This document shows, one piece after another, positions 1 to 64,000 of a DNA stretch of 64,000 nt. The notes beneath the pieces were generated by a model. That model made no database searches. It was given only the letters and a program-made list of their open reading frames with translations, and was not told the DNA's origin. Source of the stretch: Pandoraea capi (GTDB taxonomy: Bacteria; Pseudomonadota; Gammaproteobacteria; Burkholderiales; Burkholderiaceae); NCBI RefSeq assembly GCF_902459735.1, contig NZ_CABPRV010000007.1, forward strand, positions 124,001 through 188,000. Direction: 5' to 3'. Numbering within the stretch: the first letter of the stretch is position 1; each line of letters begins with the position of its first letter. Both the position numbers and the translations under genes were made by a program.

Positions 1-1
1 G

Positions 2-607
2 ATCGTGCCGCTGGTGCCCGGCTATCGCGAGCGCTATCCGGAGGTGGAACTGGAACTGAACAGCAACGAGGGGTTCATCGATCTGCTGGAGCGCCGCACC
101 GACGTCGCCATCCGCATCGGCCGGTTGAAGGATTCGACGCTGCATAGCCGTCTGATCGGCAACAGCCGCACGCGCATGTTCGCCAGTCCGGCGTATCTGG
201 CCGCGAACGGACAGCCACGCAAGGTCGGCGATCTGGCCAAACACACGTTGCTGGGCTTCTCGCAGCCGGAATCGCTGAACGTCTGGCCGATTCTGGGGGA
301 AGACGGCGAACCGCACCGCATCGAGCCGGATGTGATGTCGTCCAGTGGCGAGACGCTGCGTCAACTCGCGCTCGAAGGCGCGGGGATCGTCTGCCTGTCG
401 GAGTTCATGACGAAGCGCGACTGCGAGTCGGGCCGTCTGGTACAGGTGCTCGCGCGTCAGACGCAGGACGTACGTCAGCCGATCCATGCCGTGTACTACC
501 GCAACACGGCGATCTCGGCGCGCATCGCGTCGTTCGTCGACTATCTGGTCTCGGCCCTACGCGAGCAGACGGACAAAGGCGGGGCGGCGGCGTGGGTGGC
601 GCCGTGA
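2..607 (+). CDS. LysR-type transcriptional regulator, 3' part (cut by window start)
   Basis: The frame is open from the first bases and encodes about 201 residues of a LysR substrate-binding domain. It begins at the typical segment around 'VPGYRERYPEVELEL', so the N-terminal winged-helix DNA-binding domain lies outside the window. Features of the family are the 'DVAIRIGRL' strand, the 'FASPAYLA' segment and the 'GAGIVCLSEF' segment that closes the co-inducer cleft. Such proteins bind DNA as tetramers and usually regulate a divergent neighbour, which would lie to the left of this window. The regulated pathway cannot be told from the visible part. Confidence 0.9.
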   Translation: MVPLVPGYRERYPEVELELNSNEGFIDLLERRTDVAIRIGRLKDSTLHSRLIGNSRTRMFASPAYLAANGQPRKVGDLAKHTLLGFSQPESLNVWPILGEDGEPHRIEPDVMSSSGETLRQLALEGAGIVCLSEFMTKRDCESGRLVQVLARQTQDVRQPIHAVYYRNTAISARIASFVDYLVSALREQTDKGGAAAWVAP

Positions 608-717
608 GATGGGGGGGAGCTCACTGCGCCGGTTGCTACAAGGGGAAAACGGGAACGAGGGGAGGACGCCGGCGCGTTCGCGCGCAGACCTGCCAGCGCG
701 CCGCTCGCTTCATGACG

Positions 718-1932
718 TCAGGCGACGACTGCCTGACGCGGGTCTGCGCTGGCGAGCGCCTGCGCACGCGTGGCGTCACTCGGCGGATAGATCCACACGC
801 TGTTGATTTCGCTTTTCAGCTTCTTCGCCTGCGCGCCGGTCAGCACCACCTGACGATCCCAGCCTTCCGTATAAACCGCGCCCCACGGGCCAAGGTCGAG
901 ACACGTCACGTATTTCGGCTGATGGTACGGAATCGGCGCTTCACCGAGCAGATCCGCCGCGACGTTGTGACCGGCCGAGCGGCCGAGCGAAATGGCGTGC
1001 TGGCACGCCATCATGGTCGGATTGCCTGCGTCGTCGGTCGCCGCGCGTGCGCAGTCGCCCGTGGCGTAGACCTCGTCGAGACCGAGCACTTTGAGGTTGG
1101 CGTCCACCAGCAGGCGGCCGAACGCGTCGCGCTCGGCGGGGATCTGCGCCGTGAGCGTGTTGGCCCGCGCACCGGCCGTCCAGATCACGGTGTCGGCGTC
1201 GATACGTTCACCGTTCTCCAGCGTGACGCCGCGTTCGTCCACACTGGCGACGCCTGAGCCGAGTTTCCACGTCACACCCAGTTCGGTGAGCGCTTGCGTG
1301 ATGATCGGACGCGGGCCGGGGCCGAGATCGGGGCCGACGGCGTCGTTACGTTCGACCATGACGACGCGCACGTCGGTGTTCTCGCCCAGGATCTCCCGCA
1401 AGCGCGACGGCATTTCCGCCGCCGTCTCGATGCCGGTGAAACCCGCGCCGGCCACGACTACCGTGTTGCGTCCCGGGCTGGCCGGACGGCTCGCCAGATC
1501 GGCGAGATGGGCTTCCAGCGCCATGGCGTCGGCGATCTGGTCGACGTTGAATGCGTGTGCCTGAAGGCCCGGAATCGGCGGGCTGAAGAGGCGACTGCCG
1601 GCGGCAAGCACCAGACGGTCGTAGCTGATGGCGCCATGCGGGGCGTCTGCGTCGATATCGGCAATCGTCACCATACGATGCTCGACATCGATATGGGCGA
1701 CGCGCCCCTGAATGAACTGGACGCCGACCGTGTCGAACAGCTTTTGCAGCGGGGCTTTCATGCCGCCGGGGTTCTTTTCGTACAGGCGGGGCCGGATGTG
1801 AAGATGCGGCTCCGGCGCGACGAGGACGATTTCCACGTCGGTGCGTCCGGCCATGTCGAGCAGGCGGGCGGACGCCAGCGCGCTCCACGTACCGGCAAAG
1901 CCGGCGCCAATCACAAGAATACGTTGGGTCAT
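718..1932 (-). CDS. NDH-2-like FAD/NAD(P)-dependent pyridine nucleotide-disulfide oxidoreductase
   Basis: 404 residues. The N-terminus carries the FAD-binding Rossmann motif 'VIGAGFAG' (residues about 7-14), and a second dinucleotide motif 'VAGAGFTGIE' lies near residue 158, with a 'VYATGDCA' FAD-contact motif towards the C-terminus. This two-Rossmann layout is that of type II NADH:quinone dehydrogenases and related flavoproteins, which pass electrons from NAD(P)H to quinones or other acceptors. I chose the ATG at 1932 because an AGGAG ribosome site precedes it; a further upstream start at 1980 would add 16 unconserved residues. An 8-bp hairpin (716-738) covers the stop codon. True substrate unknown. 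Confidence 0.9.
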   Translation of the reverse strand: MTQRILVIGAGFAGTWSALASARLLDMAGRTDVEIVLVAPEPHLHIRPRLYEKNPGGMKAPLQKLFDTVGVQFIQGRVAHIDVEHRMVTIADIDADAPHGAISYDRLVLAAGSRLFSPPIPGLQAHAFNVDQIADAMALEAHLADLASRPASPGRNTVVVAGAGFTGIETAAEMPSRLREILGENTDVRVVMVERNDAVGPDLGPGPRPIITQALTELGVTWKLGSGVASVDERGVTLENGERIDADTVIWTAGARANTLTAQIPAERDAFGRLLVDANLKVLGLDEVYATGDCARAATDDAGNPTMMACQHAISLGRSAGHNVAADLLGEAPIPYHQPKYVTCLDLGPWGAVYTEGWDRQVVLTGAQAKKLKSEINSVWIYPPSDATRAQALASADPRQAVVA

Positions 1933-2279
1933 GCAGGTTGCTCCTGAATGCTTCGGGGGGAGAGAGGGTCTTCGAGTCACCGGTGTGCGGTGATTCTCGG
2001 TTCGACTCAGATCTGATAACGCCGATTCTATGAGTCGGAGTTTTGAGGCGCAAGCGATTTTTGGCCGAAATGGGGGTCTGCCGTATCTTGTCCCAATGCG
2101 TTCGACACTTCTTGTCCCTGTTACGGGAGGACACGGTGTGCAGGGGAATCGTGGGAGGGGGGGGCGCAGGAGGGGCAGCTACCGGACCCGGCTTGTCCCG
2201 GACGTTTCGTCAGTTCTTGTCTCTGGTCCGGCGGATACCGCGGGACTACAGTAGGCGGTGGACTACTGTCAGAGAGATC
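1933..2279. other. Divergent intergenic region with repeated CTTGTCCC octamers
   Basis: No gene is visible in these 347 bases between two divergent genes. The octamer CTTGTCCC occurs at 2087, 2111 and 2192, and a one-mismatch copy (CTTGTCTC) at 2216. The copies form two pairs, each with a 24-base start-to-start spacing, offset by 105 bases. The flanks of each pair are also partly alike (GTTcGaCA-cTTCTTGTC against GTTtcGtCAgTTCTTGTC), which suggests a duplicated regulatory segment upstream of the GNAT/FMN-reductase operon. Confidence 0.6.
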
Positions 2280-2738
2280 ATGAATACCTTGCTTACTTTC
2301 CAACATCTTGAGACGCCGGACGACGTCCGCACGGCCTATGCCGTCATGAAGGAATTGCGTCCGCACCTCGTGAGCGCCGACGCTTTCACGGCGCAAGTCG
2401 AGGCGCAGCGCCAGCAGGCCTACCATCTGCTGGGGGGTTTCGACGGCGAGCGGTTGTTGGGGCTGGCGGGCTACCGCTATATGACGAACCTGATCTACGG
2501 GCGTTTCATCTATGTCGACGATCTGGTCGTTGCCGCCGACAACAAGCGCGGTGGCGTCGGCTCGAAGCTGCTAGGCGAAGTGCGAAAGATTGCGCGCGAC
2601 GCCGGATGTGCCAATTTCGTGCTCGACACCGGGCTGCATATGCCGCTTGCCCAGCGGTTCTACTTCCGCAACGGGATGCTCGCCAAGGGCATGCATTTCA
2701 CCGAGTCGCTGGCCACGTCGGACGAGGTGCGTCGATGA
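2280..2738 (+). CDS. GNAT family N-acetyltransferase
   Basis: 152 residues with the GNAT fold signature. A central beta-strand region 'YVDDLVVAADNKRGGVGSKL' holds the acetyl-CoA pyrophosphate loop (R-G-G-V-G-S), followed by a helix and the 'FYFRNGM' segment that usually reads F-Y-x-x-x-G-F. Members transfer an acetyl group from acetyl-CoA to an amine; the substrate is not predictable. The stop overlaps the next start by four bases (ATGA at 2735-2738), so it is translationally coupled to the FMN reductase. The frame stays open upstream to 2043, but the ATG at 2280 begins the conserved domain. Confidence 0.88.
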   Translation: MNTLLTFQHLETPDDVRTAYAVMKELRPHLVSADAFTAQVEAQRQQAYHLLGGFDGERLLGLAGYRYMTNLIYGRFIYVDDLVVAADNKRGGVGSKLLGEVRKIARDAGCANFVLDTGLHMPLAQRFYFRNGMLAKGMHFTESLATSDEVRR

Positions 2739-3331
2739 GAAGTCTGTTGCTCAACGCCAGCCCGCATGGCCCGTCGAGCCGTGCGTTCGAGATGGCACGT
2801 ACGTTTCTCGAGAACAACGCGAATCGCTACGGCGACGCACCGGGCATCGTGCGTGATCTGGTCGCTTCGCCGCTGCCGCCGATTTCGGGCGACTATGCCG
2901 CCGCCATTACGTCGCGGGAACCGGATCGCACGCATTTCGAACTGTCGGATCAATTGATTGAAGAGCTGGAGACGACGTCGTTTCTCGCCATCGCGACGCC
3001 CATGCACAACTTCACGGTGCCGGCGGCGCTCAAGCTGTGGATCGACTATGTGGTGCGTATTGGCAAGACGTTCGCCAACACGGCGGAGGGGAAGGTCGGT
3101 TTGCTGAAGGATCGTCCGACGATCGTGATCGTCGGGTCCGGCGGCTTTCATACGGGCGACAACGCACGTCAGCCTGACTTCCTTACGCCGTATCTGCGCC
3201 ACGCGCTGCGTTGCATGGGCATCGAGGACGTGACGTTTTTCCTGATGCAGGGTCTGGTCGCCGGCCCTGAAGCGGGCGAGCGCGCGTTGCTCGACTGCCG
3301 TAGCGATCTCGCGCGCTATCTGACACGCTGA
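2735..3331 (+). CDS. FMN-dependent NADH-azoreductase/quinone reductase (flavodoxin-like fold)
   Basis: 198 residues. The N-terminal 'LLLNASPHGPSSRAFEMA' is the FMN-phosphate loop of AzoR-type enzymes. 'ATPMHNFTVPAALKLWIDYV' matches the P-M-x-N-F flavin-contact motif, and 'GSGGFH' binds the isoalloxazine ring. Family members are cytosolic homodimers that use NAD(P)H to reduce quinones or azo compounds by two electrons. It forms a two-gene operon with the upstream acetyltransferase (4-base overlap). The in vivo substrate is unknown; a role in electrophile or quinone defence is inference. Confidence 0.9.
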   Translation: MRSLLLNASPHGPSSRAFEMARTFLENNANRYGDAPGIVRDLVASPLPPISGDYAAAITSREPDRTHFELSDQLIEELETTSFLAIATPMHNFTVPAALKLWIDYVVRIGKTFANTAEGKVGLLKDRPTIVIVGSGGFHTGDNARQPDFLTPYLRHALRCMGIEDVTFFLMQGLVAGPEAGERALLDCRSDLARYLTR

Positions 3332-3367
3332 CGGCGCACCGCGCACCGTGCGGCGCGCGCGGATGCC

Positions 3368-3886
3368 TCAGTGGCCGCGTCGCGCTGCGGCGCGCTCGTC
3401 GAACCACGTGATGACGCGCTTGCCGTACGCGGCAGGCGCTTTTGCATTCACACCGGCGGCCAGATCGGCGAGCGTGTGCTTTTGCAACTCCGCTCGCATG
3501 ACGGCCTCGGCCGACGCCATGACCGCGCTGATCGAGCACTTGCCCTTCGACGCCCAGGCCGGGGGATCCCCGTCGAACACCGCGCATTGACGTCGCACTT
3601 CGCGGCAGTCAAATAGCGCCTTCTCGCCGTCGATGGCGACGATGACGTCGTGCACCGTAATCTCGTGACTGTTTTTCGCGAGCGAATAGCCGCCGCGAAC
3701 GCCTTCCGTCGACATGACCAGCCCCGCTTTCGACAGGCGGGTGAAGAGCTTGGCGGCGTACTCCACGGGAATGCCCTGCATCTCGGCGAGATCGCGCACG
3801 CTGGCATCGCGCACTCCGGCGGATGAATCCGCAAGATAAAGCAGACAGTGAAGGCTGTATTCGACGCCGGTGCTGATGTATGACAT
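3368..3886 (-). CDS. Rrf2 family transcriptional regulator
   Basis: 172 residues, starting 'MSYISTGVEYSLHCLLYLA' and continuing with the winged-helix signature 'VRDLAEMQGIPVEYAAKLFTRLSKAGLV-S-GVRGGYSLAK', which is diagnostic of Rrf2. Cysteines at 94, 101 and 117 give spacing C-x6-C-x15-C. This differs from the C-x5-C-x5-C iron-sulfur ligands of IscR and from NsrR, so cluster binding is uncertain; a thiol- or Fe-S-responsive switch is possible. The ATG at 3886 was preferred to the upstream frame opening because it starts the conserved domain. A TATAAT -10-like element for this strand lies at 4000-4005. Confidence 0.9.
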   Translation of the reverse strand: MSYISTGVEYSLHCLLYLADSSAGVRDASVRDLAEMQGIPVEYAAKLFTRLSKAGLVMSTEGVRGGYSLAKNSHEITVHDVIVAIDGEKALFDCREVRRQCAVFDGDPPAWASKGKCSISAVMASAEAVMRAELQKHTLADLAAGVNAKAPAAYGKRVITWFDERAAARRGH

Positions 3887-4457
3887 GGTGATGGGCGGTC
3901 TATGGGGGCCGAGCAGCGAGTGCTGCGTGTCCGGGCTTCGGCGTCGTTTATCGATGTACGACAAACGGCGACTCACACGGTCGGTGTAATGCTGGGCCGA
4001 TTATACGCCGCTACGTCAATCTTCGTTTTCGGGGGCACCCCCCTTTGCGCCGCATTTCAACGATGCCGGACATTCATCCCGCTGTTGAGCGGTCGTGTCA
4101 CACGTTATTCTTGCGCGCGAGCTGGACCGACTGGGCGAGCGTCCGGCATATCTGTTGATGCATCATCCGCCGTTCGACATGCACACGGTGTTTCCGGTGC
4201 GTCAGAGCCATGAGTCGCCGGCATACGCCGTGGTGCTGCTGGCGCAGGATCAGGTCACGGTGCATTTCCACGACTATCTGGACAAGTCGTGGCTTGAGGA
4301 CGATGGGGGCGATGGGGGCGAGAGCCGCATGTAAGTGTCGTCGCCCGTCGGGTGGTCGGTGTGATGAGGTGGGCAGCGTTCGTTCAGGGACGGGAATCCC
4401 GGGATTTCGTTAGAATCTGTCCCAGACCGCTTTACATAACGATTATCGGAGGCAGAC
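3887..4457. other. Intergenic region between Rrf2 regulator and aminotransferase
   Basis: This stretch separates divergent genes. It holds a minus-strand TATAAT element (4000-4005), likely part of the Rrf2 promoter, a doubtful small ORF on the plus strand (4095-4334), and the upstream region of the aminotransferase, whose ribosome site (GGAGG) is at about 4449. No convincing terminator or larger gene is seen. Confidence 0.5.
4095..4334 (+). CDS. Small hypothetical protein (doubtful)
   Basis: A 79-codon frame starting with GTG. The translation is acidic and His-rich with a reasonable composition ('YLLMHHPPFDMHTVFPVRQSH', then 'VTVHFHDYLDKSWLEDD') and ends in a low-complexity acidic stretch. 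I do not recognise a family. The ribosome site is weak. An internal ATG near 4158 would give a shorter product. It could be an artefact of GC-rich sequence; conservation in related genomes would decide. Confidence 0.35.
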   Translation: MSHVILARELDRLGERPAYLLMHHPPFDMHTVFPVRQSHESPAYAVVLLAQDQVTVHFHDYLDKSWLEDDGGDGGESRM

Positions 4458-5585
4458 ATGCCCGGATTACTCCCTGACGTCGACCACGACGGGCTCCTCG
4501 AATACTCGGTCGTGTACACCGACCGCTCCATCAATCACATGTCGCAGCGCTTTCAGGGCGTGATGCGCGATATCTCGGATGGCCTGAAGAAGGTCTACAA
4601 CGCGAAGTCGGTCGTGGTAGTGCCCGGTAGCGGCACGTTCGGCATGGAAGCGGTGGCGCGTCAGTTTGCGACGAACAAGAAGTGCCTCGTGATCCGCAAC
4701 GGCTGGTTCAGCTTCCGCTGGTCGCAGATATTCGACATGGGTGGCATTCCGTCCGAATCGATCGTGCTCAAGGCGCGTCCCGTCGAGTCGGGTCGTCAGG
4801 CGGCTTACGCCCCTGCACCCATTGACGAAGTCGTCGCGACGATCCGGGAGACTAAGCCGGCTCTGGTCTTCGCACCGCACGTCGAGACGGCATCGGGCAT
4901 GATGCTGCCCGACACGTATCTGCGTGCCGTCGCCGACGCCGCTCACGAAGTCGGTGGCCTGTTCGTGCTGGACTGCATTGCGTCGGGCACGGTGTGGGTC
5001 GACATGCAGGCGTGCGGCGTCGATATTCTGATCAGCGCCCCGCAAAAAGGCTGGAGCGCTTCGCCGTGTTGCGCGCTGGTCATGCTCAGCGCGCTGGCGC
5101 GCGAGCGTATCGAATCGACCACGAGCACCAGCTTCGCCTGCGATCTGCGCCAGTGGCTCCAGATCATGGAAGCGTATGAGAAGGGCGGTTTCGCCTATCA
5201 CGCCACGATGCCGACCGACAGCCTCGCGACGCTGCGTGACGTCATCAAGGAAACCGAAGCCTACGGCCTCGAGAAGGTTCGCGCCGAGCAACTCGAACTC
5301 GGACAGCGGATTCGCGCGCTGCTCAAGGAAAAGGGCTTGCGCAGCGTGGCGGCGCCGGGCTTCGAAGCGCCGGGCGTGGTCGTGAGCTATACCGATGACG
5401 ACGGCATTCGCTCCGGCAAGAAGTTCGCCGACGTCGGCGTGCAGACCGCCGCCGGTGTCCCGCTTCGCTGCGACGAGCCGGAGGACTTCAAGACGTTCCG
5501 CATCGGTCTGTTCGGGCTGGATAAGCTCAACGACGTCGACGGCGCGGTGGAACGATTCGCCAAGGCGCTCGATCAGGTGTTGTAA
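4458..5585 (+). CDS. Class V aminotransferase, alanine/serine--glyoxylate aminotransferase-like
   Basis: 375 residues of a fold-type I PLP enzyme. 'VVVPGSGTFGMEA' (about 54-66) forms the phosphate-binding loop, 'FVLDCIAS' supplies the aspartate that contacts the pyridine nitrogen, and Lys197 in 'SAPQKGWSASP' is the expected Schiff-base lysine. The layout matches AGXT/PucG-type enzymes that move amino groups between alanine or serine and glyoxylate. A GGAGG ribosome site precedes the ATG and a strong hairpin follows at 5627. It is a single-gene unit; exact donor and acceptor are inference. Confidence 0.88.
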   Translation: MPGLLPDVDHDGLLEYSVVYTDRSINHMSQRFQGVMRDISDGLKKVYNAKSVVVVPGSGTFGMEAVARQFATNKKCLVIRNGWFSFRWSQIFDMGGIPSESIVLKARPVESGRQAAYAPAPIDEVVATIRETKPALVFAPHVETASGMMLPDTYLRAVADAAHEVGGLFVLDCIASGTVWVDMQACGVDILISAPQKGWSASPCCALVMLSALARERIESTTSTSFACDLRQWLQIMEAYEKGGFAYHATMPTDSLATLRDVIKETEAYGLEKVRAEQLELGQRIRALLKEKGLRSVAAPGFEAPGVVVSYTDDDGIRSGKKFADVGVQTAAGVPLRCDEPEDFKTFRIGLFGLDKLNDVDGAVERFAKALDQVL

Positions 5586-5626
5586 GGCATTGCCGGGCGC
5601 GCATCGCGTCCGCTAGTCATCAAAGC

Positions 5627-5650
5627 AAAGCGGCCCTGCAGGGCCGCTTT
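5627..5650 (+). terminator. Terminator-like hairpin after the aminotransferase
   Basis: A perfect 24-base palindrome (AAAGCGGCCCTG and its complement) ends in CTTT and is followed by a T-rich GTGTTTCTG. It lies 42 bases after the aminotransferase stop and before the convergent XRE gene. Confidence 0.75.
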
Positions 5651-5705
5651 GTGTTTCTGCGAGGTTCGCGCTCGCTCACGTGTTCGCTCATGTGCGCGGG
5701 CGCGC

Positions 5706-6539
5706 TTATGCTGACGCTTTCGCGGCGAGCGCCCGAATTCGCTCGGCGACGGCTTCGTCGAGCGGGTTGTAGACGATCATGCTCAGGTCCGGGCGGCCGT
5801 CTACGGAGAACGCCGAGTACTCGAGCGCGATCGGCCCCAGTTCGGGATGCAGCAGCCGTTTGAGGCCGTCGCCATCGTTGTGTCCAAGCACCTCGTTGTC
5901 TCGCCATAGCGCGTCGAACTCGGGACTGATGCGGCAAAGCTCGTCGACGAGTTCGCTCACTTCCGACGACAGACCCGCGCGTGCCACGTCCGCCCGGAAT
6001 CCGCCGACGACAAACCGCGCGATGCTCTCCCAGTCATGCTGCCGCGCCCGCGCGCCCGGATCCCGAAACAGGAAGTACAGGATGTTTCGCTCGCCCGGCG
6101 GCAACTTGCTGTAGTCCGTGAGCACCACCTGCGCGGCACGATTCCAGGCGACGATATCCCACGTGGCCGTGCGGATGATGGCCGGGCTGGCATCGAGCAG
6201 GTCGATCAGCCGCTGGAGCCGGGGATTGACGCTTTCGACCGCGCGATAACGTACCTCGGGCGGACGTCCCAGACCGAGCATGAAAAGATGCTCGCGTTCC
6301 GCATCGGTCAGCATCAACGCGCCGGCGACGCGCTCAAGGACATCGGCCGACGGGGCGCCGCCGCGCCCCTGCTCCAGCCACGTGTACCAGGTCGGGCTGA
6401 TGTGTGCGCGCTGGGCGACTTCCTCGCGTCGCAACCCCGGGGTTCGCCGGCGTCCGGAAAAGCCGAAACTCGCAGGGTCCAGACGCGTGCGCCGGCTTCT
6501 CAGAAAGTCGCCGAGCGATTTGGCCGTGTTGACTGACAT
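5706..6539 (-). CDS. XRE-type helix-turn-helix regulator with MmyB-like ligand-binding domain
   Basis: 277 residues. The N-terminal HTH region (about 10-75) contains 'PGLRREEVAQRAHISPTWYTWLEQGR', the signature of this subfamily. The C-terminal part ('IIRTATWDIVAWNRAA', 'RNILYFLFRDP') is the MmyB-like PAS-type sensor. Regulators of this kind often sit divergent to one oxidoreductase gene and control it; here the partner is the SDR gene starting at 6657. The 117-base space between them is AT-rich for this genome (6545-6598) and likely holds both promoters. Confidence 0.92.
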   Translation of the reverse strand: MSVNTAKSLGDFLRSRRTRLDPASFGFSGRRRTPGLRREEVAQRAHISPTWYTWLEQGRGGAPSADVLERVAGALMLTDAEREHLFMLGLGRPPEVRYRAVESVNPRLQRLIDLLDASPAIIRTATWDIVAWNRAAQVVLTDYSKLPPGERNILYFLFRDPGARARQHDWESIARFVVGGFRADVARAGLSSEVSELVDELCRISPEFDALWRDNEVLGHNDGDGLKRLLHPELGPIALEYSAFSVDGRPDLSMIVYNPLDEAVAERIRALAAKASA

Positions 6540-6656
6540 GGGAATCCTGTTAGTCGCTTTACTATGATGAGATCACTACTTTAACGGGATAACGAATGGA
6601 CCGATAGTGATCGTCATGGCGCGGCATCGCGCCGCGAACACGACGGAGAATTCACC

Positions 6657-7538
6657 ATGCGTATCTTTCTCACGGGGGCGACGGGCTTCATTGGCTCGGC
6701 GCTGGTCCCCGAACTCATCAACGCCGGGCATGAAGTGATTGGCATGACCCGATCCGACGCCGGCGCTCAGGCGTTGCGCGATGCCGGTGCCGAGGTGCAT
6801 CACGGCACGCTCGAAGACCCGGAGACCTTGCGCAGCGGCGCGGCCAAAGCGGATGGCGTCATCCACGCAGCGTTCGATCATGACTTCTCGAAGTTCGTCG
6901 AGAACTGCGCCAAGGACACCCGCGCCATCGCGGCCCTCGGCGCCGCGCTCGCCGGTTCAGACCGGCCGCTGATCATCACGTCGGGCACCGGCATGGGCTC
7001 GCAACACGGCGCACCCGCAAGCGAGGATGTCTTCAACACCGCGCATCCCAATCCGCGCATCGCGTCGGAACTGGCAGGCAACGCGCTGCTGGACGCCGGG
7101 GTGAACGTGTCGGTGATGCGACTGCCGCAGGTCCACAATCCGCTACGCCAGGGGCTCATCACGCCGCTCATCGCGATTGCGCGGGAGAAGGGCGTCGTGG
7201 CCTATGTCGGAGACGGTGAGAATCGCTGGCCGGCGGGCCACCTGTCGGACGTGGCACGGTGTTACCGGCTGGCGCTGGAAGCCGGCGTGCGGGGCGCGCG
7301 CTATCACGCGGTTGGAGAGGAGGGGATAAGCAGCCGCGAGATCGCCGAAGCGCTGGGACGCGGCCTGAACTTGCCGGTCGTCTCGTTGACGCCGGAGCAA
7401 GCCCCGGCGCATTTCGGATGGATGGGGATCTTCGTCGGTCTGGATATGTGGGCGTCGAGCGCGCTCACTCAGGCGCGTCTGGGCTGGCGCCCGAGTGGCC
7501 CGACGCTGATCGCCGATCTCAACGAAGCGCGCTACTAG
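6657..7538 (+). CDS. NAD(P)-dependent epimerase/reductase, extended SDR family
   Basis: 293 residues. The N-terminal 'FLTGATGFIGSAL' carries the GxxGxxG cofactor motif at residues 7-13, typical of extended or atypical SDRs. Later segments such as 'PLIITSGTGMGSQ' and 'VGDGENRWPAGHLSDVARCY' match the NAD-dependent epimerase/dehydratase group. The usual catalytic Y-x3-K is not obvious, as in many atypical SDRs, so activity is uncertain. It is divergent from the XRE regulator, its likely controller. Its last 20 bases overlap the 3' end of the convergent lysP. Confidence 0.88.
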   Translation: MRIFLTGATGFIGSALVPELINAGHEVIGMTRSDAGAQALRDAGAEVHHGTLEDPETLRSGAAKADGVIHAAFDHDFSKFVENCAKDTRAIAALGAALAGSDRPLIITSGTGMGSQHGAPASEDVFNTAHPNPRIASELAGNALLDAGVNVSVMRLPQVHNPLRQGLITPLIAIAREKGVVAYVGDGENRWPAGHLSDVARCYRLALEAGVRGARYHAVGEEGISSREIAEALGRGLNLPVVSLTPEQAPAHFGWMGIFVGLDMWASSALTQARLGWRPSGPTLIADLNEARY

Positions 7539-9078
7539 TCTCGTGACCCGCCGCGGCGTCCGTCAGGGCGTCTGCCTGCGCAGGCGTCCGGCCTTGCGGG
7601 AAGCGCATATCGCGGTACTTCACGAAGTGCGACCCGCGCATGAGCCGGTAGCCTGCCCAGATCAGCAGGAACAGCGGAATGCCGATGTACGTCGCCACCA
7701 CGCCGCCCCAGTCGATCCGGTCCTGAAGAAACGCCTGATAGTTCTGACCGAGCGTAATGATCAGACACAGGACGAAGGCGAAGATCGGGCCGAACGGGAA
7801 GAACGGTGAGACGTACGGCAGATTGGCGAGGTCGCGACCCTGTTTGACGTAGCCGCGACGGAAGCGGTAATGGCTGATCGCAATGCCGAGCCACGCGATG
7901 AAGCCCGTCATGCCGGACGTATTGAGCAACCAGATGTAGACGGCATTCGGGCTGAACACGAACGTAAAGAAGCACAGTGCGGCGACGGCGGCCGTGGCAA
8001 ACAGCGCCCACATCGGCACGCCGTTGCGCGAGATGCGGCCGAAGACGCGGGGCGCCTTGCCGTCGCGCGCCAGGCTGTAGAGCATGCGCGTGGCGGCATA
8101 CATTCCCGAGTTGCCTGCCGAGAGCACCGACGTCAGCACGACGGCGTTCATGACCGAAGCCGCGCCGAGCAGACCGGCACGCTCGAAGATCAACGCGAAC
8201 GGGCTCACGCTGATGTCGGTGACGTCGTTACGCAGCAGATGGGGATCGGTGTACGGAATCAGCAGGCCGATGACGAGAATGGCGGCCACGTAGAACAGCA
8301 GAATGCGCCAGAAGACCTGACGCACGGCGCGCGGCAGATTGCGTGCCGGATCTTTGGATTCACCGGCGGCGATGCCGATGAGTTCGGTGCCCTGAAATGA
8401 AAAGCCCACGACCATCGCTACGCCGATCAGCGCTGCGAAGCCGCCGGCGAAGGGAGCGTTGCCGATCGTCCAGTTGGCCACGCCGCCAGTCTCACCGCCA
8501 CGAATGATGCCGAGCAGCATCATCACGCCCATGACCACGAACGCCAGGACGGCGATCACCTTGATCAGCGCGAACCAGAATTCCGCTTCACCGAAGCCGC
8601 GCGCGGAGAGCGCGTTGAGGCCGAAAGTGATGGCAAGGAAGAGCGCGCTCCAGTAGACGCCGGGCACGTCGGGGAACCAGTACGCCATGACCAGTTGCGC
8701 GGCCACGAGGTCGACCGCCACGGTGACGGCCCAGTTGTACCAGTAGTTCCAGCCCAGCGCGAAACCGAACCCTTCATCCACATAACGGGCGCCGTACGTC
8801 GAGAACGATCCGGACACCGGCATGGCGGCGGCCAGCTCGCCCAGACTGGTCATCAGGAAGTAGACCATCAGGCCGATCAGCACATAGCCCAGCAGCGCAC
8901 CGCCCGGGCCCGCCTGCGCGATGGTGGCGCCGGACGCCACGAACAGGCCGGTGCCGATGGAGCCGCCCACGGCGATCATCGTCAGGTGGCGGGCGGAGAG
9001 GGAGCGGCGCAGTTCCGACGGTGCAGATGCCTGCGCCTCGACGCTCTCGCGGAGCGGGTCATGTTCCGATGTTGCCAA
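7519..9078 (-). CDS. lysP: Lysine-specific permease (APC family)
   Basis: 519 residues. The sequence follows E. coli LysP closely over its whole length, for example 'RHLTMIAVGGSIGTGLFVASGATI', 'FGFALGWNYWYNWAVT', 'VAMVVGFSFQGTELIGIAAGES' and 'LNTSGMTGFIAWLGIAISHYR'. It has the 12 membrane segments of the amino acid-polyamine-organocation family and should import L-lysine by proton symport. The N-terminal tail is slightly longer than in E. coli. The 3' end runs 20 bases into the convergent SDR gene. No lysine riboswitch is seen upstream. Confidence 0.93.
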   Translation of the reverse strand: MATSEHDPLRESVEAQASAPSELRRSLSARHLTMIAVGGSIGTGLFVASGATIAQAGPGGALLGYVLIGLMVYFLMTSLGELAAAMPVSGSFSTYGARYVDEGFGFALGWNYWYNWAVTVAVDLVAAQLVMAYWFPDVPGVYWSALFLAITFGLNALSARGFGEAEFWFALIKVIAVLAFVVMGVMMLLGIIRGGETGGVANWTIGNAPFAGGFAALIGVAMVVGFSFQGTELIGIAAGESKDPARNLPRAVRQVFWRILLFYVAAILVIGLLIPYTDPHLLRNDVTDISVSPFALIFERAGLLGAASVMNAVVLTSVLSAGNSGMYAATRMLYSLARDGKAPRVFGRISRNGVPMWALFATAAVAALCFFTFVFSPNAVYIWLLNTSGMTGFIAWLGIAISHYRFRRGYVKQGRDLANLPYVSPFFPFGPIFAFVLCLIITLGQNYQAFLQDRIDWGGVVATYIGIPLFLLIWAGYRLMRGSHFVKYRDMRFPQGRTPAQADALTDAAAGHETSSALR

Positions 9079-9359
9079 TGTCTTGTTCCTTCAGAGCCTT
9101 GTGAGCGAAGCGAAGCCCCCGTGCGGCCGTCGCGGCGGCGGCTGTCGCGCATGACGACGCCGCGCCTGTCTTCCGGAAACGGCCCGTCGACTTCTGGTTG
9201 TGGGGCCCGCAGGAAGGTGCGCCCGGTTCGCTGACGCAGAACCGGCCGAGGGGTATTGCGGAGTGGGGTGGATTGTACTGCGGGACTGCTTTATCAGGCT
9301 ACTTTCTGCTTGCGCGCGTCGATAGTTCGCATCAAAACGCTAATTTATGCGGATTTTCG

Positions 9360-10253
9360 TCAGAGTTTCATCACCATCTCATGCCACGCCATGCCGCCGT
9401 GATCCGAGGGCGAGGGCTTGACGTAGTGGTAACCGAGCCGTTCGTAGAGCGGGATGTGACGTTCCTTGCACATCAGATGGATCGTCGCTTTCCCGGCGGC
9501 GCGCATGCGGGCGATGAAGGCTTCCATGAGCGTGCGGGCATAGCCGCGACCCTGCTCTTCAGGGGCGAGCACGACGGACATGATGACGACGTTCGGCGCG
9601 GCGGCGTCGTGGCCGATCAATTCCTTGAAGGCTTCGTCGGACATCACGACGTCGTAGGCGCACCCGGAATTGATGAACCCGATGATGTTGTCGTCGCGCG
9701 TCATGACGAGAAACCCTTCGGGGTACTGTGCGATCCGCGTGGCGATCTTCTCGCGCGTGGCGGCTTCGTCGCCTTCGTAGGCGCTGATTTCGATTTCGTA
9801 ACAGCGGTCCACGTCGGACGGGCGCGCGTTGCGCAGCAGAAGATCACACGCCACGGCCATGCGCACCCGCGTGAGGAATTCGAACACCGTCATGCCCGAG
9901 CGTTCGTGGAAACGGCGCGCGAAGGTGGCGCGCGACATCGCGAACAGTGTCTGACTCAGCGACGTGACGATGGCGAGCGCCCCCGGACGCCGGTCGGCTG
10001 CCTCGACACGCATCAGCTCGACAATGCCTTGCAGCGCGTCCGACGGATCACCCGTGAGCGAGACATGCATGGGGTCGGGGAGCGCGTCGAACAGCAGGTT
10101 GCCGGGACCGGACGCGCGCACGAAGTGTCCGCACAGAATGTCTGCCCCCACGGGGCGGTTCGTCTCGTCGCCCGCGAGCCGCTCGGGCAGTAGGTCGCCA
10201 TGCGCCAGCCGGGTACGGACGGGCGAGCAACGCGAGTATGCGACCAGTGACAC
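9360..10253 (-). CDS. Chimera: truncated AraC-type regulator fused to GNAT acetyltransferase
   Basis: 297 residues in two unlike parts. Residues about 35-140 resemble the end of an AraC_binding (cupin_6) domain ('CGHFVRASGPGNLLFDALPD') and the start of the AraC HTH ('MSRATFARRFHERSGMTVF', 'LTRVRMAVACDLLL'). The cupin start and the second HTH are missing. From 'RNARPSDVDRCYEIE' (about 141) the protein is a complete GNAT acetyltransferase with acetyl-CoA loop 'PEEQGRGYA' (231-239). The GNAT part may also start alone at Met132 (nt 9860). The regulator part is very probably non-functional. It abuts a truncated permease, marking a deletion scar. Confidence 0.8.
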   Translation of the reverse strand: MSLVAYSRCSPVRTRLAHGDLLPERLAGDETNRPVGADILCGHFVRASGPGNLLFDALPDPMHVSLTGDPSDALQGIVELMRVEAADRRPGALAIVTSLSQTLFAMSRATFARRFHERSGMTVFEFLTRVRMAVACDLLLRNARPSDVDRCYEIEISAYEGDEAATREKIATRIAQYPEGFLVMTRDDNIIGFINSGCAYDVVMSDEAFKELIGHDAAAPNVVIMSVVLAPEEQGRGYARTLMEAFIARMRAAGKATIHLMCKERHIPLYERLGYHYVKPSPSDHGGMAWHEMVMKL

Positions 10254-10561
10254 TCGGCGTGAATGTGCCGCGTGTGCGTGCGGAAGTGTTTCTGATCGGT
10301 GCGCTCGTCACCGGGGTGATGGTAGCCGTGAGCGGCGCGATCGGGTTCGTCGGGCTGGTCACGCCGCACGCGTGCCGTCCCGTCGTCGGTGCCGAGCACG
10401 GACGGTTGTTGCCGGTCTCGGCATTGCTCGGCGCGGTGCTGTTGATCTGGGGGGATGTGCTGGCCCGCACGCTGATCGCCCCCGAGGATCTGCCGATCGG
10501 CGTGGTGACGGCGCTGGTCGGGGGCGGATGTTTCGTCGCGTTGCTGCGGGTCCGGGGGTAG
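10238..10561 (+). pseudogene. 5'-truncated FecCD-type iron-siderophore ABC permease
   Basis: 107 codons matching only the C-terminal third of FecCD/BtuC-type permeases. 'LGVNVPRVRAEVFLIGALVTG', 'VSGAIGFVGLVTPHACR' (cytoplasmic coupling region), 'LLPVSALLGAVLLIWGDVLAR' and 'LPIGVVTALVGGGCF' are recognisable, and the natural C-terminus is kept. About 200 N-terminal residues are absent and the sequence switches to the opposite-strand AraC remnant at about 10215-10240. No substrate-binding protein or ATPase gene lies nearby. It is a decayed piece of a lost iron-uptake locus. Confidence 0.85.
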
Positions 10562-10619
10562 GACGCGTGACGTATTCCATGTTCTTTTGCGATACGTTGG
10601 ACTCGTCTTCAGGACGCGG

Positions 10620-11582
10620 CTAAAACTGAATCGTCGCAGTGATCGAGTCCTGATAGGTGTCCGGTGCAGGTGTCGAGGGTTGAGCCAGGATGCGCCCGTA
10701 GATGGGGATGGTCGTCGTCGCCCCCGTGCCGGTGCCGAGGTAAGGCGAGGTGCCGCCCGTGCCGTCGCCCCACGCGGTGGCGTAGTTCGAGTCCGTATAG
10801 AGTTGGTACGGTATGGTGGCGCCGAGCGTCTGACCCTTGAGCGTGCGCGCGCCGACTTGCCCGCTCACGCCGCCGTTGAACAGAATCCGGTAAGCGTCGT
10901 TGTTCGTGCACTGTACGGCGAGCGAGCCCTGGGCGGTCAGGGTGTTGCGCAGGGTGGACGATTGCGGGAACGTGAGACCCGTCGCATTGATCGTGCAGTT
11001 GTTCGTGACGGTCACGTTGACCGTGAACGGGCTGGTCGTGCCGGTCGTGAATCCCCCGGCGCCGCAAGCCGGTGGGAACAGCGTGTAGAACTGATAGGAC
11101 AGTGTGACGCTGCTCGCGGGATAGGTCGTCGAGTAGACGGTGCTGCTGTTGTTGGTCGTCGGCACGGTCGTCTGATTGGCCGTGATTCTCGCGTAAATGC
11201 TGATGTTGGTGCTGCCGGTGTAACCGAGGATCGAGTTGCTGAAGGTCGTCGTCAGCGCACTGGCGGGTGTAGTGCTCCAGGGCGTTGCGTGCCCGCTGTC
11301 GACATACAGATCGTAGGCAATGGTGTTCGTGCTGTTGGAGAGCACGCGTGGGGACGTTGCCGAGAAGCCCAGGCAGATTTTCACGTTCGGCACCAGATTG
11401 AGCGTCGGCCACGTGCAGGTGACCTGCACGGTTCCCGTCGTCGTTACGGCGGTGCCGGCGATCGGACTGAACGAAGGGAATGCGACGCTCGGTGCGCCCA
11501 GCGAGCAGGTCTGGGCCTGAGCTGAGGGCGCGACGAACCACGTCGTCAGGCACAGGAGCGAGAGCAGGAGCAGGCGCTTCAT
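10620..11582 (-). CDS. Two-domain spore coat U (SCPU) pilus subunit, probable tip adhesin (CsuE-like)
   Basis: 320 residues with a clear signal peptide ('MKRLLLLSLLCLTTWFVAPSAQA'). Two consecutive SCPU domains follow, one from about residue 24 and one from about 178. Each has the paired cysteines and Thr/Ser/Asn-rich beta-strands of archaic chaperone-usher subunits, ending in 'DTYQDSITATIQF', the typical donor-strand-complemented C-terminus. In Csu pili a two-domain subunit of this kind caps the fibre as adhesin. It is the last gene of the pilus operon, joined to the usher by an ATGA overlap at 11579-11582. Confidence 0.9.
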   Translation of the reverse strand: MKRLLLLSLLCLTTWFVAPSAQAQTCSLGAPSVAFPSFSPIAGTAVTTTGTVQVTCTWPTLNLVPNVKICLGFSATSPRVLSNSTNTIAYDLYVDSGHATPWSTTPASALTTTFSNSILGYTGSTNISIYARITANQTTVPTTNNSSTVYSTTYPASSVTLSYQFYTLFPPACGAGGFTTGTTSPFTVNVTVTNNCTINATGLTFPQSSTLRNTLTAQGSLAVQCTNNDAYRILFNGGVSGQVGARTLKGQTLGATIPYQLYTDSNYATAWGDGTGGTSPYLGTGTGATTTIPIYGRILAQPSTPAPDTYQDSITATIQF

Positions 11583-14056
11583 CGGGCTCGCCTCGGCATT
11601 CGTGCACGCTCAGGTGACGCCGGTGCCGCCTGCGGCGTGCAGACCAGCGGCCCGATACGGGCCATCGCGCCCTGAGTGGCCGGATCGTAAGCGAACGTCG
11701 TGCTGCATGTGCCGTTGTCCTGCGTGACCACGAGCGAGTTCTCCGGTAGCAAGCCGTCGATGAACGTCTGGCCGTCGTAGCCGACGACCGACTGCGCGCC
11801 GCTCTCGGTGTGCGTCACACGCGCCCCAAGTTGCAACGGCGTGCCGTCAGACGTCACCAACGTGATGAGCGCGGCGCGATAGCGGTGCACCGGGAACGAG
11901 ACCAGCACCCCGGCCCCCGATTCGGGAACCACGGTCCGTGCTGCCGGCATGATGCGCATGTCTGCCGGCAGGTCCGTCGCGTCGACGGTGAGACGATTGA
12001 CCTGATAGCCGTTGAGGTCGGGAATGACGAGGGCACCGCCGTCGCTGGTGCGTCCGATCGGCAACTGTTCGCGCAGGACGGGGACGTTGGCGTCAGCGTC
12101 CGTCTTGACCAGTGCGAAGCTGTCGAAGATGCGACGCGCCGGGTAGACGCCGCCATCCATCGCCACGAGCGCGCCCGTCAGACCAACGCCCACCCGCGTC
12201 TGCCCATCCCACGTCTGCGCCTGCGCGGACGCTTGCCCGTAGCGGCCCAGATACTGGGCCTGTGCCTGACCGATACGCACGCCGTCGTTCACGCCGCCAA
12301 GCATGTTCCATCCCCATCCGCCGCCGTAGTCGGGGGTGCGTGTGACACCGGCGAGCGCCTGCGTCGAGCCTTGCTGGCGAGCGAGCGATACCGACGCCAC
12401 GGTGTTCGGCCCCAGCGTGAAGCTGAACATGGCGAACACGCCGTAGCTGCGCGAATTCGCCATGTCCTTGAACGCTCCCACATTGAGCGAACCCGCTGCA
12501 CGCACCGGCCACGAGACGTTCGCAGAAATCACGCGCGACGACGGGAAGTCGGGACCGCGCATGCCGATGTAGCTCAGCGAGAGCGTGCGGTTCTCCCAGA
12601 ACGGCGTGGATATCGTGACACGGTCCATGGCGGTCGGCACGCCGGAACCACTGAGTGTGGCGAGGTCGCGGAAGTCGCCGATGGTGCGCTGGAACAGCGA
12701 ATCGAACGAAAAGTTGCGCGACAGATACTGATAGCCGATGCCGATCTGCGCGCCGCTGGCGCGTCCCGTCGAGCCGGACAGCGATCCGCTCAGCACGCCG
12801 TAGCCGGACAGCGACACGAGCGCACCGGCCCCGGCATTGAACACGCCGGACGATCCTTCCGCGTGGTATTCGGTCGTCAACCGATCGGAGATGCCGTAAC
12901 GGTACACACCCGACGCGGCAAAGCGCCGGTCGTAGCCCCATGAGCGGAAGCCGTAGTCGGTGCGCGGCATGCCCGCTTCGAACGAGTAGCTCGACAAGCC
13001 CGCCGAGAGCATGCGGGTATCGATGTAGAGCGGCACGTTGATGACGCTCTCGCGCCCGAGCGCGTCGCGCGTGACGACGCTCGCCTGAAGGTTGCCGATG
13101 AGCCCCGGGGTTTCGCGTATCACGAAAGGACCGGCGGGCACGTTGCCGCCGAAGCGTCGAATACCGTCGAGATAGACATCGACGGAAGACGGTACGGCGG
13201 CCGATCCGCCCAGCGCCGGGACCGGAAACGTGACCAGGTCGGGGCGCAAGGCGAAGTTCTTGCGCCATTGCACGCCTGCCATGCGGATCGAGCGCGACCA
13301 CGCGAGCGAGCCGGAGATAGTGTCGCCCAGTTGCAGGGTCGTCATCTCGGCAGGATTGTCGTGCCGCCACGACGTGTCATAGCGCAAATAGGCGGGGCTC
13401 TGCGACCAGGTGTCGAAGACCCCCGTCTGACTGAATACGCCGCCGGGATGGAAGTACCGCAACTCCGTCCAGCTCGACGCGCGCGTCGTGCGTTCGTGTT
13501 CGACCAGCGCGTCGTAGTTCAGCAGGAAGCCGCGCGACGTCATGGCGTTTGCCGCGCGTGGCACGACGCGCCCGATCTGAAACGGCACGCGCAATGTGTC
13601 GGGCACCGCGATGTCGATGCTCTGACGCGCAGCGTCGTAGCGATACTGCACGCCGCCGATGGTGTCGAGCGGGACTTGCGTCTCGCCGGACATCTTGAGC
13701 TTTCCGACGTCGATGCCCAGCGCCTGCAAGTCGTCGGCGCTTGCACTGAAGCGTCCGTCACGCATGAAGAAGCGAGCGATGGCGCCGGTCGCGGCGCCGT
13801 TGACCGAAACGTCGAGGTAGTAATCGCTGGGGGTGACTTCCGCTGCGTCGGGATGCGCCAGCGGCACCAGTGTGCCGACCAGCAGGCTTGCGGCCCAGCG
13901 GATGATCCATGACTTCTGACGCAGCGTGTGACGCGAGCCGCTTGCCGACGCGCGTGAAAACGTGCGTGACGCAACATCTCGTGCCGATGTCGACACGGAC
14001 GCGGGAGCGACGGTGAGAGCGTTCGCACCGGGACGCCCGCGCTTACGGCCCGCCAT
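11579..14056 (-). CDS. Outer-membrane pilus usher (PapC/FimD/CsuD family)
   Basis: 825 residues. After a long basic N-terminal extension with a hydrophobic stretch near 50-65, the sequence shows the usher N-terminal domain ('YYLDVSVNG', 'RFSASADDLQALGIDVG'). The 24-strand beta-barrel and plug region follow ('GNVPAGPFVIRETPGLIGNLQASVV'). The C-terminal domain has 'YRAALITLVTSDGTPLQLGA' and 'GYDGQTFIDGL'. It would secrete and assemble SCPU subunits delivered by the chaperone. The start overlaps the chaperone stop by 14 bases; an internal start near the signal sequence is possible. Confidence 0.93.
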   Translation of the reverse strand: MAGRKRGRPGANALTVAPASVSTSARDVASRTFSRASASGSRHTLRQKSWIIRWAASLLVGTLVPLAHPDAAEVTPSDYYLDVSVNGAATGAIARFFMRDGRFSASADDLQALGIDVGKLKMSGETQVPLDTIGGVQYRYDAARQSIDIAVPDTLRVPFQIGRVVPRAANAMTSRGFLLNYDALVEHERTTRASSWTELRYFHPGGVFSQTGVFDTWSQSPAYLRYDTSWRHDNPAEMTTLQLGDTISGSLAWSRSIRMAGVQWRKNFALRPDLVTFPVPALGGSAAVPSSVDVYLDGIRRFGGNVPAGPFVIRETPGLIGNLQASVVTRDALGRESVINVPLYIDTRMLSAGLSSYSFEAGMPRTDYGFRSWGYDRRFAASGVYRYGISDRLTTEYHAEGSSGVFNAGAGALVSLSGYGVLSGSLSGSTGRASGAQIGIGYQYLSRNFSFDSLFQRTIGDFRDLATLSGSGVPTAMDRVTISTPFWENRTLSLSYIGMRGPDFPSSRVISANVSWPVRAAGSLNVGAFKDMANSRSYGVFAMFSFTLGPNTVASVSLARQQGSTQALAGVTRTPDYGGGWGWNMLGGVNDGVRIGQAQAQYLGRYGQASAQAQTWDGQTRVGVGLTGALVAMDGGVYPARRIFDSFALVKTDADANVPVLREQLPIGRTSDGGALVIPDLNGYQVNRLTVDATDLPADMRIMPAARTVVPESGAGVLVSFPVHRYRAALITLVTSDGTPLQLGARVTHTESGAQSVVGYDGQTFIDGLLPENSLVVTQDNGTCSTTFAYDPATQGAMARIGPLVCTPQAAPASPERARMPRRAR

Positions 14057-14795
14057 CGATATCGACGACGAAGCGCGTGGGAACCGTGTTGATCGCGGCG
14101 TCTATCGCGAGCGGCGACGCGGGCGGCTTGCCCGCCGGCCAGGTGACTTTGAACAGACGCCGCTGACCGGCCAGTGCGTAACCGAGCAGACCATTGGTCA
14201 CAGGCACGGCTTTTCCCGCCGCATCGATGAAGCGGGTCGCACCGATCTGCGCGCGGCTGCCGCCCCGGTTCTCGGCTTCGAGCTGCCACTCGCCACCGAT
14301 GCGCCGGAACGTGAAGTGCAGGTCGGGCTTCTGGGTTGCCGTCGCGGGAACCACAAAGACGGGGATCGAATAGCGCATGCGAATCGAGATGCCGCTCTGG
14401 GCCGGTTGACCCGGTTCGGGCAGTTCGTCGACGAGCATGCGGTAGCTTTGTTCGACGGCTGGGGGCGCGTTCGTCATGCGCACCAGCCGAACGATCTGCG
14501 AGCCGCCCCCGTCGATGCGCAGGATGGGCGGGCTGGCGGCGAGCGCGTCGGTGGGGGTGAGCTTGTCCTCGCCGTCCTCCTGCGTCCACGTATAGATCCG
14601 GATCTGACCGTAGACCGGCATGTCGCCGGGGTTGCTAAGCGTCAACCCGGCAGCATTCTGCTTGGCCGCGAACTCTACGTTGACCGGGGAAATCTGCAGG
14701 GTGGCGGCGCTGGCCGAGACACAGACAACGGTGACGAGACACGCACCTGCGCCGCGCGCGACGCAGCGCTCCGCCCGCTGGCGGAAACCTCTCAT
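14043..14795 (-). CDS. Periplasmic pilus chaperone (PapD/CsuC family)
   Basis: 250 residues with an N-terminal signal ('ACLVTVVCVSASA') and the immunoglobulin-like fold of fimbrial chaperones. 'LQISPVNVEFAAKQNAAGLTLSNPGDMPVYGQIRIYTW' forms the first strands, 'SQIVRLVRM' resembles the G1 donor strand and 'SYRMLVDELP' the following segment. It should bind SCPU subunits in the periplasm by donor-strand complementation and pass them to the usher. It lies 13 bases after the major-subunit gene and overlaps the usher gene. Confidence 0.93.
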   Translation of the reverse strand: MRGFRQRAERCVARGAGACLVTVVCVSASAATLQISPVNVEFAAKQNAAGLTLSNPGDMPVYGQIRIYTWTQEDGEDKLTPTDALAASPPILRIDGGGSQIVRLVRMTNAPPAVEQSYRMLVDELPEPGQPAQSGISIRMRYSIPVFVVPATATQKPDLHFTFRRIGGEWQLEAENRGGSRAQIGATRFIDAAGKAVPVTNGLLGYALAGQRRLFKVTWPAGKPPASPLAIDAAINTVPTRFVVDIDGGP

Positions 14796-14808
14796 AGGCC
14801 GCGCCCCG

Positions 14809-15336
14809 CTAGAAGTAGACGGTCGCGGTGATCACCGAGGAATACGTGTCCGGCTGCGGGATCGCGCCAGCCGAAGTCGGGACCTGTCCGTAGACGGTGA
14901 ACGGCTGCGCCGTACCGTTACCGGTTCCCGATTGCGTATTGGTGCCCTGCGTCGTGCCCCAGACCGTGGAGTGATTCGAGTCCGTATAGAGCCCGTACCC
15001 GATCGTTGCCGTGTTGCCGCTGGCGGCGCCTGCCAGCACGCGCGCCGCAACGGTCGAGCCGGACGCCGAACCGGCGCTCAACCCAACGTTGTAAGGCGTG
15101 GTGTTCGTGCAGGTGACCGAGACGGTCGACGTGGCGGTCAGCGCGGTCGCCAGGGTCGATGCCGACCCGAAGTTCATCGGCGTGGCGGTGACCGTGCAAC
15201 CTGCCGTGATGATCAGCGTGACGGTGAATGTCGTGGTGCCGGTGCCGTTGCTGTAAACGGCCGCCTGCCCAGGCATCGGCGGGACAAGCAACAAGCTTGC
15301 CATCAGGAGGGTAATGCGCGCAGCTGGTTTATTCAT
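14809..15336 (-). CDS. Single-domain spore coat U pilus subunit (probable major pilin, CsuA/B-like)
   Basis: 175 residues: a signal peptide ('MNKPAARITLLMASLLLVPPM' to about residue 25), then one SCPU domain with the typical 'ITAGCTVTATPMNFGS' start, a second cysteine in 'VSVTCTNTTPYNVGLS', and the C-terminus 'PDTYSSVITATVYF'. It is first in the operon, the usual place of the shaft subunit. The ATG at 15336 was chosen because it starts a proper signal peptide; the frame is open further upstream to 15432. CsuA and CsuB minor subunits are absent, so this is a reduced four-gene version of the Csu system. Confidence 0.9.
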   Translation of the reverse strand: MNKPAARITLLMASLLLVPPMPGQAAVYSNGTGTTTFTVTLIITAGCTVTATPMNFGSASTLATALTATSTVSVTCTNTTPYNVGLSAGSASGSTVAARVLAGAASGNTATIGYGLYTDSNHSTVWGTTQGTNTQSGTGNGTAQPFTVYGQVPTSAGAIPQPDTYSSVITATVYF

Positions 15337-15426
15337 CGTCGGTTTCTCGCAAAACGTCGGAAGGACCTGGCGGGCACAAGGCGATGCAGCCGCCGTTGCC
15401 GCATACCACTTGTCACACAAAGTACG

Positions 15427-15462
15427 TCGCACTACTTAGTGCTAAGTGTATATCGCACTACT
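15427..15462. promoter_or_regulatory. Operator-like element: palindrome flanked by direct repeats
   Basis: TCGCACTACT occurs at 15427-15436 and again at 15453-15462 (26 bases start to start). Between them lies ACTTAG-TG-CTAAGT (15434-15447), a 6+6 palindrome. The element sits about 90-125 bases upstream of the pilus major-subunit start and is a good candidate operator for the pilus operon. The binding protein is unknown. Confidence 0.55.
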
Positions 15463-15641
15463 GAATTTATGTCACGCGGGCGTTTCTACCATGTTCATTC
15501 CAAATAGATGTTTGAAATGGAAGCGGGGCGCATGTTCATGGACAGGACTGCGCGGGGACAGGCACCGATTCTGGTGTCTGTCGCGCGGGGAAAGGCGAGG
15601 TTGAGATTTATGAATTAAAATCGCGATATCTTCCGGAAATA

Positions 15642-15654
15642 TGAATTTTTCTCA
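15642..15654 (+). promoter_or_regulatory. MetR-like box TGAA-N5-CTCA upstream of the LysR regulator
   Basis: TGAATTTTTCTCA fits the LysR T-N11-A form and differs by one base from the enterobacterial MetR consensus TGAA-N5-TTCA. It ends six bases before the regulator ATG, where bound protein would repress its own gene. Confidence 0.5.
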
Positions 15655-15660
15655 CTTATC

Positions 15661-16551
15661 ATGCTTGACCGTATTCATTTGTCCATCGTGCAAGAGGTGG
15701 AAAAGCAGGGGTCGCTGACCGCTGCCGCGGGGGTGCTGCATGTCACGCAGTCGGCGTTGAGCCACAGCATGAAGAAGCTTGAGCAGCAGTTGGGCACCGA
15801 TATCTGGCTGCGTGAGGGCCGCAGCCTTCGTTTGACGCAGGCGGGGCAGTATCTGTTGGCGGTCGCCAATCGGGTGCTGCCGCAACTGAGTCTGGCCGAG
15901 GAACGTTTGCGACAGTTCGCTCAGGGCGAGCGGGGCGCGCTGCGCATCGGCATGGAGTGTCACCCGTGCTACCAATGGCTGTTGAAAGTGGTGTCGCCGT
16001 ATCTGGCCGCTTGGCCGGATGTGGATGTGGACGTCAAACAGAAATTCCAGTTCGGCGGTATCGGCGCGCTGTTCGGCTACGAGATCGACCTGCTCGTCAC
16101 GCCGGATCCGCTGGACAAGCCCGGCCTCGTCTTCGAACCGGTATTCGACTATGAGCAGGTGCTGGTCGTGGCCGGTAGCCACAAGCTGGCCAAAGAGGAA
16201 TACATCCTGCCGAAGCAACTGACCAACGAGGTGCTGGTGGCGTATCCGGTGCCGGTGGACCGGCTGGATATCTACAGCATGTTCCTCACGCCGGCAGGCA
16301 TCACGCCGAAACGCCATAAGGCGATCGAGACCACCGACATCATGCTTCAGATGGTCGCGAGCGGACGCGGCGTGGCCGCGTTACCGCGCTGGCTGGTGCT
16401 GGAATATGCGGACGCGATGGATCTGGTACCCATCCGGCTAGGCAAGAACGGCATCGCCAAGCAGATCTTTCTGGGGGCACGCGAGGCGGATATGGAGATC
16501 GATTATCTGCGTGCCTTCATCGAGCAGGCGAAGCGGCCTGTCCAGACCTGA
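15661..16551 (+). CDS. LysR-type regulator, MetR-like
   Basis: 296 residues. The N-terminal winged helix is 'HLSIVQEVEKQGSLTAAAGVLHVTQSALSHSMKKLEQQLGTDIW', very close to MetR. The effector domain begins at 'GALRIGMECHPCYQWLLKVV', the MetR-type pocket that binds homocysteine in E. coli. Family knowledge: MetR activates methionine-synthesis genes with homocysteine as co-regulator. Here it stands 135 bases upstream of mesX-mesD in the same direction, and matching boxes lie before both units, so control of the downstream methionine genes is a strong inference. Confidence 0.9.
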   Translation: MLDRIHLSIVQEVEKQGSLTAAAGVLHVTQSALSHSMKKLEQQLGTDIWLREGRSLRLTQAGQYLLAVANRVLPQLSLAEERLRQFAQGERGALRIGMECHPCYQWLLKVVSPYLAAWPDVDVDVKQKFQFGGIGALFGYEIDLLVTPDPLDKPGLVFEPVFDYEQVLVVAGSHKLAKEEYILPKQLTNEVLVAYPVPVDRLDIYSMFLTPAGITPKRHKAIETTDIMLQMVASGRGVAALPRWLVLEYADAMDLVPIRLGKNGIAKQIFLGAREADMEIDYLRAFIEQAKRPVQT

Positions 16552-16573
16552 CGCTTTGCCCCGGCAGGCTCCA

Positions 16574-16586
16574 TGAGTGCCATTCA
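16574..16586. promoter_or_regulatory. MetR-like box upstream of mesX
   Basis: TGAGTGCCATTCA reads TGAA-N5-CTCA on the minus strand, the same form as the box at 15642. A GATAAT -10-like hexamer at 16632-16637 would place this box around -65 relative to transcription start, the usual primary LysR site. Confidence 0.5.
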
Positions 16587-16686
16587 TAAGGACATGAGAA
16601 CTTATCCATTTTCATGTCTGCGGTCGGCCACGATAATTCGAAGCTCCTAGTCCGACGAACGCGGGCGTATTTCATGGAGCTTCCTC

Positions 16687-17691
16687 ATGGCGACCGCAAT
16701 CGCGCGCAACCCCCTGGATTTCACATTTACCATCAAGAGCATTCGCTTCGACGAAGACTATCGTCCATCGGAGAACACGCGAATCACGACCAACTTCGCC
16801 AATCTGGCCAGAGGCGAGAGTCGTCAGGAGAATCTGCGCAACACCTTCCGGATGATCGACAACCGTTTCAATGCGCTGGCGCATTGGGACAACCCGAAGG
16901 GCGACCGTTATTCGGTCGAGCTTGAAATCATTTCCGTTGAGATGAGCATCGAGGGTGAGCGCAGTGAAAGCGCGCTGCCGCTGATCGAAATACTGAAAAC
17001 GAAAATCCTCGACAAGAAGACTGGCGAACACATCGAAGGCATTGTGGGGAACAACTTCTCGTCCTACGTGCGCGACTATGACTTCAGCGTGTTGCTGCTG
17101 GAGCACAACAAGCATCAGCCGGGGTTCAGCACGCCGGAAAACTTCGGCGATCTGCATGGGAAGCTCTTCCAGTCCTTCGTCAATTCCAGCGCTTACAAGC
17201 GCAGCTTCAACAAGCCGCCCGTCATCTGTCTGAGTGTGTCGAGCAGCAAGACCTATCGGCGCACGGCAAACCGGCATCCCGCGCTAGGGGTGGAATACGA
17301 GCAGGACGAGTATTCGCTGACCGACGAATATTTCAGGAAGATGGGGCTGAAGGTGCGCTACTTCATGCCGCCGAATAGCGTTGCGCCGCTGGCTTTCTAT
17401 TTCTCCGGCGATCTGCTTGCCGATTACAGCAACCTTGAGCTCATCGGCACCATCAGCACGATGGATACCTTCCAGAAGATCTACCGCCCGGAGATTTACA
17501 ACGCGAATTCCTCGGCGGGGGAGTTCTATCAGCCGAGTCTGAAGAACCAGGATTTCTCGTTGACTCGCATTGTTTACGACCGGGAAGAACGCAGTCGACT
17601 GGCGATTGAGCAAGGCAAGTTTGTCGAAGAGCAATTCATCAAGCCTTACCAGCTCACGCTCGATCAGTGGTCCGCGAACTACGCGCTTTGA
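16687..17691 (+). CDS. mesX: MesX (DUF1852), partner of the folate-independent methionine synthase MesD
   Basis: 334 residues without a signal peptide or membrane segment. The start 'FTIKSIRFDEDYRPSENTRITTNFANLARG' and the conserved 'NNFSSYVRDYDFSVLL' and 'PVICLSVSSSKTY' segments identify DUF1852. In the literature known to me this family (MesX) is needed together with the core MetE-like protein MesD for methionine formation in aerobic bacteria, with oxygen dependence; its chemistry is not understood. It lies 27 bases before mesD, in one operon. GGAG six to ten bases before the ATG supports the start. Confidence 0.9.
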   Translation: MATAIARNPLDFTFTIKSIRFDEDYRPSENTRITTNFANLARGESRQENLRNTFRMIDNRFNALAHWDNPKGDRYSVELEIISVEMSIEGERSESALPLIEILKTKILDKKTGEHIEGIVGNNFSSYVRDYDFSVLLLEHNKHQPGFSTPENFGDLHGKLFQSFVNSSAYKRSFNKPPVICLSVSSSKTYRRTANRHPALGVEYEQDEYSLTDEYFRKMGLKVRYFMPPNSVAPLAFYFSGDLLADYSNLELIGTISTMDTFQKIYRPEIYNANSSAGEFYQPSLKNQDFSLTRIVYDREERSRLAIEQGKFVEEQFIKPYQLTLDQWSANYAL

Positions 17692-17718
17692 TTTATCGAA
17701 AACATAAGGTCATCCATC

Positions 17719-18747
17719 ATGAAGAAATTGTTGCCCACTTCAACTGCCGGTAGTTTGCCCAAACCTTCCTGGCTCGCAGAACCGGAGAAGCTTTGGTCGC
17801 CGTGGAAGCTGGAGGGGGATGAACTCGCCGACGGCAAGCGCGACGCCTTGCGTTTGTCGCTGCAAGAGCAACAGCACGCGGGCATCGATATCGTCAGTGA
17901 CGGCGAGCAGACACGCCAACACTTTGTCACGACGTTTATCGAGCATCTCGAAGGCGTGGATTTCGAGCATCGTGAGACGGTTCGAATCCGTGATCGCTAC
18001 GACGCCAGTGTGCCGACGGTCGTCGGTACGGTCGCACGGAAGAAGCCGGTGTTTGTCGAAGACGCCAAGTTCCTGCGTCAACAAACCAACCAGCCGATCA
18101 AATGGGCGCTGCCCGGCCCGATGACGATGATCGATACGCTTTACGACGCGCATTACAAGAGCCGCGAAAAGCTGGCCTGGGAGTTTGCCAAGATTCTCAA
18201 TCAGGAAGCGAAAGAGCTGGAGGCGGCGGGCGTCGACATCATTCAATTCGACGAGCCGGCGTTCAACGTCTTCTTCGACGAGGTGAACGAATGGGGCGTC
18301 GCCACGCTGGAGCGCGCAATCGAAGGGCTCAAGTGCGAGACGGCCGTGCATATCTGCTATGGCTATGGCATCAAAGCCAACACCGATTGGAAGCAGACGC
18401 TGGGCTCGGAGTGGCGGCAATATGAGGAAGCGTTCCCCAAGCTGCAAAAATCCAGTATCGATATCGTCTCGCTGGAATGCCACAACTCTCGCGTGCCGAT
18501 CGATCTGATCGAACTCATTCGAGGCAAGAAGGTGATGGTGGGATCGATCGACGTGGCGTCCAATACGATCGAAACGCCGGAAGAAGTCGCCGCGACGCTG
18601 CGCAAGGCGCTACAGTTTGTCGATGCCGACAAGCTCTATCCGTGCACGAACTGCGGCATGGCGCCGTTGTCGCGTGATGTGGCACGCGGCAAGCTGAATG
18701 CGCTGAGTGCGGGCGCGGAAATCGTTCGGCGGGAACTCTCGAACTAA
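17719..18747 (+). CDS. mesD: Core methionine synthase, MetE C-terminal-domain-only (MesD)
   Basis: 342 residues, less than half of a MetE (about 755): only the catalytic barrel is present and the folate-binding N-terminal domain is missing. The zinc site is intact by comparison with MetE: His211 and Cys213 in 'AVHICYG', Glu253 in 'SLECHNSR', Cys312 in 'TNCGMAPLSRDVA'. 'QFDEPAFN' supplies the homocysteine-contacting Asp. It should methylate homocysteine to methionine without 5-methyltetrahydrofolate. Co-transcribed with mesX; ordinary annotation would call it 'methionine synthase II'. Confidence 0.92.
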   Translation: MKKLLPTSTAGSLPKPSWLAEPEKLWSPWKLEGDELADGKRDALRLSLQEQQHAGIDIVSDGEQTRQHFVTTFIEHLEGVDFEHRETVRIRDRYDASVPTVVGTVARKKPVFVEDAKFLRQQTNQPIKWALPGPMTMIDTLYDAHYKSREKLAWEFAKILNQEAKELEAAGVDIIQFDEPAFNVFFDEVNEWGVATLERAIEGLKCETAVHICYGYGIKANTDWKQTLGSEWRQYEEAFPKLQKSSIDIVSLECHNSRVPIDLIELIRGKKVMVGSIDVASNTIETPEEVAATLRKALQFVDADKLYPCTNCGMAPLSRDVARGKLNALSAGAEIVRRELSN

Positions 18748-18852
18748 TTCGGGCGGACGTCGGAAGTACGGGCAGACCCGTCAAGCGTTGGTTGACGCTG
18801 TGGGCGGGTTTGCTGGCTTCCGTCGCGTTGTACCTCGTATTTCGTCACTACT

Positions 18853-19350
18853 ATGTCACTCTCCAGTCCGGCAATCGAGCCATTGCGCTTTCGCGAAGCG
18901 CTCGGGCACTACGCGTCTGGCATCACGGTTATTACCTCTCACGTCCACGACGAGCCGCTGGGCTTCACGTGCCAGTCTTTTTACAGCGTGTCGACGAACC
19001 CGCCGCTGGTGTCGTTCAGCGTGATGGCCCACTCCGCCAGCTATCCCAAAATTCGTCAGGCAGGTCGCTTCGCAGTCAATATCCTGTCGGAGACGCAGGT
19101 CGAAATATCCGACCAGTTCGCCCGGCGTGGGACGGACAAATGGCGAGGGGTGGAATGGCAGGCTTCGCCGCTGGGTAATCCGGTCATTGCCGGTAGCCTT
19201 CACTGGCTCGATTGCGAAATTTACGCGGAGCATTCGGCAGGCGATCACCTGATCGTGATTGGGGAAGTGAAAGCCCTGAGTCGTCAGGATGCGGCGTTCA
19301 CGCAGCCGTTGCTGTATTTCAAAGGGCAGTATCGGAATATGGCGGCTTGA
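18853..19350 (+). CDS. Flavin reductase (DIM6/NTAB-like family)
   Basis: 165 residues. 'LRFREALGHYASGITVIT' and 'GFTCQSFYSVSTNPPLVSFSV' are the signature of the FMN-binding flavin reductase domain, with 'GRFAVNIL' and 'HLIVIGEV' further on. These enzymes reduce FMN or FAD with NAD(P)H and supply partner oxygenases. It follows mesD by 105 bases containing an imperfect hairpin, so it may be transcribed separately or by read-through. Supplying reduced flavin to an oxygen-dependent MesX/MesD reaction is an attractive but untested inference. No good ribosome site is seen before the ATG. Confidence 0.87.
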   Translation: MSLSSPAIEPLRFREALGHYASGITVITSHVHDEPLGFTCQSFYSVSTNPPLVSFSVMAHSASYPKIRQAGRFAVNILSETQVEISDQFARRGTDKWRGVEWQASPLGNPVIAGSLHWLDCEIYAEHSAGDHLIVIGEVKALSRQDAAFTQPLLYFKGQYRNMAA

Positions 19351-19439
19351 TTGCGCCGGAGTGCGGCCGCCCGGCCGAGCGGGACGATTGTCTTGTGAGA
19401 GAACCCGGCGCTCTCAAGCACACGAGGTCGCTCGATCCG

Positions 19440-19524
19440 ATGAACACTCAAGCAGATATTCCTGATGAGGAAGCATGGGATGCGTGGACGCCAGTCGAAC
19501 TGGCGCAACGGTTGCTCGATATTT
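19440..19524 (+). pseudogene. 5' stub of a gene, possibly an aminoglycoside-type nucleotidyltransferase
   Basis: The ATG at 19440 opens with 'DEEAWDAWTPVELAQRLLDI', which resembles the start of nucleotidyltransferases of the W-x-x-W-x-P-x-E-L type that continue with a 'GGWALDLW' motif. That continuation is absent: at about 19524 the sequence turns into the antisense of the LysE fragment. Only about 28 codons remain. Family assignment from so short a piece is tentative; the truncation itself is clear. Confidence 0.45.
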
Positions 19525-19886
19525 GTCGCAATGCCTTGCAGGAAAGCAGCGCGAAACCGAGGCGCCTTCGGCGGGCGACCTGCTTCCGAAGGGGTTGCCC
19601 GTGCCGACATCACAAGCCGCAGCCCAAACCAGATCAGGTAGGCCGCGCCTGCAATCCTGACGCCGACAGCGAGCCACGGGAAAATGGCGAATACCGCGCC
19701 GATGCCAAGCATCGCGCACGTCGCCCAGAACAGATTCACCATCACGATTCCGGCGACGAGCGCGAACGTATCGGAGCGTTTGCCGGCTACCGCCTTGTGC
19801 GTGATGGCGACGAAGTTCGGCCCTGGTATGACGGCGCTAGCCATATAAACAGAGAAGACTGTTACGACAGCGGACCAATCAACCAT
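19521..19886 (-). pseudogene. 3'-truncated LysE/RhtB-family amino acid exporter
   Basis: About 122 residues of a LysE-type translocator: 'VVTVFSVYMASAVIPGPNFVAITHKAVAGKRS' with the conserved P-G-P-N, then 'GIVMVNLFWATCAMLGIG' and 'RIAGAAYLIWFGLRLVMSA'. Homology stops after 'FRAAFLQGIATN'. The next expected segment (N-P-K-x2-x-F and three more helices) is replaced by the antisense of the opposing stub, and the frame continues into unrelated sequence to 19284. Four of six helices or fewer remain, so it is not functional. Confidence 0.85.
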
Positions 19887-19928
19887 GGGTAGCCTCAGTG
19901 ATGTGCCATGCGTGGGGTGCGAACTCTT

Positions 19929-20624
19929 TTAAGTTGCCACCGCACGACCGATCGACAGTATTGGCCCGGTAGGTCGGCCAGTGGGTGAGCCTTGTGGTGG
20001 CTCCAGTGTAATTTCAAACAACTGATTCGGCTGGAGCGGTGGCAGCTTTTCGACGGAGACCTCAACGGACTCCCCGGCGCGCAGTAATCCCAGCGAAACC
20101 GGACCGGACCATCCATCGGCTTTTGTCCATAGCTGCAAAGTCTTATCCGCCTGCGTGGACTTGGGCTTCAGTGGTATCAGGCGCAACTTCCTATCCGCCC
20201 CGACCTGCACCAGCCAGCCCGGGCTCTTATCCTGCGGAGAGGCCAGCACGACGACAAATCGGGGCGGTGGCGTCGGCGTGCGGAGCTTCACCCCCAACGT
20301 GACGGCAAGGAGTAACGCTGCGCAGGTCACGGCGCCGGAAGCCAGCCGCCAGAACCGGATGTCGTCCCACCAGCGACGCCATATCGAATGGCGCGCGACC
20401 GACACGCTCTGGTTAATGCGCTGCCAAAGTTGTCCGGACGGCGTAAGCGGAGCGACCGTGTCGGCCAGCGGTTGCAGGCGCGACTCCCACTGGGCGACCT
20501 TTGCGGCAAGGACTGGGTCGTGCAGCAGACGCGACTCCACGGCGCGTCTGCGCTCCCACGTCAGGGTGCCAAGGACGTATTCGCCTGCCAGGTCGTCAAG
20601 CGCGCTGAGTTCTTCCGGCGTCAT
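19929..20624 (-). CDS. RskA-like anti-sigma factor
   Basis: 231 residues. The N-terminal 'LDDLAGEYVLGTLTWERRRAVESRLLHDP-AAKVAQWESRLQPLAD' is the zinc-less anti-sigma domain of the RskA group. One membrane segment follows ('WRLASGAVTCAALLLAVTLGV', about residues 105-127), then a periplasmic domain rich in beta-strands ('LVQVGADRKLRLIPLK', 'SVEVSVEKLPPL'). It should hold the sigma factor encoded upstream at the membrane until a periplasmic signal. ATGA overlap with the sigma gene (20621-20624) fixes the start. Confidence 0.9.
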   Translation of the reverse strand: MTPEELSALDDLAGEYVLGTLTWERRRAVESRLLHDPVLAAKVAQWESRLQPLADTVAPLTPSGQLWQRINQSVSVARHSIWRRWWDDIRFWRLASGAVTCAALLLAVTLGVKLRTPTPPPRFVVVLASPQDKSPGWLVQVGADRKLRLIPLKPKSTQADKTLQLWTKADGWSGPVSLGLLRAGESVEVSVEKLPPLQPNQLFEITLEPPQGSPTGRPTGPILSIGRAVAT

Positions 20625-21223
20625 TCCATGCACTCGCGAAGGGATTGCAGGCCACGGCGTACCCACGCCTTTACGGTGCCCAATGGGGATCGGAGGCGCT
20701 CCGCGATTTCGCTATGCGAGCAGCCGTCAAGATAGGCGTAAAGGATGCTGGCGCGTCGGGGGGCGTCTAGCCGTTCCAGACACTGGGCCAAACGCCCATG
20801 CATCAGTGGATCGGCTTGTGCCGAGAATATATTCGGGAGATGCGCTGTGGTGGCGTTCATATGCGCGTCAAGCGAGTCCTCGTCCGCCTCGACTTCCTGA
20901 CTACGGCGTCGAACGGTGTTGAGTGCCTGATGACGGACGACACTGAAGATCCACCCGCGACCCGCGCCGCGTGTGGCATCGAAGGTTGCCGCCCGCGTCC
21001 ATATGCTGACGAACGCATCGTGCAACACATCTTCAGCCAGTTGTCGGTCGCGTACGATGCGCTGTGCCACGCCAAGTAGATAGGCAGCGTCCCGCTCATA
21101 GAGTTGCCGCAATGCTTTGGCGTCCTGCCGAGCACAGGCAGCAATCGTCGATTCGTAGTCAAACTCGTCCGTCTTTTCGTGCACAGGCACCTCTCGGAAG
21201 CGCTCGGCGGCATGTTGACGCAT
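20621..21223 (-). CDS. ECF-type RNA polymerase sigma factor
   Basis: 200 residues. Region 2 is 'LYERDAAYLLGVAQRIVRDRQLAEDVLHDAFVSIWTRAATFD' followed by 'GWIFSVVRHQALNTVRRR'. Region 4 is 'LDAPRRASILYAYLDGCSHSEIAERLRSPLGTVKAWVRRGLQSL'. The two are joined by a short linker as in ECF sigma factors paired with RskA-like anti-sigma proteins. Likely targets include the neighbouring DUF3455, DUF2878 and chalcone-isomerase-like genes (inference from proximity and strand). The first residues are uncertain; a start a few codons later is possible. Confidence 0.92.
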   Translation of the reverse strand: MRQHAAERFREVPVHEKTDEFDYESTIAACARQDAKALRQLYERDAAYLLGVAQRIVRDRQLAEDVLHDAFVSIWTRAATFDATRGAGRGWIFSVVRHQALNTVRRRSQEVEADEDSLDAHMNATTAHLPNIFSAQADPLMHGRLAQCLERLDAPRRASILYAYLDGCSHSEIAERLRSPLGTVKAWVRRGLQSLRECME

Positions 21224-21276
21224 GCCGCCGAAGATCGACTACGTTTCCCGGAAAATGCCGTCGGCGTCCAATCCTG

Positions 21277-21816
21277 TCAAGAGGCTTTCCAGAAAATGTA
21301 GTCAGCCTGATACTTCACGGTTTGCTTTGCGCCTTTGGTGGTCAGACTGCATTGCGAGGTCGGCGCCGTGCCGCCCTGGGTTGCCAGCCGCTGGATATAA
21401 GCCACGCCCTGCATCGCGCCGGTCCCCGTTGCCGGATTTGCCTTGACCAATTGCAACGGGATATTTCCAGCGCCGGCCGGTGAGACGGCTACCTGTGTCG
21501 CCGTCACCTTCGAGCCATCGTTGGATTCCCATGTGGCGGGCGGGCCGTAATACTTCCCGACGGCGTTTCCAGAGCGATCGGTCAGCACTGCGTCGGGTCC
21601 TACGAAAGTCCATTCGAACTGACCCGTTGCCTCTTTCTTTTCTCGACACTCATACAAGATGTCCCCCTTGCCCACGGTTTGCAGGGCGACGCGATGCCCG
21701 TCGGGAACCTTCACCGCGTCGGCAACCGGAGCCGATGCGCCGGGCATCGACATATCTTTGGCGCAAGCGCCAAGAAAGACAGTGCAGGTCAAGCTGACAA
21801 AGACGATGCGCTTCAT
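21277..21816 (-). CDS. DUF3455 putative lipoprotein
   Basis: 179 residues. The N-terminus 'MKRIVFVSLTCTVFLGAC' is a lipoprotein signal with lipobox L-G-A-C, so Cys18 is the likely lipidated residue. The rest matches DUF3455: 'VPDGHRVALQTVGKGDILYECREK' and 'FEWTFVGPDAVLTDRSGNAVGKYYGPPATWE'. Function unknown. It lies 53 bases upstream of the ECF sigma gene on the same strand and may be part of its operon. AGGAG precedes the ATG. Confidence 0.88.
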   Translation of the reverse strand: MKRIVFVSLTCTVFLGACAKDMSMPGASAPVADAVKVPDGHRVALQTVGKGDILYECREKKEATGQFEWTFVGPDAVLTDRSGNAVGKYYGPPATWESNDGSKVTATQVAVSPAGAGNIPLQLVKANPATGTGAMQGVAYIQRLATQGGTAPTSQCSLTTKGAKQTVKYQADYIFWKAS

Positions 21817-21906
21817 GGCAAAACTCCTGTGTCGGTTTGATGAGATCGACGCCCCAGATTCGGAAGCATCACTCTCTCTAGACGCGAGATGCCGATTCGG
21901 ATGCAG

Positions 21907-22539
21907 TCAATCGGAAATATTTGTTCCGCGCTGCCCGGATGCGCTCGCCGACACGCTTCCCGCGTGCGTTGCATGCCGCCACAATGGCGCCGCCCCTATT
22001 CGTCCTCCCAGCCACAGCAGCGCGGGAAAATGAACGGCCCATCCGGCGGCAATCACGGCAAGCGCGGCCCATGGGGCAAGGAAGGTCACTGCGCCCAGCG
22101 CGGCCCCGGCCCGAAACGACAGCGGGCCGCCCACTGCGCCGAGTACCGAGGCCAATGCCCAATGTGGGCGCAGCGATGAGAACAACGGGTTGATTTGTAC
22201 GGAAAACAGTGCCCAAAGACCCGCCATCCAGTAGGGCGCGTATCCCGTTGGCCAACGGTCGGCGGGATACGCGATCCAGCCGGTGCGCAGCACAAACGAC
22301 TCCCATCCCCAGCCGGCCAGCGCCACGAATGCGACAAACATCGCTTCGCGTAACCGGTCCGAAGTGGCACATAAATGCCCTGCGACGAGCAGCGTCACAA
22401 ACACCGCGCCAATCCATGCCTTTCCGTGAGCGGCGCTGAGCACACAAATCAGCCATCCGATCTGGCCGAGCAATAGATAAAGCGCGCGCCAATACGCAGG
22501 CGGCATCCTGAGCGGGGATGGGAGGAGGGGGCCAGACAT
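21907..22539 (-). CDS. DUF2878 integral membrane protein
   Basis: 210 residues, mostly hydrophobic, with five to six predicted membrane segments ('LYLLLGQIGWLICVLSAAHG', 'AWIGAVFVTLLVAGHLC', 'MFVAFVALAGWGWESF', 'ALGAVTFLAPWAALAVIAAG'). The pattern 'WGWESFVLRTGWIAYP' and 'PYWMAGLWALFSVQINP' is typical of DUF2878. Function unknown; homologues often stand next to chalcone-isomerase-like and sigma-factor genes. The ATG directly follows the stop of the upstream gene (zero spacing), so the two are co-translated. Confidence 0.88.
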   Translation of the reverse strand: MSGPLLPSPLRMPPAYWRALYLLLGQIGWLICVLSAAHGKAWIGAVFVTLLVAGHLCATSDRLREAMFVAFVALAGWGWESFVLRTGWIAYPADRWPTGYAPYWMAGLWALFSVQINPLFSSLRPHWALASVLGAVGGPLSFRAGAALGAVTFLAPWAALAVIAAGWAVHFPALLWLGGRIGAAPLWRHATHAGSVSASASGQRGTNISD

Positions 22540-23118
22540 TCAGCGACCGCCCAACAGTTGTTGACGCAGCGATGGCGCACGCGTTCGGGGATCTAGCCAG
22601 ATGTCGAAAAATGCTTCGGCGAAGGCCGGATCCTGAACGTCGGCCGACAATTTTCCGTTGGTGTAGAACCTCGCGCCGTGCCCCGGCAAATAGACGCCAC
22701 AGAGCTCGTCGCCACGAACGACATCGCCGAAGGCACGCCGCATGTCTTGTTGCCATCGCGCTAACGTGACCTCTGCAATAGGCTGCGCCGACAGGCGTTG
22801 AATTTCGTCGAGTCCTGTCGAGACGATTCGCTCGGCGCTCACGCTTCGTTCGTACGTGAGAGACAGCGCAAAGGGGGCATCGTGCAGTGTGGACGGTCTG
22901 GGGGCTTGCGTCGCCCAAAGCTCTGCCCGGTAAAGGCAAAAGCCCAACACACAAAAATTTCCGGCACCGATACGCTGTGCATTGCGAACGTCGTCAAGGC
23001 AGCCGGCATGCGCGCTCGCAAGACTGTTTGCGCTGAGCCAGACCGCGAGCATAAGTCGCCGGTATCCACGAGCCACGCCTGCCAGATTGGATGCCGACGT
23101 CCAAGTACGTCCGGACAT
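22540..23118 (-). CDS. Chalcone isomerase-like domain protein
   Basis: 192 residues from the ATG at 23118, or 170 from the ATG at 23052 that begins a signal-like 'MLAVWLSANSLASAHA'. The body 'RIGAGNFCVLGFCLYRAELWA', 'PFALSLTYERSVSAERIV' and 'VYLPGHGARFYTNGKL' is the bacterial chalcone-isomerase-like fold, probably a periplasmic fatty-acid- or lipid-binding protein rather than a flavonoid enzyme. It forms a pair with the DUF2878 gene. The start is uncertain. Confidence 0.82.
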   Translation of the reverse strand: MSGRTWTSASNLAGVARGYRRLMLAVWLSANSLASAHAGCLDDVRNAQRIGAGNFCVLGFCLYRAELWATQAPRPSTLHDAPFALSLTYERSVSAERIVSTGLDEIQRLSAQPIAEVTLARWQQDMRRAFGDVVRGDELCGVYLPGHGARFYTNGKLSADVQDPAFAEAFFDIWLDPRTRAPSLRQQLLGGR

Positions 23119-23529
23119 CGAAATGTGCCGGGGCTTCATGGGGCGTAAGCGCGGGTGGCGCGTAATCGAAGCGACATCATCGGTTGATCTCCCAGGACGA
23201 CATGTCGGCATGCCCTGTCTACACGTCGAAGACCTTGACTCGCCTGACTCATCGGGGATTGCGAATTCCCATATACGGGCAAAACGAGAGACCGGATGCA
23301 CTTTCAGTAAGAAAAATGGCCGACTTTTTAGGTTTCCCACAACGCCAACCTCGCCGCGGCCTGCGACGCCTGGCAGGGAGTGTCTCTTCCATGAAGCGGG
23401 ACGGCGCCAATAGGATTTGCTGCGAAGCCGGCGCGGAACCGTTTCATCCCCCATCGACACCGATCCAATAGACCCACGCAAAGAACGTGCTAAAATCCTT
23501 GACTGATCAAACATTGATCCGTCCAAAAA
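23119..23529. other. Divergent intergenic region (chalcone-isomerase-like / DHA2 exporter)
   Basis: About 410 bases without a convincing gene. It holds a 10-base palindrome CGACATGTCG (23198-23207), an AT-rich patch at 23305-23335, and at its right end the exporter promoter with a GATCAA-3-TTGATC operator. Possible starts for the chalcone-isomerase-like gene extend a little into it (ATG at 23139). Confidence 0.5.
23491..23519 (+). promoter_or_regulatory. Promoter -10 element and MarR-type operator of the exporter operon
   Basis: TAAAAT at 23491-23496 is a likely -10 hexamer. Just downstream lies a perfect inverted repeat GATCAA-ACA-TTGATC (23505-23519), ending ten bases before the exporter ATG and overlapping the expected transcription start. 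MarR repressors bind palindromes of this size, and the marR gene is second in the operon, so autorepression is the natural reading. Confidence 0.55.
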
Positions 23530-25137
23530 ATGGCTCCTAGTCCCAGTACCCCCCATTCGGCGGGGCAGGTGTTGCCGTTCCGGCAGTCGCTCGTGGCGAT
23601 GCTCGGCCTTTGTTTCTGCACGATGATGGTGGCGCTCGACCAGACGGTCGTCGGCACCGCGCTACCGACCATCGTCGCGGAACTCAAAGGGTTCGAGTAT
23701 TACGCTTGGGTCGCGACGTCGTATCTCCTCACCTCTGTCATCACCGTCCCGATCTTCGGGCGGCTCGGCGATTTTTACGGCCGCAAGCGCTTCGTCATGG
23801 CGGCCATCATCGTCTTCACCGCCGCTTCCGTGCTCTGCGGCGCGGCGAACAGCATGCCGTTCCTCGTCATCGCACGCGCCCTGCAAGGGATCGGCGGCGG
23901 CATGCTGGTCGGCACCGCGTTCGCCTGTGTGCCCGAACTGTTTCCCGATCCGCACGTGCGCCTGCGCTGGCAAGTCATGCTCAGCTCCGCCTTCGGGATC
24001 GCCAATGCCATCGGGCCGTCGCTCGGGGGTTTCCTGACGGAAGCCTACGGCTGGCGCTCGGTGTTCTACGTCAACCTGCCCGTCGGCCTGCTCGGCGTCT
24101 GGTTCGTCGGACGTCACCTGCCGCACATGCGCGCCGAAGAACACAGCAAGGCAAGCATCGACTGGCTTGGCGCAGGCTTGATCACCGCCGCGCTGGGCAG
24201 CTTGCAGATGCTCGTCGAATGGCTGCCCGCCGATGGACTCTCGCGCGGCGTCGTGACGCTTTTCGTCGTGCTCGTCATCTCGTCGGCCGCGCTTTACTGG
24301 TGGGAGCGTCGTGTGTCGCATCCGATCCTGCCGTTCGAGATGTTCCGCGACAAAAGCCTCGCGCCGCTCTTCGTGTTGTCCGTCTTCGCAGGCTTCTCGA
24401 TGTTCGGGCTGCTGTTCTACGCGCCGCTCCTGCTGCAAGGCGGTTTCGGACTCTCGCCACGCGAAACCGGATTGCTGATCACACCGCTGGTCGTGTGTAT
24501 TACCGTTGGCAGCATCGTGAACGGACGCCTGATTACGCGTCTGCCGAATCCGAACGTGATGCTCTACGGCGGCTTCCTGCTGCTCGCGCTGGCTTGCGCG
24601 GGCATCATCACCACGCATCGCGGCACGCCCCATCTGCTGATCGCTTCGTACATGTTCCTCGCCGGGTTGGGACTTGGTTTCGTGATGCCGAACCTCACTG
24701 TCTTCGCGCAGGAAGTCGCAGGCCGCGCGCACCTCGGCATTGCGACTGCGCTCATGCAGTCGCTGCGCATGATCGGCGGGATGCTCGGGACGGCCATCGT
24801 CGGGACGCTGGTCAATCACAGCTACACCGGGCGGGTGACCGACGCTCTCACCGCGAACGACGGCACGCGCTGGACGTCGCAACTCTCCGATCCGCAGATC
24901 CTCGTCAATGCGAAGGCGCAGAACGATTTCCTCATGACGCTTGCCCACATGGGCCAGAACGGCGCGCTGTTCATCGAATCGGCGCGCTCGTCGCTCGTGG
25001 CAGCGATTCACAACGGACAGATGGTGTCGCTCGCGGCGGCGCTGGCCGGGCTGTGGTTCGTCAGACGCGTGCCGCTGATTCGTCTCACGCGTGGCGCGAA
25101 GACGACCCCCAAGCCGCAGCCGCCAGTCGGAGAGTAA
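23530..25137 (+). CDS. DHA2-family MFS multidrug exporter (EmrB/QacA-type)
   Basis: 535 residues with 14 membrane segments. Motif 'MVALDQTVVGTALPTI' near residue 35 is the D-x-T-x-x-N/G-x-A-L-P motif of DHA2 pumps, 'GRLGDFYGRKRF' is MFS motif A, and 'ARALQGIGGGM' is motif B. Members expel hydrophobic toxic compounds by proton antiport across the inner membrane. The stop overlaps or nearly touches the downstream MarR gene. No membrane-fusion (EmrA) partner is present, so it probably works alone. Confidence 0.92.
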   Translation: MAPSPSTPHSAGQVLPFRQSLVAMLGLCFCTMMVALDQTVVGTALPTIVAELKGFEYYAWVATSYLLTSVITVPIFGRLGDFYGRKRFVMAAIIVFTAASVLCGAANSMPFLVIARALQGIGGGMLVGTAFACVPELFPDPHVRLRWQVMLSSAFGIANAIGPSLGGFLTEAYGWRSVFYVNLPVGLLGVWFVGRHLPHMRAEEHSKASIDWLGAGLITAALGSLQMLVEWLPADGLSRGVVTLFVVLVISSAALYWWERRVSHPILPFEMFRDKSLAPLFVLSVFAGFSMFGLLFYAPLLLQGGFGLSPRETGLLITPLVVCITVGSIVNGRLITRLPNPNVMLYGGFLLLALACAGIITTHRGTPHLLIASYMFLAGLGLGFVMPNLTVFAQEVAGRAHLGIATALMQSLRMIGGMLGTAIVGTLVNHSYTGRVTDALTANDGTRWTSQLSDPQILVNAKAQNDFLMTLAHMGQNGALFIESARSSLVAAIHNGQMVSLAAALAGLWFVRRVPLIRLTRGAKTTPKPQPPVGE

Positions 25138-25157
25138 TGGAGTCACGGAGTAAGGCG

Positions 25158-25715
25158 ATGCCGACACCTCAAAAACGTAACGTCATTCAGCAACTGAGCC
25201 AGACGTATCGCTCGATGATGCTCGCGTTCGACGCGCAGGTCGGGCACCCGCTGCCGCGCTGGCGCATCATTCTCACGCTGGCCGAGCGAGGGACCAGCTC
25301 GCAGAAGTTTCTCGCCGAACATTGCCGCCTCGACCCGGCGTCGCTCACGCGTCAGCTTCAATCGATGGAGGCGCTGGGCTGGCTCTCTCGCGCGACCGAT
25401 CCCGACGATAACCGTCTGACGAACGTCACGCTGACGGACGCGGGCATGGCCGTGCACGACGAAGCGACGCCGCATCGTCAGGCCTTCTTCGACAATGCGC
25501 TCGAAGGCATGACGCCCGAGGAAATCGCGACGCTGGAAAGCGCGCTCACGCACCTCGAAGCGCAGTTCAAGGCGATGGTGTCGCGGGCAAAGGCGGGGAC
25601 TTCCGCCGATGCTGCCCCGAAAGCGAGCGCTGATGGCAAGCGGCGGATGTCGCCCGATGGGCAGACATCTGATTCACCTCCCGCGCGCAAGCGCGCGTCG
25701 CGGGGGCAGACTTAA
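25158..25715 (+). CDS. MarR family transcriptional regulator
   Basis: 185 residues. 'WRIILTLAERGTSSQKFLAEHCRLDPASLTRQLQSMEALGWLSRATDPDDNRLTNVTLTDAG' is the MarR winged helix with the wing D-P-D-D-N-R. The C-terminal 45 residues form a basic, low-complexity tail unusual for the family. The ATG at 25158 has a GGAGTAAGG ribosome site; an ATG at 25137 sharing a base with the exporter stop would add seven residues. It most likely represses the exporter operon through the palindrome at 23505. Confidence 0.9.
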   Translation: MPTPQKRNVIQQLSQTYRSMMLAFDAQVGHPLPRWRIILTLAERGTSSQKFLAEHCRLDPASLTRQLQSMEALGWLSRATDPDDNRLTNVTLTDAGMAVHDEATPHRQAFFDNALEGMTPEEIATLESALTHLEAQFKAMVSRAKAGTSADAAPKASADGKRRMSPDGQTSDSPPARKRASRGQT

Positions 25716-25746
25716 GACGCATCACGCAAGATGCGAAACGCAATAC

Positions 25747-25779
25747 AAAAAGCCGCTTCAACCATCGAAGCGGCTTTTT
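25747..25779. terminator. Bidirectional rho-independent terminator
   Basis: AAAAAGCCGCTTC, a 7-base loop and GAAGCGGCTTTTT form a perfect stem with A- and T-tracts on both sides. It can stop both the marR operon and the convergent deaminase gene. Confidence 0.9.
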
Positions 25780-25878
25780 CATTCGAGTGATGCGCACGAC
25801 AATCCGCATCGCGCGCTCACTCGCCGTGTGCTCCCACCGTCGGCGCCAGCATCGTTGCCAGCGCCTCCCGGGCCGCAA

Positions 25879-27150
25879 TCAGAAGAACGTCTGCACGACT
25901 TCCACCACGTTGTAATCGCCATCGACGACCGGCAGGTGACGCCACTTGTCGAACGTCAGGCACGGATGCGAGATGTCGAACGCGATCATGTCGCCAACGC
26001 GGATGTCGTCGCCCGGCGCAATGCGCAGGTACGCGTGCTGATCCATCATGCCCGTGATTTCCCAATGCTCGGGCGTCGCACGCGGCGCCTTGCTTTCGCC
26101 CGGACGGAACTGCTGCGCCGGTTCCGGCATGCCCGCGTCGAAGGCCGCATCGCGCTTGCCAAGCGCGATGATCGCGCGCTCCGGTTCCGGAATCGACTGG
26201 ACGTAGGCCCAGAGTTGCAGCGCCGGTTGCAGTTGCGAACGCATCTGCTTCGCGATCGGATTGCGCGTGGCGATCTGTGCCTGCGCCGCCTTGTAGATGC
26301 CCACGTCATGCGTGAGATAGCAGCCCGGACGCAGCACGACGTCCAGCGGCGCGCCCACATCCTTGTGCGCGAATTCATCGGCCACCACGTCATACCAGGC
26401 CGAACCCGCACCCGAGAGCACCGCCGGCGAACGCTCGATGCGACCCGCTGCGATCAACTCGCGCGTGATGCTCACCGCGCGTTGCAGGAACGCACGGATA
26501 TCCGCTTCGGTGCTGAGCACGCCTTCATAGACTTCCACGCCTGCCAGCTTCACGGCGTCGTGATACTGCGCGAGTGCATCGAGCACCGCTTGTTGTTGGG
26601 CGGCATCGCGCACGCCGGTGCGTCCGCCCGTCACGCCCAACTCGATGAGGACCTGAATCGTCTGTCCGCGCGCGCGGAAGAAGTGACCCAGATGCTCGAC
26701 GGCTGCGGCCGAATCCACCAGACAGAAGAATTCGAAATCGGTGTCCTTGAGCAGGTCGGCAATCATCGTCATGTTGCGCTTGCCCACGAGCTGGTTCGCC
26801 ATGAGCACACGTCGCACGCCGTGGTGATACGCCGCAAAGGTCTGCTGCGCCGTGGCGAGCGTGATGCCCCACGCGCCACCGTCGAGCTGGCGGCGGAACA
26901 GCTTCGGCGCCATCGTCGTCTTGCCGTGCGGGGCGAGCTTCACGCCGTACTCGTGAACGAAACGCTGCATCCACGCCAGGTTGTGACGGATCTTGTCTTC
27001 GTAGAGTACGGCTGTCGGCAGGCTGAGGTCTTCGTTCAGCAGGTTCCAGCCCAGACCGGTCGTCGCCGAGGGCGCGCGCGGGGCGTCCAGCGCACCCAGA
27101 CCCTTGTTGAGGGTATCGATCATGCCATGCTGATAGTTTGTATCACTCAT
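25879..27150 (-). CDS. PLP-dependent amino acid deaminase / D-threonine aldolase-like (D-serine dehydratase fold)
   Basis: 423 residues. The alanine-racemase-type barrel carries the Schiff-base lysine at position 77 in 'KLAPHGKTTMAPKL'. The C-terminal domain has the zinc-site pair His-x-Cys in 'DISHPCLTFDKW', as in D-serine dehydratase/D-threonine aldolase proteins. Such enzymes remove the amino group from D-amino acids (or split D-hydroxy amino acids). Divergent from the RpiR regulator and close to D-aminoacylase and RidA genes, it fits a D-amino-acid breakdown module. Substrate not defined. Confidence 0.88.
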   Translation of the reverse strand: MSDTNYQHGMIDTLNKGLGALDAPRAPSATTGLGWNLLNEDLSLPTAVLYEDKIRHNLAWMQRFVHEYGVKLAPHGKTTMAPKLFRRQLDGGAWGITLATAQQTFAAYHHGVRRVLMANQLVGKRNMTMIADLLKDTDFEFFCLVDSAAAVEHLGHFFRARGQTIQVLIELGVTGGRTGVRDAAQQQAVLDALAQYHDAVKLAGVEVYEGVLSTEADIRAFLQRAVSITRELIAAGRIERSPAVLSGAGSAWYDVVADEFAHKDVGAPLDVVLRPGCYLTHDVGIYKAAQAQIATRNPIAKQMRSQLQPALQLWAYVQSIPEPERAIIALGKRDAAFDAGMPEPAQQFRPGESKAPRATPEHWEITGMMDQHAYLRIAPGDDIRVGDMIAFDISHPCLTFDKWRHLPVVDGDYNVVEVVQTFF

Positions 27151-27323
27151 TGAGAATCCTCCACGGTTCGGTGCGCCGACGATTGCCGGATGGTCCCTAT
27201 AATAACGTTTAATTACCAGCGTTTGACAGATTTGTTATAAAGTACCAAAAAACGTCTCAAAACTTTCAAAACCGGCTCTGGCGACGCCTCGCGACGCCCC
27301 GAGACGCCATACGGACCCGAGAT

Positions 27324-28205
27324 ATGGCCGAAACTTTCGATATCGTGACGCGCGTTGCCGAACGCAGCGACGTCCTCAGTCAGGCGGAACGCAAAGTCGC
27401 CCAGGTGGTACTGGAGGACGTGGCGGGCGCGGCGGCGGCGTCGATCAACGTGCTTGCCGAGCGCGCCGGCGTGAGCGAAGCCAGCGTGACGCGCTTCGCC
27501 AAGGCGATGGGCTGCCGCGATGTGCGCGATCTCAAGTTGCGACTCGCGCAGGCAGCCGTCGTCGGTCAGCGCTTTCTCGGCGCGAATGCCGCCAACGCGC
27601 AGGAAGGCGCAGGGGAGACCATCGACCGTATCGCCGACGATATCCAGACGACGCTGCAAGTCCATCGCGGCCTCATCAAGCCGGAGGCGGTGCGTCGCGC
27701 GGCGCAGCGACTGCTGTTCGCTCGCATGATCTACGCGTTCGGGATGGGCGGCGGATCGTCGCTCATGGCGGACGAAGCGCGTTACCGGCTGGTGCGGCTC
27801 GGCCGTCCGGTCGCGAGCTATCAGGATGCGGTGCTGGCCCGCATGGTCGCCGGCACGCTGGCGCGCGAAGACGTCGTGCTGGCGTTCTCGGTGAGCGGTC
27901 ACACGCCCGAGCTGGTGTCGACGTGCGAGATCGCACGGGAATACGGTGCGCAAGTGGTGGCGATCACGGCGACGGGCTCGCCGCTCGCGGCGCTGGCCGA
28001 CGAAGTGCTGCCGATCCGCGCGCTGGAAACGGATTTCATTTTCAAACCGTCGTCGTCGCGTTACGCGATGCTGCTCGCCATGGACGTGCTGGCTACGGAA
28101 CTGGCGTTGCTCGCCAAGCCGCAGAGCCAGGCGCTGTTGCGACGAATCAAATATGTGCTCGACACGCATCGGGGCGGCGGCGATCGTCAGCCTCTGGGAG
28201 ACTGA
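27324..28205 (+). CDS. MurR/RpiR family transcriptional regulator with SIS domain
   Basis: 293 residues. The N-terminal HTH_6 domain reads 'LSQAERKVAQVVLEDVAGAAAASINVLAERAGVSEASVTRFAKAMGCRDVRDLKLRLAQA'. The SIS domain (about 125-260) contains 'MIYAFGMGGGSSLMADEARYRL' and 'VVLAFSVSGHTPELV'. SIS domains usually sense phosphosugars, but in this neighbourhood the ligand may be an N-acyl amino acid or its product. It starts the D-aminoacylase-RidA operon and is divergent from the deaminase gene, so it probably controls both. Confidence 0.92.
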   Translation: MAETFDIVTRVAERSDVLSQAERKVAQVVLEDVAGAAAASINVLAERAGVSEASVTRFAKAMGCRDVRDLKLRLAQAAVVGQRFLGANAANAQEGAGETIDRIADDIQTTLQVHRGLIKPEAVRRAAQRLLFARMIYAFGMGGGSSLMADEARYRLVRLGRPVASYQDAVLARMVAGTLAREDVVLAFSVSGHTPELVSTCEIAREYGAQVVAITATGSPLAALADEVLPIRALETDFIFKPSSSRYAMLLAMDVLATELALLAKPQSQALLRRIKYVLDTHRGGGDRQPLGD

Positions 28206-28206
28206 C

Positions 28207-29706
28207 ATGACTGACCGCCTCGCAAATCTCGCCGATCGCACGGTCGACACCCTCATCGCCAACGTGCGTCTGGCCGACGGCTCCGGCGCGCCCATGACGG
28301 ACGCTCGCTTTGACGTCGCGCTGCGCGACGGCCGGATTCACATCATCGCTCAAGCCGGTGACTTGTCGGGTTGGCAAGCCGCACAACGTATTGACGGCGA
28401 CGGCAACGTGCTCAGTCCCGGCTTCATCGACGTTCATACACACGACGACACGAACGTCGTGCGGGCCCCGGAAATGACGCCGAAGCTCTCGCAAGGCGTG
28501 ACGACGGTCGTCGTCGGCAATTGCGGCATCAGCGCGTCGCCGGTCACCCTAAAGGGCGATCCGCCCGATCCGATGAACCTGCTTGGCGAAGCCGGCGCAT
28601 TCCAGTATCCGACGTTCAAAGTGTATGTCGATGCGCTCGAGAAGGCGCAACCGGCGATCAACGTGGCCGCGCTGATCGGCCACACCGCGCTGCGCAACAA
28701 CCACATGGACCGCCTCGATCGTGCGGCGACCGAAGCCGAAATCGACGGCATGCGCGAGCAGCTTCGCGAGGCGCTTGCCAACGGCGCATTGGGGCTGTCG
28801 ACGGGGCTGGCCTACGCCAATGCGAACGCCGCGCCGACCGAGGAAGTCCTCGCGCTCGCCGAGCCGTTGGCCGAGGCTGGCGGTCTTTACGCGACGCACT
28901 TGCGCACCGAGTTCGCCGAGATCCTGGAGGCGCTCGATGAAGCGTTCCGCATCGGCCGTCATGCGCGCGTGCCGGTGGTCGTCTCGCATCTGAAGTGTGC
29001 AGGCGTCGAGAACTGGGGACGCAGCACCGAAATTCTCGAAGCGCTCGACAAGGCGCAACGCTTCCAGCCGGTGGGCTGTGATTGCTATCCGTACACGGCA
29101 AGCTCGTCGACGCTCGATCTCAAGCAGGTCACCGACGACTTCGACATTCTCGTGACGTGGTCGCAAGCGCATCCGGACCAAGGCGGCAAGCTGCTCGCGA
29201 CGATTGCCGCCGAGTGGGGCGTGGATCTGATGGAAGCGGCGAAGCGTCTGCAACCGGCCGGCGCCGTGTATCACTGCATGGAGGAAGCCGACGTGCAGCG
29301 CATCTTGCGTCACCCGGCGACGGTTGTCGGCTCCGACGGGCTGCCGAACGATCCGCTGCCGCATCCGCGTCTGTGGGGGGCGTTCCCCCGCGTGCTGGGA
29401 CGCTACAGCCGTGAGCAGGCGCTGTTCCCGCTCGCCGAGGCCGTCCACAAGATGACGGGGCTGTCGGCCGAGCGCTTCGGTCTCACCGAGCGCGGTTTCG
29501 TGCGCGAAGGTTATTGGGCCGATCTGGTCCTGTTCGATCCGGCCACCGTGGCCGATGCGGCGACATTCACCGATCCGATGCAGCCCGCGTATGGCATTTC
29601 GGCCGTGTGGGTGAACGGCGTGCTGTCGTGGCAGGACCGTGCGCCGACGCAGAATGCGCGCGCCGGACGCTTCGTGCGTCGTGGCACGCCGCAGCCGGTG
29701 CTGTGA
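28207..29706 (+). CDS. D-aminoacylase (N-acyl-D-amino-acid deacylase)
   Basis: 499 residues of the amidohydrolase superfamily. 'GFIDVHTHDDTNVV' is the H-x-H metal site, 'TTVVVGNCGIS' carries the cysteine zinc ligand typical of D-aminoacylases, 'VVSHLKCAG' and 'ATHLRTEF' supply further ligands, and 'VVGSDGLPND' the catalytic aspartate. It hydrolyses N-acyl-D-amino acids to D-amino acids plus a carboxylate. It begins one base after the regulator stop (28205), so translation is coupled. Confidence 0.93.
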   Translation: MTDRLANLADRTVDTLIANVRLADGSGAPMTDARFDVALRDGRIHIIAQAGDLSGWQAAQRIDGDGNVLSPGFIDVHTHDDTNVVRAPEMTPKLSQGVTTVVVGNCGISASPVTLKGDPPDPMNLLGEAGAFQYPTFKVYVDALEKAQPAINVAALIGHTALRNNHMDRLDRAATEAEIDGMREQLREALANGALGLSTGLAYANANAAPTEEVLALAEPLAEAGGLYATHLRTEFAEILEALDEAFRIGRHARVPVVVSHLKCAGVENWGRSTEILEALDKAQRFQPVGCDCYPYTASSSTLDLKQVTDDFDILVTWSQAHPDQGGKLLATIAAEWGVDLMEAAKRLQPAGAVYHCMEEADVQRILRHPATVVGSDGLPNDPLPHPRLWGAFPRVLGRYSREQALFPLAEAVHKMTGLSAERFGLTERGFVREGYWADLVLFDPATVADAATFTDPMQPAYGISAVWVNGVLSWQDRAPTQNARAGRFVRRGTPQPVL

Positions 29707-29745
29707 ACCGAAATTGTCGAAAACGATTCGTTGAAAGGAGTGATG

Positions 29746-30138
29746 ATGAGCATCAAACGATATGGCGTGGAAGGCGGACAGGGCACGGGTGGCCAGCGTA
29801 TGCCGTTCGCACGCGCAACCGAGGCTGACGGTTTCCTGTTCGTGTCGGGCCAGACCCCGATGAAAGACGGCGAAGTGATCGATGGGGGCATCGTCGCCCA
29901 GTCGCATCAGGCCATCCAGAACATGATCGCGATTCTGACGGAAGCCGGTTACGGCACCGAGCATGTCATGCGTATTGGCGTGTGGCTCGACGATCCGCGC
30001 GATTTCGCGTCGTTCAACAAGGTCTTCAAGGAATACTTCGGCGATCATCCGCCCGCACGCGCCTGCGTCGTGTCGAGCATGGTCATCGACTGCAAGGTCG
30101 AAGTGGACTGCGTCGCCTATAAGAAACCGGCTGCGTAA
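29746..30138 (+). CDS. RidA family enamine/imine deaminase
   Basis: 130 residues. 'GFLFVSGQTPMKDGEVIDGGIVAQSHQAIQNM' and the C-terminal 'PPARACVVSSMVIDCKVEVDCVAY' mark the YjgF/YER057c/UK114 fold. RidA trimers hydrolyse reactive enamines and imines released by PLP dehydratases. This suits a D-amino-acid pathway with a PLP deaminase nearby. The ATG at 29746 has an AAAGGAG ribosome site; another ATG lies three bases earlier. Confidence 0.92.
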   Translation: MSIKRYGVEGGQGTGGQRMPFARATEADGFLFVSGQTPMKDGEVIDGGIVAQSHQAIQNMIAILTEAGYGTEHVMRIGVWLDDPRDFASFNKVFKEYFGDHPPARACVVSSMVIDCKVEVDCVAYKKPAA

Positions 30139-30168
30139 GCTGCGGTGTCTGTTGTGCTGCGGGAAGAG

Positions 30169-30193
30169 GCCGACGTCGAACGTCGGCTTTTTT
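30169..30193 (+). terminator. Rho-independent terminator after ridA
   Basis: GCCGACGT-CGA-ACGTCGGC followed by six T residues, 30 bases after the ridA stop. Confidence 0.9.
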
Positions 30194-30317
30194 ATGTCGC
30201 GAGATTTTGCATTGACGGGCACTTCGGTTTCCGTTTCGCAAAGGTTACGGTCCGCCTTCGATGGCGGCGCAATTTTGTCACCCGCAGTCTTCAGCTTCCT
30301 AACCTGACAGGAGGCGG

Positions 30318-30779
30318 ATGGTGAGAACAACACCCATTGACGGCACTGGATCGAGCGCACGGATACACCGTGCCGCGATTGAATCGGCAGACGACGCCCG
30401 CATCACGATCGACTTCCCGCCCACGCCGGACGATGTCCGCTTGCGGTCGCAGACCCTGAGCCGTTTGTCCCGGGCGGGGTATGCCTCGGGGCTCACCGGG
30501 CTGGCCGTCACGGTATTGGGGGTGGCGGGACTGGCGAGCAGTGCGTACCTCTCGGTTCAGGCGGCCGCCGAAGTCGAAGCGCCTGACGGTGCCGATGCGG
30601 ATCGCTGGGTTGAGTTCGGGCTGTGCGGCGGGCTGGCGGTTCTGTCGTCGCTCGTCGTGACGTTCGGACTCAGTCAGGTGTGCCTGTCCGTGAAGGAGCG
30701 GCGGCGGGCCGAGCAGGATTGGGGGGCGTTCAGCACGCGTGTGCAATTCGAATCGTCGCGCCCAGGGGCGCGCTCGTGA
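30318..30779 (+). CDS. Hypothetical membrane protein preceding an LcrH-like chaperone
   Basis: 153 residues with two hydrophobic segments (about 57-80 'GLTGLAVTVLGVAGLASSAYL' and about 97-122 'GLCGGLAVLSSLVVTFGLSQV') and polar ends. I do not recognise the family. The pattern of a small two-helix membrane protein coupled (GTGA overlap at 30776) to an LcrH/SycD-like TPR gene is reminiscent of type III secretion translocator regions, but no other secretion genes are present. An AGGAGG site lies a few bases before the GTG start. Confidence 0.65.
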   Translation: MVRTTPIDGTGSSARIHRAAIESADDARITIDFPPTPDDVRLRSQTLSRLSRAGYASGLTGLAVTVLGVAGLASSAYLSVQAAAEVEAPDGADADRWVEFGLCGGLAVLSSLVVTFGLSQVCLSVKERRRAEQDWGAFSTRVQFESSRPGARS

Positions 30780-31321
30780 GGGCGTTCGGCGTGCGTGCGT
30801 TAGAAATACCGCCGCCCGAGGCACCGTCATCGACATCCGTCGCACGGGAGATCGATGTCGCGTTGGGTTTGCTGGGCGACGCCCGCTCGCTGCACGACGC
30901 GATGGATATGCCACGCCCCGGCGCGTGGGACGCGAGCCAATGCGACGCCGCGTATCGCTGCGGCTACGGCGCGTTCGAACGGGGCGATTTCGCGCATGCC
31001 ATCGAGTGCTTCGCGCCGCTGCTGTCGGCGTGTCCGTTGACGGCGGATTACGCGGTGGCGCTCGCGCTCTCGGTGCAGCGTTACGGCGAACCGAAGGTGG
31101 CGCTGCCGCTGTTCATGGCGGCGGCGCTCATGGACGAGGACGCCCCGGGAGCGATGTATCGCGTGGGGGAGTGTCTCGTCGAGTTGCGGCAGTTCGACGC
31201 GGCGCGCCGGGCGATGAAGGAAGCGCTGCACCGGTGCGACGGGCAGCCGAAATATGTGGGCGTAAGGAATGCAGCGTTACAGATGATGGCCCGTCTCGGC
31301 TATCTCCACTACCTGGGCTGA
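30776..31321 (+). CDS. TPR protein resembling type III secretion chaperones (LcrH/SycD/CesD-like)
   Basis: 181 residues from a GTG start overlapping the previous stop. After about 45 residues of linker, three TPR-like repeats follow: 'AAYRCGYGAFERGDFAHAIECFAPLL', 'ADYAVALALSVQRYGEPKVALPLFMAAALMD' and 'AMYRVGECLVELRQFDAARRAMKEAL'. This is the arrangement of class II secretion chaperones that hold translocator proteins. No injectisome genes are in the window, so it is an orphan. It could also be a general TPR adaptor. Confidence 0.72.
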   Translation: MRAFGVRALEIPPPEAPSSTSVAREIDVALGLLGDARSLHDAMDMPRPGAWDASQCDAAYRCGYGAFERGDFAHAIECFAPLLSACPLTADYAVALALSVQRYGEPKVALPLFMAAALMDEDAPGAMYRVGECLVELRQFDAARRAMKEALHRCDGQPKYVGVRNAALQMMARLGYLHYLG

Positions 31322-31406
31322 TGCTGCGGCAGATCGACTTGCGCAGCGTGGCCGGGTGCTCACAAGGTCAGGACTTGCAGGAGGCCGCGCCTGGATAGCG
31401 CGGATT

Positions 31407-31440
31407 GGCGACGGGCCCGGGCAGCCCGTCGCCATTTTTT
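31407..31440 (+). terminator. Rho-independent terminator after the TPR gene
   Basis: GGCGACGGGC-7-GCCCGTCGCC stem followed by ATTTTTT, between the TPR gene and the convergent queF. Confidence 0.9.
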
Positions 31441-31449
31441 ACCAAGGTG

Positions 31450-32277
31450 TTACTGACGTGCCGTGCGCGCGTTGTCCGGCATCGGCAGCGTGAAGTTGGT
31501 GCGGAACGGATTGATGTCGAGGCCGCCGCGTCGCGTGTAGCGCGCGTAGACCGCGAGCTGGCTCGGCTTGCACCGGTTCAGGATGTCCATGAAGATCCCT
31601 TCCACGCACTGCTCGTGGAAGCCGGTGTGACGTCGATAAGAAATCACGTACTTGAGCAGCCCTGCCTGATCGATCGGCGGGCCGACGTAACGAATTTGCA
31701 GGCTGCCCCAGTCGGGCTGGCCGGTCACCGGGCAATTCGACTTGAGCAGGTTGGAGACGAGCGTCTCTTCCACGTGCTGTTCGTCGAAGGCGGCGGTGAG
31801 CAGTGAGGCGTCGGGTACGTAGACGTCGGTATCGATGTCGAGACGGTCCACGAGCAGGCCGTCGAGTTCGTCGAGCTGTAGCTTGCCGAAGCCGCTCGGA
31901 TCCGTGAGCCGGACCTGCACGGGCGCACCGGCCGCCTCGGACAGATCCTGTTGAATTAGCGCGCGCGCTGCGTCCAGATTGGCGAGCTTCGTCTGTGCAA
32001 ACGACCCCAGATACAACTTGAACGACTTCGATTCGATGATGAACGGCGAGTCGGCCGGCACCACGGCCTTGAGCAGTGCGATCTGCGGCTTGCCCTTGTC
32101 GTTGAGCCAGGAGAGTTCGTAACCGTTCCAGATGTCGGCACCGAAGAACGGCAGCGTTTCCGGCACGCCGATCTGGGCGCGTGCCGGGGCACGGGCGATC
32201 GGAAAGAGTTGCGACGGGTCGTAGTGCTCGGTGTAGGCAACTTCTTTGCCGAGCGTGGATTGTTCAGGCGTGGTCAT
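31450..32277 (-). CDS. queF: NADPH-dependent 7-cyano-7-deazaguanine reductase (QueF, long type)
   Basis: 275 residues, the length of the two-module QueF proteins. The nucleophilic Cys182 and Asp189 lie in '[16 protein letters not shown]', and the substrate-binding glutamate/histidine region is '[13 protein letters not shown]'. The enzyme reduces preQ0 to preQ1 in queuosine synthesis. The ATG at 32277 starts conserved sequence; the frame extends to 32301. The start overlaps the stop of the upstream nucleotidase gene by 14 bases. Confidence 0.95.
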
Positions 32278-33214
32278 GATTGGCGATGCCACTGATGACA
32301 TGGCCGGTCGGGCTGACCCGGGCGGCCGATTCGCAGTGGCGTGTCTGATCGTCGAAGAAGAAATCGGGCTCGAACTCGCGCAGGAATGCGCCTTTGTCCA
32401 GCCCGCCCAAAAACATCGCCTCGTCGATGTCGATTTTCCAGTCCATCAACGTGCGGATGGCGCGTTCGTGCGCGGGCGCCGAGCGTGCCGTGACGAGCGC
32501 CGTACGGATTTTCACCGGCACTTCGTGGCCCGCCAGGGTTTGCAGACGGTGCAAGGCCAGCAGCAGCGGCTTGAACGGTCCGGGCGGCAGCGGTGTGGCG
32601 GCGCGCTCGGTTTCGTGTTGCTGGAAGGCGTCGAGGCCGTTGCGCTGGAAGACCCGCTCGGCTTCGTCGGAGAAGAGCACGGCGTCGCCATCGAAGGCGA
32701 TGCGGATTTCGTCCGGATGCAGCTCGGCCTTTTTCGCGGAGTCGGGATACACGCGCGCCGCCGGGAAACCGGCGGCGAGGGCGCTGCGCACGTCGCGCTC
32801 GTTGGCCGAGAGGAACAGGTGCGCCCCCAGCGCGTTGAGGTAGCCGAAGGGGTCGCGCCCGCGTGTGAAGACCCCGCGTTCGATCTTGAGATCGAACTGC
32901 CGCGCCGAGCGGAACACCCGCATGCCGCTCACGGGATCGTTGCGCGAGAGCACCACGACTTCCACGCGGTGACCGTCGCTCGCGCCACCGCCGCTGGTGT
33001 CGCTGCCGCGATTGAAAGCGAGCAGCTTCTGCACGAGCGGGAAGGCGACGCCGGCCGGGGCCGGCTTGTCGATGCGGTCGAGCTGATACTGCATGTACGA
33101 CTGGTCGTCGCCGCTCGCCACGCCGGCCTCGTACACGCGGTTCTCTTCTTCGAAGTCGAACAGCGCGCGCGAGGATATCGCGACAACGAGTTTGTTCTCG
33201 AGCGTGATCGGCAT
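32264..33214 (-). CDS. 5'-nucleotidase (cytosolic NT5C1-like family)
   Basis: 316 residues. The start '[22 protein letters not shown]', the '[24 protein letters not shown]' segment and the HAD-like '[18 protein letters not shown]' identify the PF06189 5'-nucleotidase family, which dephosphorylates nucleoside monophosphates. It lies between ilvA and queF on the same strand and overlaps queF, so the two are probably translated together. Substrate preference unknown. Confidence 0.9.
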
Positions 33215-33275
33215 GGTGGCGGTGATGTCCTGTCGGGTAGTGAGTGACGAGGCCGTGAAGTCTGTAATCGGCGGC

Positions 33276-34805
33276 TTACCCGAGGAACAGCTTGTACACG
33301 GGGTTGTTGCTTTCGTCCCAGTAAGGATAGCCGAGCGTTGCGAGGAAGTCGCGGAACTCGGCCTTGTCGTCGTCCGGCACCTGCATGCCCACGAGGATGT
33401 TGCTGTAGTCCGCGCCCTGATTCCGGTAGTGGAACAGGCTGATGTTCCAGTTCGGGCTCATGGCCGAGAGGAATTTCATCAGCGCGCCCGGACGCTCCGG
33501 AAACTCGAAGCGGAACAGCACTTCGTTGCTGGCCAGTGCCGAGCGTCCGCCGACCATGTAGCGGATGTGCTGCTTGGACAGTTCGTCGTTGGACAGATCG
33601 AGCGTGGGGAAGCCGTGACGCTCGAAGCCCGAACGGATACGCTCGCCTTCGTCGCGGTTGTGCATCTGGATGCCCACGAAGATGTGGGCGCTCGAGGCTT
33701 CGCTAATTCGGTAGTTGAACTCGGTCACGTTGCGGCTACCCACCACTTCGGTGAAGCGCTTGAAGCTGCCGCGCGCTTCCGGAATGGTGACGGCGAAGAC
33801 CGCTTCGCGCGCTTCACCGACTTCGGCGCGCTCGGCAACGAAGCGCAGGCGGTCGAAGTTCATGTTCGCGCCGGACGTGATGGCGACGAGCGTCTCGCCC
33901 TTGAGCTTCTCGCGCTCGGCATAAAGCTTGGCGCCGGCCACGGACAGCGCGCCCGACGGCTCCAGCACGCTGCGGGTGTCCTGGAACACATCCTTGATGG
34001 CGGCGCAAAGCTGGTCGGTGTCCACGCGCACGACTTCGTCGAGATACTCGCTGCACAGACGGAAGGTTTCTTCGCCGACGTATTTGACGGCAGTGCCGTC
34101 GGCAAAGAGGCCGACGTCGTTCAACAGAATGCGCTCACCGGCGTGGATGGACTGCGCCATCGCGTCCGAATCGACGGATTGCACGCCGATGACCTTGATT
34201 TCGGGGCGCACGGACTTGACGTACGCGGCCACGCCGGCGGCGAGTCCACCGCCGCCGATCGGCACGAAGATGGCGTGCAGCGGACCTTGATGCTGACGCA
34301 GGATTTCCATACCGATGGTGCCCTGACCGGCGATGACGTCGGGATCGTCGAACGGCGGCACGAAGGTCAGCCCGCGCTCGGCTTGCAGCGTCATGGCGTG
34401 GGCGAAGGCGTCGCTGTACGAGTCGCCCGCGAGCACGACTTCGACGGCGCGTCCGCCATGGGTGCGCACGGCGTCGATCTTGACCTGCGGGGTGGTCACC
34501 GGCATGACGATGACGGCCTTGCAGCCCAGACGCGCGGCCGAGTACGCGACACCCTGCGCGTGGTTGCCGGCGGAGGCCGTGAGCACGCCGCGCTCACGTT
34601 CGTCGTCGGTCAGGTTCGCCATCTTGTTGTACGCGCCCCGAATCTTGAAGGAGAACACCGTCTGGTTGTCTTCGCGCTTGAGATAAATTCGATTGTGCAG
34701 GCGCATCGAGAGCGTGCGGGCCTGCTCGAGTTCGCTCTCGTGGGCGACGTCGTAGACTTTGGCGGTCAGGATCTTCTTCAGGTAGTCGGGAGCTGCGTCG
34801 GACAT
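33276..34805 (-). CDS. ilvA: Threonine ammonia-lyase, biosynthetic
   Basis: 509 residues. Lys54 in 'FSFKIRGAYNKM' binds PLP, 'TASAGNHAQGVAYSA' and 'VPIGGGGLAAGVAAYVK' are the substrate and phosphate loops. The C-terminal region has two ACT-like regulatory domains ('VFAVTIPEARGSFKRFTEVVG' and 'LFRFEFPERPGALMKFLSAM'), which identifies the isoleucine-inhibited biosynthetic type. It makes 2-oxobutanoate for isoleucine. First of a possible three-gene unit with the nucleotidase and queF. Confidence 0.97.
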   Translation of the reverse strand: MSDAAPDYLKKILTAKVYDVAHESELEQARTLSMRLHNRIYLKREDNQTVFSFKIRGAYNKMANLTDDERERGVLTASAGNHAQGVAYSAARLGCKAVIVMPVTTPQVKIDAVRTHGGRAVEVVLAGDSYSDAFAHAMTLQAERGLTFVPPFDDPDVIAGQGTIGMEILRQHQGPLHAIFVPIGGGGLAAGVAAYVKSVRPEIKVIGVQSVDSDAMAQSIHAGERILLNDVGLFADGTAVKYVGEETFRLCSEYLDEVVRVDTDQLCAAIKDVFQDTRSVLEPSGALSVAGAKLYAEREKLKGETLVAITSGANMNFDRLRFVAERAEVGEAREAVFAVTIPEARGSFKRFTEVVGSRNVTEFNYRISEASSAHIFVGIQMHNRDEGERIRSGFERHGFPTLDLSNDELSKQHIRYMVGGRSALASNEVLFRFEFPERPGALMKFLSAMSPNWNISLFHYRNQGADYSNILVGMQVPDDDKAEFRDFLATLGYPYWDESNNPVYKLFLG

Positions 34806-34926
34806 GATTTAAGGCTTCTTCAGGTTAGGCACATCAAGGAACAAAAGGACAATGATAGACCAGCACGTCCGCCGGGGCGGTCGCGCTAAGTCTTTCGGGG
34901 AAAAACGGGAAAGGAGAGTGCGCGCC

Positions 34927-35553
34927 CTAGCTTAGGTCGTCGGGGGTGTCGATGTCGCGCACGATTCCGGCGTCGTCGACATCGACGATCGTAATGTGCT
35001 CGCTAATCAGCAGGTCGCGCGCGCCGACATCGCCATCGAGGGCGGCCAGACGCGGGGTATAGGCGGAACCGAAGGCGACCGGATGGCCGCGCTGTCCCTG
35101 ATAACTCGGTGCGACGATGGCGTCGGGCGAGGTGAGCCCGTTCGACACGGCACGCAAGGTATTCGGATGAATGAACGGCATGTCGGCCAGCGCGACGAGC
35201 CAGCCATCGAGATGTTCGAGCCCGGGGGGCGGCGCTTCGTCGGTCGCGGCCTGAATGCCGGCGGCCAGGGTCGCGCCCATGCCACGCTTGGTGGCGTGGC
35301 TCATGACGACTTCACAACCCGCCTGCAAGAGCACGTTCTCCAGCTCGGCCGAATCCGGGCGCACCACCGCGATCACGCGCGGCAATGCCGCCAGCAGCGC
35401 GTGGGCGCTGGCGAGGGCAACGGGTCGGTTCAGGGGATCTCCGGGCAGCGGCGCGAGCAGCTTGTTCCGGCGCCCCGCCGCGTCGAAGCGGGTACCGAGT
35501 CCGCCTGCCAGTAGAATGGCCACGGGCGGCGTCGAAGGTCGGGTCATGGGCAT
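34927..35553 (-). CDS. MobA/MocA-like nucleotidyltransferase
   Basis: 208 residues. 'AILLAGGLGTRFDAAGRRNKLLAPLPG' is the nucleotide-binding signature and 'GWLVALADMPFIHPNTLRAV' holds the metal-binding aspartate. Proteins of this type attach CMP (or GMP) to molybdenum cofactor. The xanthine-oxidase family needs the cytosine dinucleotide form in many bacteria, and iorAB-like genes lie 1 kb away, which supports a MocA-type role (inference). It has an extra insertion between the motifs. Confidence 0.88.
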   Translation of the reverse strand: MPMTRPSTPPVAILLAGGLGTRFDAAGRRNKLLAPLPGDPLNRPVALASAHALLAALPRVIAVVRPDSAELENVLLQAGCEVVMSHATKRGMGATLAAGIQAATDEAPPPGLEHLDGWLVALADMPFIHPNTLRAVSNGLTSPDAIVAPSYQGQRGHPVAFGSAYTPRLAALDGDVGARDLLISEHITIVDVDDAGIVRDIDTPDDLS

Positions 35554-35691
35554 GCATTATGCGCCAGACTTTTCGTTTCTGCCAAACGCGTGTGCACGCC
35601 TTCGCGGCGACATTGGCCGACCGTCTGGCCGGTTGGGATGGGCGCGTTCGCGATGGCTTTCGATGGGTTTTCGTTTTTTTACCGGAGTTGC

Positions 35692-36330
35692 ATGGAGTCG
35701 TTCATCACCTGGCTGCTGGGCGTTTTGACACTGCCCGGCGTGGGGCTGCCCGCGATTTTTCTCGTGTCGTTTCTCTCGGCCACGCTGCTGCCGATGGGCT
35801 CGGAGCCTGCGCTGTTCGGCTACGTGGCGCTCAATCCGCACATGTTCTGGCCGGCCATCGCGGTGGCGAGCGTCGGCAATACGCTCGGCGGCATGCTGGA
35901 TTGGTGGATGGGGTTCGCGGCGCGACGCGCTTACGTGCGGCTCAAGGCACGTCGGCGGGCGCATGCGCGTGCTGCCGCCTCACTCGGCTCACTCGGCTCG
36001 GGCGGCACGATGACGGCGGAAATGACGATGCCCGGCGCGAAGGGCGACGCGAAGGCAGCTGCCGAAGGCCGCGCGCCCATGAACGAACGCTATCACCGCT
36101 GGATGCGCCGCTTCGGCCCACCCCTGCTGCTGCTGTCGTGGCTGCCCGTGGTCGGCGATCCGCTCTGTACCGTCGCCGGATGGCTGCGCCTGTCATGGCG
36201 CTCATGCCTCGTCTATATCGCTATCGGCAAGACGCTGCGCTACATCACCATCACTTATCTGATGCTGCGCGTGCCCGAGTCGTTCTGGCAGGGCATCTTC
36301 GCGCCGTTCAAACACTTATTAGTTGGATGA
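35692..36330 (+). CDS. YqaA-type (DedA/VTT-like) membrane protein
   Basis: 212 residues with a VTT-type core: 'GVGLPAIFLVSFLSATLLPMGSEPALFGYVAL', 'AVASVGNTLGGMLDWWMGF' and, after an about 60-residue polar insertion rich in Ala and basic residues, 'FGPPLLLLSWLPVVGDPLCTVAGWLRL'. The G-N-T-x-G and P-V-V-G-D-P motifs are typical of the YqaA/SNARE-associated family, membrane proteins linked to lipid handling. The ATG at 35692 has GGAG upstream; the frame is open earlier but without conserved sequence. Confidence 0.88.
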   Translation: MESFITWLLGVLTLPGVGLPAIFLVSFLSATLLPMGSEPALFGYVALNPHMFWPAIAVASVGNTLGGMLDWWMGFAARRAYVRLKARRRAHARAAASLGSLGSGGTMTAEMTMPGAKGDAKAAAEGRAPMNERYHRWMRRFGPPLLLLSWLPVVGDPLCTVAGWLRLSWRSCLVYIAIGKTLRYITITYLMLRVPESFWQGIFAPFKHLLVG

Positions 36331-36398
36331 GTGCGCCGGCAGGACTGTCCCTTCTTTCCTTCTTTTCGCGTTTGAGGCGGTTCTGCTTTAGTCCGGAG

Positions 36399-36469
36399 GC
36401 CGGACCGGGGCCCCCGTCCGCCCCTCAGACATAAACCCAACTCGGTTCAGAAGGGGGCCCCGGTCCGGC
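36399..36469. repeat. Long GC-only inverted repeat (17-bp arms, 37-base spacer)
   Basis: GCCGGACCGGGGCCCCC at 36399-36415 is repeated in exact inverse at 36453-36469. It lies between convergent genes. No T-tract follows on either strand, so it is not a standard terminator, though it may act as a transcription or mRNA-decay barrier. Confidence 0.8.
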
Positions 36470-36527
36470 TGACTGCCATGCTTTCCCGGGCCCCACCTTC
36501 TTTTTGCGCTAACGGGCGGTTTCTGGC

Positions 36528-38750
36528 TTACGCGCTCGTGACGTCGAACGGCAACGCGCGCAGACGCTTGCCCGTCAACACCGCCACCGCATTCGCATAC
36601 GCCGGCGCCAGCGGCGGCAATCCCGGCTCACCCATGCCCGTCGGGGCGTCGCCCGAACTCACCACGTGGACACTGATCTCCGGCATGTCGGTCAGACGCG
36701 CCACCGTGTACTGGTGGAAGTTGCTCTGCTCGACTTCGCCATCCTTCATGGTGATCGCCGCACCCGGCAATGTCGTGCCCAGCCCCATCAACGCCGCCCC
36801 CTCGACCTGCGCCGCCACCGTCAACGGATTGACTGCGAAGTTGCAATGCACACCCGCCACGGCACTGACCAGTCGCGGCGCATTGTTGCGCATCTCCGCC
36901 ACGACGACGTACGCCACCACGGAGTCGAACGACTCGTGCACCGCCACGCCCCATGCCTGTCCTTCCGGCAACTTGGTCTTGCCATAACCCGAACGCTCGA
37001 CAGCCAGCGCCAACGCCGCACGGTGACGCGGATGCTTGTCGCCAAGCAGCGAGTATCGGTACGCGACCGGGTCCTGACCGGCGTTCTTCGCCAGTTCGTC
37101 GATGAGTGTTTCCATGACGAACGCCGTGTGCGTATTGCCCACGGAACGCCACCACAACACCGGTACGTTGACCTTCGGGCTGTGCAGCGTGAGACGCAAC
37201 GGGACCGCGTACGGTGTGCCGGACACGCCTTCGACGCTGGTGGCGTCGACGCCGTTCTTGACCATCATCGGCTCGAACGGGGTGCCTTGCAGGATCGACT
37301 GGCCGACGATGGTGTGATTCCACGCCAGCACGTTGCCCTTGGCGTCGAGACCGATCTCGGCGCGGTGAACGTACATCGGACGGTAGTAGCCGCCATGGAT
37401 GTCGTCTTCACGGCTCCAGATGACCTTGACCGGCTCGCGATGCCCCGCGCCACGCCACGCTTTCGCGACCTGCGCGGCTTCCACGCCGTAGTCGGACGTC
37501 GGCACGGCACGACGGCCGAAGCCGCCGCCCGCCATCAGCGTGTGCAGCTTGACCTGCTCGGGCTTCAGACCCAGCGTGCGCGCCATGGCCGCCTGATCGA
37601 CGGTCTGGAACTGGGTGCCGGTCCACACTTCCGCACCCTTGTCGGAGAGCTGCACGGTGCAGTTCAGCGGCTCCATCGGCGCATGGGCGAGATACGGGAA
37701 GCTGTATTCGGCGACGAGGGTCTTGGGCGCGCCCTTGAGCCTGGAGACGTCGGTGTCGATGGCGACGATGCCCGGCGTCTTGGCCATTTCCTTGAACTTG
37801 GCCAACTGCTGGGTCGTGTCGACATGTTCGACGCCGCTGGTGTCCCATTCGGCCTTGAGCGCGTCGCGGCCGGTCTTGGCTTGCCAGTAGCCGTCGGCGA
37901 TCACAGCGACGGCAGTGCCGCCACGGTCGTCCGGAATTTCGAGCACGTCGCGCACACCCTTGATGGCTTTCGCAGCCTTGGCGTCGAAGCTTTTCACCTT
38001 GGCGCCGAACACCGGCGGACGCGCCACGACCGCCACCTTGAGGTTCGGCAGCTTGAAGTCCATGCCGTACATCGGCGTGCCGGTCGACTTGGCCTTGGCG
38101 TCGAGTCGGCGCGTCGGCTTGCCGAGCAGGCGGAACGTCGCCGGGTCCTTGAGCGCGACGTTGGCCGGCACGGGCAGTGCCTGTGCGCGGGCGGCCAGGC
38201 TGCCGTAGGTGGCGCGTTTGCCGTTCGGTCCGAGCACCACACCGTTTTCGGTGCGCAACTGATCGGCCGGCACCTTCCATTGCTGCGCGGCTGCCGCGAT
38301 CAGCATGGCGCGTGCGGACGCCCCGATGCGCCGGTACTGCATCCAAGAGTGCGCGATGGTGCCCGAGCCGCCCGTCATCTGGATGCCGAAGATCGGATCC
38401 TTGTAAGCGTCGCCCGCAGGGGCCAGCTCGCCGCGCACTTTGCCCCAGTCGCAGTCGAGTTCTTCAGCGACGAGCATCGGCAGCGCGGTCTGCACGCCCT
38501 GACCGAAGTCGAGACGGTTGACCTGGATGGTGACCGTGTCGTCCGGCGCAATGTGGACGAAGGCCGACGGCACGACGGGGGCTGCGGGCGCGCCCTGTGC
38601 GTTGGCCGTGCGCATGAGGCCCGGCAACGACATTTCGAGCATCAGGCCGCCTGCCGCGATGGCCGACGTCTTCAGGAAGCCGCGACGGCTCACGCCCGCG
38701 AAGTCGCCCACGGCAACGCCGGGGTATTGGGAGAAACGAAGTTGACGCAT
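36528..38750 (-). CDS. Molybdopterin-binding subunit of an isoquinoline 1-oxidoreductase-type dehydrogenase (IorB-like)
   Basis: 740 residues. A Tat signal 'GVSRRGFLKTSAIAAGG' places the enzyme in the periplasm. 'LMAGGGFGRRAVPTSDY' and 'MGEPGLPPLAPAYANAV' are cofactor-binding and catalytic (Glu) segments of the xanthine oxidase family. Aldehyde or N-heterocycle hydroxylation is expected; the substrate is unknown. It pairs with the 2Fe-2S subunit encoded 17 bases upstream; no cytochrome subunit gene is adjacent. The ATG at 38750 was chosen over the longer frame. Confidence 0.92.
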   Translation of the reverse strand: MRQLRFSQYPGVAVGDFAGVSRRGFLKTSAIAAGGLMLEMSLPGLMRTANAQGAPAAPVVPSAFVHIAPDDTVTIQVNRLDFGQGVQTALPMLVAEELDCDWGKVRGELAPAGDAYKDPIFGIQMTGGSGTIAHSWMQYRRIGASARAMLIAAAAQQWKVPADQLRTENGVVLGPNGKRATYGSLAARAQALPVPANVALKDPATFRLLGKPTRRLDAKAKSTGTPMYGMDFKLPNLKVAVVARPPVFGAKVKSFDAKAAKAIKGVRDVLEIPDDRGGTAVAVIADGYWQAKTGRDALKAEWDTSGVEHVDTTQQLAKFKEMAKTPGIVAIDTDVSRLKGAPKTLVAEYSFPYLAHAPMEPLNCTVQLSDKGAEVWTGTQFQTVDQAAMARTLGLKPEQVKLHTLMAGGGFGRRAVPTSDYGVEAAQVAKAWRGAGHREPVKVIWSREDDIHGGYYRPMYVHRAEIGLDAKGNVLAWNHTIVGQSILQGTPFEPMMVKNGVDATSVEGVSGTPYAVPLRLTLHSPKVNVPVLWWRSVGNTHTAFVMETLIDELAKNAGQDPVAYRYSLLGDKHPRHRAALALAVERSGYGKTKLPEGQAWGVAVHESFDSVVAYVVVAEMRNNAPRLVSAVAGVHCNFAVNPLTVAAQVEGAALMGLGTTLPGAAITMKDGEVEQSNFHQYTVARLTDMPEISVHVVSSGDAPTGMGEPGLPPLAPAYANAVAVLTGKRLRALPFDVTSA

Positions 38751-38767
38751 GTCGGTGTCTCCTCGTC

Positions 38768-39226
38768 TCAGGCCAGCGACGACGCGGCGTCTTTGATGGC
38801 CGCGCGAATGCGGGCGTAGGTGCCGCAACGGCAGATGTTGCCGGCCATGGCGGCGTCGATCTGCTCGTCGTTGGGCGTCTTGTTCTCACGCAGCAACGCG
38901 GTGGCGGACATGATCTGGCCACTCTGGCAGTAGCCGCACTGGGGCACGTCGTGCTTGACCCAGGCGTCCTGCACGGCACGGCCGACGGGGTCGGCGCCGA
39001 CGTTTTCGATGGTGGTGATCTTCTTGCCTTCGACGGCGGAGACCGGCGTGATGCAGCTTCGGATGGGCGCGCCGTCCATGTGGACGGTGCAGGCCCCACA
39101 CAACGCCATGCCGCAGCCGAACTTGGTGCCGGTCATGTTGAGCGCGTCGCGCAGGGTCCAGAGCAGGGGAGTGGCGGGGTCGACGTCGACCTTCACCGGT
39201 TTGCCGTTCAGTTGGAACGAAGCCAT
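38768..39226 (-). CDS. 2Fe-2S subunit of the molybdenum hydroxylase (IorA-like)
   Basis: 152 residues with two iron-sulfur sites: plant-type ferredoxin cysteines 38, 43, 46 and 58 ('FGCGMALCGACTVHMDG', 'RSC'), and the helical-bundle site cysteines 97, 100, 132 and 134 ('PQCGYCQSGQIM', 'NICRCGTY'). It passes electrons from the molybdenum centre. No signal peptide is present, so it is probably exported with its Tat-signalled partner. It is promoter-proximal in the two-gene operon. Confidence 0.95.
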   Translation of the reverse strand: MASFQLNGKPVKVDVDPATPLLWTLRDALNMTGTKFGCGMALCGACTVHMDGAPIRSCITPVSAVEGKKITTIENVGADPVGRAVQDAWVKHDVPQCGYCQSGQIMSATALLRENKTPNDEQIDAAMAGNICRCGTYARIRAAIKDAASSLA

Positions 39227-39583
39227 AGATGCACCTCTTGATGGGTGGATGGGGGCGGATGAATCGGGGGACGGCTAGAACATACTCCCATTCGTTGGAA
39301 ATTTCAGTTCACAAGTGCGTCGCAAGTCGTTGTATCTAAACGGATATAGCGGTCGACTTTTAATGTGAAAGTGACGATGGCGATTGCTGGGAGTGGCGGT
39401 CGTGAAGGCGGTGTCAACGCTGCGATGAGGCTGTCGCGCTCGCGTCAAAGCGGGGATTCGGAGGGGATCGGCGCACCGGGACGAGGATTTCAGCGCGGCG
39501 CCGACGTGTTGCGGTGCAATGAAGTACAATTCGACCTACATTCCCCTACCAACACTTTCCCAAGCCGGAAGAAAGATCTGGGC
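39227..39583. other. Divergent intergenic region upstream of iorAB and of the DUF3683 leader
   Basis: About 357 bases without a gene. An AT-richer part (39285-39375) probably carries the iorAB promoter on the minus strand, and the part from 39500 on that of the leader transcript. No clear palindromes are found. Confidence 0.45.
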
Positions 39584-39679
39584 ATGCGCACCAACTGCCT
39601 CACCCCCCTGTGCTTCTGCTCGATGACCGAACACGACTCGTCATCGACGTCTTCGCACGGCAGTCGTCGATCTCGTTGA
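39584..39679 (+). CDS. Putative leader peptide of a transcription attenuator (31 codons)
   Basis: A short frame beginning 'MRTNCLTPLCFCSMTEHD' and continuing with a Ser-rich, then Arg-rich end (eight Ser, four Arg in 31 residues; three Cys in the first half). It ends in TGA within a hairpin (39661-39693) that is followed at once by a terminator-like hairpin (39696-39736). This order is that of amino-acid or ribosome-stalling attenuators. It stands 145 bases before the DUF3683 oxidoreductase start. Not assignable to a leader family I know; coding status is inferred from the layout. Confidence 0.5.
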   Translation: MRTNCLTPLCFCSMTEHDSSSTSSHGSRRSR

Positions 39680-39736
39680 CCGTAGATCGACTGTTGCCGG
39701 CCCGCGCATACCCTTTGCGCGAGCGGCCGGCATTTT
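39661..39736 (+). promoter_or_regulatory. Tandem hairpins forming a probable attenuator
   Basis: Hairpin 1 pairs TCGATCT (39667-39673) plus CAG (39661-39663) with AGATCGA-CTG (39684-39693) around the leader stop codon. Hairpin 2 pairs GCCGGCC (39696-39702) with GGCCGGC (39725-39731) and inner GCGCA with TGCGC, then ATTTTC. A further palindrome CGTCT-CGCG-AGACG lies at 39766-39779, just before the gene. Confidence 0.55.
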
Positions 39737-39823
39737 CAGCGCACACCCGATTTTGACTTTCGGCGCGTCTCGCGAGACGAACGCCGACGGCGGATGCACC
39801 GCCGCACTGACGAGCCCGACAAG

Positions 39824-42800
39824 ATGAACGCACCCTTGCCTGCCTTCGAGCCGCACGACGCTAAACATGCCGTAGCCGCTCACCCGCCACGTCTGCGTGA
39901 AATTCCTTACAACTACACGTCGTTTTCGGATCGCGAAATCGTCATGCGCCTGCTCGGCGCGGACGCCTGGGCCATCCTCGACGAACTCCGTGCCGAACGC
40001 CGTACCGGCCGCTCGGCGCGCATGCTGTACGAAGTGCTCGGCGACATCTGGGTCGTGCGCCGCAATCCGTATCTGCAAGACGACCTGCTGGACAATCCGA
40101 AGCGCCGCAAGCTGCTGATCGACGCGCTCGACCACCGTTTGAACGAGATCGACAAGCGTCGCCGTGCCGACGTGGCTCAACACGCCGACACGCACGGCCG
40201 CGATCGTGCCGCGCGCGTCGAGCAACTGGAAGTGGCCGCCCGTCGCGCCGTGGCCGAGTTCGCCGCCGAGTTCGAGAAGATGGCCGAACTGCGCCGTCGC
40301 GCGAAGAAGGTGCTCGGCCGCACGACCGCCAGCGACAACATCAAGTTCGACGGCCTGTCGCGTGTCTCGCACGTGACGGACGCCACCGACTGGCGCGTGG
40401 AATATCCGTTCGTGGTGCTCACGCCGGACAGCGAAGCGGAAATGGCATCGCTGGTGAAGGGCTGCTTCGAACTCGGTCTGACCGTGATTCCGCGTGGGGG
40501 CGGCACCGGCTATACCGGCGGCGCGATTCCGCTCACGCCGTTCTCGGCCGTCATCAATACGGAAAAACTCGAACAGCTCGACGAGGTCGAATACCTGCAA
40601 CTGCCGGGCGTCGACAAGCTCGTCGGCACGATCTTCTCGGGCGCCGGCGTGGTGACTCGCCGTGTGGCGGAAGCCGCCGAGCGTGCCGGGCTGGTCTTCG
40701 CGGTGGACCCGACGTCGATCGACGCCTCGTGCATCGGCGGCAACGTGGCCATGAACGCCGGCGGCAAGAAGGCCGTGCTGTGGGGCACGGCGCTGGATAA
40801 CCTCGCCTGGTGGCGCATGGTCGATCCGCAGGGCAACTGGCTGGAAGTCACGCGTCTCGATCACAACCTCGGCAAGATTCACGACATTCCGGTCGCCCGC
40901 TTCGAACTGAAGTGGTACGACGGCAATCAGGCGCCGGGCGCCGCACTCCTGAAGACCGAACTGCTGGAAATCGAAGGCCGGCGCTTCCGCAAGGAAGGCC
41001 TCGGCAAGGACGTCACGGACAAGTTCCTCGCCGGCCTGCCGGGTATCCAGAAGGAAGGCTGCGACGGTCTGATCACGAGCGCGCGCTGGATTCTGCACAA
41101 GATGCCGGCGCACACGCGCACGGTGTGTCTGGAGTTCTTCGGTCAGGCGAAGGAAGCGATTCCGAGCATCGTCGAAATCAAGGACTACATGTTCGCGCAG
41201 ACGGCCGCCGGTGGCGCGATTCTCGCGGGTCTGGAGCATCTGGACGAGCGTTATCTGCGCGCCGTGGGCTACGCCACGAAGTCGAAGCGCAACGCGTTCC
41301 CGAAGATGGTGCTGATCGGCGATATCGTTGGCGACGACGACAACGCGGTCGCCCAGGCGACGTCGGAAGTGATCCGCATGGCCAACGGCAAGAGCGGCGA
41401 AGGGTTCGTCGCCGTGTCGGCCGAGGCGCGCAAGAAGTTCTGGCTCGACCGCTCGCGCACGGCGGCGATCGCGCGTCACACGAACGCCTTCAAGATCAAC
41501 GAAGACGTGGTGATTCCGCTGCACCGTATGGGCGAGTACACGGATCACATCGAGCGCATCAACATCGAGTTGTCGCTCAAGAACAAGCTGCAACTGGTCG
41601 ACGCCCTCGAAGCGTTCTTCGAAGCCGGCAATCTGCCGCTCGGCAAGACGGACGACGCGAACGAGATTCCGTCGGCCGAACTGCTCGAAGACCGTGTGCA
41701 GACGGCGCTGACGATGCTGCGCCAGATCCGTGGGCGCTGGGAGTATCTGCGCGAGAACTTCGAGATGCCGCTGGCCGAGGCGATTCCGCTGCTCAACCGT
41801 CACGGCATTCGCGACATCAACGTCGCGCTGAACGACCGTCTGAACAAGCAGCCGGAAACGCGCCTCATCGATCTGCTTCAGGACCGCACGGTACGCGTGT
41901 CGTGGAAGCAGGAGATCCGCGCGGAACTGCGTCAGATCTTCACCGGCGGCGAGTTCAAGCCGATCCTCGACGAAGCGCAGGCCATTCATAAGCGCGTGCT
42001 GCACGGTCGTGTGTTCGTCGCACTGCACATGCACGCCGGCGACGGCAACGTGCACACCAACATCCCGGTGAACTCGGACAACTACGAGATGCTCCAGGAT
42101 GCGCACAAGGCCGTGGCCCGCATCATGGACATCGCGCGCTCGCTCGACGGCGTGATCTCGGGCGAACACGGTATCGGCATCACCAAGCTAGAGTTCCTGA
42201 CGGAAGCCGAAATCGGCGAATTCCGCGCGTACAAGCTGCGCGTGGACCCGGAAGGGCGCTTCAACAAGGGCAAGTTGCTCAATCTGCCCGAACTGCCCGC
42301 CGATCTGCGCAATGCCTATACGCCAAGCTTCGGGCTCATGGGCTACGAATCGCTGATCATGCAGCAGTCGGACATCGGCGCGATCGCCGACAGCGTGAAG
42401 GACTGCCTGCGCTGCGGCAAGTGCAAGCCGGTGTGCGCCACGCACGTGCCGCGCGCGAACCTGCTGTACAGCCCGCGTAACAAGATTCTCGCAACGTCGC
42501 TGCTCATCGAGGCGTTCCTGTACGAAGAACAGACGCGCCGCGGCGTGTCGATCAAGCACTGGGACGAGTTCAACGACGTGGCCGATCACTGCACGGTCTG
42601 CCACAAGTGCGCCACGCCCTGCCCGGTGAAGATCGACTTCGGCGACGTGACGATGAACATGCGCAACCTGCTGCGCAAGATGGGCAAGAAGAAGTTCAAC
42701 CCGGGCGCGGCTGCCGGTATGTTCTTCCTGAACGCGACCAACCCGGAGACGATCAACATCACCCGCAAGGTGATGATCGACTGGGGCTACAAGGCGCAGC

Positions 42801-43819
42801 GTTTCGGTGCGGACGTCTTCAAGAAGATCGCGAAGAAGCAGACGGCGCATCCGCCGGCAACGGTCGGCAAGCCGCCGCTGCGCGAAGAGGTGATCCACTT
42901 CGTCAACAAGAAGATGCCGGGCAACCTGCCGAAGAAGACGGCGCGTGCGCTGCTCGACATCGAAGACAACAAGGTGGTGCCGATCATCCGCAACCCGAAG
43001 GCCACGACGGTCGATTCGGAAGCGGTGTTCTACTTCCCGGGCTGCGGCTCGGAGCGTCTGTTCTCGCAGGTCGGTCTCGCCACGCAGGCGATGCTCTGGC
43101 ACGTGGGCGTGCAGACGGTGCTTCCGCCGGGCTATCTTTGCTGCGGCTATCCGCAACGCGGGTCGGGGCAGGGCGAGAAGGCCGAGAAGATCGTGACGGA
43201 CAACCGCGTGTTGTTCCACCGCATGGCCAACACGCTGAACTACCTCGACATCAAGACCGTGGTGGTGTCGTGCGGCACTTGCTACGATCAGCTCGCCGGC
43301 TATGAATTCGAGAAGATTTTCCCGGGCTGCCGTATCGTGGACATCCACGAATACCTGCTTGAGAAGAACGTGAAGCTCGAAGGCGTGAACGGTACGCGCT
43401 ACATGTATCACGACCCGTGCCACACGCCGATCAAGACGATGGACCCGGTCAAGCTCGTGAACCAGTTGATGGGCAGCGAGAACGACGGCTACAAGATCGA
43501 GAAGAACGATCGGTGCTGCGGCGAATCGGGAACGCTGGCGGTCACGCGTCCGGATATCTCGACGCAGATCCGCTTCCGCAAGGAAGAGGAGATGCGCAAG
43601 GGCGCGGCCAAGCTGCGTGCCGACGGCAAGGTGGAAGACGTCAAGATCCTGACGAGCTGCCCGTCGTGCCTGCAAGGTCTGTCGCGCTACAACGACGACG
43701 CGGACGTGACCGCCGACTACATCGTCGTCGAGATCGCCAAGCACGTGCTGGGCGACCAGTGGCTGGTGGACTACGTCAAGGATGCGAACAACGGCGGTAT
43801 CGAACGCGTGCTCGTCTGA
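39824..43819 (+). CDS. DUF3683 FAD-linked / Fe-S oxidoreductase (GlcD-GlcF-like fusion)
   Basis: 1331 residues. Order: DUF3683 N-terminal domain ('[22 protein letters not shown]'); FAD_binding_4 with '[17 protein letters not shown]' near 230; FAD-oxidase C-terminal part ('[12 protein letters not shown]', 'GEHGIGITK'); two 4Fe-4S sites ('[11 protein letters not shown]' near 863 and '[12 protein letters not shown]' near 923); CCG domains ('[10 protein letters not shown]', 'CCGYP', 'SCGTCYDQL', 'DPCHTP', 'RCCGESG'). It resembles glycolate/D-lactate/2-hydroxyacid dehydrogenases with electron-transfer parts fused in. Substrate unknown. An alternative start at 39794 adds ten residues. Confidence 0.93.
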
Positions 43820-43860
43820 TGCAATGTCTGCCCGGCAACAACCTCCGGGGAACGTGGCCG

Positions 43861-43900
43861 ATGCCGCAGTCGATGCCGCAGTCGATGCCGCAGTCGATGC
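43861..43900 (+). repeat. Three tandem copies of a 12-bp repeat before the antiporter gene
   Basis: ATGCCGCAGTCG is repeated exactly at 43861, 43873 and 43885, with a partial fourth copy. The repeat opens a 24-codon frame (Met-Pro-Gln-Ser three times) that ends at 43935, ten bases inside the antiporter gene. Confidence 0.85.
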
Positions 43901-43925
43901 ATGAGCGACGGACCACGGAGGTGGC

Positions 43926-45614
43926 ATGGAGGTAGTCTACACAGCACTCATCCTGCTGTTCGTGGTGGCACTGACCGGCGTGCTGGTCAGCTTCGTCAGA
44001 TTCCTGCCCGTGCCGCTCGTGCAGATCGCCGTGGGCGCCGCGCTCGCTTACCCGGGCGCGGGGCTGCACATCGATCTCGACCCCGAGATTTTCTTCCTGC
44101 TGTTCATCCCCCCGCTGCTCTTCGCTGATGGCTGGCGCATGCCCAAACGCGAGTTCTGGCACCTGCGGGTGCCGATCGTCGCGATGGCGCTCGGCCTCGT
44201 GATCTTCACGGTGCTCGGCGTGGGGTACTTCATCCACTGGATGATTCCGTCGATTCCGCTCGCCGTGGCGTTCGCGCTCGGCGGCGTGCTCTCGCCGACC
44301 GATGCCGTGGCCGTCTCCGCCCTCACCGGGCGCATGCGCATGCCCACGCGGCTCATGCATGTGCTCGAAGGCGAGGCGATGATGAACGACGCATCGGGTC
44401 TCGTCGCGTTCAAGTTCGCGCTGGTGGCAGCGATGACTGGCGTCTTCTCCATCGGTAACGCCACGTTCTCTTTCTTCGTGATCGCACTGGGTGGCCTGCT
44501 CGCCGGATGGGCCGTGACGTGGCTCTTTACGCAATTCCATCGCCGCGTGATGGACGCCTCGACGGAAGAGCCCGCGACCATCGTGCTGCTTCTGCTGCTT
44601 ATGCCGTTCGCGGCCTATCTGCTGGCGGAACACTTCGGTTTCTCGGGGATTCTGGCGGCTGTGGCCGCCGGCATGACGGTGAGTTCGACCGACCTGCTCA
44701 ATACCCGCACCGCCACGCGCATTCTCGGCAACGGCGTGTGGTCGATGCTCGAATTCGTATTCAACGGCGCGGTGTTTGTGCTGCTCGGGCTGCAATTGCC
44801 GGATATCGTGCGCGCGGCGCTGCGCCCGAGCGAGCATCTGTGGGGCACGTTCGTGAATCTGGGCGAGCTGATGTTCTACGTCGGCGCGATCTCGGCGGCG
44901 CTGATCGTGCTGCGCTTTTGCTGGGTGTGGGCGGCGTGGCGCGTGATGTATTTCCTCGGCATGCGTCGTGGCGAAATCACGATGAAGCCGGGCATCCGCT
45001 TTACCGGTGTGACGGCGCTCTCGGGCGTGCGTGGCGCCGTGACGCTGGCCGGTGCGCTTTCGGTACCGCTGGCGTTGCCGAGCGGCGCGCCGTTTCCGGG
45101 GCGCGATCTGCTGATCTTCCTCGCAGCCGGTGTGATTCTGCTGTCGCTCATCGGCGGCAGTCTTGGTTTGCCGGTCTTGCTGCGCGGCGTGCGCTGGCCG
45201 GTCGAAGACCCGCGCAATCGTGAGATGGGCGAGGCGCGGCTGGCGGCGTCGGAGGCGGCGATTCGGGCCGTCGAATCATTGCAGAAGGTGATCGCCAAGT
45301 CGGGAGATGAGCTGGATACGGCCGTGTGCGCGGAAGCTGCCGCGCGGGTGATGGGGCGTTACCGTCGCTCGCTCAATGCGTCGACGGCGACCGACGAGAT
45401 GCGCGAGCGCGCCGTGCGCGAGGTCGAAGTCGAGCGTCGCCTGCGGGCCGCGGCGTTGCAGGCGGAGCGCGTGGAGTTGTCGCGGCTGCGCATCACGCAT
45501 CGCATCAACGACGAGACGCTGCGCGAACTGCTCAGCGAGATCGATTTTGCAGAACTCGCTCTGGGTCCGGTCGATCCGGCCACGGGCAAGCGCAAGAAGA
45601 GCAAAAAGCACTGA
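43926..45614 (+). CDS. CPA1-family Na+/H+ antiporter
   Basis: 562 residues. About 12 membrane segments fill the first 420 residues. 'GGVLSPTDAVAVSAL' and 'EGEAMMNDASGLVAFKFAL' are the ion-binding motifs of cation:proton antiporters (the N-D pair), and 'TGVTALSGVRGAVTLAGALSVPLALP' is another conserved segment. The last 140 residues form a charged cytoplasmic helical tail. It exchanges Na+ (or K+) for H+. GGAGG precedes the ATG. A 12-bp tandem repeat lies 26 bases upstream. Confidence 0.93.
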   Translation: MEVVYTALILLFVVALTGVLVSFVRFLPVPLVQIAVGAALAYPGAGLHIDLDPEIFFLLFIPPLLFADGWRMPKREFWHLRVPIVAMALGLVIFTVLGVGYFIHWMIPSIPLAVAFALGGVLSPTDAVAVSALTGRMRMPTRLMHVLEGEAMMNDASGLVAFKFALVAAMTGVFSIGNATFSFFVIALGGLLAGWAVTWLFTQFHRRVMDASTEEPATIVLLLLLMPFAAYLLAEHFGFSGILAAVAAGMTVSSTDLLNTRTATRILGNGVWSMLEFVFNGAVFVLLGLQLPDIVRAALRPSEHLWGTFVNLGELMFYVGAISAALIVLRFCWVWAAWRVMYFLGMRRGEITMKPGIRFTGVTALSGVRGAVTLAGALSVPLALPSGAPFPGRDLLIFLAAGVILLSLIGGSLGLPVLLRGVRWPVEDPRNREMGEARLAASEAAIRAVESLQKVIAKSGDELDTAVCAEAAARVMGRYRRSLNASTATDEMRERAVREVEVERRLRAAALQAERVELSRLRITHRINDETLRELLSEIDFAELALGPVDPATGKRKKSKKH

Positions 45615-45711
45615 CAGGCACCGGCAAGCGCTGGCAGGCACCGGCGGCGCGATTCATGCCGGGCCGGATGCGAAAGCGCGAGGCGCCGTGGTAACGGGAG
45701 GAAGAACGATC

Positions 45712-46149
45712 ATGGAATGTCCGTTTTGCGCCGGTGACGGCGGTGAAGTCTTGTGGCGCGATCCGGTGTTGCGCGTGGTGCTGGCCAACGAGGCTGGCTA
45801 TCCCGGCTTCGCCCGGGTGATCTGGCATGACCACGTGGCGGAGATGAGCGATCTGCCGCAGGCGGCGCGCGAGCACGTGATGCGTGCGGTGTTTGCCGTC
45901 GAGACGGCACAACGTACGGTGATGTCGCCGCACAAGGTCAACGTCGCGAGTCTGGGCAATATGGTGCCGCACGTGCACTGGCATGTGATTCCTCGCTATC
46001 GCGACGACATCCACTTCCCGGGCTCGGTCTGGAGCGCGCCGCAGCGTGAGGTGCAGCCAGAGGTGCTCGCCGAGCGCGCAGCGTGGCTGCCTGCGCTGCG
46101 TGAGGCCGTCGTGGCAGAATTGGAGCGAATTCCCGGGTGGCCGGCGTAG
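45712..46149 (+). CDS. HIT family hydrolase
   Basis: 145 residues. Catalytic triad motif His-Val-His-Trp-His at 87-91 in 'NMVPHVHWHVIPRYRDD', and an N-terminal 'CPFC' that may bind zinc. HIT proteins hydrolyse nucleotide phosphoramidates or dinucleoside polyphosphates. A GGAGGAAG ribosome site stands before the ATG. The gene lies between the antiporter and the DUF971 gene on the same strand. Confidence 0.93.
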   Translation: MECPFCAGDGGEVLWRDPVLRVVLANEAGYPGFARVIWHDHVAEMSDLPQAAREHVMRAVFAVETAQRTVMSPHKVNVASLGNMVPHVHWHVIPRYRDDIHFPGSVWSAPQREVQPEVLAERAAWLPALREAVVAELERIPGWPA

Positions 46150-46309
46150 GTTTCGCGAAGCCCGTCGGCATGACCGCTGACGCCTGAGCGGCTATACTGC
46201 CCGCCGATGTGTCGCATCCGTCATCTGTTGAATCGCATGACGCACGGCACCAGGCGCTGCATGAGGTTCTGCCGGCAGGCGCCGCGACCGAATTTTCTGG
46301 AGCAAGACC

Positions 46310-46723
46310 ATGGCTGGGCTGGAGAAAGACACGCCGATTCCCGTTTCCCTGACGCTGCATCGCGCATCCAAGGTGCTGGAACTCGGTTACGAAGACGGCA
46401 AGACCTATCGCCTGCCGTTCGAATTGCTGCGCGTGCTCTCGCCCTCGGCGGAAGTGCGTGGTCACGGGCCGGGGCAGGAGACGCTGCAAACCGGCAAGCG
46501 CGACGTCACGCTCAATGGGCTGGAGCCGATCGGCAATTACGCGGTGCGTCCCGTTTTTTCGGACGGTCACGACACCGGCATCTACTCGTGGGACTTCCTC
46601 TATGAGCTGTGCGTGCGTCAGGACGCACTGTGGCAGGAATATCTGGACAAGCTCGCGGCGGCGGGTGTCGATCGCGACACGCCGATGCCGTCGCCCGCTG
46701 CCGGCGGCTGCCACCATCATTGA
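46310..46723 (+). CDS. DUF971 (GBBH-like N-terminal domain) protein
   Basis: 137 residues. 'LTLHRASKVLELGYEDGKTYRLPFELLRVLSPSAEVRG' and 'GNYAVRPVFSDGHDTGIYSWDFLYELC' are diagnostic of DUF971. The C-terminus ends in Cys-His-His-His, a possible metal tail. The family often stands next to ubiE in betaproteobacteria; a role in iron-sulfur or ubiquinone metabolism is only suggested. A TATACT -10-like element lies at 46193. Confidence 0.92.
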   Translation: MAGLEKDTPIPVSLTLHRASKVLELGYEDGKTYRLPFELLRVLSPSAEVRGHGPGQETLQTGKRDVTLNGLEPIGNYAVRPVFSDGHDTGIYSWDFLYELCVRQDALWQEYLDKLAAAGVDRDTPMPSPAAGGCHHH

Positions 46724-46783
46724 GCCCCCGAGCAGGGCGCGCGCCTGAGTGTGCGCCCGCTTACCTGATTTTGGAGATGTGCA

Positions 46784-47518
46784 ATGGGTGATCAGACCCA
46801 CTTCGGTTACGAGACCGTCGACGAGAAGGAAAAGGCCGGTAAGGTCGCGGAAGTGTTTCACTCCGTCGCCAGCAAGTACGACGTCATGAACGACCTGATG
46901 TCCGGCGGCCTGCATCGCATCTGGAAGGCGTTCACGATCGGTCGCGCCGCCGTGCGCCCCGGCTTCAAGGTGCTCGATATCGCCGGCGGCACGGGCGATC
47001 TCTCGAAGGCATTTGCCCGCGCGGCCGGCCCGACCGGCGAAGTGTGGCATACCGACATCAACGAATCGATGCTGCGCGTGGGCCGCGACCGTCTGCTCGA
47101 CGACGGCATCGTCACGCCGTCGCTGCTGTGCGACGCCGAGAAGCTGCCGTTCCCGTCGAATTATTTCGACGTGGTCACCGTGGCGTTCGGGCTGCGCAAC
47201 ATGACGCACAAGGATGCGGCGCTGGCGGAAATGCGCCGCGTGATCAAGCCGGGCGGCAAGGTCATGGTGCTGGAGTTCTCGAAAGTCTGGCAGCCGCTGG
47301 AGAAGGCGTACGACGCCTATTCGTTCAAGGTGTTGCCGTGGCTCGGGTCGCGTATCGCGGGCGATGCCCACAGCTACCGCTATCTGGCCGAATCGATTCG
47401 CATGCACCCGGACCAGGAAACCCTCAAGTCGATGATGGAAGATGCAGGGCTTGAGCGCGTCGAATATCACAACATGACCGCCGGTGTGGTGGCCCTGCAC
47501 ATCGGCCGCAAGTTCTGA
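46784..47518 (+). CDS. ubiE: Ubiquinone/menaquinone C-methyltransferase UbiE
   Basis: 244 residues. '[40 protein letters not shown]' and '[18 protein letters not shown]' (SAM-binding motif I) are the UbiE/COQ5 signature, and '[34 protein letters not shown]' follows. It adds the C-2 (now counted C-5/C-2) methyl group in ubiquinone synthesis. It starts 60 bases after the DUF971 gene and is followed by a strong terminator. Confidence 0.97.
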
Positions 47519-47556
47519 GTACACACTCACTTAGCTGAGCGTACCGGCCAGACAAG

Positions 47557-47600
47557 ACGCCCCGGATCGCGGAAGGTTTCCGTGCCGGGGCGTTTTGTTT
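47557..47600 (+). terminator. Rho-independent terminator after ubiE
   Basis: ACGCCCCGG pairs with CCGGGGCGT, with an inner GGAA/TTCC pairing, followed by TTTTGTTT. Confidence 0.9.
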
Positions 47601-47745
47601 GCCAAACCCTAAGTACAAGCTAATTTTGCTGTGGCAGAATCGCCCCTCGCCTTATCCGGTTTCAGTACGTAAAAAGCGGCTGAACCATTTGGGTTGGCGT
47701 GTGTCAGTAGATGGCAACCTATAACTCCACGGAGAGACCAGAACG

Positions 47746-48741
47746 ATGTTCCAGTTCCTGAAAAACAAGCTGTTGTTGGGCGTTGTGGCCGGCGTAGTGG
47801 CGGTCGGCATGACGATCGCGGACGCTGACGCCAAGCGCGTTGGCGGCGGCCGGAGCATCGGCAAGCAGTCCAACACCGTGACGCAACGTCAGGCAACGCC
47901 GCAACAGCCGGCGCAAGCCGCCCCGGGCGCAGCCCCGAATCAGGCAGCCCCGGCTGCCGCCGGCGCAGGTGCCGCCGGTGCAGGTGCGGCAGCCGCCGCC
48001 AAACCGGCCAACCGCTGGCTTGGACCGATCGCCGGTCTGGCTGCCGGTCTCGGTATCGCCGCACTGCTGTCGCACTTTGGTATGGGTGGTGCGTTCGCGA
48101 GCATGATGGCCAACGTCATCATCATCGCGTTGATCGCCTTCGCCGTGATGTGGCTCATCCGCCGGTTCCGCGGCAACAAGTCGCAGTCGCAGACGCCGGC
48201 CTATGCTGGCGCGGGCAATGACGCATCGTCGAACAATTCGCTGCGTCAGTCGTGGGATAACCCGCAATCGGGCCAGCAAGCGCCGCAGCCGTACCAGACG
48301 GGCGCTTCGGCCGTGCCGGTAGCCGCAGGTGCTGTGGCCGGTGCCGCCGCCGCCGAGTCGTTCGGTGTGCCGGCCGGTTTCGACACCGAAGGTTTCCTGC
48401 GCAGCGCCAAGGTGTACTTCAACCGTCTGCAAGCCGCCTGGGACAAGGGCGATCAGGCCGACATCAACGAGTTCACCACGCCGCAGATGTTTGCGGAAAT
48501 CAAGATGGACCTCGAAGAGCGCGGCAAGTCGACCAACCGTACGGACGTCGTGCAACTGGACGCCGAACTGCTGGGTATCGAGCAGTCGACGAGCGAGTAC
48601 ATGGCAAGCGTTCGCTTCTCGGGCCTGATCCGCGAATCGGAAGGCGCCGCCGCCGAGCCGTTCAACGAGGTGTGGAACCTGACCAAGCCGGTGACGGGTA
48701 ACGGTGGCTGGGTGCTCGCCGGGATTCAGCAGCTCAGCTAA
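47746..48741 (+). CDS. Tim44-like domain protein
   Basis: 331 residues. An N-terminal signal-like helix ('LLLGVVAGVVAVGMTIADADA') is followed by a Gln/Ala/Pro-rich low-complexity stretch, two close membrane segments ('WLGPIAGLAAGLGIAALLSHFG' and 'MMANVIIIALIAFAVMWLIRR'), another linker, and the C-terminal Tim44-like domain (about 205-331; 'FLRSAKVYFNRLQAAWDKGDQADINEFTTPQMF'). Bacterial members are membrane-linked proteins of unclear function, here between ubiE and ubiJ-ubiB. Confidence 0.92.
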   Translation: MFQFLKNKLLLGVVAGVVAVGMTIADADAKRVGGGRSIGKQSNTVTQRQATPQQPAQAAPGAAPNQAAPAAAGAGAAGAGAAAAAKPANRWLGPIAGLAAGLGIAALLSHFGMGGAFASMMANVIIIALIAFAVMWLIRRFRGNKSQSQTPAYAGAGNDASSNNSLRQSWDNPQSGQQAPQPYQTGASAVPVAAGAVAGAAAAESFGVPAGFDTEGFLRSAKVYFNRLQAAWDKGDQADINEFTTPQMFAEIKMDLEERGKSTNRTDVVQLDAELLGIEQSTSEYMASVRFSGLIRESEGAAAEPFNEVWNLTKPVTGNGGWVLAGIQQLS

Positions 48742-48777
48742 GCTGGCGACGTTTTTGCCGTAACCTGCCTTACAATG

Positions 48778-48808
48778 AGAGCCCGCGTTTGAAGCGCGGG
48801 CTCTTTTG
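48778..48808 (+). terminator. Rho-independent terminator after the Tim44-like gene
   Basis: AGAGCCCGCG-7-CGCGGGCTCT followed by TTTTGTTTTT. It ends 78 bases before the ubiJ start. Confidence 0.9.
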
Positions 48809-48886
48809 TTTTTGCCGTCCGAAGGTTGTTGCCGGGCGGCGTCTTTCGGTGCGACCGGTGTTCTGCGCCGGCCGGCCGCCAAGCTC

Positions 48887-49501
48887 ATGACCGTAGCCGC
48901 CAAAGCCTTTGCCGCCACCGTGAACCATTTGCTTGCCCGGGAACCCTGGGCGCGCGACCGTCTGCGCCATCACATCGGCGCCTCCGCCCGGCTGGCCATG
49001 TCGGCAATCGACCTGCGCCTGCGCGTGGGCGACGACGGCTATCTCGCCGCCGTCGAGGCCAACTTCCCCTGCGATGTCAGCATCTCGGTACCCCCGGCGG
49101 CGCTGGCCGACTTTGCGGGCGGCGGGCAGGCGGCTGTGATGCGTCACGTCAAGATCGAGGGCGACGCCGAATTTGCCAACACGGTGTCGTATCTCGCCCA
49201 GCATCTGCGCTGGGAAGTCGCCGAGGACCTGAGCAAGGTCATTGGCGACGCCGCGGCACATCGTGTGACCGAGACGGGCAAGGCGGCCGTCGCGGGCGCA
49301 CGTCGCACCGGTGGCACGCTGGCGCGTTCGCTGGCCGATTTCCTCGTGGAAGAGAACCCGATGCTCGTGGCGCGAGCGCGCCTCGACACAATGCGCGCCG
49401 ACATCGGCACGTTGCGTGACGATCTGGCGCGACTCGAAAAGCGTATCGAGAAGCTGGAACGTCAGGCGACGCCGGCGTCCCGCACTACCGGAGGCCGCTG
49501 A
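48887..49501 (+). CDS. ubiJ: Ubiquinone biosynthesis accessory factor UbiJ (SCP2 domain)
   Basis: 204 residues. The SCP2 lipid-binding domain comes first ('LAMSAIDLRLRVGDDGYLAAVEANFPCDVSISVPPAALADF', 'VKIEGDAEFANTVSYLAQHLRWEVAEDLSKVIGD'), and the C-terminus ends in a coiled coil ('LRDDLARLEKRIEKLERQ'). UbiJ scaffolds the aerobic ubiquinone complex and binds its lipid intermediates. It directly precedes ubiB (3 bases). The ATG at 48887 is the first in good context. Confidence 0.92.
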   Translation: MTVAAKAFAATVNHLLAREPWARDRLRHHIGASARLAMSAIDLRLRVGDDGYLAAVEANFPCDVSISVPPAALADFAGGGQAAVMRHVKIEGDAEFANTVSYLAQHLRWEVAEDLSKVIGDAAAHRVTETGKAAVAGARRTGGTLARSLADFLVEENPMLVARARLDTMRADIGTLRDDLARLEKRIEKLERQATPASRTTGGR

Positions 49502-49504
49502 CCA

Positions 49505-51064
49505 ATGCGCCTTCTGCGTCTCATCAAGATTTTCTTCGTCTGCTATCGATACGGTCTCGACGAACTGGTGCTTTCGAGCATTCCCCATCCTTTCGCGCGC
49601 GGACTGCTGCGCGTGCTCTCGTTCGGGCGCAGTGGCCTGAAGGCGCCGCGTGGCGAACGCTTGCGACTGGCGCTCGAATCGCTAGGTCCGATCTTCGTGA
49701 AGTTCGGGCAGGTGCTGTCGACGCGTCGCGATCTGATGCCGCCGGACATCGCCCAGGAACTCGCCCGTTTGCAGGATCAGGTGCCGCCGTTCGATCCGCA
49801 GGTGGCGCATGCAAGCATCGAGAAGTCGCTGGGGCGTCCGCTCGACGACGTGTTCGTGGAGTTCGAACGCATGCCGGTGGCGAGCGCGTCGATCGCGCAG
49901 GTGCATTTCGCACGAATTCGCCATGGCGAGCATGCGGGCAAGGAAGTCGCGGTCAAGGTGCTGCGACCGAACATGCTCGGGGTGATCGACAGCGATCTGG
50001 CGCTCATGCGCGATCTGGCGGGCTGGGTGGAGCGGTTGTGGCCGGACGGCAAGCGCCTGAAGCCGCGTGAGGTCGTCGCCGAGTTCGACAAGTATCTGCA
50101 CGACGAACTCGATCTGATGCGCGAAGCCGCCAATGCCGCCCAGCTTCGCCGCAATTTCATCGACTCCGGCATGCTGATGGTCCCGGAAATCTATTGGGAA
50201 TACAGCTCCAGCTCAGTGCTCGTCATGGAGCGCATGCACGGCGTGCCGATCAGCCAGATCGAGGTGCTGCGCGAGGCGGGCGTCGATCTGAAGAAGCTGG
50301 CGCGCGAAGGCGTCGAGATATTCTTCACGCAGTTCCTGCGCGACGGCTTCTTCCACGCAGACATGCACCCGGGCAACATTCTCGTCAGCCTCGACCCCGC
50401 AACGTTCGGTCGCTACATCGCGCTCGATTGCGGCATCGTCGGGGCCTTGTCCGAATTCGACAAGAACTACCTGGCGCAGAACTTCCTCGCGTTCTTCCGT
50501 CGCGACTATCACCGGGTAGCGTCGCTGCATCTGGAGTCGGGGTGGGTGCCGCCGGACACGCGTGTCGAGGAGCTCGAAGGGGCGATTCGTGCGGTGTGCG
50601 AGCCGTACTTCGATCGTCCGCTCAAGGAGATTTCGCTGGGGCTGGTGCTGATGCGGCTGTTCCAGACGTCGCGCCGCTTTAACGTCGAGATTCAGCCGCA
50701 ACTCGTGTTGCTGCAAAAGACGCTGCTCAATATCGAAGGGCTGGGGCGTCAGCTCGATCCGGATCTGGATCTGTGGAAGACCGCCAAGCCGTTCCTGGAG
50801 CGCTGGATGGCCGAGCAGATCGGGCCGCGCGGATGGCTCGAACGCCTGAAGGCCGAGGCGCCGCAATGGAGCAAGACGATGCCGCAGTTGCCGCGTCTCA
50901 TCCATCAGGCACTGGCCGCGCATGCCCGGCCGCAGGACGACACGCTGCTGCTCGCACTGCTTCAGGAGCAACGTCGTACGAATCGGCTGCTGACCGGCGC
51001 TTTCTGTCTGGTCGGTGGGATCTCCATCGGTGTGCTCGCGGCGTTCGTCTGGTTGTATAGCTGA
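49505..51064 (+). CDS. ubiB: Atypical kinase/ATPase UbiB
   Basis: 519 residues. '[37 protein letters not shown]' holds the K-x-G-Q motif, '[14 protein letters not shown]' the Ala-rich loop, and '[14 protein letters not shown]' and 'ALDCGIVG' the catalytic and metal-binding residues of the ADCK/UbiB family. Two C-terminal membrane helices end the protein. It supports ubiquinone synthesis at the inner membrane. Forms a unit with ubiJ. Confidence 0.97.
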
Positions 51065-51130
51065 ATCGGTGAGCCGCTGACCAGGCGGCGATTGGCAAGG
51101 CCTTCGGGCGCAGCAAGGTGCGAGGATGAG

Positions 51131-51811
51131 ATGAACGACAAGATTCATGACCGGACGGGCGACAGAACGCACGACCAGACGCGCGACAGAACGCCCGGCG
51201 CCGAGGCGGGCAAGGTCCCATCGTTCGCCAGTCGCGATCCGTCCCGTGCGGAATTCTGGGACGAGCGTTTCGCCAGCGCGTTCATGCCGTGGGATGCGGC
51301 CGGTGTGCCGAAAGCGTTGCAGGACTTCGTCGCGGGCGAGGGTGTACCGCGCGCCACGCTGATTCCGGGCTGTGGCGCGGCGTACGAAGCCGCGTGGCTC
51401 GACGCGCAGGACTGGCCGGTGCGGGCCATCGACTTTTCGCCGGTGGCGGTCGAATCGGCCAAAGCGCAACTGGGTGCTCGCGCGTCGCTCGTCGAACAAG
51501 CCGACTTTTTCACCTACACGCCACCCTTCACGCCCGACGTGGTCTACGAACGGGCTTTTCTCTGCGCATTACCGCGCACGCTCTGGCAGGACTACGCACA
51601 ACGCATGGCGCAATTGCTGCCGTCGGACGCGCGGCTGGCCGGGTTCTTCTTTCTCCGGGAGACGCCGAAGGGGCCGCCGTTCGGCATCGCTCGCGACGCG
51701 CTCGACGCCTTGCTTGCCCCCCACTTCGTCTGCGAGGACGACCGGCTTGTCGACGATTCGGTACCGGTTTTCGCCGGTGCGGAACACTGGATGGTCTGGC
51801 GGCGTCGTTGA
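51131..51811 (+). CDS. TPMT-like SAM-dependent methyltransferase
   Basis: 226 residues. 'FWDERFASAFMPWDAAGVPKAL' and 'ATLIPGCGAAYEAAWLDAQDWPVRAIDFSPVAVESAK' correspond to the thiopurine S-methyltransferase family SAM site (G-C-G). 'DVVYERAFLCALPRTLWQDYAQRMAQLL' follows. Substrates may be thiols, selenium or tellurium compounds. The first 22 residues are an odd repeat of Asp-Arg/Gln-Thr-x (four units), probably disordered. The ATG at 51131 was chosen; GAGG stands upstream. Confidence 0.88.
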   Translation: MNDKIHDRTGDRTHDQTRDRTPGAEAGKVPSFASRDPSRAEFWDERFASAFMPWDAAGVPKALQDFVAGEGVPRATLIPGCGAAYEAAWLDAQDWPVRAIDFSPVAVESAKAQLGARASLVEQADFFTYTPPFTPDVVYERAFLCALPRTLWQDYAQRMAQLLPSDARLAGFFFLRETPKGPPFGIARDALDALLAPHFVCEDDRLVDDSVPVFAGAEHWMVWRRR

Positions 51812-51855
51812 GCCGGGGATTTATGACTTTTTCCCCCGCGGGCCTCTCGCGCCGC

Positions 51856-52080
51856 TATAATCGGCCCAAAATTTTTTCGCCAGGTGGCAAAAACGGGCGC
51901 CCCCGAGCGCTGAATCGCATCAGCCCCGTCATGCTCGACCTGATTTTCTGTTGCCCGGAAGGCTGCGGCCCAAGGCGCGGTTTCGTTGGCTTGCGCGACG
52001 GCGCCATGCGCGCGGATGGCATCCGCCACTGACGAACCCGGCCGGAGACCGTTGCCCTGGGGCTTGGCTGGGGCCGCGTT
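51856..52080 (+). promoter_or_regulatory. Long leader of the symporter gene with TATAAT element and possible small ORF
   Basis: TATAAT at 51856-51861 would put the transcript start about 210 bases before the symporter. The leader contains a 33-residue frame (51931-52032) beginning 'MLDLIFCCPEGCG' without a clear ribosome site. Whether the leader is structured RNA, a coding leader or plain 5' sequence cannot be told by eye. Confidence 0.4.
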
Positions 52081-53526
52081 ATGCTGATCTGGTTTGTCAT
52101 TCTGTATTGGGTCATTTCGGTGGCCATCGGGCTGTTGGCCGCCCTTAAGGTCCGCAATACCAAGGATTTCACCGTCGCCGGTCGCCGTCTGCCGTACGGC
52201 ATGGTCGTGGCCGTCGTGTTCGCGACCTGGTTCGGCTCGGAAGCCGTGCTCGGCATTCCGGCCACCTTCATCGGCGAAGGGTTGCGCGGCGTGGTCGCCG
52301 ATCCGTTCGGCTCGTCGATGTGTCTGGTTCTCGTGGGCCTGTTCTTCGCCCGCAAGCTGTATCGCATGAACCTCATGACGATCGGCGACTTCTACAAGCT
52401 CAAGTACAACCGCACCGTCGAAGTGGTGACGTCGATCGCCATCGTGATCTCGTACCTCGGCTGGGTCGGCGCGCAGATCAAGGCGCTCGGTCTGGTGTTT
52501 CACACGGTCTCGGGCGGTGCGATGTCCGAGCCAATGGGCATGGTCATCGGCGCCGTCTCGGTGCTCGCCTACACGCTGCTCGGCGGCATGATTTCGGTGG
52601 CCGTGACCGACTTCATCCAGATGATCATCATCGTCGTGGGGCTGGTGTACATCGCCGTGGTGGTGTCGGGCCTGGTGCCGGGCGGGGCGGAGGCCGTGAT
52701 CGCGCATGCGGCGTCGGCCGGCAAGTTCGTGTTCCTGCCCGAGCTGAATCCGGCGGACGTCCTGGCCTTCATCGCGGCGGGCGTCACCATGATGTTCGGG
52801 TCGATTCCGCAGCAGGACGTGTTCCAGCGCGTGATGTCGTCGAAGTCGGAGAACATCGCCGTGTCCGGTTCGGTGACCGGCGGCGTGCTCTATTTCTTCT
52901 TCACGTTCATTCCGATTTTCCTCGCCTACTCGGCGCTGTTGATCGCGCCCTCGATGGTGAACAAGTACATCGGTACCGATCCGCAGCAGATCCTGCCGCA
53001 GTTGGTGCTCACCAGCGTGCCGATCGTCGCGCAGGTGATGTTCTTCGGCGCACTGCTCTCGGCCATCAAGAGCTGCGCGTCGGCCACGCTGCTCGCGCCG
53101 TCGGTGACGTTCGCGGAGAACATCATTCGTCCGATGCTCAAGGGCCGGATCGACGACAAGCACCTGCTGCGCCTGATGCGCATCGTCGTGCTGTGCTTTA
53201 CGGCGCTGGTGCTCGTGTATGCGTTGAACTCGAAGGCGTCGATCTTCCAGATGGTCGAGAGCGCCTACAAGGTCACGCTGGTGTGCTGTTTCGTGCCGCT
53301 GGCGTTCGGTCTGTACTGGAAGCGCTCCAGCTCGCTGGGTGGCACACTGGCCGTGTTCTTCGGGCTGATCGTGTGGATCGCCTGCGAAGCGCTGGCCCCG
53401 GACGCGCTGATGCCGCCGCAACTGGCCGGTCTGCTGGCATCGATTGCGGGGATGGTCGTGGGCTCGCTGCTGCAACCGGCTTCCGAGCGCGGTCAAACGC
53501 CGGAGCAGCAGGTCTCGACGATCTGA
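52081..53526 (+). CDS. Sodium:solute symporter (SSS family)
   Basis: 481 residues, about 13 membrane segments. 'NTKDFTVAGRRLPYGMVVAVVFATWFGSEAVLGIPA' is the conserved SSS start, and 'AVTDFIQMIIIVVGLVY', 'GSIPQQDVFQRVMSSKS' and 'GALLSAIKSCASATLLAPSVTF' follow. It imports an unidentified solute with Na+. No catabolic genes are adjacent to hint at the substrate. Confidence 0.93.
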   Translation: MLIWFVILYWVISVAIGLLAALKVRNTKDFTVAGRRLPYGMVVAVVFATWFGSEAVLGIPATFIGEGLRGVVADPFGSSMCLVLVGLFFARKLYRMNLMTIGDFYKLKYNRTVEVVTSIAIVISYLGWVGAQIKALGLVFHTVSGGAMSEPMGMVIGAVSVLAYTLLGGMISVAVTDFIQMIIIVVGLVYIAVVVSGLVPGGAEAVIAHAASAGKFVFLPELNPADVLAFIAAGVTMMFGSIPQQDVFQRVMSSKSENIAVSGSVTGGVLYFFFTFIPIFLAYSALLIAPSMVNKYIGTDPQQILPQLVLTSVPIVAQVMFFGALLSAIKSCASATLLAPSVTFAENIIRPMLKGRIDDKHLLRLMRIVVLCFTALVLVYALNSKASIFQMVESAYKVTLVCCFVPLAFGLYWKRSSSLGGTLAVFFGLIVWIACEALAPDALMPPQLAGLLASIAGMVVGSLLQPASERGQTPEQQVSTI

Positions 53527-53603
53527 CGGTGTCTGGTGGGTGAGCGCTTGCTCGCTCGCTTGGGCTCGTTACTTTGTGATTGACGACGTGAACGTCGACA
53601 AGG

Positions 53604-53627
53604 AAAGGGCGGCCGTGGCCGTCCTTT
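53604..53627 (+). terminator. Weak terminator-like hairpin after the symporter
   Basis: AAAGG-G-CGGCC-GT-GGCCG-T-CCTTT, a near-perfect stem but followed by GCC rather than a T-tract. Confidence 0.45.
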
Positions 53628-53720
53628 GCCGTTCATGGCGGGGCGGGTGACGCCGGATGCGGTAACGTCCGGCCTTGATCTTGCGCATCGCCAACCCCAT
53701 ATATCACCGTACAAATCCCG

Positions 53721-53754
53721 AAAGCCTTGTGAAGCGGTTATAATTCAAGGCTTT
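53721..53754. promoter_or_regulatory. Inverted repeat enclosing a TATAAT element upstream of fmdB-DUF502-aspS
   Basis: AAAGCCTTG (53721-53729) and its exact inverse CAAGGCTTT (53746-53754) flank a 16-base spacer that contains TATAAT (53739-53744). The position suggests an operator over the promoter, or a hairpin if transcription starts earlier. The fmdB ATG is 28 bases downstream. Confidence 0.55.
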
Positions 53755-53781
53755 GCGCGCCTTTTTCCGTCGGAAAGAATC

Positions 53782-54147
53782 ATGCCTATCTATGCCTATC
53801 GTTGCGAAACATGCGGTTTCGCGAAGGATGTGCTGCAAAAAATGAGCGACGATCCGCTCTCCCAGTGCCCCGAATGCGGCAAGGACACGTTTCGCAAGCA
53901 GGTCACTGCGGCCGGGTTCCAGCTCAAGGGCTCGGGATGGTATGTGACCGATTTCCGCGGCGGTTCGGGCGGCGCGAGTGCGACGGCCTCCGGCCCGGCG
54001 GCTTCGGCCCCGGCGGCTTCGGCCCCGGCGGCGTCCGGTGAGAGCGCAGCATCGGCTTCGGCTTCCTCGTCCGCCTCGTCCGGTTCTGGCGGCGAGTCGT
54101 CGAGCGCGCCGGCAGCAAGCTGCGGCGGCGGTTGCGCCTGCCACTGA
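53782..54147 (+). CDS. FmdB family zinc ribbon protein
   Basis: 121 residues. 'MPIYAYRCETCGFAKDVLQKMSDDPLSQCPECGKDTFRKQVT' is the FmdB zinc ribbon (C-x2-C twice), followed by 'AAGFQLKGSGWYVTDFR'. The tail (from about residue 62) is an Ala/Ser/Gly-rich repeat (Ala-Ala-Ser-Ala-Pro units) ending in 'CGGGCACH', which could add a metal ligand. Function not established; usually found with DUF502 and aspS as here. Confidence 0.95.
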   Translation: MPIYAYRCETCGFAKDVLQKMSDDPLSQCPECGKDTFRKQVTAAGFQLKGSGWYVTDFRGGSGGASATASGPAASAPAASAPAASGESAASASASSSASSGSGGESSSAPAASCGGGCACH

Positions 54148-54274
54148 GCCCGATTGCAAGACCCGACGTGCCGGACGGTTTGTCCGACACGTCATCAGTA
54201 CCCGATAGTATTCAGTACCGCTTTCACGTTTCGCCTGCTGACCCAGTCGCCGCCCCACATTCGCGAGTCCTGCC

Positions 54275-54919
54275 ATGAGCGTCAAAAAACCCGCGTTGAA
54301 GACGATTTTCCTCACCGGCCTGCTGGTGCTGGTGCCCCTCGCCATCACGCTTTGGGTGCTGGGCCTGATCATCGGTACGATGGATCAGACCCTGTTGTTG
54401 CTGCCCGACGAATGGCAGCCGTCGCGCCTGCTCGGCATGCGCGTGCCGGGCTTCGGCGTGGTGGTCACGCTCGCGTTCGTGTTCGTGGTCGGCCTTCTGG
54501 CGCATAATTTCATCGGTCAGAAGCTGGTCGGCTGGTGGGAAGCCATTCTGACGCGCATTCCCATCGTTGGACCCTTGTACGGCAGCGTCAAGCAGGTCTC
54601 CGACACCTTGCTTTCGAGCAACGGCAACGCGTTTCGCAAGGCGTTGCTCGTGCGGTATCCGCACGGAGAATCCTGGACCATCGCCTTCCTGACCGGCGCG
54701 CCGGGCGGCGACGTGGTCAATCACTTGCAGGGCGAGTACGTGAGCGTTTATGTCCCGACGACGCCGAACCCGACGTCAGGTTTCTTCCTGATGATGAAGG
54801 CGAGCGACGTCATCGAACTCGACATGACGGTCGATGCCGCACTGAAGTACATCGTATCGATGGGCGTGGTGGCGCCCGCCCACAACCCGCGCCAGCAACG
54901 TCCCGGCCCGCTCCTTTGA
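54275..54919 (+). CDS. DUF502 membrane protein
   Basis: 214 residues. Two membrane segments ('[23 protein letters not shown]' and '[23 protein letters not shown]') are followed by a soluble part with '[22 protein letters not shown]' and '[39 protein letters not shown]', the DUF502 signature. Function unknown. It lies between fmdB and aspS in one operon. Confidence 0.95.
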
Positions 54920-54966
54920 GCCACCGGGATCTGTCGACGCCATTTTTTGAAAATCGGAACAGCAAA

Positions 54967-56769
54967 ATGTCCATGCGTACCTCCTACTGCGGTCTGGTGA
55001 CCGAGCAACAACTGGGCCAAACGGTCAAGCTTTGTGGCTGGGTCAATCGCCGCCGTGATCACGGCGGGGTCATCTTCATCGACCTGCGCGATCGCGAGGG
55101 TCTGGTGCAGGTCGTGTGCGATCCGGACCGCGCGGAGATGTTCAAGGCCGCCGAAGGCCTGCGCAATGAGTTCTGCGTGCAGATCACGGGCCTGGTGCGC
55201 AGCCGTCCGGCCGGCACCGAGAACGCCAACCTGACGAGCGGCAAGATCGAAGTGCTCTGCCACGAACTCCAGGTGCTCAACCCGTCGGTCACGCCCCCGT
55301 TCCAGCTCGACGACGAAAACCTGTCGGAAACCACGCGCCTCACGCATCGCGTGCTGGACCTGCGTCGTCCGCAAATGCAATACAACCTGCGCCTGCGTTA
55401 CAAGGTGGCGATGGAAGTGCGCAAGTATCTCGACGCGCAAGGCTTCATCGACATCGAAACGCCGATGCTCACGAAGAGCACCCCGGAAGGCGCCCGCGAC
55501 TACCTCGTGCCGTCGCGTGTGAACGCCGGCATGTTCTTCGCGCTGCCGCAGTCGCCGCAGTTGTTCAAGCAGTTGCTGATGGTGGCGGGCTTCGACCGTT
55601 ACTACCAGATCACCAAGTGCTTCCGCGATGAAGACCTGCGTGCCGACCGTCAGCCGGAATTCACGCAGATCGACTGCGAAACCTCGTTCCTCTCGGAGCA
55701 GGAAATCCGCGATCTGTTCGAGAACATGGTGCGTCACGTGTTCAAGGAAGCTATCGACGTCGATCTCGACGCGAAGGTGCCGGTCATGGAATACGCAGAA
55801 GCCATGCGCCGCTTCGGTTCGGACAAGCCGGACCTGCGCGTGAAGCTCGAATTCACCGAGTTGACCGACGTGATGGGCGACGTGGACTTCAAGGTGTTCT
55901 CGGTGCCGGCGACGACCGAAGGCGGCCGTGTGGTCGCCCTGCGCGTGCCGGGTGGCGCCGAGATCTCGCGTAGCGAAATCGATGCCTACACCGACTTCGT
56001 GAAGATCTACGGCGCGAAGGGTCTGGCCTGGATCAAGGTCAACGAAGTGGCCAAGGGCCGCGACGGTCTGCAAAGCCCGATCGTGAAGAACCTGCACGAC
56101 GCGGCGATCGCTTCGATCCTCGAGCGCACCGGTGCGCAAGACGGCGACATCATTTTCTTCGGCGCCGACAAGGCCAAGGTCGTCAACGACGGTATCGGCG
56201 CGCTGCGTCTGAAGATCGGTCACTCGGAATTCGGCAAGGCCCACGGCCTGTTCGAAGCCGGCTGGCGTCCGCTGTGGGTGGTCGACTTCCCGATGTTCGA
56301 GTACGACGAGGAAGACGCCCGCTGGGTGGCCTGCCATCACCCGTTCACGAGCCCGAAGGACGAGCACATCGACTACCTCGAGACCGACCCGGGCAAGTGC
56401 CTGGCAAAGGCCTATGACATGGTGCTCAACGGCTGGGAAATCGGCGGCGGTTCGGTCCGTATCTTCCAGGAAGAAGTGCAGAGCAAGGTGTTCCGTGCCC
56501 TCAAGCTGGGTGAGGAAGAAGCCCGTGCCAAGTTCGGCTTCCTGCTCGACGCGCTGCAATACGGTGCGCCCCCGCATGGCGGTATCGCCTTCGGTCTGGA
56601 TCGCGTCATCACGATGATGGCCGGTGCCGACTCGATCCGCGACGTGATCGCCTTCCCGAAGACGCAACGTGCGCAGGATCTGCTCACGCAAGCGCCGTCG
56701 GCCGTGGACGAGCGTCAGCTGCGCGACCTGCACATCCGCCTGCGTCAGACCGAAGCGCCGAAGGCGTAA
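54967..56769 (+). CDS. aspS: Aspartyl-tRNA synthetase (bacterial type)
   Basis: 600 residues. The OB-fold anticodon domain ('[25 protein letters not shown]') comes first. Class II motif 2 is '[22 protein letters not shown]' near residue 215, the GAD insertion lies in the middle, and motif 3 '[16 protein letters not shown]' is near 540. It charges tRNA-Asp. Start ATG at 54967 fits the family N-terminus. A strong terminator follows at 56833. Confidence 0.98.
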
Positions 56770-56832
56770 GGAATCTGCATGCGCGAGTGAGCGTGCCGGG
56801 ACGAACGTGCCGGCATTGCGCGCAAGGTCGTA

Positions 56833-56875
56833 GCAAAACCCCCTCTGCCGCAAGGCGAGGGGGTTTTGCTTTTTT
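56833..56875 (+). terminator. Rho-independent terminator after aspS
   Basis: GCAAAACCCCCTC-11-GAGGGGGTTTTGC followed by six T residues. Confidence 0.95.
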
Positions 56876-56986
56876 CGGGACGACGGCATGCCGTGACAGG
56901 ATCTTGCGGGTGCGCGCTCCGCAACGTCCTGCATGCCCTATACAATGCATCATCGTTGTCCTCGCCGCATGAACCCGGTTGCCTGC

Positions 56987-57469
56987 ATGAAGCCCTTCAA
57001 GATTCCCGAATCCGTACTCGTCGTGATCTATACGCCGGCGCTCGACGTGCTGCTCATCGAACGCGCCGACGCCGGGAATTTCTGGCAATCGGTTACCGGC
57101 AGCAAGGATCGGCTCGACGAGCCGCTGGCCGAGACGGCCGCGCGCGAGGTGTTCGAGGAGACGGGCATCCGTGTCGCGAACGGCACGGTGGTGCCCGAGA
57201 CGGCGCTGACCGACTGGCATCATCAGATTCAATACAACATCTACCCGCGCTGGGCGCATCGCTACGCGCCGGGGGTCACACGCAACACCGAGCATTGGTT
57301 CGGGCTTTGCGTGCCGGAAAATACCGTCGTCACGCTCTCGCCGCGTGAACACGTCGATCATGTGTGGCTGCCGTGGGAGCAAGCTGCCGCGCGTTGTTTC
57401 TCGCCGTCGAACGGCGACGCGATCCGGCAGTTGCCGCAGCGGGTTCGTCAACGTTTCATCAGCAGTTAA
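56987..57469 (+). CDS. nudB: Dihydroneopterin triphosphate diphosphatase (NudB-like Nudix hydrolase)
   Basis: 160 residues. 'PESVLVVIYTPALDVLLIERAD' and 'FWQSVTGSKDRLDEPLAETAAREVFEETGI' form the Nudix region. Compared with E. coli NudB the loop between the first Gly and Glu is one residue longer, while R-E-V-x-E-E-x-G is intact. It removes pyrophosphate from dihydroneopterin triphosphate in folate synthesis. An ATG at 56969 would add six residues. It is followed after 50 bases by clsB. Confidence 0.92.
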   Translation: MKPFKIPESVLVVIYTPALDVLLIERADAGNFWQSVTGSKDRLDEPLAETAAREVFEETGIRVANGTVVPETALTDWHHQIQYNIYPRWAHRYAPGVTRNTEHWFGLCVPENTVVTLSPREHVDHVWLPWEQAAARCFSPSNGDAIRQLPQRVRQRFISS

Positions 57470-57519
57470 TTCGTTGTCCTTAGTAATTCTAGCGATCTTA
57501 GCGAGTTGAACGAGCGCCG

Positions 57520-58677
57520 ATGAGCAAGTACCTGCCGTTCTCACACGACAATCGACTGGCGCTGCTCTATCACGGTGAGAACTACTTCACCGCCCTCATT
57601 GCCGCCATCGAGAATGCGAAGCACGATGTCGCGCTCGAGACGTATATCTTCGAGGCGGACGATGCCGGAGAGAACGTGTCGGCGGCATTGCGGCGAGCGG
57701 CGGAGCGCGGCGTCAAGGTGAGGTTGATCACGGACGGCGTCGGCACCAGCCGGCGCTTGCCGTACATCGAATCCTGGCACGAGTGCGGGGTCATGCATCG
57801 TGTCTACAACCCACATCTGTTCGGGAAGTTCGGCTTCTCGCGCACGCATCGGAAGATGGCGGTCGTCGATCATGAGATGGCGTTCGTTGGCGGCATCAAC
57901 ATCATCGACGACTACAACGGCGGCGGCGGCGTGCGCATGGACGAGCCACGCTGGGATTTTGCGGTGCAATGCCGCGGCCCGGTGGTGGCGGAGATCGCGC
58001 TGGCGTTTCATATCCAGTGGATGCGTCTGGCACCGGGGTATCTGGGCACGCCGTTCCGTCATCGGCGTCGCGGGCTTCGGGGGCGTTTGCATGCGCCTTA
58101 CGCGGGGCAGGCGGCCTTCGTCGCGCGGGACAATCTCCACAATCGCCGGGCGGTCGAGAAGGCCTATCTGATGGCGTTGGGACGGGCGCGCCACGAGGTC
58201 TGGCTTGCCAATCCGTATTTCGTGCCGGGTAGACGCCTGCGGCGTGCGCTGACGCAGGCGGCGCGGCGCGGGGTGGCCGTGCACCTGCTCATCGGCCGCA
58301 AGGAATTCCGCCTGCTCGATACCGCCGTGCCGTGGTTGTACGCCAAGCTGCTCGACGCCGGCGTGCGTATCGGCGAGTACGACATGCGACAACTGCACGG
58401 CAAGGTGGCCGTCGTGGACGATGTCTGGGCGACGGTCGGGTCGTCGAATCTCGATGCTTTGTCCCTTTTTCTGAATCACGAAGCCAACGTGGTCGTGCTC
58501 GACGATCCGGTCGTCATCCAGTTGCGCGATCACATCCGGCAAGCGTTTGCCGAGGCGCGTCAGATCGACCCTGCCCGCTATGGCGAACGCTCGCGCTGGC
58601 GCCGCTTTCGCCAGTGGGCTGCTTACCGGCTCTACCGTCTCGCAATGAAGGTCCTCACGCGCGGGAAGTACGATTGA
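57520..58677 (+). CDS. clsB: Cardiolipin synthase B-like phospholipase D family protein
   Basis: 385 residues. Two HKD motifs are present: 'HRKMAVVDHEMAFVGGINI' near residue 110 and 'HGKVAVVDDVWATVGSSNLD' near 292. Length and spacing fit ClsB. It joins phospholipids (phosphatidylglycerol with another lipid) to make cardiolipin at the inner membrane. The C-terminus is basic. A GC hairpin without T-tract follows (58693-58713). Confidence 0.93.
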   Translation: MSKYLPFSHDNRLALLYHGENYFTALIAAIENAKHDVALETYIFEADDAGENVSAALRRAAERGVKVRLITDGVGTSRRLPYIESWHECGVMHRVYNPHLFGKFGFSRTHRKMAVVDHEMAFVGGINIIDDYNGGGGVRMDEPRWDFAVQCRGPVVAEIALAFHIQWMRLAPGYLGTPFRHRRRGLRGRLHAPYAGQAAFVARDNLHNRRAVEKAYLMALGRARHEVWLANPYFVPGRRLRRALTQAARRGVAVHLLIGRKEFRLLDTAVPWLYAKLLDAGVRIGEYDMRQLHGKVAVVDDVWATVGSSNLDALSLFLNHEANVVVLDDPVVIQLRDHIRQAFAEARQIDPARYGERSRWRRFRQWAAYRLYRLAMKVLTRGKYD

Positions 58678-58770
58678 GCGGGAAGTGAGCGGCGGTCCGT
58701 CCCCATCGGACCGGGCTCCCTATTCACCCGTCCCTGCCAGGCCCCCTCCGGCACGCGCTGCCTACACCTC

Positions 58771-58788
58771 CAAAATGACGCCATTTTG
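58771..58788. promoter_or_regulatory. Inverted repeat CAAAATG-ACGC-CATTTTG
   Basis: Perfect 7-bp arms with a 4-base spacer in the gap before the tetR gene, about 170 bases upstream of its ATG. A candidate operator, protein unknown. Confidence 0.45.
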
Positions 58789-58915
58789 ACGTCCGGCCCT
58801 TGTCTGGAGGCCCGCGCGCGCCTGTCTGCCCGTCAATACCGATTAGGTATTCCGATCTAATAAATTCCTTGTGACGCCATGGACGTTTCCCAATAATAGG
58901 ACGGCCGTTCGATTT

Positions 58916-58946
58916 TTTGGTTAGCATCGGAGAACGGATAACCAAA
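58916..58946. promoter_or_regulatory. Operator-like dyad TTTGGTTA-15-TAACCAAA before tetR
   Basis: Perfect 8-bp arms (58916-58923, 58939-58946) ending 14 bases before the tetR ATG. Likely autoregulatory site controlling the beta-oxidation operon. Confidence 0.55.
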
Positions 58947-58960
58947 GCGATGCAAAACAT

Positions 58961-59554
58961 ATGCGTAAGGGTGAACAGACACGTGCCGCGATCCTGAATG
59001 CCGCGCTGGAACTGGCGGGGCGCGATGGACTTGAAGGGCTGACGATCGGCTTGCTGGCCGATCGTATGCAAATGAGCAAGAGCGGCGTCTTCGCGCACTT
59101 CGGGTCGCGTGAGGATTTGCAGATCGAGGTGCTGATGGAATACCACCGGCGCTTCGAAGAAGAAGTGTTCGCTCCGAGCATGGAAGCGTCGCGCGGCTTG
59201 CCGCGACTCAGAGCGCTGGTGGATCGCTGGATGGACAAGCGCATTCGCGAAGTGACGACGGGCTGCATCTATATCAGCGGTGCCGTCGAGTACGACGATC
59301 GCGCGGCCAGTCCGGTGCGTGAAGCCTTGGTAAAGAGCGTGCGGTTGTGGCGATCGGCCCTGCTGCGCGCGATTACGCAAGCGAAGGAGGAGGGACATCT
59401 GCGTGCGGACACCGATCCGCGTCTGATGCTCTTCGAAATGTATAGCCTGACACTCGGACTGCACCACGACGCGCGTTTCCTTCGGGAGCCCGGCGCCGTC
59501 GAAATGACCCGGGTGGCACTGGAAAAACTGATTTCGTCTTATCAGCGCGGGTGA
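58961..59554 (+). CDS. TetR family transcriptional regulator of the fatty-acid operon
   Basis: 197 residues. The HTH is 'TRAAILNAALELAGRDGLEGLTIGLLADRMQMSKSGVFAHFGSREDLQIEVL'. The C-terminal domain ('GCIYISGAVEYDD') is the TetR_C type found with acyl-CoA dehydrogenase genes. It lies 48 bases upstream of fadE-like on the same strand. It probably senses an acyl-CoA and represses the operon through the dyad before its own start (inference). Confidence 0.92.
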   Translation: MRKGEQTRAAILNAALELAGRDGLEGLTIGLLADRMQMSKSGVFAHFGSREDLQIEVLMEYHRRFEEEVFAPSMEASRGLPRLRALVDRWMDKRIREVTTGCIYISGAVEYDDRAASPVREALVKSVRLWRSALLRAITQAKEEGHLRADTDPRLMLFEMYSLTLGLHHDARFLREPGAVEMTRVALEKLISSYQRG

Positions 59555-59602
59555 GGCGCGAGCCGTCCGCGATTCGATTCGATTTGTTCGGAGGAGAAGG
59601 TC

Positions 59603-61390
59603 ATGGGACAGTACAACGCGCCGCTGCGCGACATGCAATTCGTGATGCACGAACTGCTGGGCGTGGAAAACGAATTGAAGGCGATGCCGAAGCACGCGGA
59701 CATCGATGCCGACACCATCAATCAGGTGCTCGAAGAAGCCGGCAAGTTCTGTAGCGAAGTGATCTTCCCGCTCAATCAGGTGGGGGATCGCGAAGGCTGC
59801 AAATACGAAGGCGACGGTGTCGTCACCACGCCGACGGGCTTCAAGGCGGCCTATCAGCAATATGTCGAAGCCGGCTGGCCGTCGCTGGCCTGCGATCCGG
59901 AGTTCGGCGGGCAGGGACTGCCGCAGGTCGTGAACAACGCCCTGTACGAAATGCTGAACTCGGCCAATCAGGCATGGACGATGTACCCGGGCCTGTCGCA
60001 TGGCGCCTACGAGTGTCTGCACGCGCACGGTACCCCCGAACAGCAAGCCACCTATCTGCCGAAGATCGTCTCGGGCGAATGGACGGGCACGATGTGCCTG
60101 ACCGAGCCGCACTGCGGCACCGATCTGGGCATGCTGCGCACGAAGGCCGAGCCGAACGGCGACGGCTCGTACGCCATCTCCGGCACCAAGATCTTCATCT
60201 CGGCGGGCGAGCACGATATGGCTGCCAACATCGTTCACCTCGTGCTGGCGCGTCTGCCGGATGCCCCGCCGGGAACGAAGGGCATCTCGCTGTTCGTCGT
60301 GCCGAAGTTCATCCCCGACGCCAACGGCGCACCGGGTGAACGTAACGGCATCAAGTGCGGCTCCATCGAACACAAGATGGGTATCCACGGCAACGCCACC
60401 TGCGTGATGAACCTCGATGGCGCGAAGGGCTGGCTCGTCGGCGAACCGAACAAGGGCCTGAATGCCATGTTCGTGATGATGAACGCCGCACGTCAGGGCG
60501 TGGGCATGCAAGGCATGGGCCTCACCGAAGTCGCTTATCAGAACTCGCTGGTGTACGCGAAGGAGCGCATCCAGATGCGCTCGCTCACCGGTCCGAAGGC
60601 ACCGGACAAGCCGGCCGATCCGATCATCGTGCATCCGGACGTGCGCCGCATGCTGCTCACGCAAAAGGCCTATGTGGAAGGCGGTCGCGCTTTTTCGTAC
60701 TGGACCGCCCTGCACATCGACAAGGAACTCTCGCACGGCGACGAAGCCGAGCGTAAGGAAGCCGCCGATCTGGTCGCGCTGCTCACGCCGATCATCAAGG
60801 CCTTCCTGACGGACAACGCGTTCGAGTCGACGAACCACGCCATGCAGATTTACGGCGGTCACGGGTTCATCTCCGAGTGGGGCATGGAACAGTACGTGCG
60901 CGATGCGCGTATCAACATGATCTACGAAGGCACCAACTCGATTCAGGCGCTCGACCTGCTCGGGCGCAAGGTGCTCGGCGACATGGGCGCGAAGCTCAAG
61001 AAGTTCGGTAAGCTGGTGCAGGACTTCGTCGAAGCCGAAGGCACGAAGGAAGAGATGCAGGAGTTCATCAATCCGCTCGCGGATATCGGTGACAAGGTCC
61101 AGAAGCTGACGATGGAAATCGGCATGAAGGCGATGGCCAATCCGGACGAAGTGGGTGCGGCCTCGGTGCCGTATCAGCGCGTGGTCGGCCATCTCGTGTT
61201 TGCCTACTTCTGGGCGCGCATGGCACGTATCGCGCTCGACAAGCAAGGTAGCGGCGACAAGTTCTACGCGTCGAAGCTCGCGACGGCGCGTTTCTACTTC
61301 GCCAAGCTGCTGCCCGAGACCGCGTCGCAAATCCGCATGGCCCGTGCCGGTGCGAAGACGCTGATGGAAGTCGACGTCGACCTGTTCTGA
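59603..61390 (+). CDS. Acyl-CoA dehydrogenase (C-terminal-extended type)
   Basis: 595 residues. 'MCLTEPHCGTDLGMLRTKAEP' and 'GTKIFISAGEHDMA' are FAD- and substrate-contacting segments. 'MIYEGTNSIQALDLLGRK' carries the catalytic Glu of the family. The extra C-terminal domain (about 470-595) places it with the long bacterial FadE-type enzymes. It makes the first, FAD-linked oxidation of acyl-CoA. GGAGG before the ATG supports the start. Confidence 0.95.
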   Translation: MGQYNAPLRDMQFVMHELLGVENELKAMPKHADIDADTINQVLEEAGKFCSEVIFPLNQVGDREGCKYEGDGVVTTPTGFKAAYQQYVEAGWPSLACDPEFGGQGLPQVVNNALYEMLNSANQAWTMYPGLSHGAYECLHAHGTPEQQATYLPKIVSGEWTGTMCLTEPHCGTDLGMLRTKAEPNGDGSYAISGTKIFISAGEHDMAANIVHLVLARLPDAPPGTKGISLFVVPKFIPDANGAPGERNGIKCGSIEHKMGIHGNATCVMNLDGAKGWLVGEPNKGLNAMFVMMNAARQGVGMQGMGLTEVAYQNSLVYAKERIQMRSLTGPKAPDKPADPIIVHPDVRRMLLTQKAYVEGGRAFSYWTALHIDKELSHGDEAERKEAADLVALLTPIIKAFLTDNAFESTNHAMQIYGGHGFISEWGMEQYVRDARINMIYEGTNSIQALDLLGRKVLGDMGAKLKKFGKLVQDFVEAEGTKEEMQEFINPLADIGDKVQKLTMEIGMKAMANPDEVGAASVPYQRVVGHLVFAYFWARMARIALDKQGSGDKFYASKLATARFYFAKLLPETASQIRMARAGAKTLMEVDVDLF

Positions 61391-61407
61391 GAGCGGAGGA
61401 GATTACC

Positions 61408-63852
61408 GTGAGCCAAACCAACAAACCCCTGGTCGTACGCAAGGTCGCCGTGCTGGGCGCCGGTGTGATGGGCGCGCAGATCGCCGCGCACCTCGTCAAC
61501 GCGAAAGTGCCTGTCGTGCTGTTCGATCTGCCGGCCAAGGAGGGCCCGAAGAACGGCATCGTCACGCGCGCCATCGACGGCCTGAAGAAGCTGAGCCCCG
61601 CGCCGTTCGCCGACAAGGCTGACGCGCAATTCATCGAAGCCGCGAACTACGAAGACGACCTTGAGAAGCTCGCCGGTTGCGACATCGTGATCGAAGCCAT
61701 CGCCGAGCGCATGGACTGGAAGCACGACCTGTACAAGAAGGTCTCGCCGCATCTGGCCAAGCACGCCATTTTCGCGTCGAACACGTCGGGCCTGTCGATC
61801 ACCGAACTCTCGGAAGGCTTCGATGCCGACCTGAAGTCGCGCTTCTGCGGCGTGCACTTCTTCAATCCGCCGCGCTACATGCATCTGGTCGAGCTGATTC
61901 CGACCGCGACTACCGAGCCGGCGATTCTCGATCAACTCGAAACGTTCCTCACGTCCACGCTTGGCAAGGGTGTCGTGCGCGCGAAGGACACGCCGAACTT
62001 CATCGCCAACCGTGTCGGCGTCTTCTCGATTCTGGCGGTGTTCGCCGAAGCGCAGAAGTACGGCATTCCGTTCGATGTCGTCGACGATCTGACCGGCAGC
62101 AAGCTGGGCCGTGCCAAATCGGCCACGTTCCGCACCGCCGACGTGGTCGGACTGGACACGATGGCGCACGTCATCAAGACGATGCAGGACGGCCTGAAGG
62201 ACGATCCGTTCGCACCGACGTACGCCACGCCGCCCGTGCTCAAGGCACTGGTGGAAAAGGGCGCGCTGGGGCAGAAGACGGGCGCCGGTTTCTACAAGAA
62301 GGACGGCAAGGTCATCAAGGTGCTCGACCCGCAATCGGGCGAGTATGTCGAGTCGGGTAAGAAGGCCGACGAGATGGTCGTGCGCATTCTGAAGAAGGCG
62401 CCGGCCGAGCGTCTGCGTCTGCTGCGTGAATCGACGAATCCGCAGGCGCAGTTCCTGTGGGCCGTGTTCCGCGACGTCTTCCATTACATCGGCGTGTATC
62501 TGGAGCAGATCGCCGACAACGCCCGCGAAGTCGATTTCGCGATTCGCTGGGGCTTCGGCTGGACCACGGGGCCGTTCGAAGACTGGCAAGCTGCCGGTTG
62601 GAAGGATATCGCGCAGTGGGTGCAGGAAGACATCGATGCGGGCAAGGCCCTGTCGAACGCACCGCTGCCCAAGTGGGTGACGAGCGGCAAGGTGGCCGAC
62701 GCCGGTGGCGTGCATACGGCTGAGGGCTCGTACAACCCCGCCAAGGATGCTTTCGTGCCGCGCAGCAAGCTGCCGGTGTACCAGCGTCAGGTGTTCCCGG
62801 CATCGCTCGTGGGCGATGGCAGCGCGGATCCGCGCAAGTTCGGCAAGACCATCGAAGAAAACGACGCCGTGCGGCTGTGGGTCGACGAGACGCCGGGACA
62901 GGACGACGTGCTGATCGTCTCGTTCAAGACGAAGATGAACACCATCGGGCCGGACGTCATCGACGGTCTGACCCGCGCCATCGATCTGGCCGAGCAGCAG
63001 TATCGCGGCGTGGTCGTATGGCAGCCGACGTCGCTCAAGCTGGGCGCGCCGGGCGGTCCGTTCTCCGCAGGCGCCGATCTGGAAGCGGCCATGCCCGCCT
63101 TCATGATGGGCGGCGCGAAGGGTATCGAGCCGTTCATCAAAAAATTCCAGGACGGCATGATGCGCGTGAAGTACGCGCAGGTGCCGGTCGTCTCCGCCGT
63201 GTCGGGCATCGCCTTGGGCGGCGGCTGCGAACTGTTGCTGCATAGCGCCAAGCGTGTGGCCGCGCTGGAGAGCTACATCGGTCTGGTGGAAGTCGGCGTG
63301 GGCCTCGTGCCGGGCGGCGGCGGGCTGAAGGAAGCCGCGATTCGTGCGGCCGAAGCGGCCACGGCGGCGGGCAGCGTCCAGTATCTTCAGTTCGTGACGA
63401 AGTCGTTCACCAATGCCGCGATGGCGAAGGTGTCGGCCTCGGCGATCGACGCCCGCGACATGGGCTATCTGAAGCCCTCCGACACCATCGTCTACAACGT
63501 GCACGAGTTGCTGTCGGTCGCTCGCAACGAGGCGCGTGCGCTCTCGCTCGCCGGCTACCGTGCGCCGCTCAAGCCGGCCGGCATTCCGGTCGCCGGACGC
63601 TCGGGCGTGTCGACGATCAAGGCGTCGCTCGTGAACATGCGTGACGGCAACTTCATCTCGGCGCACGACTTCCTGATCGCCACGCGCATTGCCGAAGCCG
63701 TGTGCGGCGGCGACGTGGAAGCGGGCAGCCTCGTGAACGAGGAATGGCTGCTGGCGCTCGAGCGTCGCGCCTTCATCGAACTGCTGGGCACGTCGAAGAC
63801 CCAGGAACGCATCATGGGCATGCTGCAAACCGGCAAGCCGGTGCGCAACTAA
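61408..63852 (+). CDS. 3-hydroxyacyl-CoA dehydrogenase / enoyl-CoA hydratase, FadN-like
   Basis: 814 residues from a GTG start with an AGGAG-type ribosome site. The dehydrogenase domains come first ('VRKVAVLGAGVMGAQIAAHLVNA', 'GVHFFNPPRYMHLVELIPT') and the crotonase domain last ('VSGIALGGGCELLLHSAKRV', 'VGLVPGGGGLKEAAIRAA'). This order is the reverse of E. coli FadB and matches FadN of Gram-positive bacteria and related proteobacterial enzymes. Seventeen bases after the acyl-CoA dehydrogenase. Confidence 0.95.
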   Translation: MSQTNKPLVVRKVAVLGAGVMGAQIAAHLVNAKVPVVLFDLPAKEGPKNGIVTRAIDGLKKLSPAPFADKADAQFIEAANYEDDLEKLAGCDIVIEAIAERMDWKHDLYKKVSPHLAKHAIFASNTSGLSITELSEGFDADLKSRFCGVHFFNPPRYMHLVELIPTATTEPAILDQLETFLTSTLGKGVVRAKDTPNFIANRVGVFSILAVFAEAQKYGIPFDVVDDLTGSKLGRAKSATFRTADVVGLDTMAHVIKTMQDGLKDDPFAPTYATPPVLKALVEKGALGQKTGAGFYKKDGKVIKVLDPQSGEYVESGKKADEMVVRILKKAPAERLRLLRESTNPQAQFLWAVFRDVFHYIGVYLEQIADNAREVDFAIRWGFGWTTGPFEDWQAAGWKDIAQWVQEDIDAGKALSNAPLPKWVTSGKVADAGGVHTAEGSYNPAKDAFVPRSKLPVYQRQVFPASLVGDGSADPRKFGKTIEENDAVRLWVDETPGQDDVLIVSFKTKMNTIGPDVIDGLTRAIDLAEQQYRGVVVWQPTSLKLGAPGGPFSAGADLEAAMPAFMMGGAKGIEPFIKKFQDGMMRVKYAQVPVVSAVSGIALGGGCELLLHSAKRVAALESYIGLVEVGVGLVPGGGGLKEAAIRAAEAATAAGSVQYLQFVTKSFTNAAMAKVSASAIDARDMGYLKPSDTIVYNVHELLSVARNEARALSLAGYRAPLKPAGIPVAGRSGVSTIKASLVNMRDGNFISAHDFLIATRIAEAVCGGDVEAGSLVNEEWLLALERRAFIELLGTSKTQERIMGMLQTGKPVRN

Positions 63853-63869
63853 GCCGATCGGAGACTGAC

Positions 63870-64000
63870 ATGAGCAAACAACTGCAAGACGCCTACATCG
63901 TTGCCGCTACCCGTGCGCCGATCGGCAAGGCTCCCAAGGGCAGCTACAAGAACACGCGTCCGGACGATCTGCTCGCGACCATCCTCAAGAGCGCGCTGTC
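63870..64000 (+). CDS. Acetyl-CoA C-acyltransferase (thiolase), 5' part cut by window end
   Basis: The first 43 codons are visible: 'YIVAATRAPIGKAPKGSYKNT' and 'RPDDLLATILKSAL', a standard thiolase N-terminus (A-x-R-x-P-x-G-K). It starts 17 bases after the multifunctional enzyme, with GGAG upstream, and completes the beta-oxidation operon. The active-site Cys lies beyond the window. Confidence 0.92.
   Translation, partial: MSKQLQDAYIVAATRAPIGKAPKGSYKNTRPDDLLATILKSAL

Follow-up and report, generated by a model that had tools for sequence, protein, structure and literature searches.

In attenuators of the his, trp, leu and ilv type, a leader peptide is placed ahead of an amino-acid biosynthesis gene. 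In T-box regulation, it is the pairing of RNA with a tRNA that acts, and there is no leader peptide. Among described systems, the nearest analogue in the same order as the locus treated here is CruR of Bordetella, a copper uORF of the DUF2946 class ahead of bp2923, for which, as far as the account in PMC9426467 goes, a C-terminal arrest motif and a Rho-dependent output are described. How does the leader of a giant flavin enzyme gene of Pandoraea capi compare with them? The best reading of the sequences is that this leader belongs to a new family of leader peptides (uORFs) before a gene proposed for serine synthesis. Its small open reading frame (sORF) has no Pfam match, DUF2946 included, and RAPP does not occur in the sORFs listed. 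Rfam gave no match at gathering score for a known riboswitch, T-box or leader over the whole window, that is, the entire stretch of 64,000 nucleotides analysed, and the three matches in the leader all lie far below that score. A search of the open-licence PubMed Central literature, supplements being outside its scope, found no description of a leader peptide for this enzyme gene, and the part of PMC4603805 that was covered does not mention one.

The features of the locus are collected in the Table. A preliminary description of this DNA had pointed to a frame of 31 codons, a hairpin straddling its stop, and a GC hairpin with ATTTTC before an enzyme of 1331 residues, and all of these are present in the sequence and among its inverted repeats. 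The sORF is separated from the enzyme gene by 144 nt. In the comparison of upstream regions, the enzyme start at 39824 is common to most relatives; an alternative in-frame ATG, ten codons upstream at 39794, is ACG in loci L013 and L014. The divergent neighbour is presumably a xanthine-dehydrogenase-type subunit. With a loose pattern (T[AT][ACG]AAT within a 75-nt stretch), TACAAT, TAGAAT or TAAAAT was found 24-53 nt upstream of the sORF ATG in all 121 loci examined. A strict consensus scan of the leader gave no sigma-70 site, so that the -35 element would be weak. Predicted anti-SD pairing is stronger at the sORF than at the enzyme start in 31/31 Pandoraea loci and in 89 of 90 other loci.

Table. 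Features of the leader and its surroundings (positions in the window)
Feature	Position	Strand	Basis or remark
Divergent neighbour, 2Fe-2S protein	38768-39226	-	Pfam Fer2, Fer2_2
Likely -10 element TACAAT of the leader promoter	39525-39530	+	predicted; transcription would start about 7 nt downstream
Predicted ribosome-binding region of the sORF, GCCGGAAGAAAGATCTGGGC	39564-39583	+	also part of the 5' arm of the long-range helix, in Pandoraea only
Leader sORF, 31 codons including the start, and TGA (39677-39679), MRTNCLTPLCFCSMTEHDSSSTSSHGSRRSR	39584-39679	+	conserved ORF
Hairpin 1, straddling the sORF stop	39658-39699	+	inverted repeat 39658-39673/39684-39699
CGA-TCT, Arg29-Ser30, shared motif near the sORF end	39668-39673	+	CGA in frame across genera
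Hairpin 2, GC-rich, followed by ATTTTC	39695-39732	+	inverted repeat 39695-39702/39725-39732
Predicted long-range helix, 3' arm, partner of the sORF ribosome-binding/start region	39739-39764	+	Pandoraea folding
Two hairpins just before the enzyme start, 39760-39787 and 39788-39804	39760-39804	+	nearly invariant in Pandoraea
DUF3683/DUF3400 FAD/Fe-S enzyme, 1331 aa	39824-43819	+	Pfam: DUF3683, FAD_binding_4, FAD-oxidase_C, Fer4 (4Fe-4S), CCG, DUF3400
Downstream neighbour, Na+/H+ exchanger-family protein	43926-45614	+	Pfam

What does the enzyme do? The preliminary description took the role of the gene as unknown, which is out of date, for a like-built protein has been linked genetically to serine synthesis. 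According to the account of Price 2018 (PMC5764234), BPHYT_RS03150 of Burkholderia phytofirmans is needed in most defined media, its mutants are partly rescued by L-serine, and the protein is proposed to supply the missing phosphoglycerate dehydrogenase step; neither BPHYT_RS03150 nor its relative from Herbaspirillum complemented an E. coli serA mutant in that account. A paper of 2024 (PMC11535334) calls this protein SerA, as far as its text goes on the basis of Price et al. The domain order of the window enzyme in Pfam matches that of BPHYT_RS03150 as described in PMC5764234, the two being compared by architecture. By this likeness, the window enzyme is proposed to be an enzyme of serine biosynthesis, and the amino acid of its pathway is probably serine. 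It is to be noted that long-type SerA (TIGR01327) scores over the cut-off in none of 61 genomes, that of P. capi included, versus 9 of 14 control genomes, while relatives below the threshold of this profile, the only one used being that of the long type, occur in 58 of the 61. The flavin-type enzyme may stand in for SerA in these bacteria.

How widely is the sORF found? The search for the enzyme matched 92 of 101 genomes, part of them only through distant relatives of the protein, and three sets of loci were compared: 79 orthologue upstream regions drawn from this search, an 80th stretch being set aside as the wrong end; 80 named loci, which ranked best among 591 candidates; and 60 upstream regions hand-picked among the matches listed (287 of 299 family genomes matched). 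The sample of 60 spans genera g8, g10, g11, g13, g17, g20 and g25, of which g10 is Caballeronia, g11 Burkholderia, g20 Paraburkholderia and g25 Trinickia by sequence shared with named loci, and 12 of the 60 repeat stretches in the earlier sets. The conservation of the short ORF, proposed earlier as a check, is borne out: the sORF stands at the same place in all 31 loci of the genus Pandoraea, with the same start (TGGGCATGCG), and in all 60 sampled loci, which represent Burkholderia, Paraburkholderia, Caballeronia, Trinickia and three further related genera. In this sample, 58 sORFs were found by peptide similarity, five of them scoring below 100 with L243 the weakest at 38; in the remaining two (L201 and L202) the sORF lies further upstream than the search range and ends RARS-stop. 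Outside Pandoraea, the sORF has mostly 30-43 codons, begins at -217 to -372 and is typically MHWQPRIAHLMPVPRESCPAAERHVRHARSC. By clustering of ORFs upstream of the enzyme gene, no such sORF was seen in 15 Cupriavidus/Ralstonia-type, 22 Oxalobacteraceae-type, 10 Comamonadaceae-type, 7 Polynucleobacter-type and 24 other loci, the type names being our own labels, partly after record titles. In the Cupriavidus/Ralstonia group (L034, L036, L039, L150-L158), another gene ends about 150-250 nt upstream of the enzyme, and the family sORF was not seen there. We take that gene to encode a DedA-like membrane protein. Locus L045 apparently has just a short leader, and L038, outside the sample of 60, has an ORF that ends GRSA with CGA-TCC.

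The N-termini of these peptides are lineage-specific; even in Pandoraea they are MRxNCLTPLCFC-like in 28 loci and MRFDLRTFTC in three. The common part is an Arg-Ser pair near the C-terminal end. The codons CGA-TCT are in frame in all 31 Pandoraea sORFs, which were chosen by their start alone, and an in-frame CGA is present in all 58 sampled sORFs found by peptide similarity and in the other two of the 60; since the 58 were chosen by similarity to reference peptides that bear the motif, they are not a wholly independent test of it, and sets of 46 loci and 70 sequences, selected with the Arg-Ser motif, do not test its conservation. The Ser codon at the conserved end is TCT in the 31 Pandoraea sORFs, and TCG in 57 and TCC in one of the 58 sampled ones. 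Among 123 loci, the residue after Arg-Ser is Cys, Arg or Trp, or there is a stop, and the stop comes 0-4 codons past the conserved Ser in 118. In locus L041 (genome G037), CGATC occurs in frame at more than one place: at RARSWR, a Burkholderia-like ending, and at a final RRSR, a Pandoraea-like one.

Is the sORF kept as a peptide? Outside Pandoraea, it is under selection at the amino-acid level, as judged from the substitution patterns. Among 39 distinct non-Pandoraea sORFs, pN/pS is 0.43 in frame versus 1.86 and 1.21 in the other frames, and in 70 distinct ones the excess of differences at third codon positions over codons 2-28 was reached by only 16 of 20000 column shuffles. In the same 70, Arg15 and Arg26 are invariant with codons varying synonymously, which points to selection on the peptide. 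The test on Pandoraea alone gave 0.67 in frame versus 1.57 and 0.57, those sequences being too close to decide. It is scarcely credible that the frame is a chance ORF in a GC-rich leader, conserved through an overlapping promoter and RNA structure, a notion with which the Pandoraea statistics would agree but to which the frame-specific selection in the 39 and 70 sORFs and the presence of the sORF in 60 of 60 sampled loci are opposed.

As to composition, the Pandoraea sORFs have a mean of 6.7 Ser in 32 residues, with a minimum of 2, where the window genes have 5.3% Ser, and the non-Pandoraea sORFs, with a mean of 2.7 Ser in 34 residues, are little enriched. Because Ser is little enriched there, the classical run of control codons is missing outside Pandoraea. 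A serine pathway agrees better than Cys does with the conserved codon for Ser and with the many Ser of the Pandoraea peptide. Serine is favoured over cysteine as the signal because mutants of the like-built protein are partly rescued by it, and it is the better candidate also because the conserved end retains Ser through synonymous codons, before an enzyme whose architecture is linked to serine synthesis.

From these observations a scheme can be drawn, which we give about an even chance of being right: the region would be the 5' leader of a serine-biosynthesis gene with a cis-acting leader peptide, a pause at a CGA-Ser pair, and Rho or initiation as the output. From a promoter around 39525, an RNA would be made whose first ribosome-binding site serves the sORF. 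A ribosome would pause near the end of the sORF at the pair of CGA (Arg) and TCN (Ser), and its dwell time there may report the supply of serine, either through charging of seryl-tRNA or through a serine-sensitive nascent peptide ending in R-S. The position of the ribosome would then decide expression of the enzyme, by shielding the C-rich leader from Rho or, as an alternative output, by refolding of the hairpins that immediately precede the enzyme's weak ribosome-binding site. The transcription start, translation of the sORF, the pausing, serine as the signal, and Rho or initiation as the output are the parts that we infer. For the pause speaks that CGA is constant (31/31 Pandoraea and 58/58 sampled sORFs) though it is rare in window genes, making up 37 of 882 Arg codons (4.2%) in 28 of them. 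CGA is read by an inosine-34 tRNA-Arg via a weak I-A pair. Against a serine pause speak that a single Ser codon would be an unusual sensor and that CGA may be constant on account of a nucleotide element and not of decoding. It might be possible to narrow the scheme to an attenuator of a single codon pair, in which the rare CGA primes the pause and the supply of seryl-tRNA sets its length, with no codon run and no terminator, and with Rho or initiation as the output; in so narrow a form we hold it to be doubtful.

The possible role of Rho can be judged from base composition. In each of the 122 loci compared, the spacer from sORF to enzyme contains more C than G, which would be mild support for action of Rho. 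The support is only mild because the window leader ranks second of 37 upstream regions in the window by its best C-over-G stretch of 78 nt, while the excess across its last 144 nt is unremarkable (4.2%). Within the sORF, C fails to exceed G in 14 of 91 non-Pandoraea loci.

Which other explanations are to be weighed against the serine pause? One is an arrest peptide that senses a metabolite: the nascent (R-x-x)R-S would stall the ribosome on a non-serine ligand or a redox state, and charging of tRNA would play no role. The invariance of Arg15 and Arg26 at the amino-acid level, in the 70 distinct sORFs, exceeds what a codon sensor needs, and Arg close to the C-terminus is known from arrest peptides, namely those of the RAPP class and, in the account of PMC9426467, CruR. 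But it is the codon CGA that is constant and not just Arg, the Pandoraea peptide has only the R-S end in common with the others, and neither RAPP nor RAGP occurs in the sORFs listed, so that we regard the arrest peptide as unlikely, if well worth keeping in mind.

Still less probable is that the constant CGATC acts as a nucleotide element, as a binding site on RNA or DNA or as a pairing partner, to which the peptide is incidental. The identity of CGATC in the sORFs found, with CGATCGTG in 56 of the 58 sampled ones, would agree with such an element. Selection at the amino-acid level at other positions of the sORF does not, nor does the place of CGATC, in frame in 58/58 sORFs found by similarity to reference peptides that carry the motif, nor the base after it, which varies synonymously for Ser. 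As for pairing, no shared complement was seen: the GATCG close to the start of the sORF reads GACCG in Trinickia, and the downstream partners of CGATC differ by lineage.

The sORF might also encode a free-standing microprotein which merely shares the promoter of the enzyme gene. Its conservation at the amino-acid level would be explained, and in Pandoraea the N-terminus, being rich in Cys, might bind a metal or a redox cofactor. However, from one lineage to another the N-terminus is exchanged but the last residues stay, and the stop remains near the enzyme, at 134-196 nt in 77 loci and at 121-233 nt in 58 sampled ones. There is also no second significant copy in the eight genomes searched for further copies, and in six of them the peptide match is significant at the enzyme locus only; hence the leader peptide seems dedicated to the enzyme gene. 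In that search, scoring covered 150 of the 352-617 first-look candidates of each genome, and the true locus was missed in G040 and G037, where it was not significant, so that divergent copies would escape it. On balance we find a microprotein slightly harder to accept than a nucleotide element.

The leader RNA is predicted to be folded unusually stably (z = -4.74, with none of 200 shuffles as stable), and overlapping alternative pairings are possible in the Pandoraea leader. Covariation of the two hairpins had been suggested earlier as a check, and the outcome is divided. In Pandoraea, hairpin 1 is paired in 89.4% of cells with no compensatory change, and most of its pairing is gone in 8 of 31 loci; three of these eight that were folded (L017, L027 and L028) have a shorter local hairpin predicted at the site. 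Hairpin 1 as a conserved antiterminator is not supported, given the absence of compensation and its loss in 8/31. Hairpin 2 is paired in 86.5% of cells, one listed pair being unpaired in 27/31, and it has changes on both sides at six pairs versus 3.0 in shuffles (3 of 500 as high) and 19 such cells versus 8.8 (none of 500 as high), where the shuffles ignore relatedness. These two-sided changes make it probable that hairpin 2 is a genuine RNA hairpin in Pandoraea. Neither hairpin was recognised in the other genera.

The long-range helix has 94.4% of its cells paired in Pandoraea, with little variation in the arms and no covariation; its mean pairing there is 0.76, where the three other groups have 0.00-0.05 and a single odd locus has 0.16. 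As a general switch between the sORF start and the distal arm it was rejected, being found in Pandoraea only and without covariation, and no alternative-structure switch common to the lineages was seen when pairing was compared across the groups. The two hairpins just before the enzyme start occupy the same position as hairpins HA and HB of the Burkholderia lineage. HB ends about 20 nt before the enzyme start, and its stem appears in compensatory types by species: GCCGG/CCGGC, GUCAG/CUGAC and GCCGA/UCGGC. By a crude criterion, HB is present in 82 of 93 loci outside Pandoraea. Among the distinct stretches of 35-95 nt from these 93 loci that have a recognisable HA, 65 of 66 contain HB, versus 63% of shuffles, so that the count alone is weak and the compensatory stems carry the weight. 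When the distal region was aligned with MAFFT and folded as a consensus, hardly any structure emerged (-2.3 kcal/mol). Two further observations concern the same stretch. The sORF Ser codons at 39637-39643 (CTCGTCA) are complementary to 39808-39814 (TGACGAG) just before the enzyme start; in 28 of the 31 Pandoraea loci 6 or all 7 pairs can form, and in the other three 3 of 7. At 39766-39779, CGTCTCGCGAGACG is a perfect palindrome in the enzyme leader, with one mismatch in many Pandoraea relatives; besides forming a hairpin, it might act as an operator.

Does the leader end in a terminator? Ribosome-mediated attenuation was the reading of the preliminary description, and of this reading the conserved leader peptide is strongly supported and the intrinsic terminator is not. 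The T-run with ATTTTC behind hairpin 2 is not conserved in the Pandoraea alignment; an automatic scan of 39220-39840 gave no intrinsic-terminator-like site, with 0.6 expected in shuffles; and a lenient scan of 77 loci gave four matches (three in Pandoraea and one elsewhere), their T-runs being interrupted. An intrinsic terminator at this leader was rejected on these grounds. A classical terminator/antiterminator attenuator that senses Cys, for which one might cite the terminator-like look of 39695-39738 by eye and the covariation of hairpin 2 in Pandoraea, is faced with the same results and also with the distribution of Cys. Three Cys in the first 12 codons, as had been remarked in the window, do recur in 22 of 31 Pandoraea sORFs, but 15 of the 74 distinct peptides from other genera contain no Cys. 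Cys is thus unlikely as the sensed amino acid in general and was rejected as a general signal, and we consider a classical Cys attenuator very improbable.

If the preferred reading of a serine-responsive leader peptide is true, it would add an undescribed leader-peptide family across Burkholderia, Paraburkholderia, Caballeronia, Trinickia and Pandoraea, and it would give a regulatory handle on a poorly understood flavin enzyme proposed for serine synthesis. A response of the leader to serine would independently support the proposed role of the enzyme. The constant CGA-Ser pair makes a sharp, testable prediction, namely that one codon pair acts as the sensor.

How, then, does this locus stand among the known systems? 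Like the serine genes of Paenibacillus polymyxa under T-box control, as far as PMC8002221 describes them, it would let serine supply control serine biosynthesis, which for the present locus is a proposal; unlike a T-box, it has a leader peptide and matches no Rfam family at the gathering threshold. With amino-acid attenuators as outlined in PMC1183508 it has in common that a short leader peptide, here rich in Ser in Pandoraea, precedes a gene for amino-acid biosynthesis; what sets it apart from the his, trp, leu and ilv type is that control codons form no run outside Pandoraea and that an intrinsic terminator is not conserved. In sinR of Bacillus subtilis, according to the account in PMC3862929, TCN serine codons serve as a sensor of serine, as is proposed here; the sinR codons lie inside the regulated gene itself, while the present ones are in an upstream leader peptide beside CGA. 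CruR is a uORF of 145 residues, predicted to be exported, with CXXC and RAPP, and it works via Rho and not via an intrinsic terminator, as far as it is described in PMC9426467; the present sORF has about 31 residues, an R-S end with a constant CGA and a target in amino-acid biosynthesis, and Rho in its leader is a proposal only. What the two have in common, within what the same source describes, is a uORF in Burkholderiales ahead of its target gene, a conserved C-terminal motif that begins with Arg, and a C-rich region.
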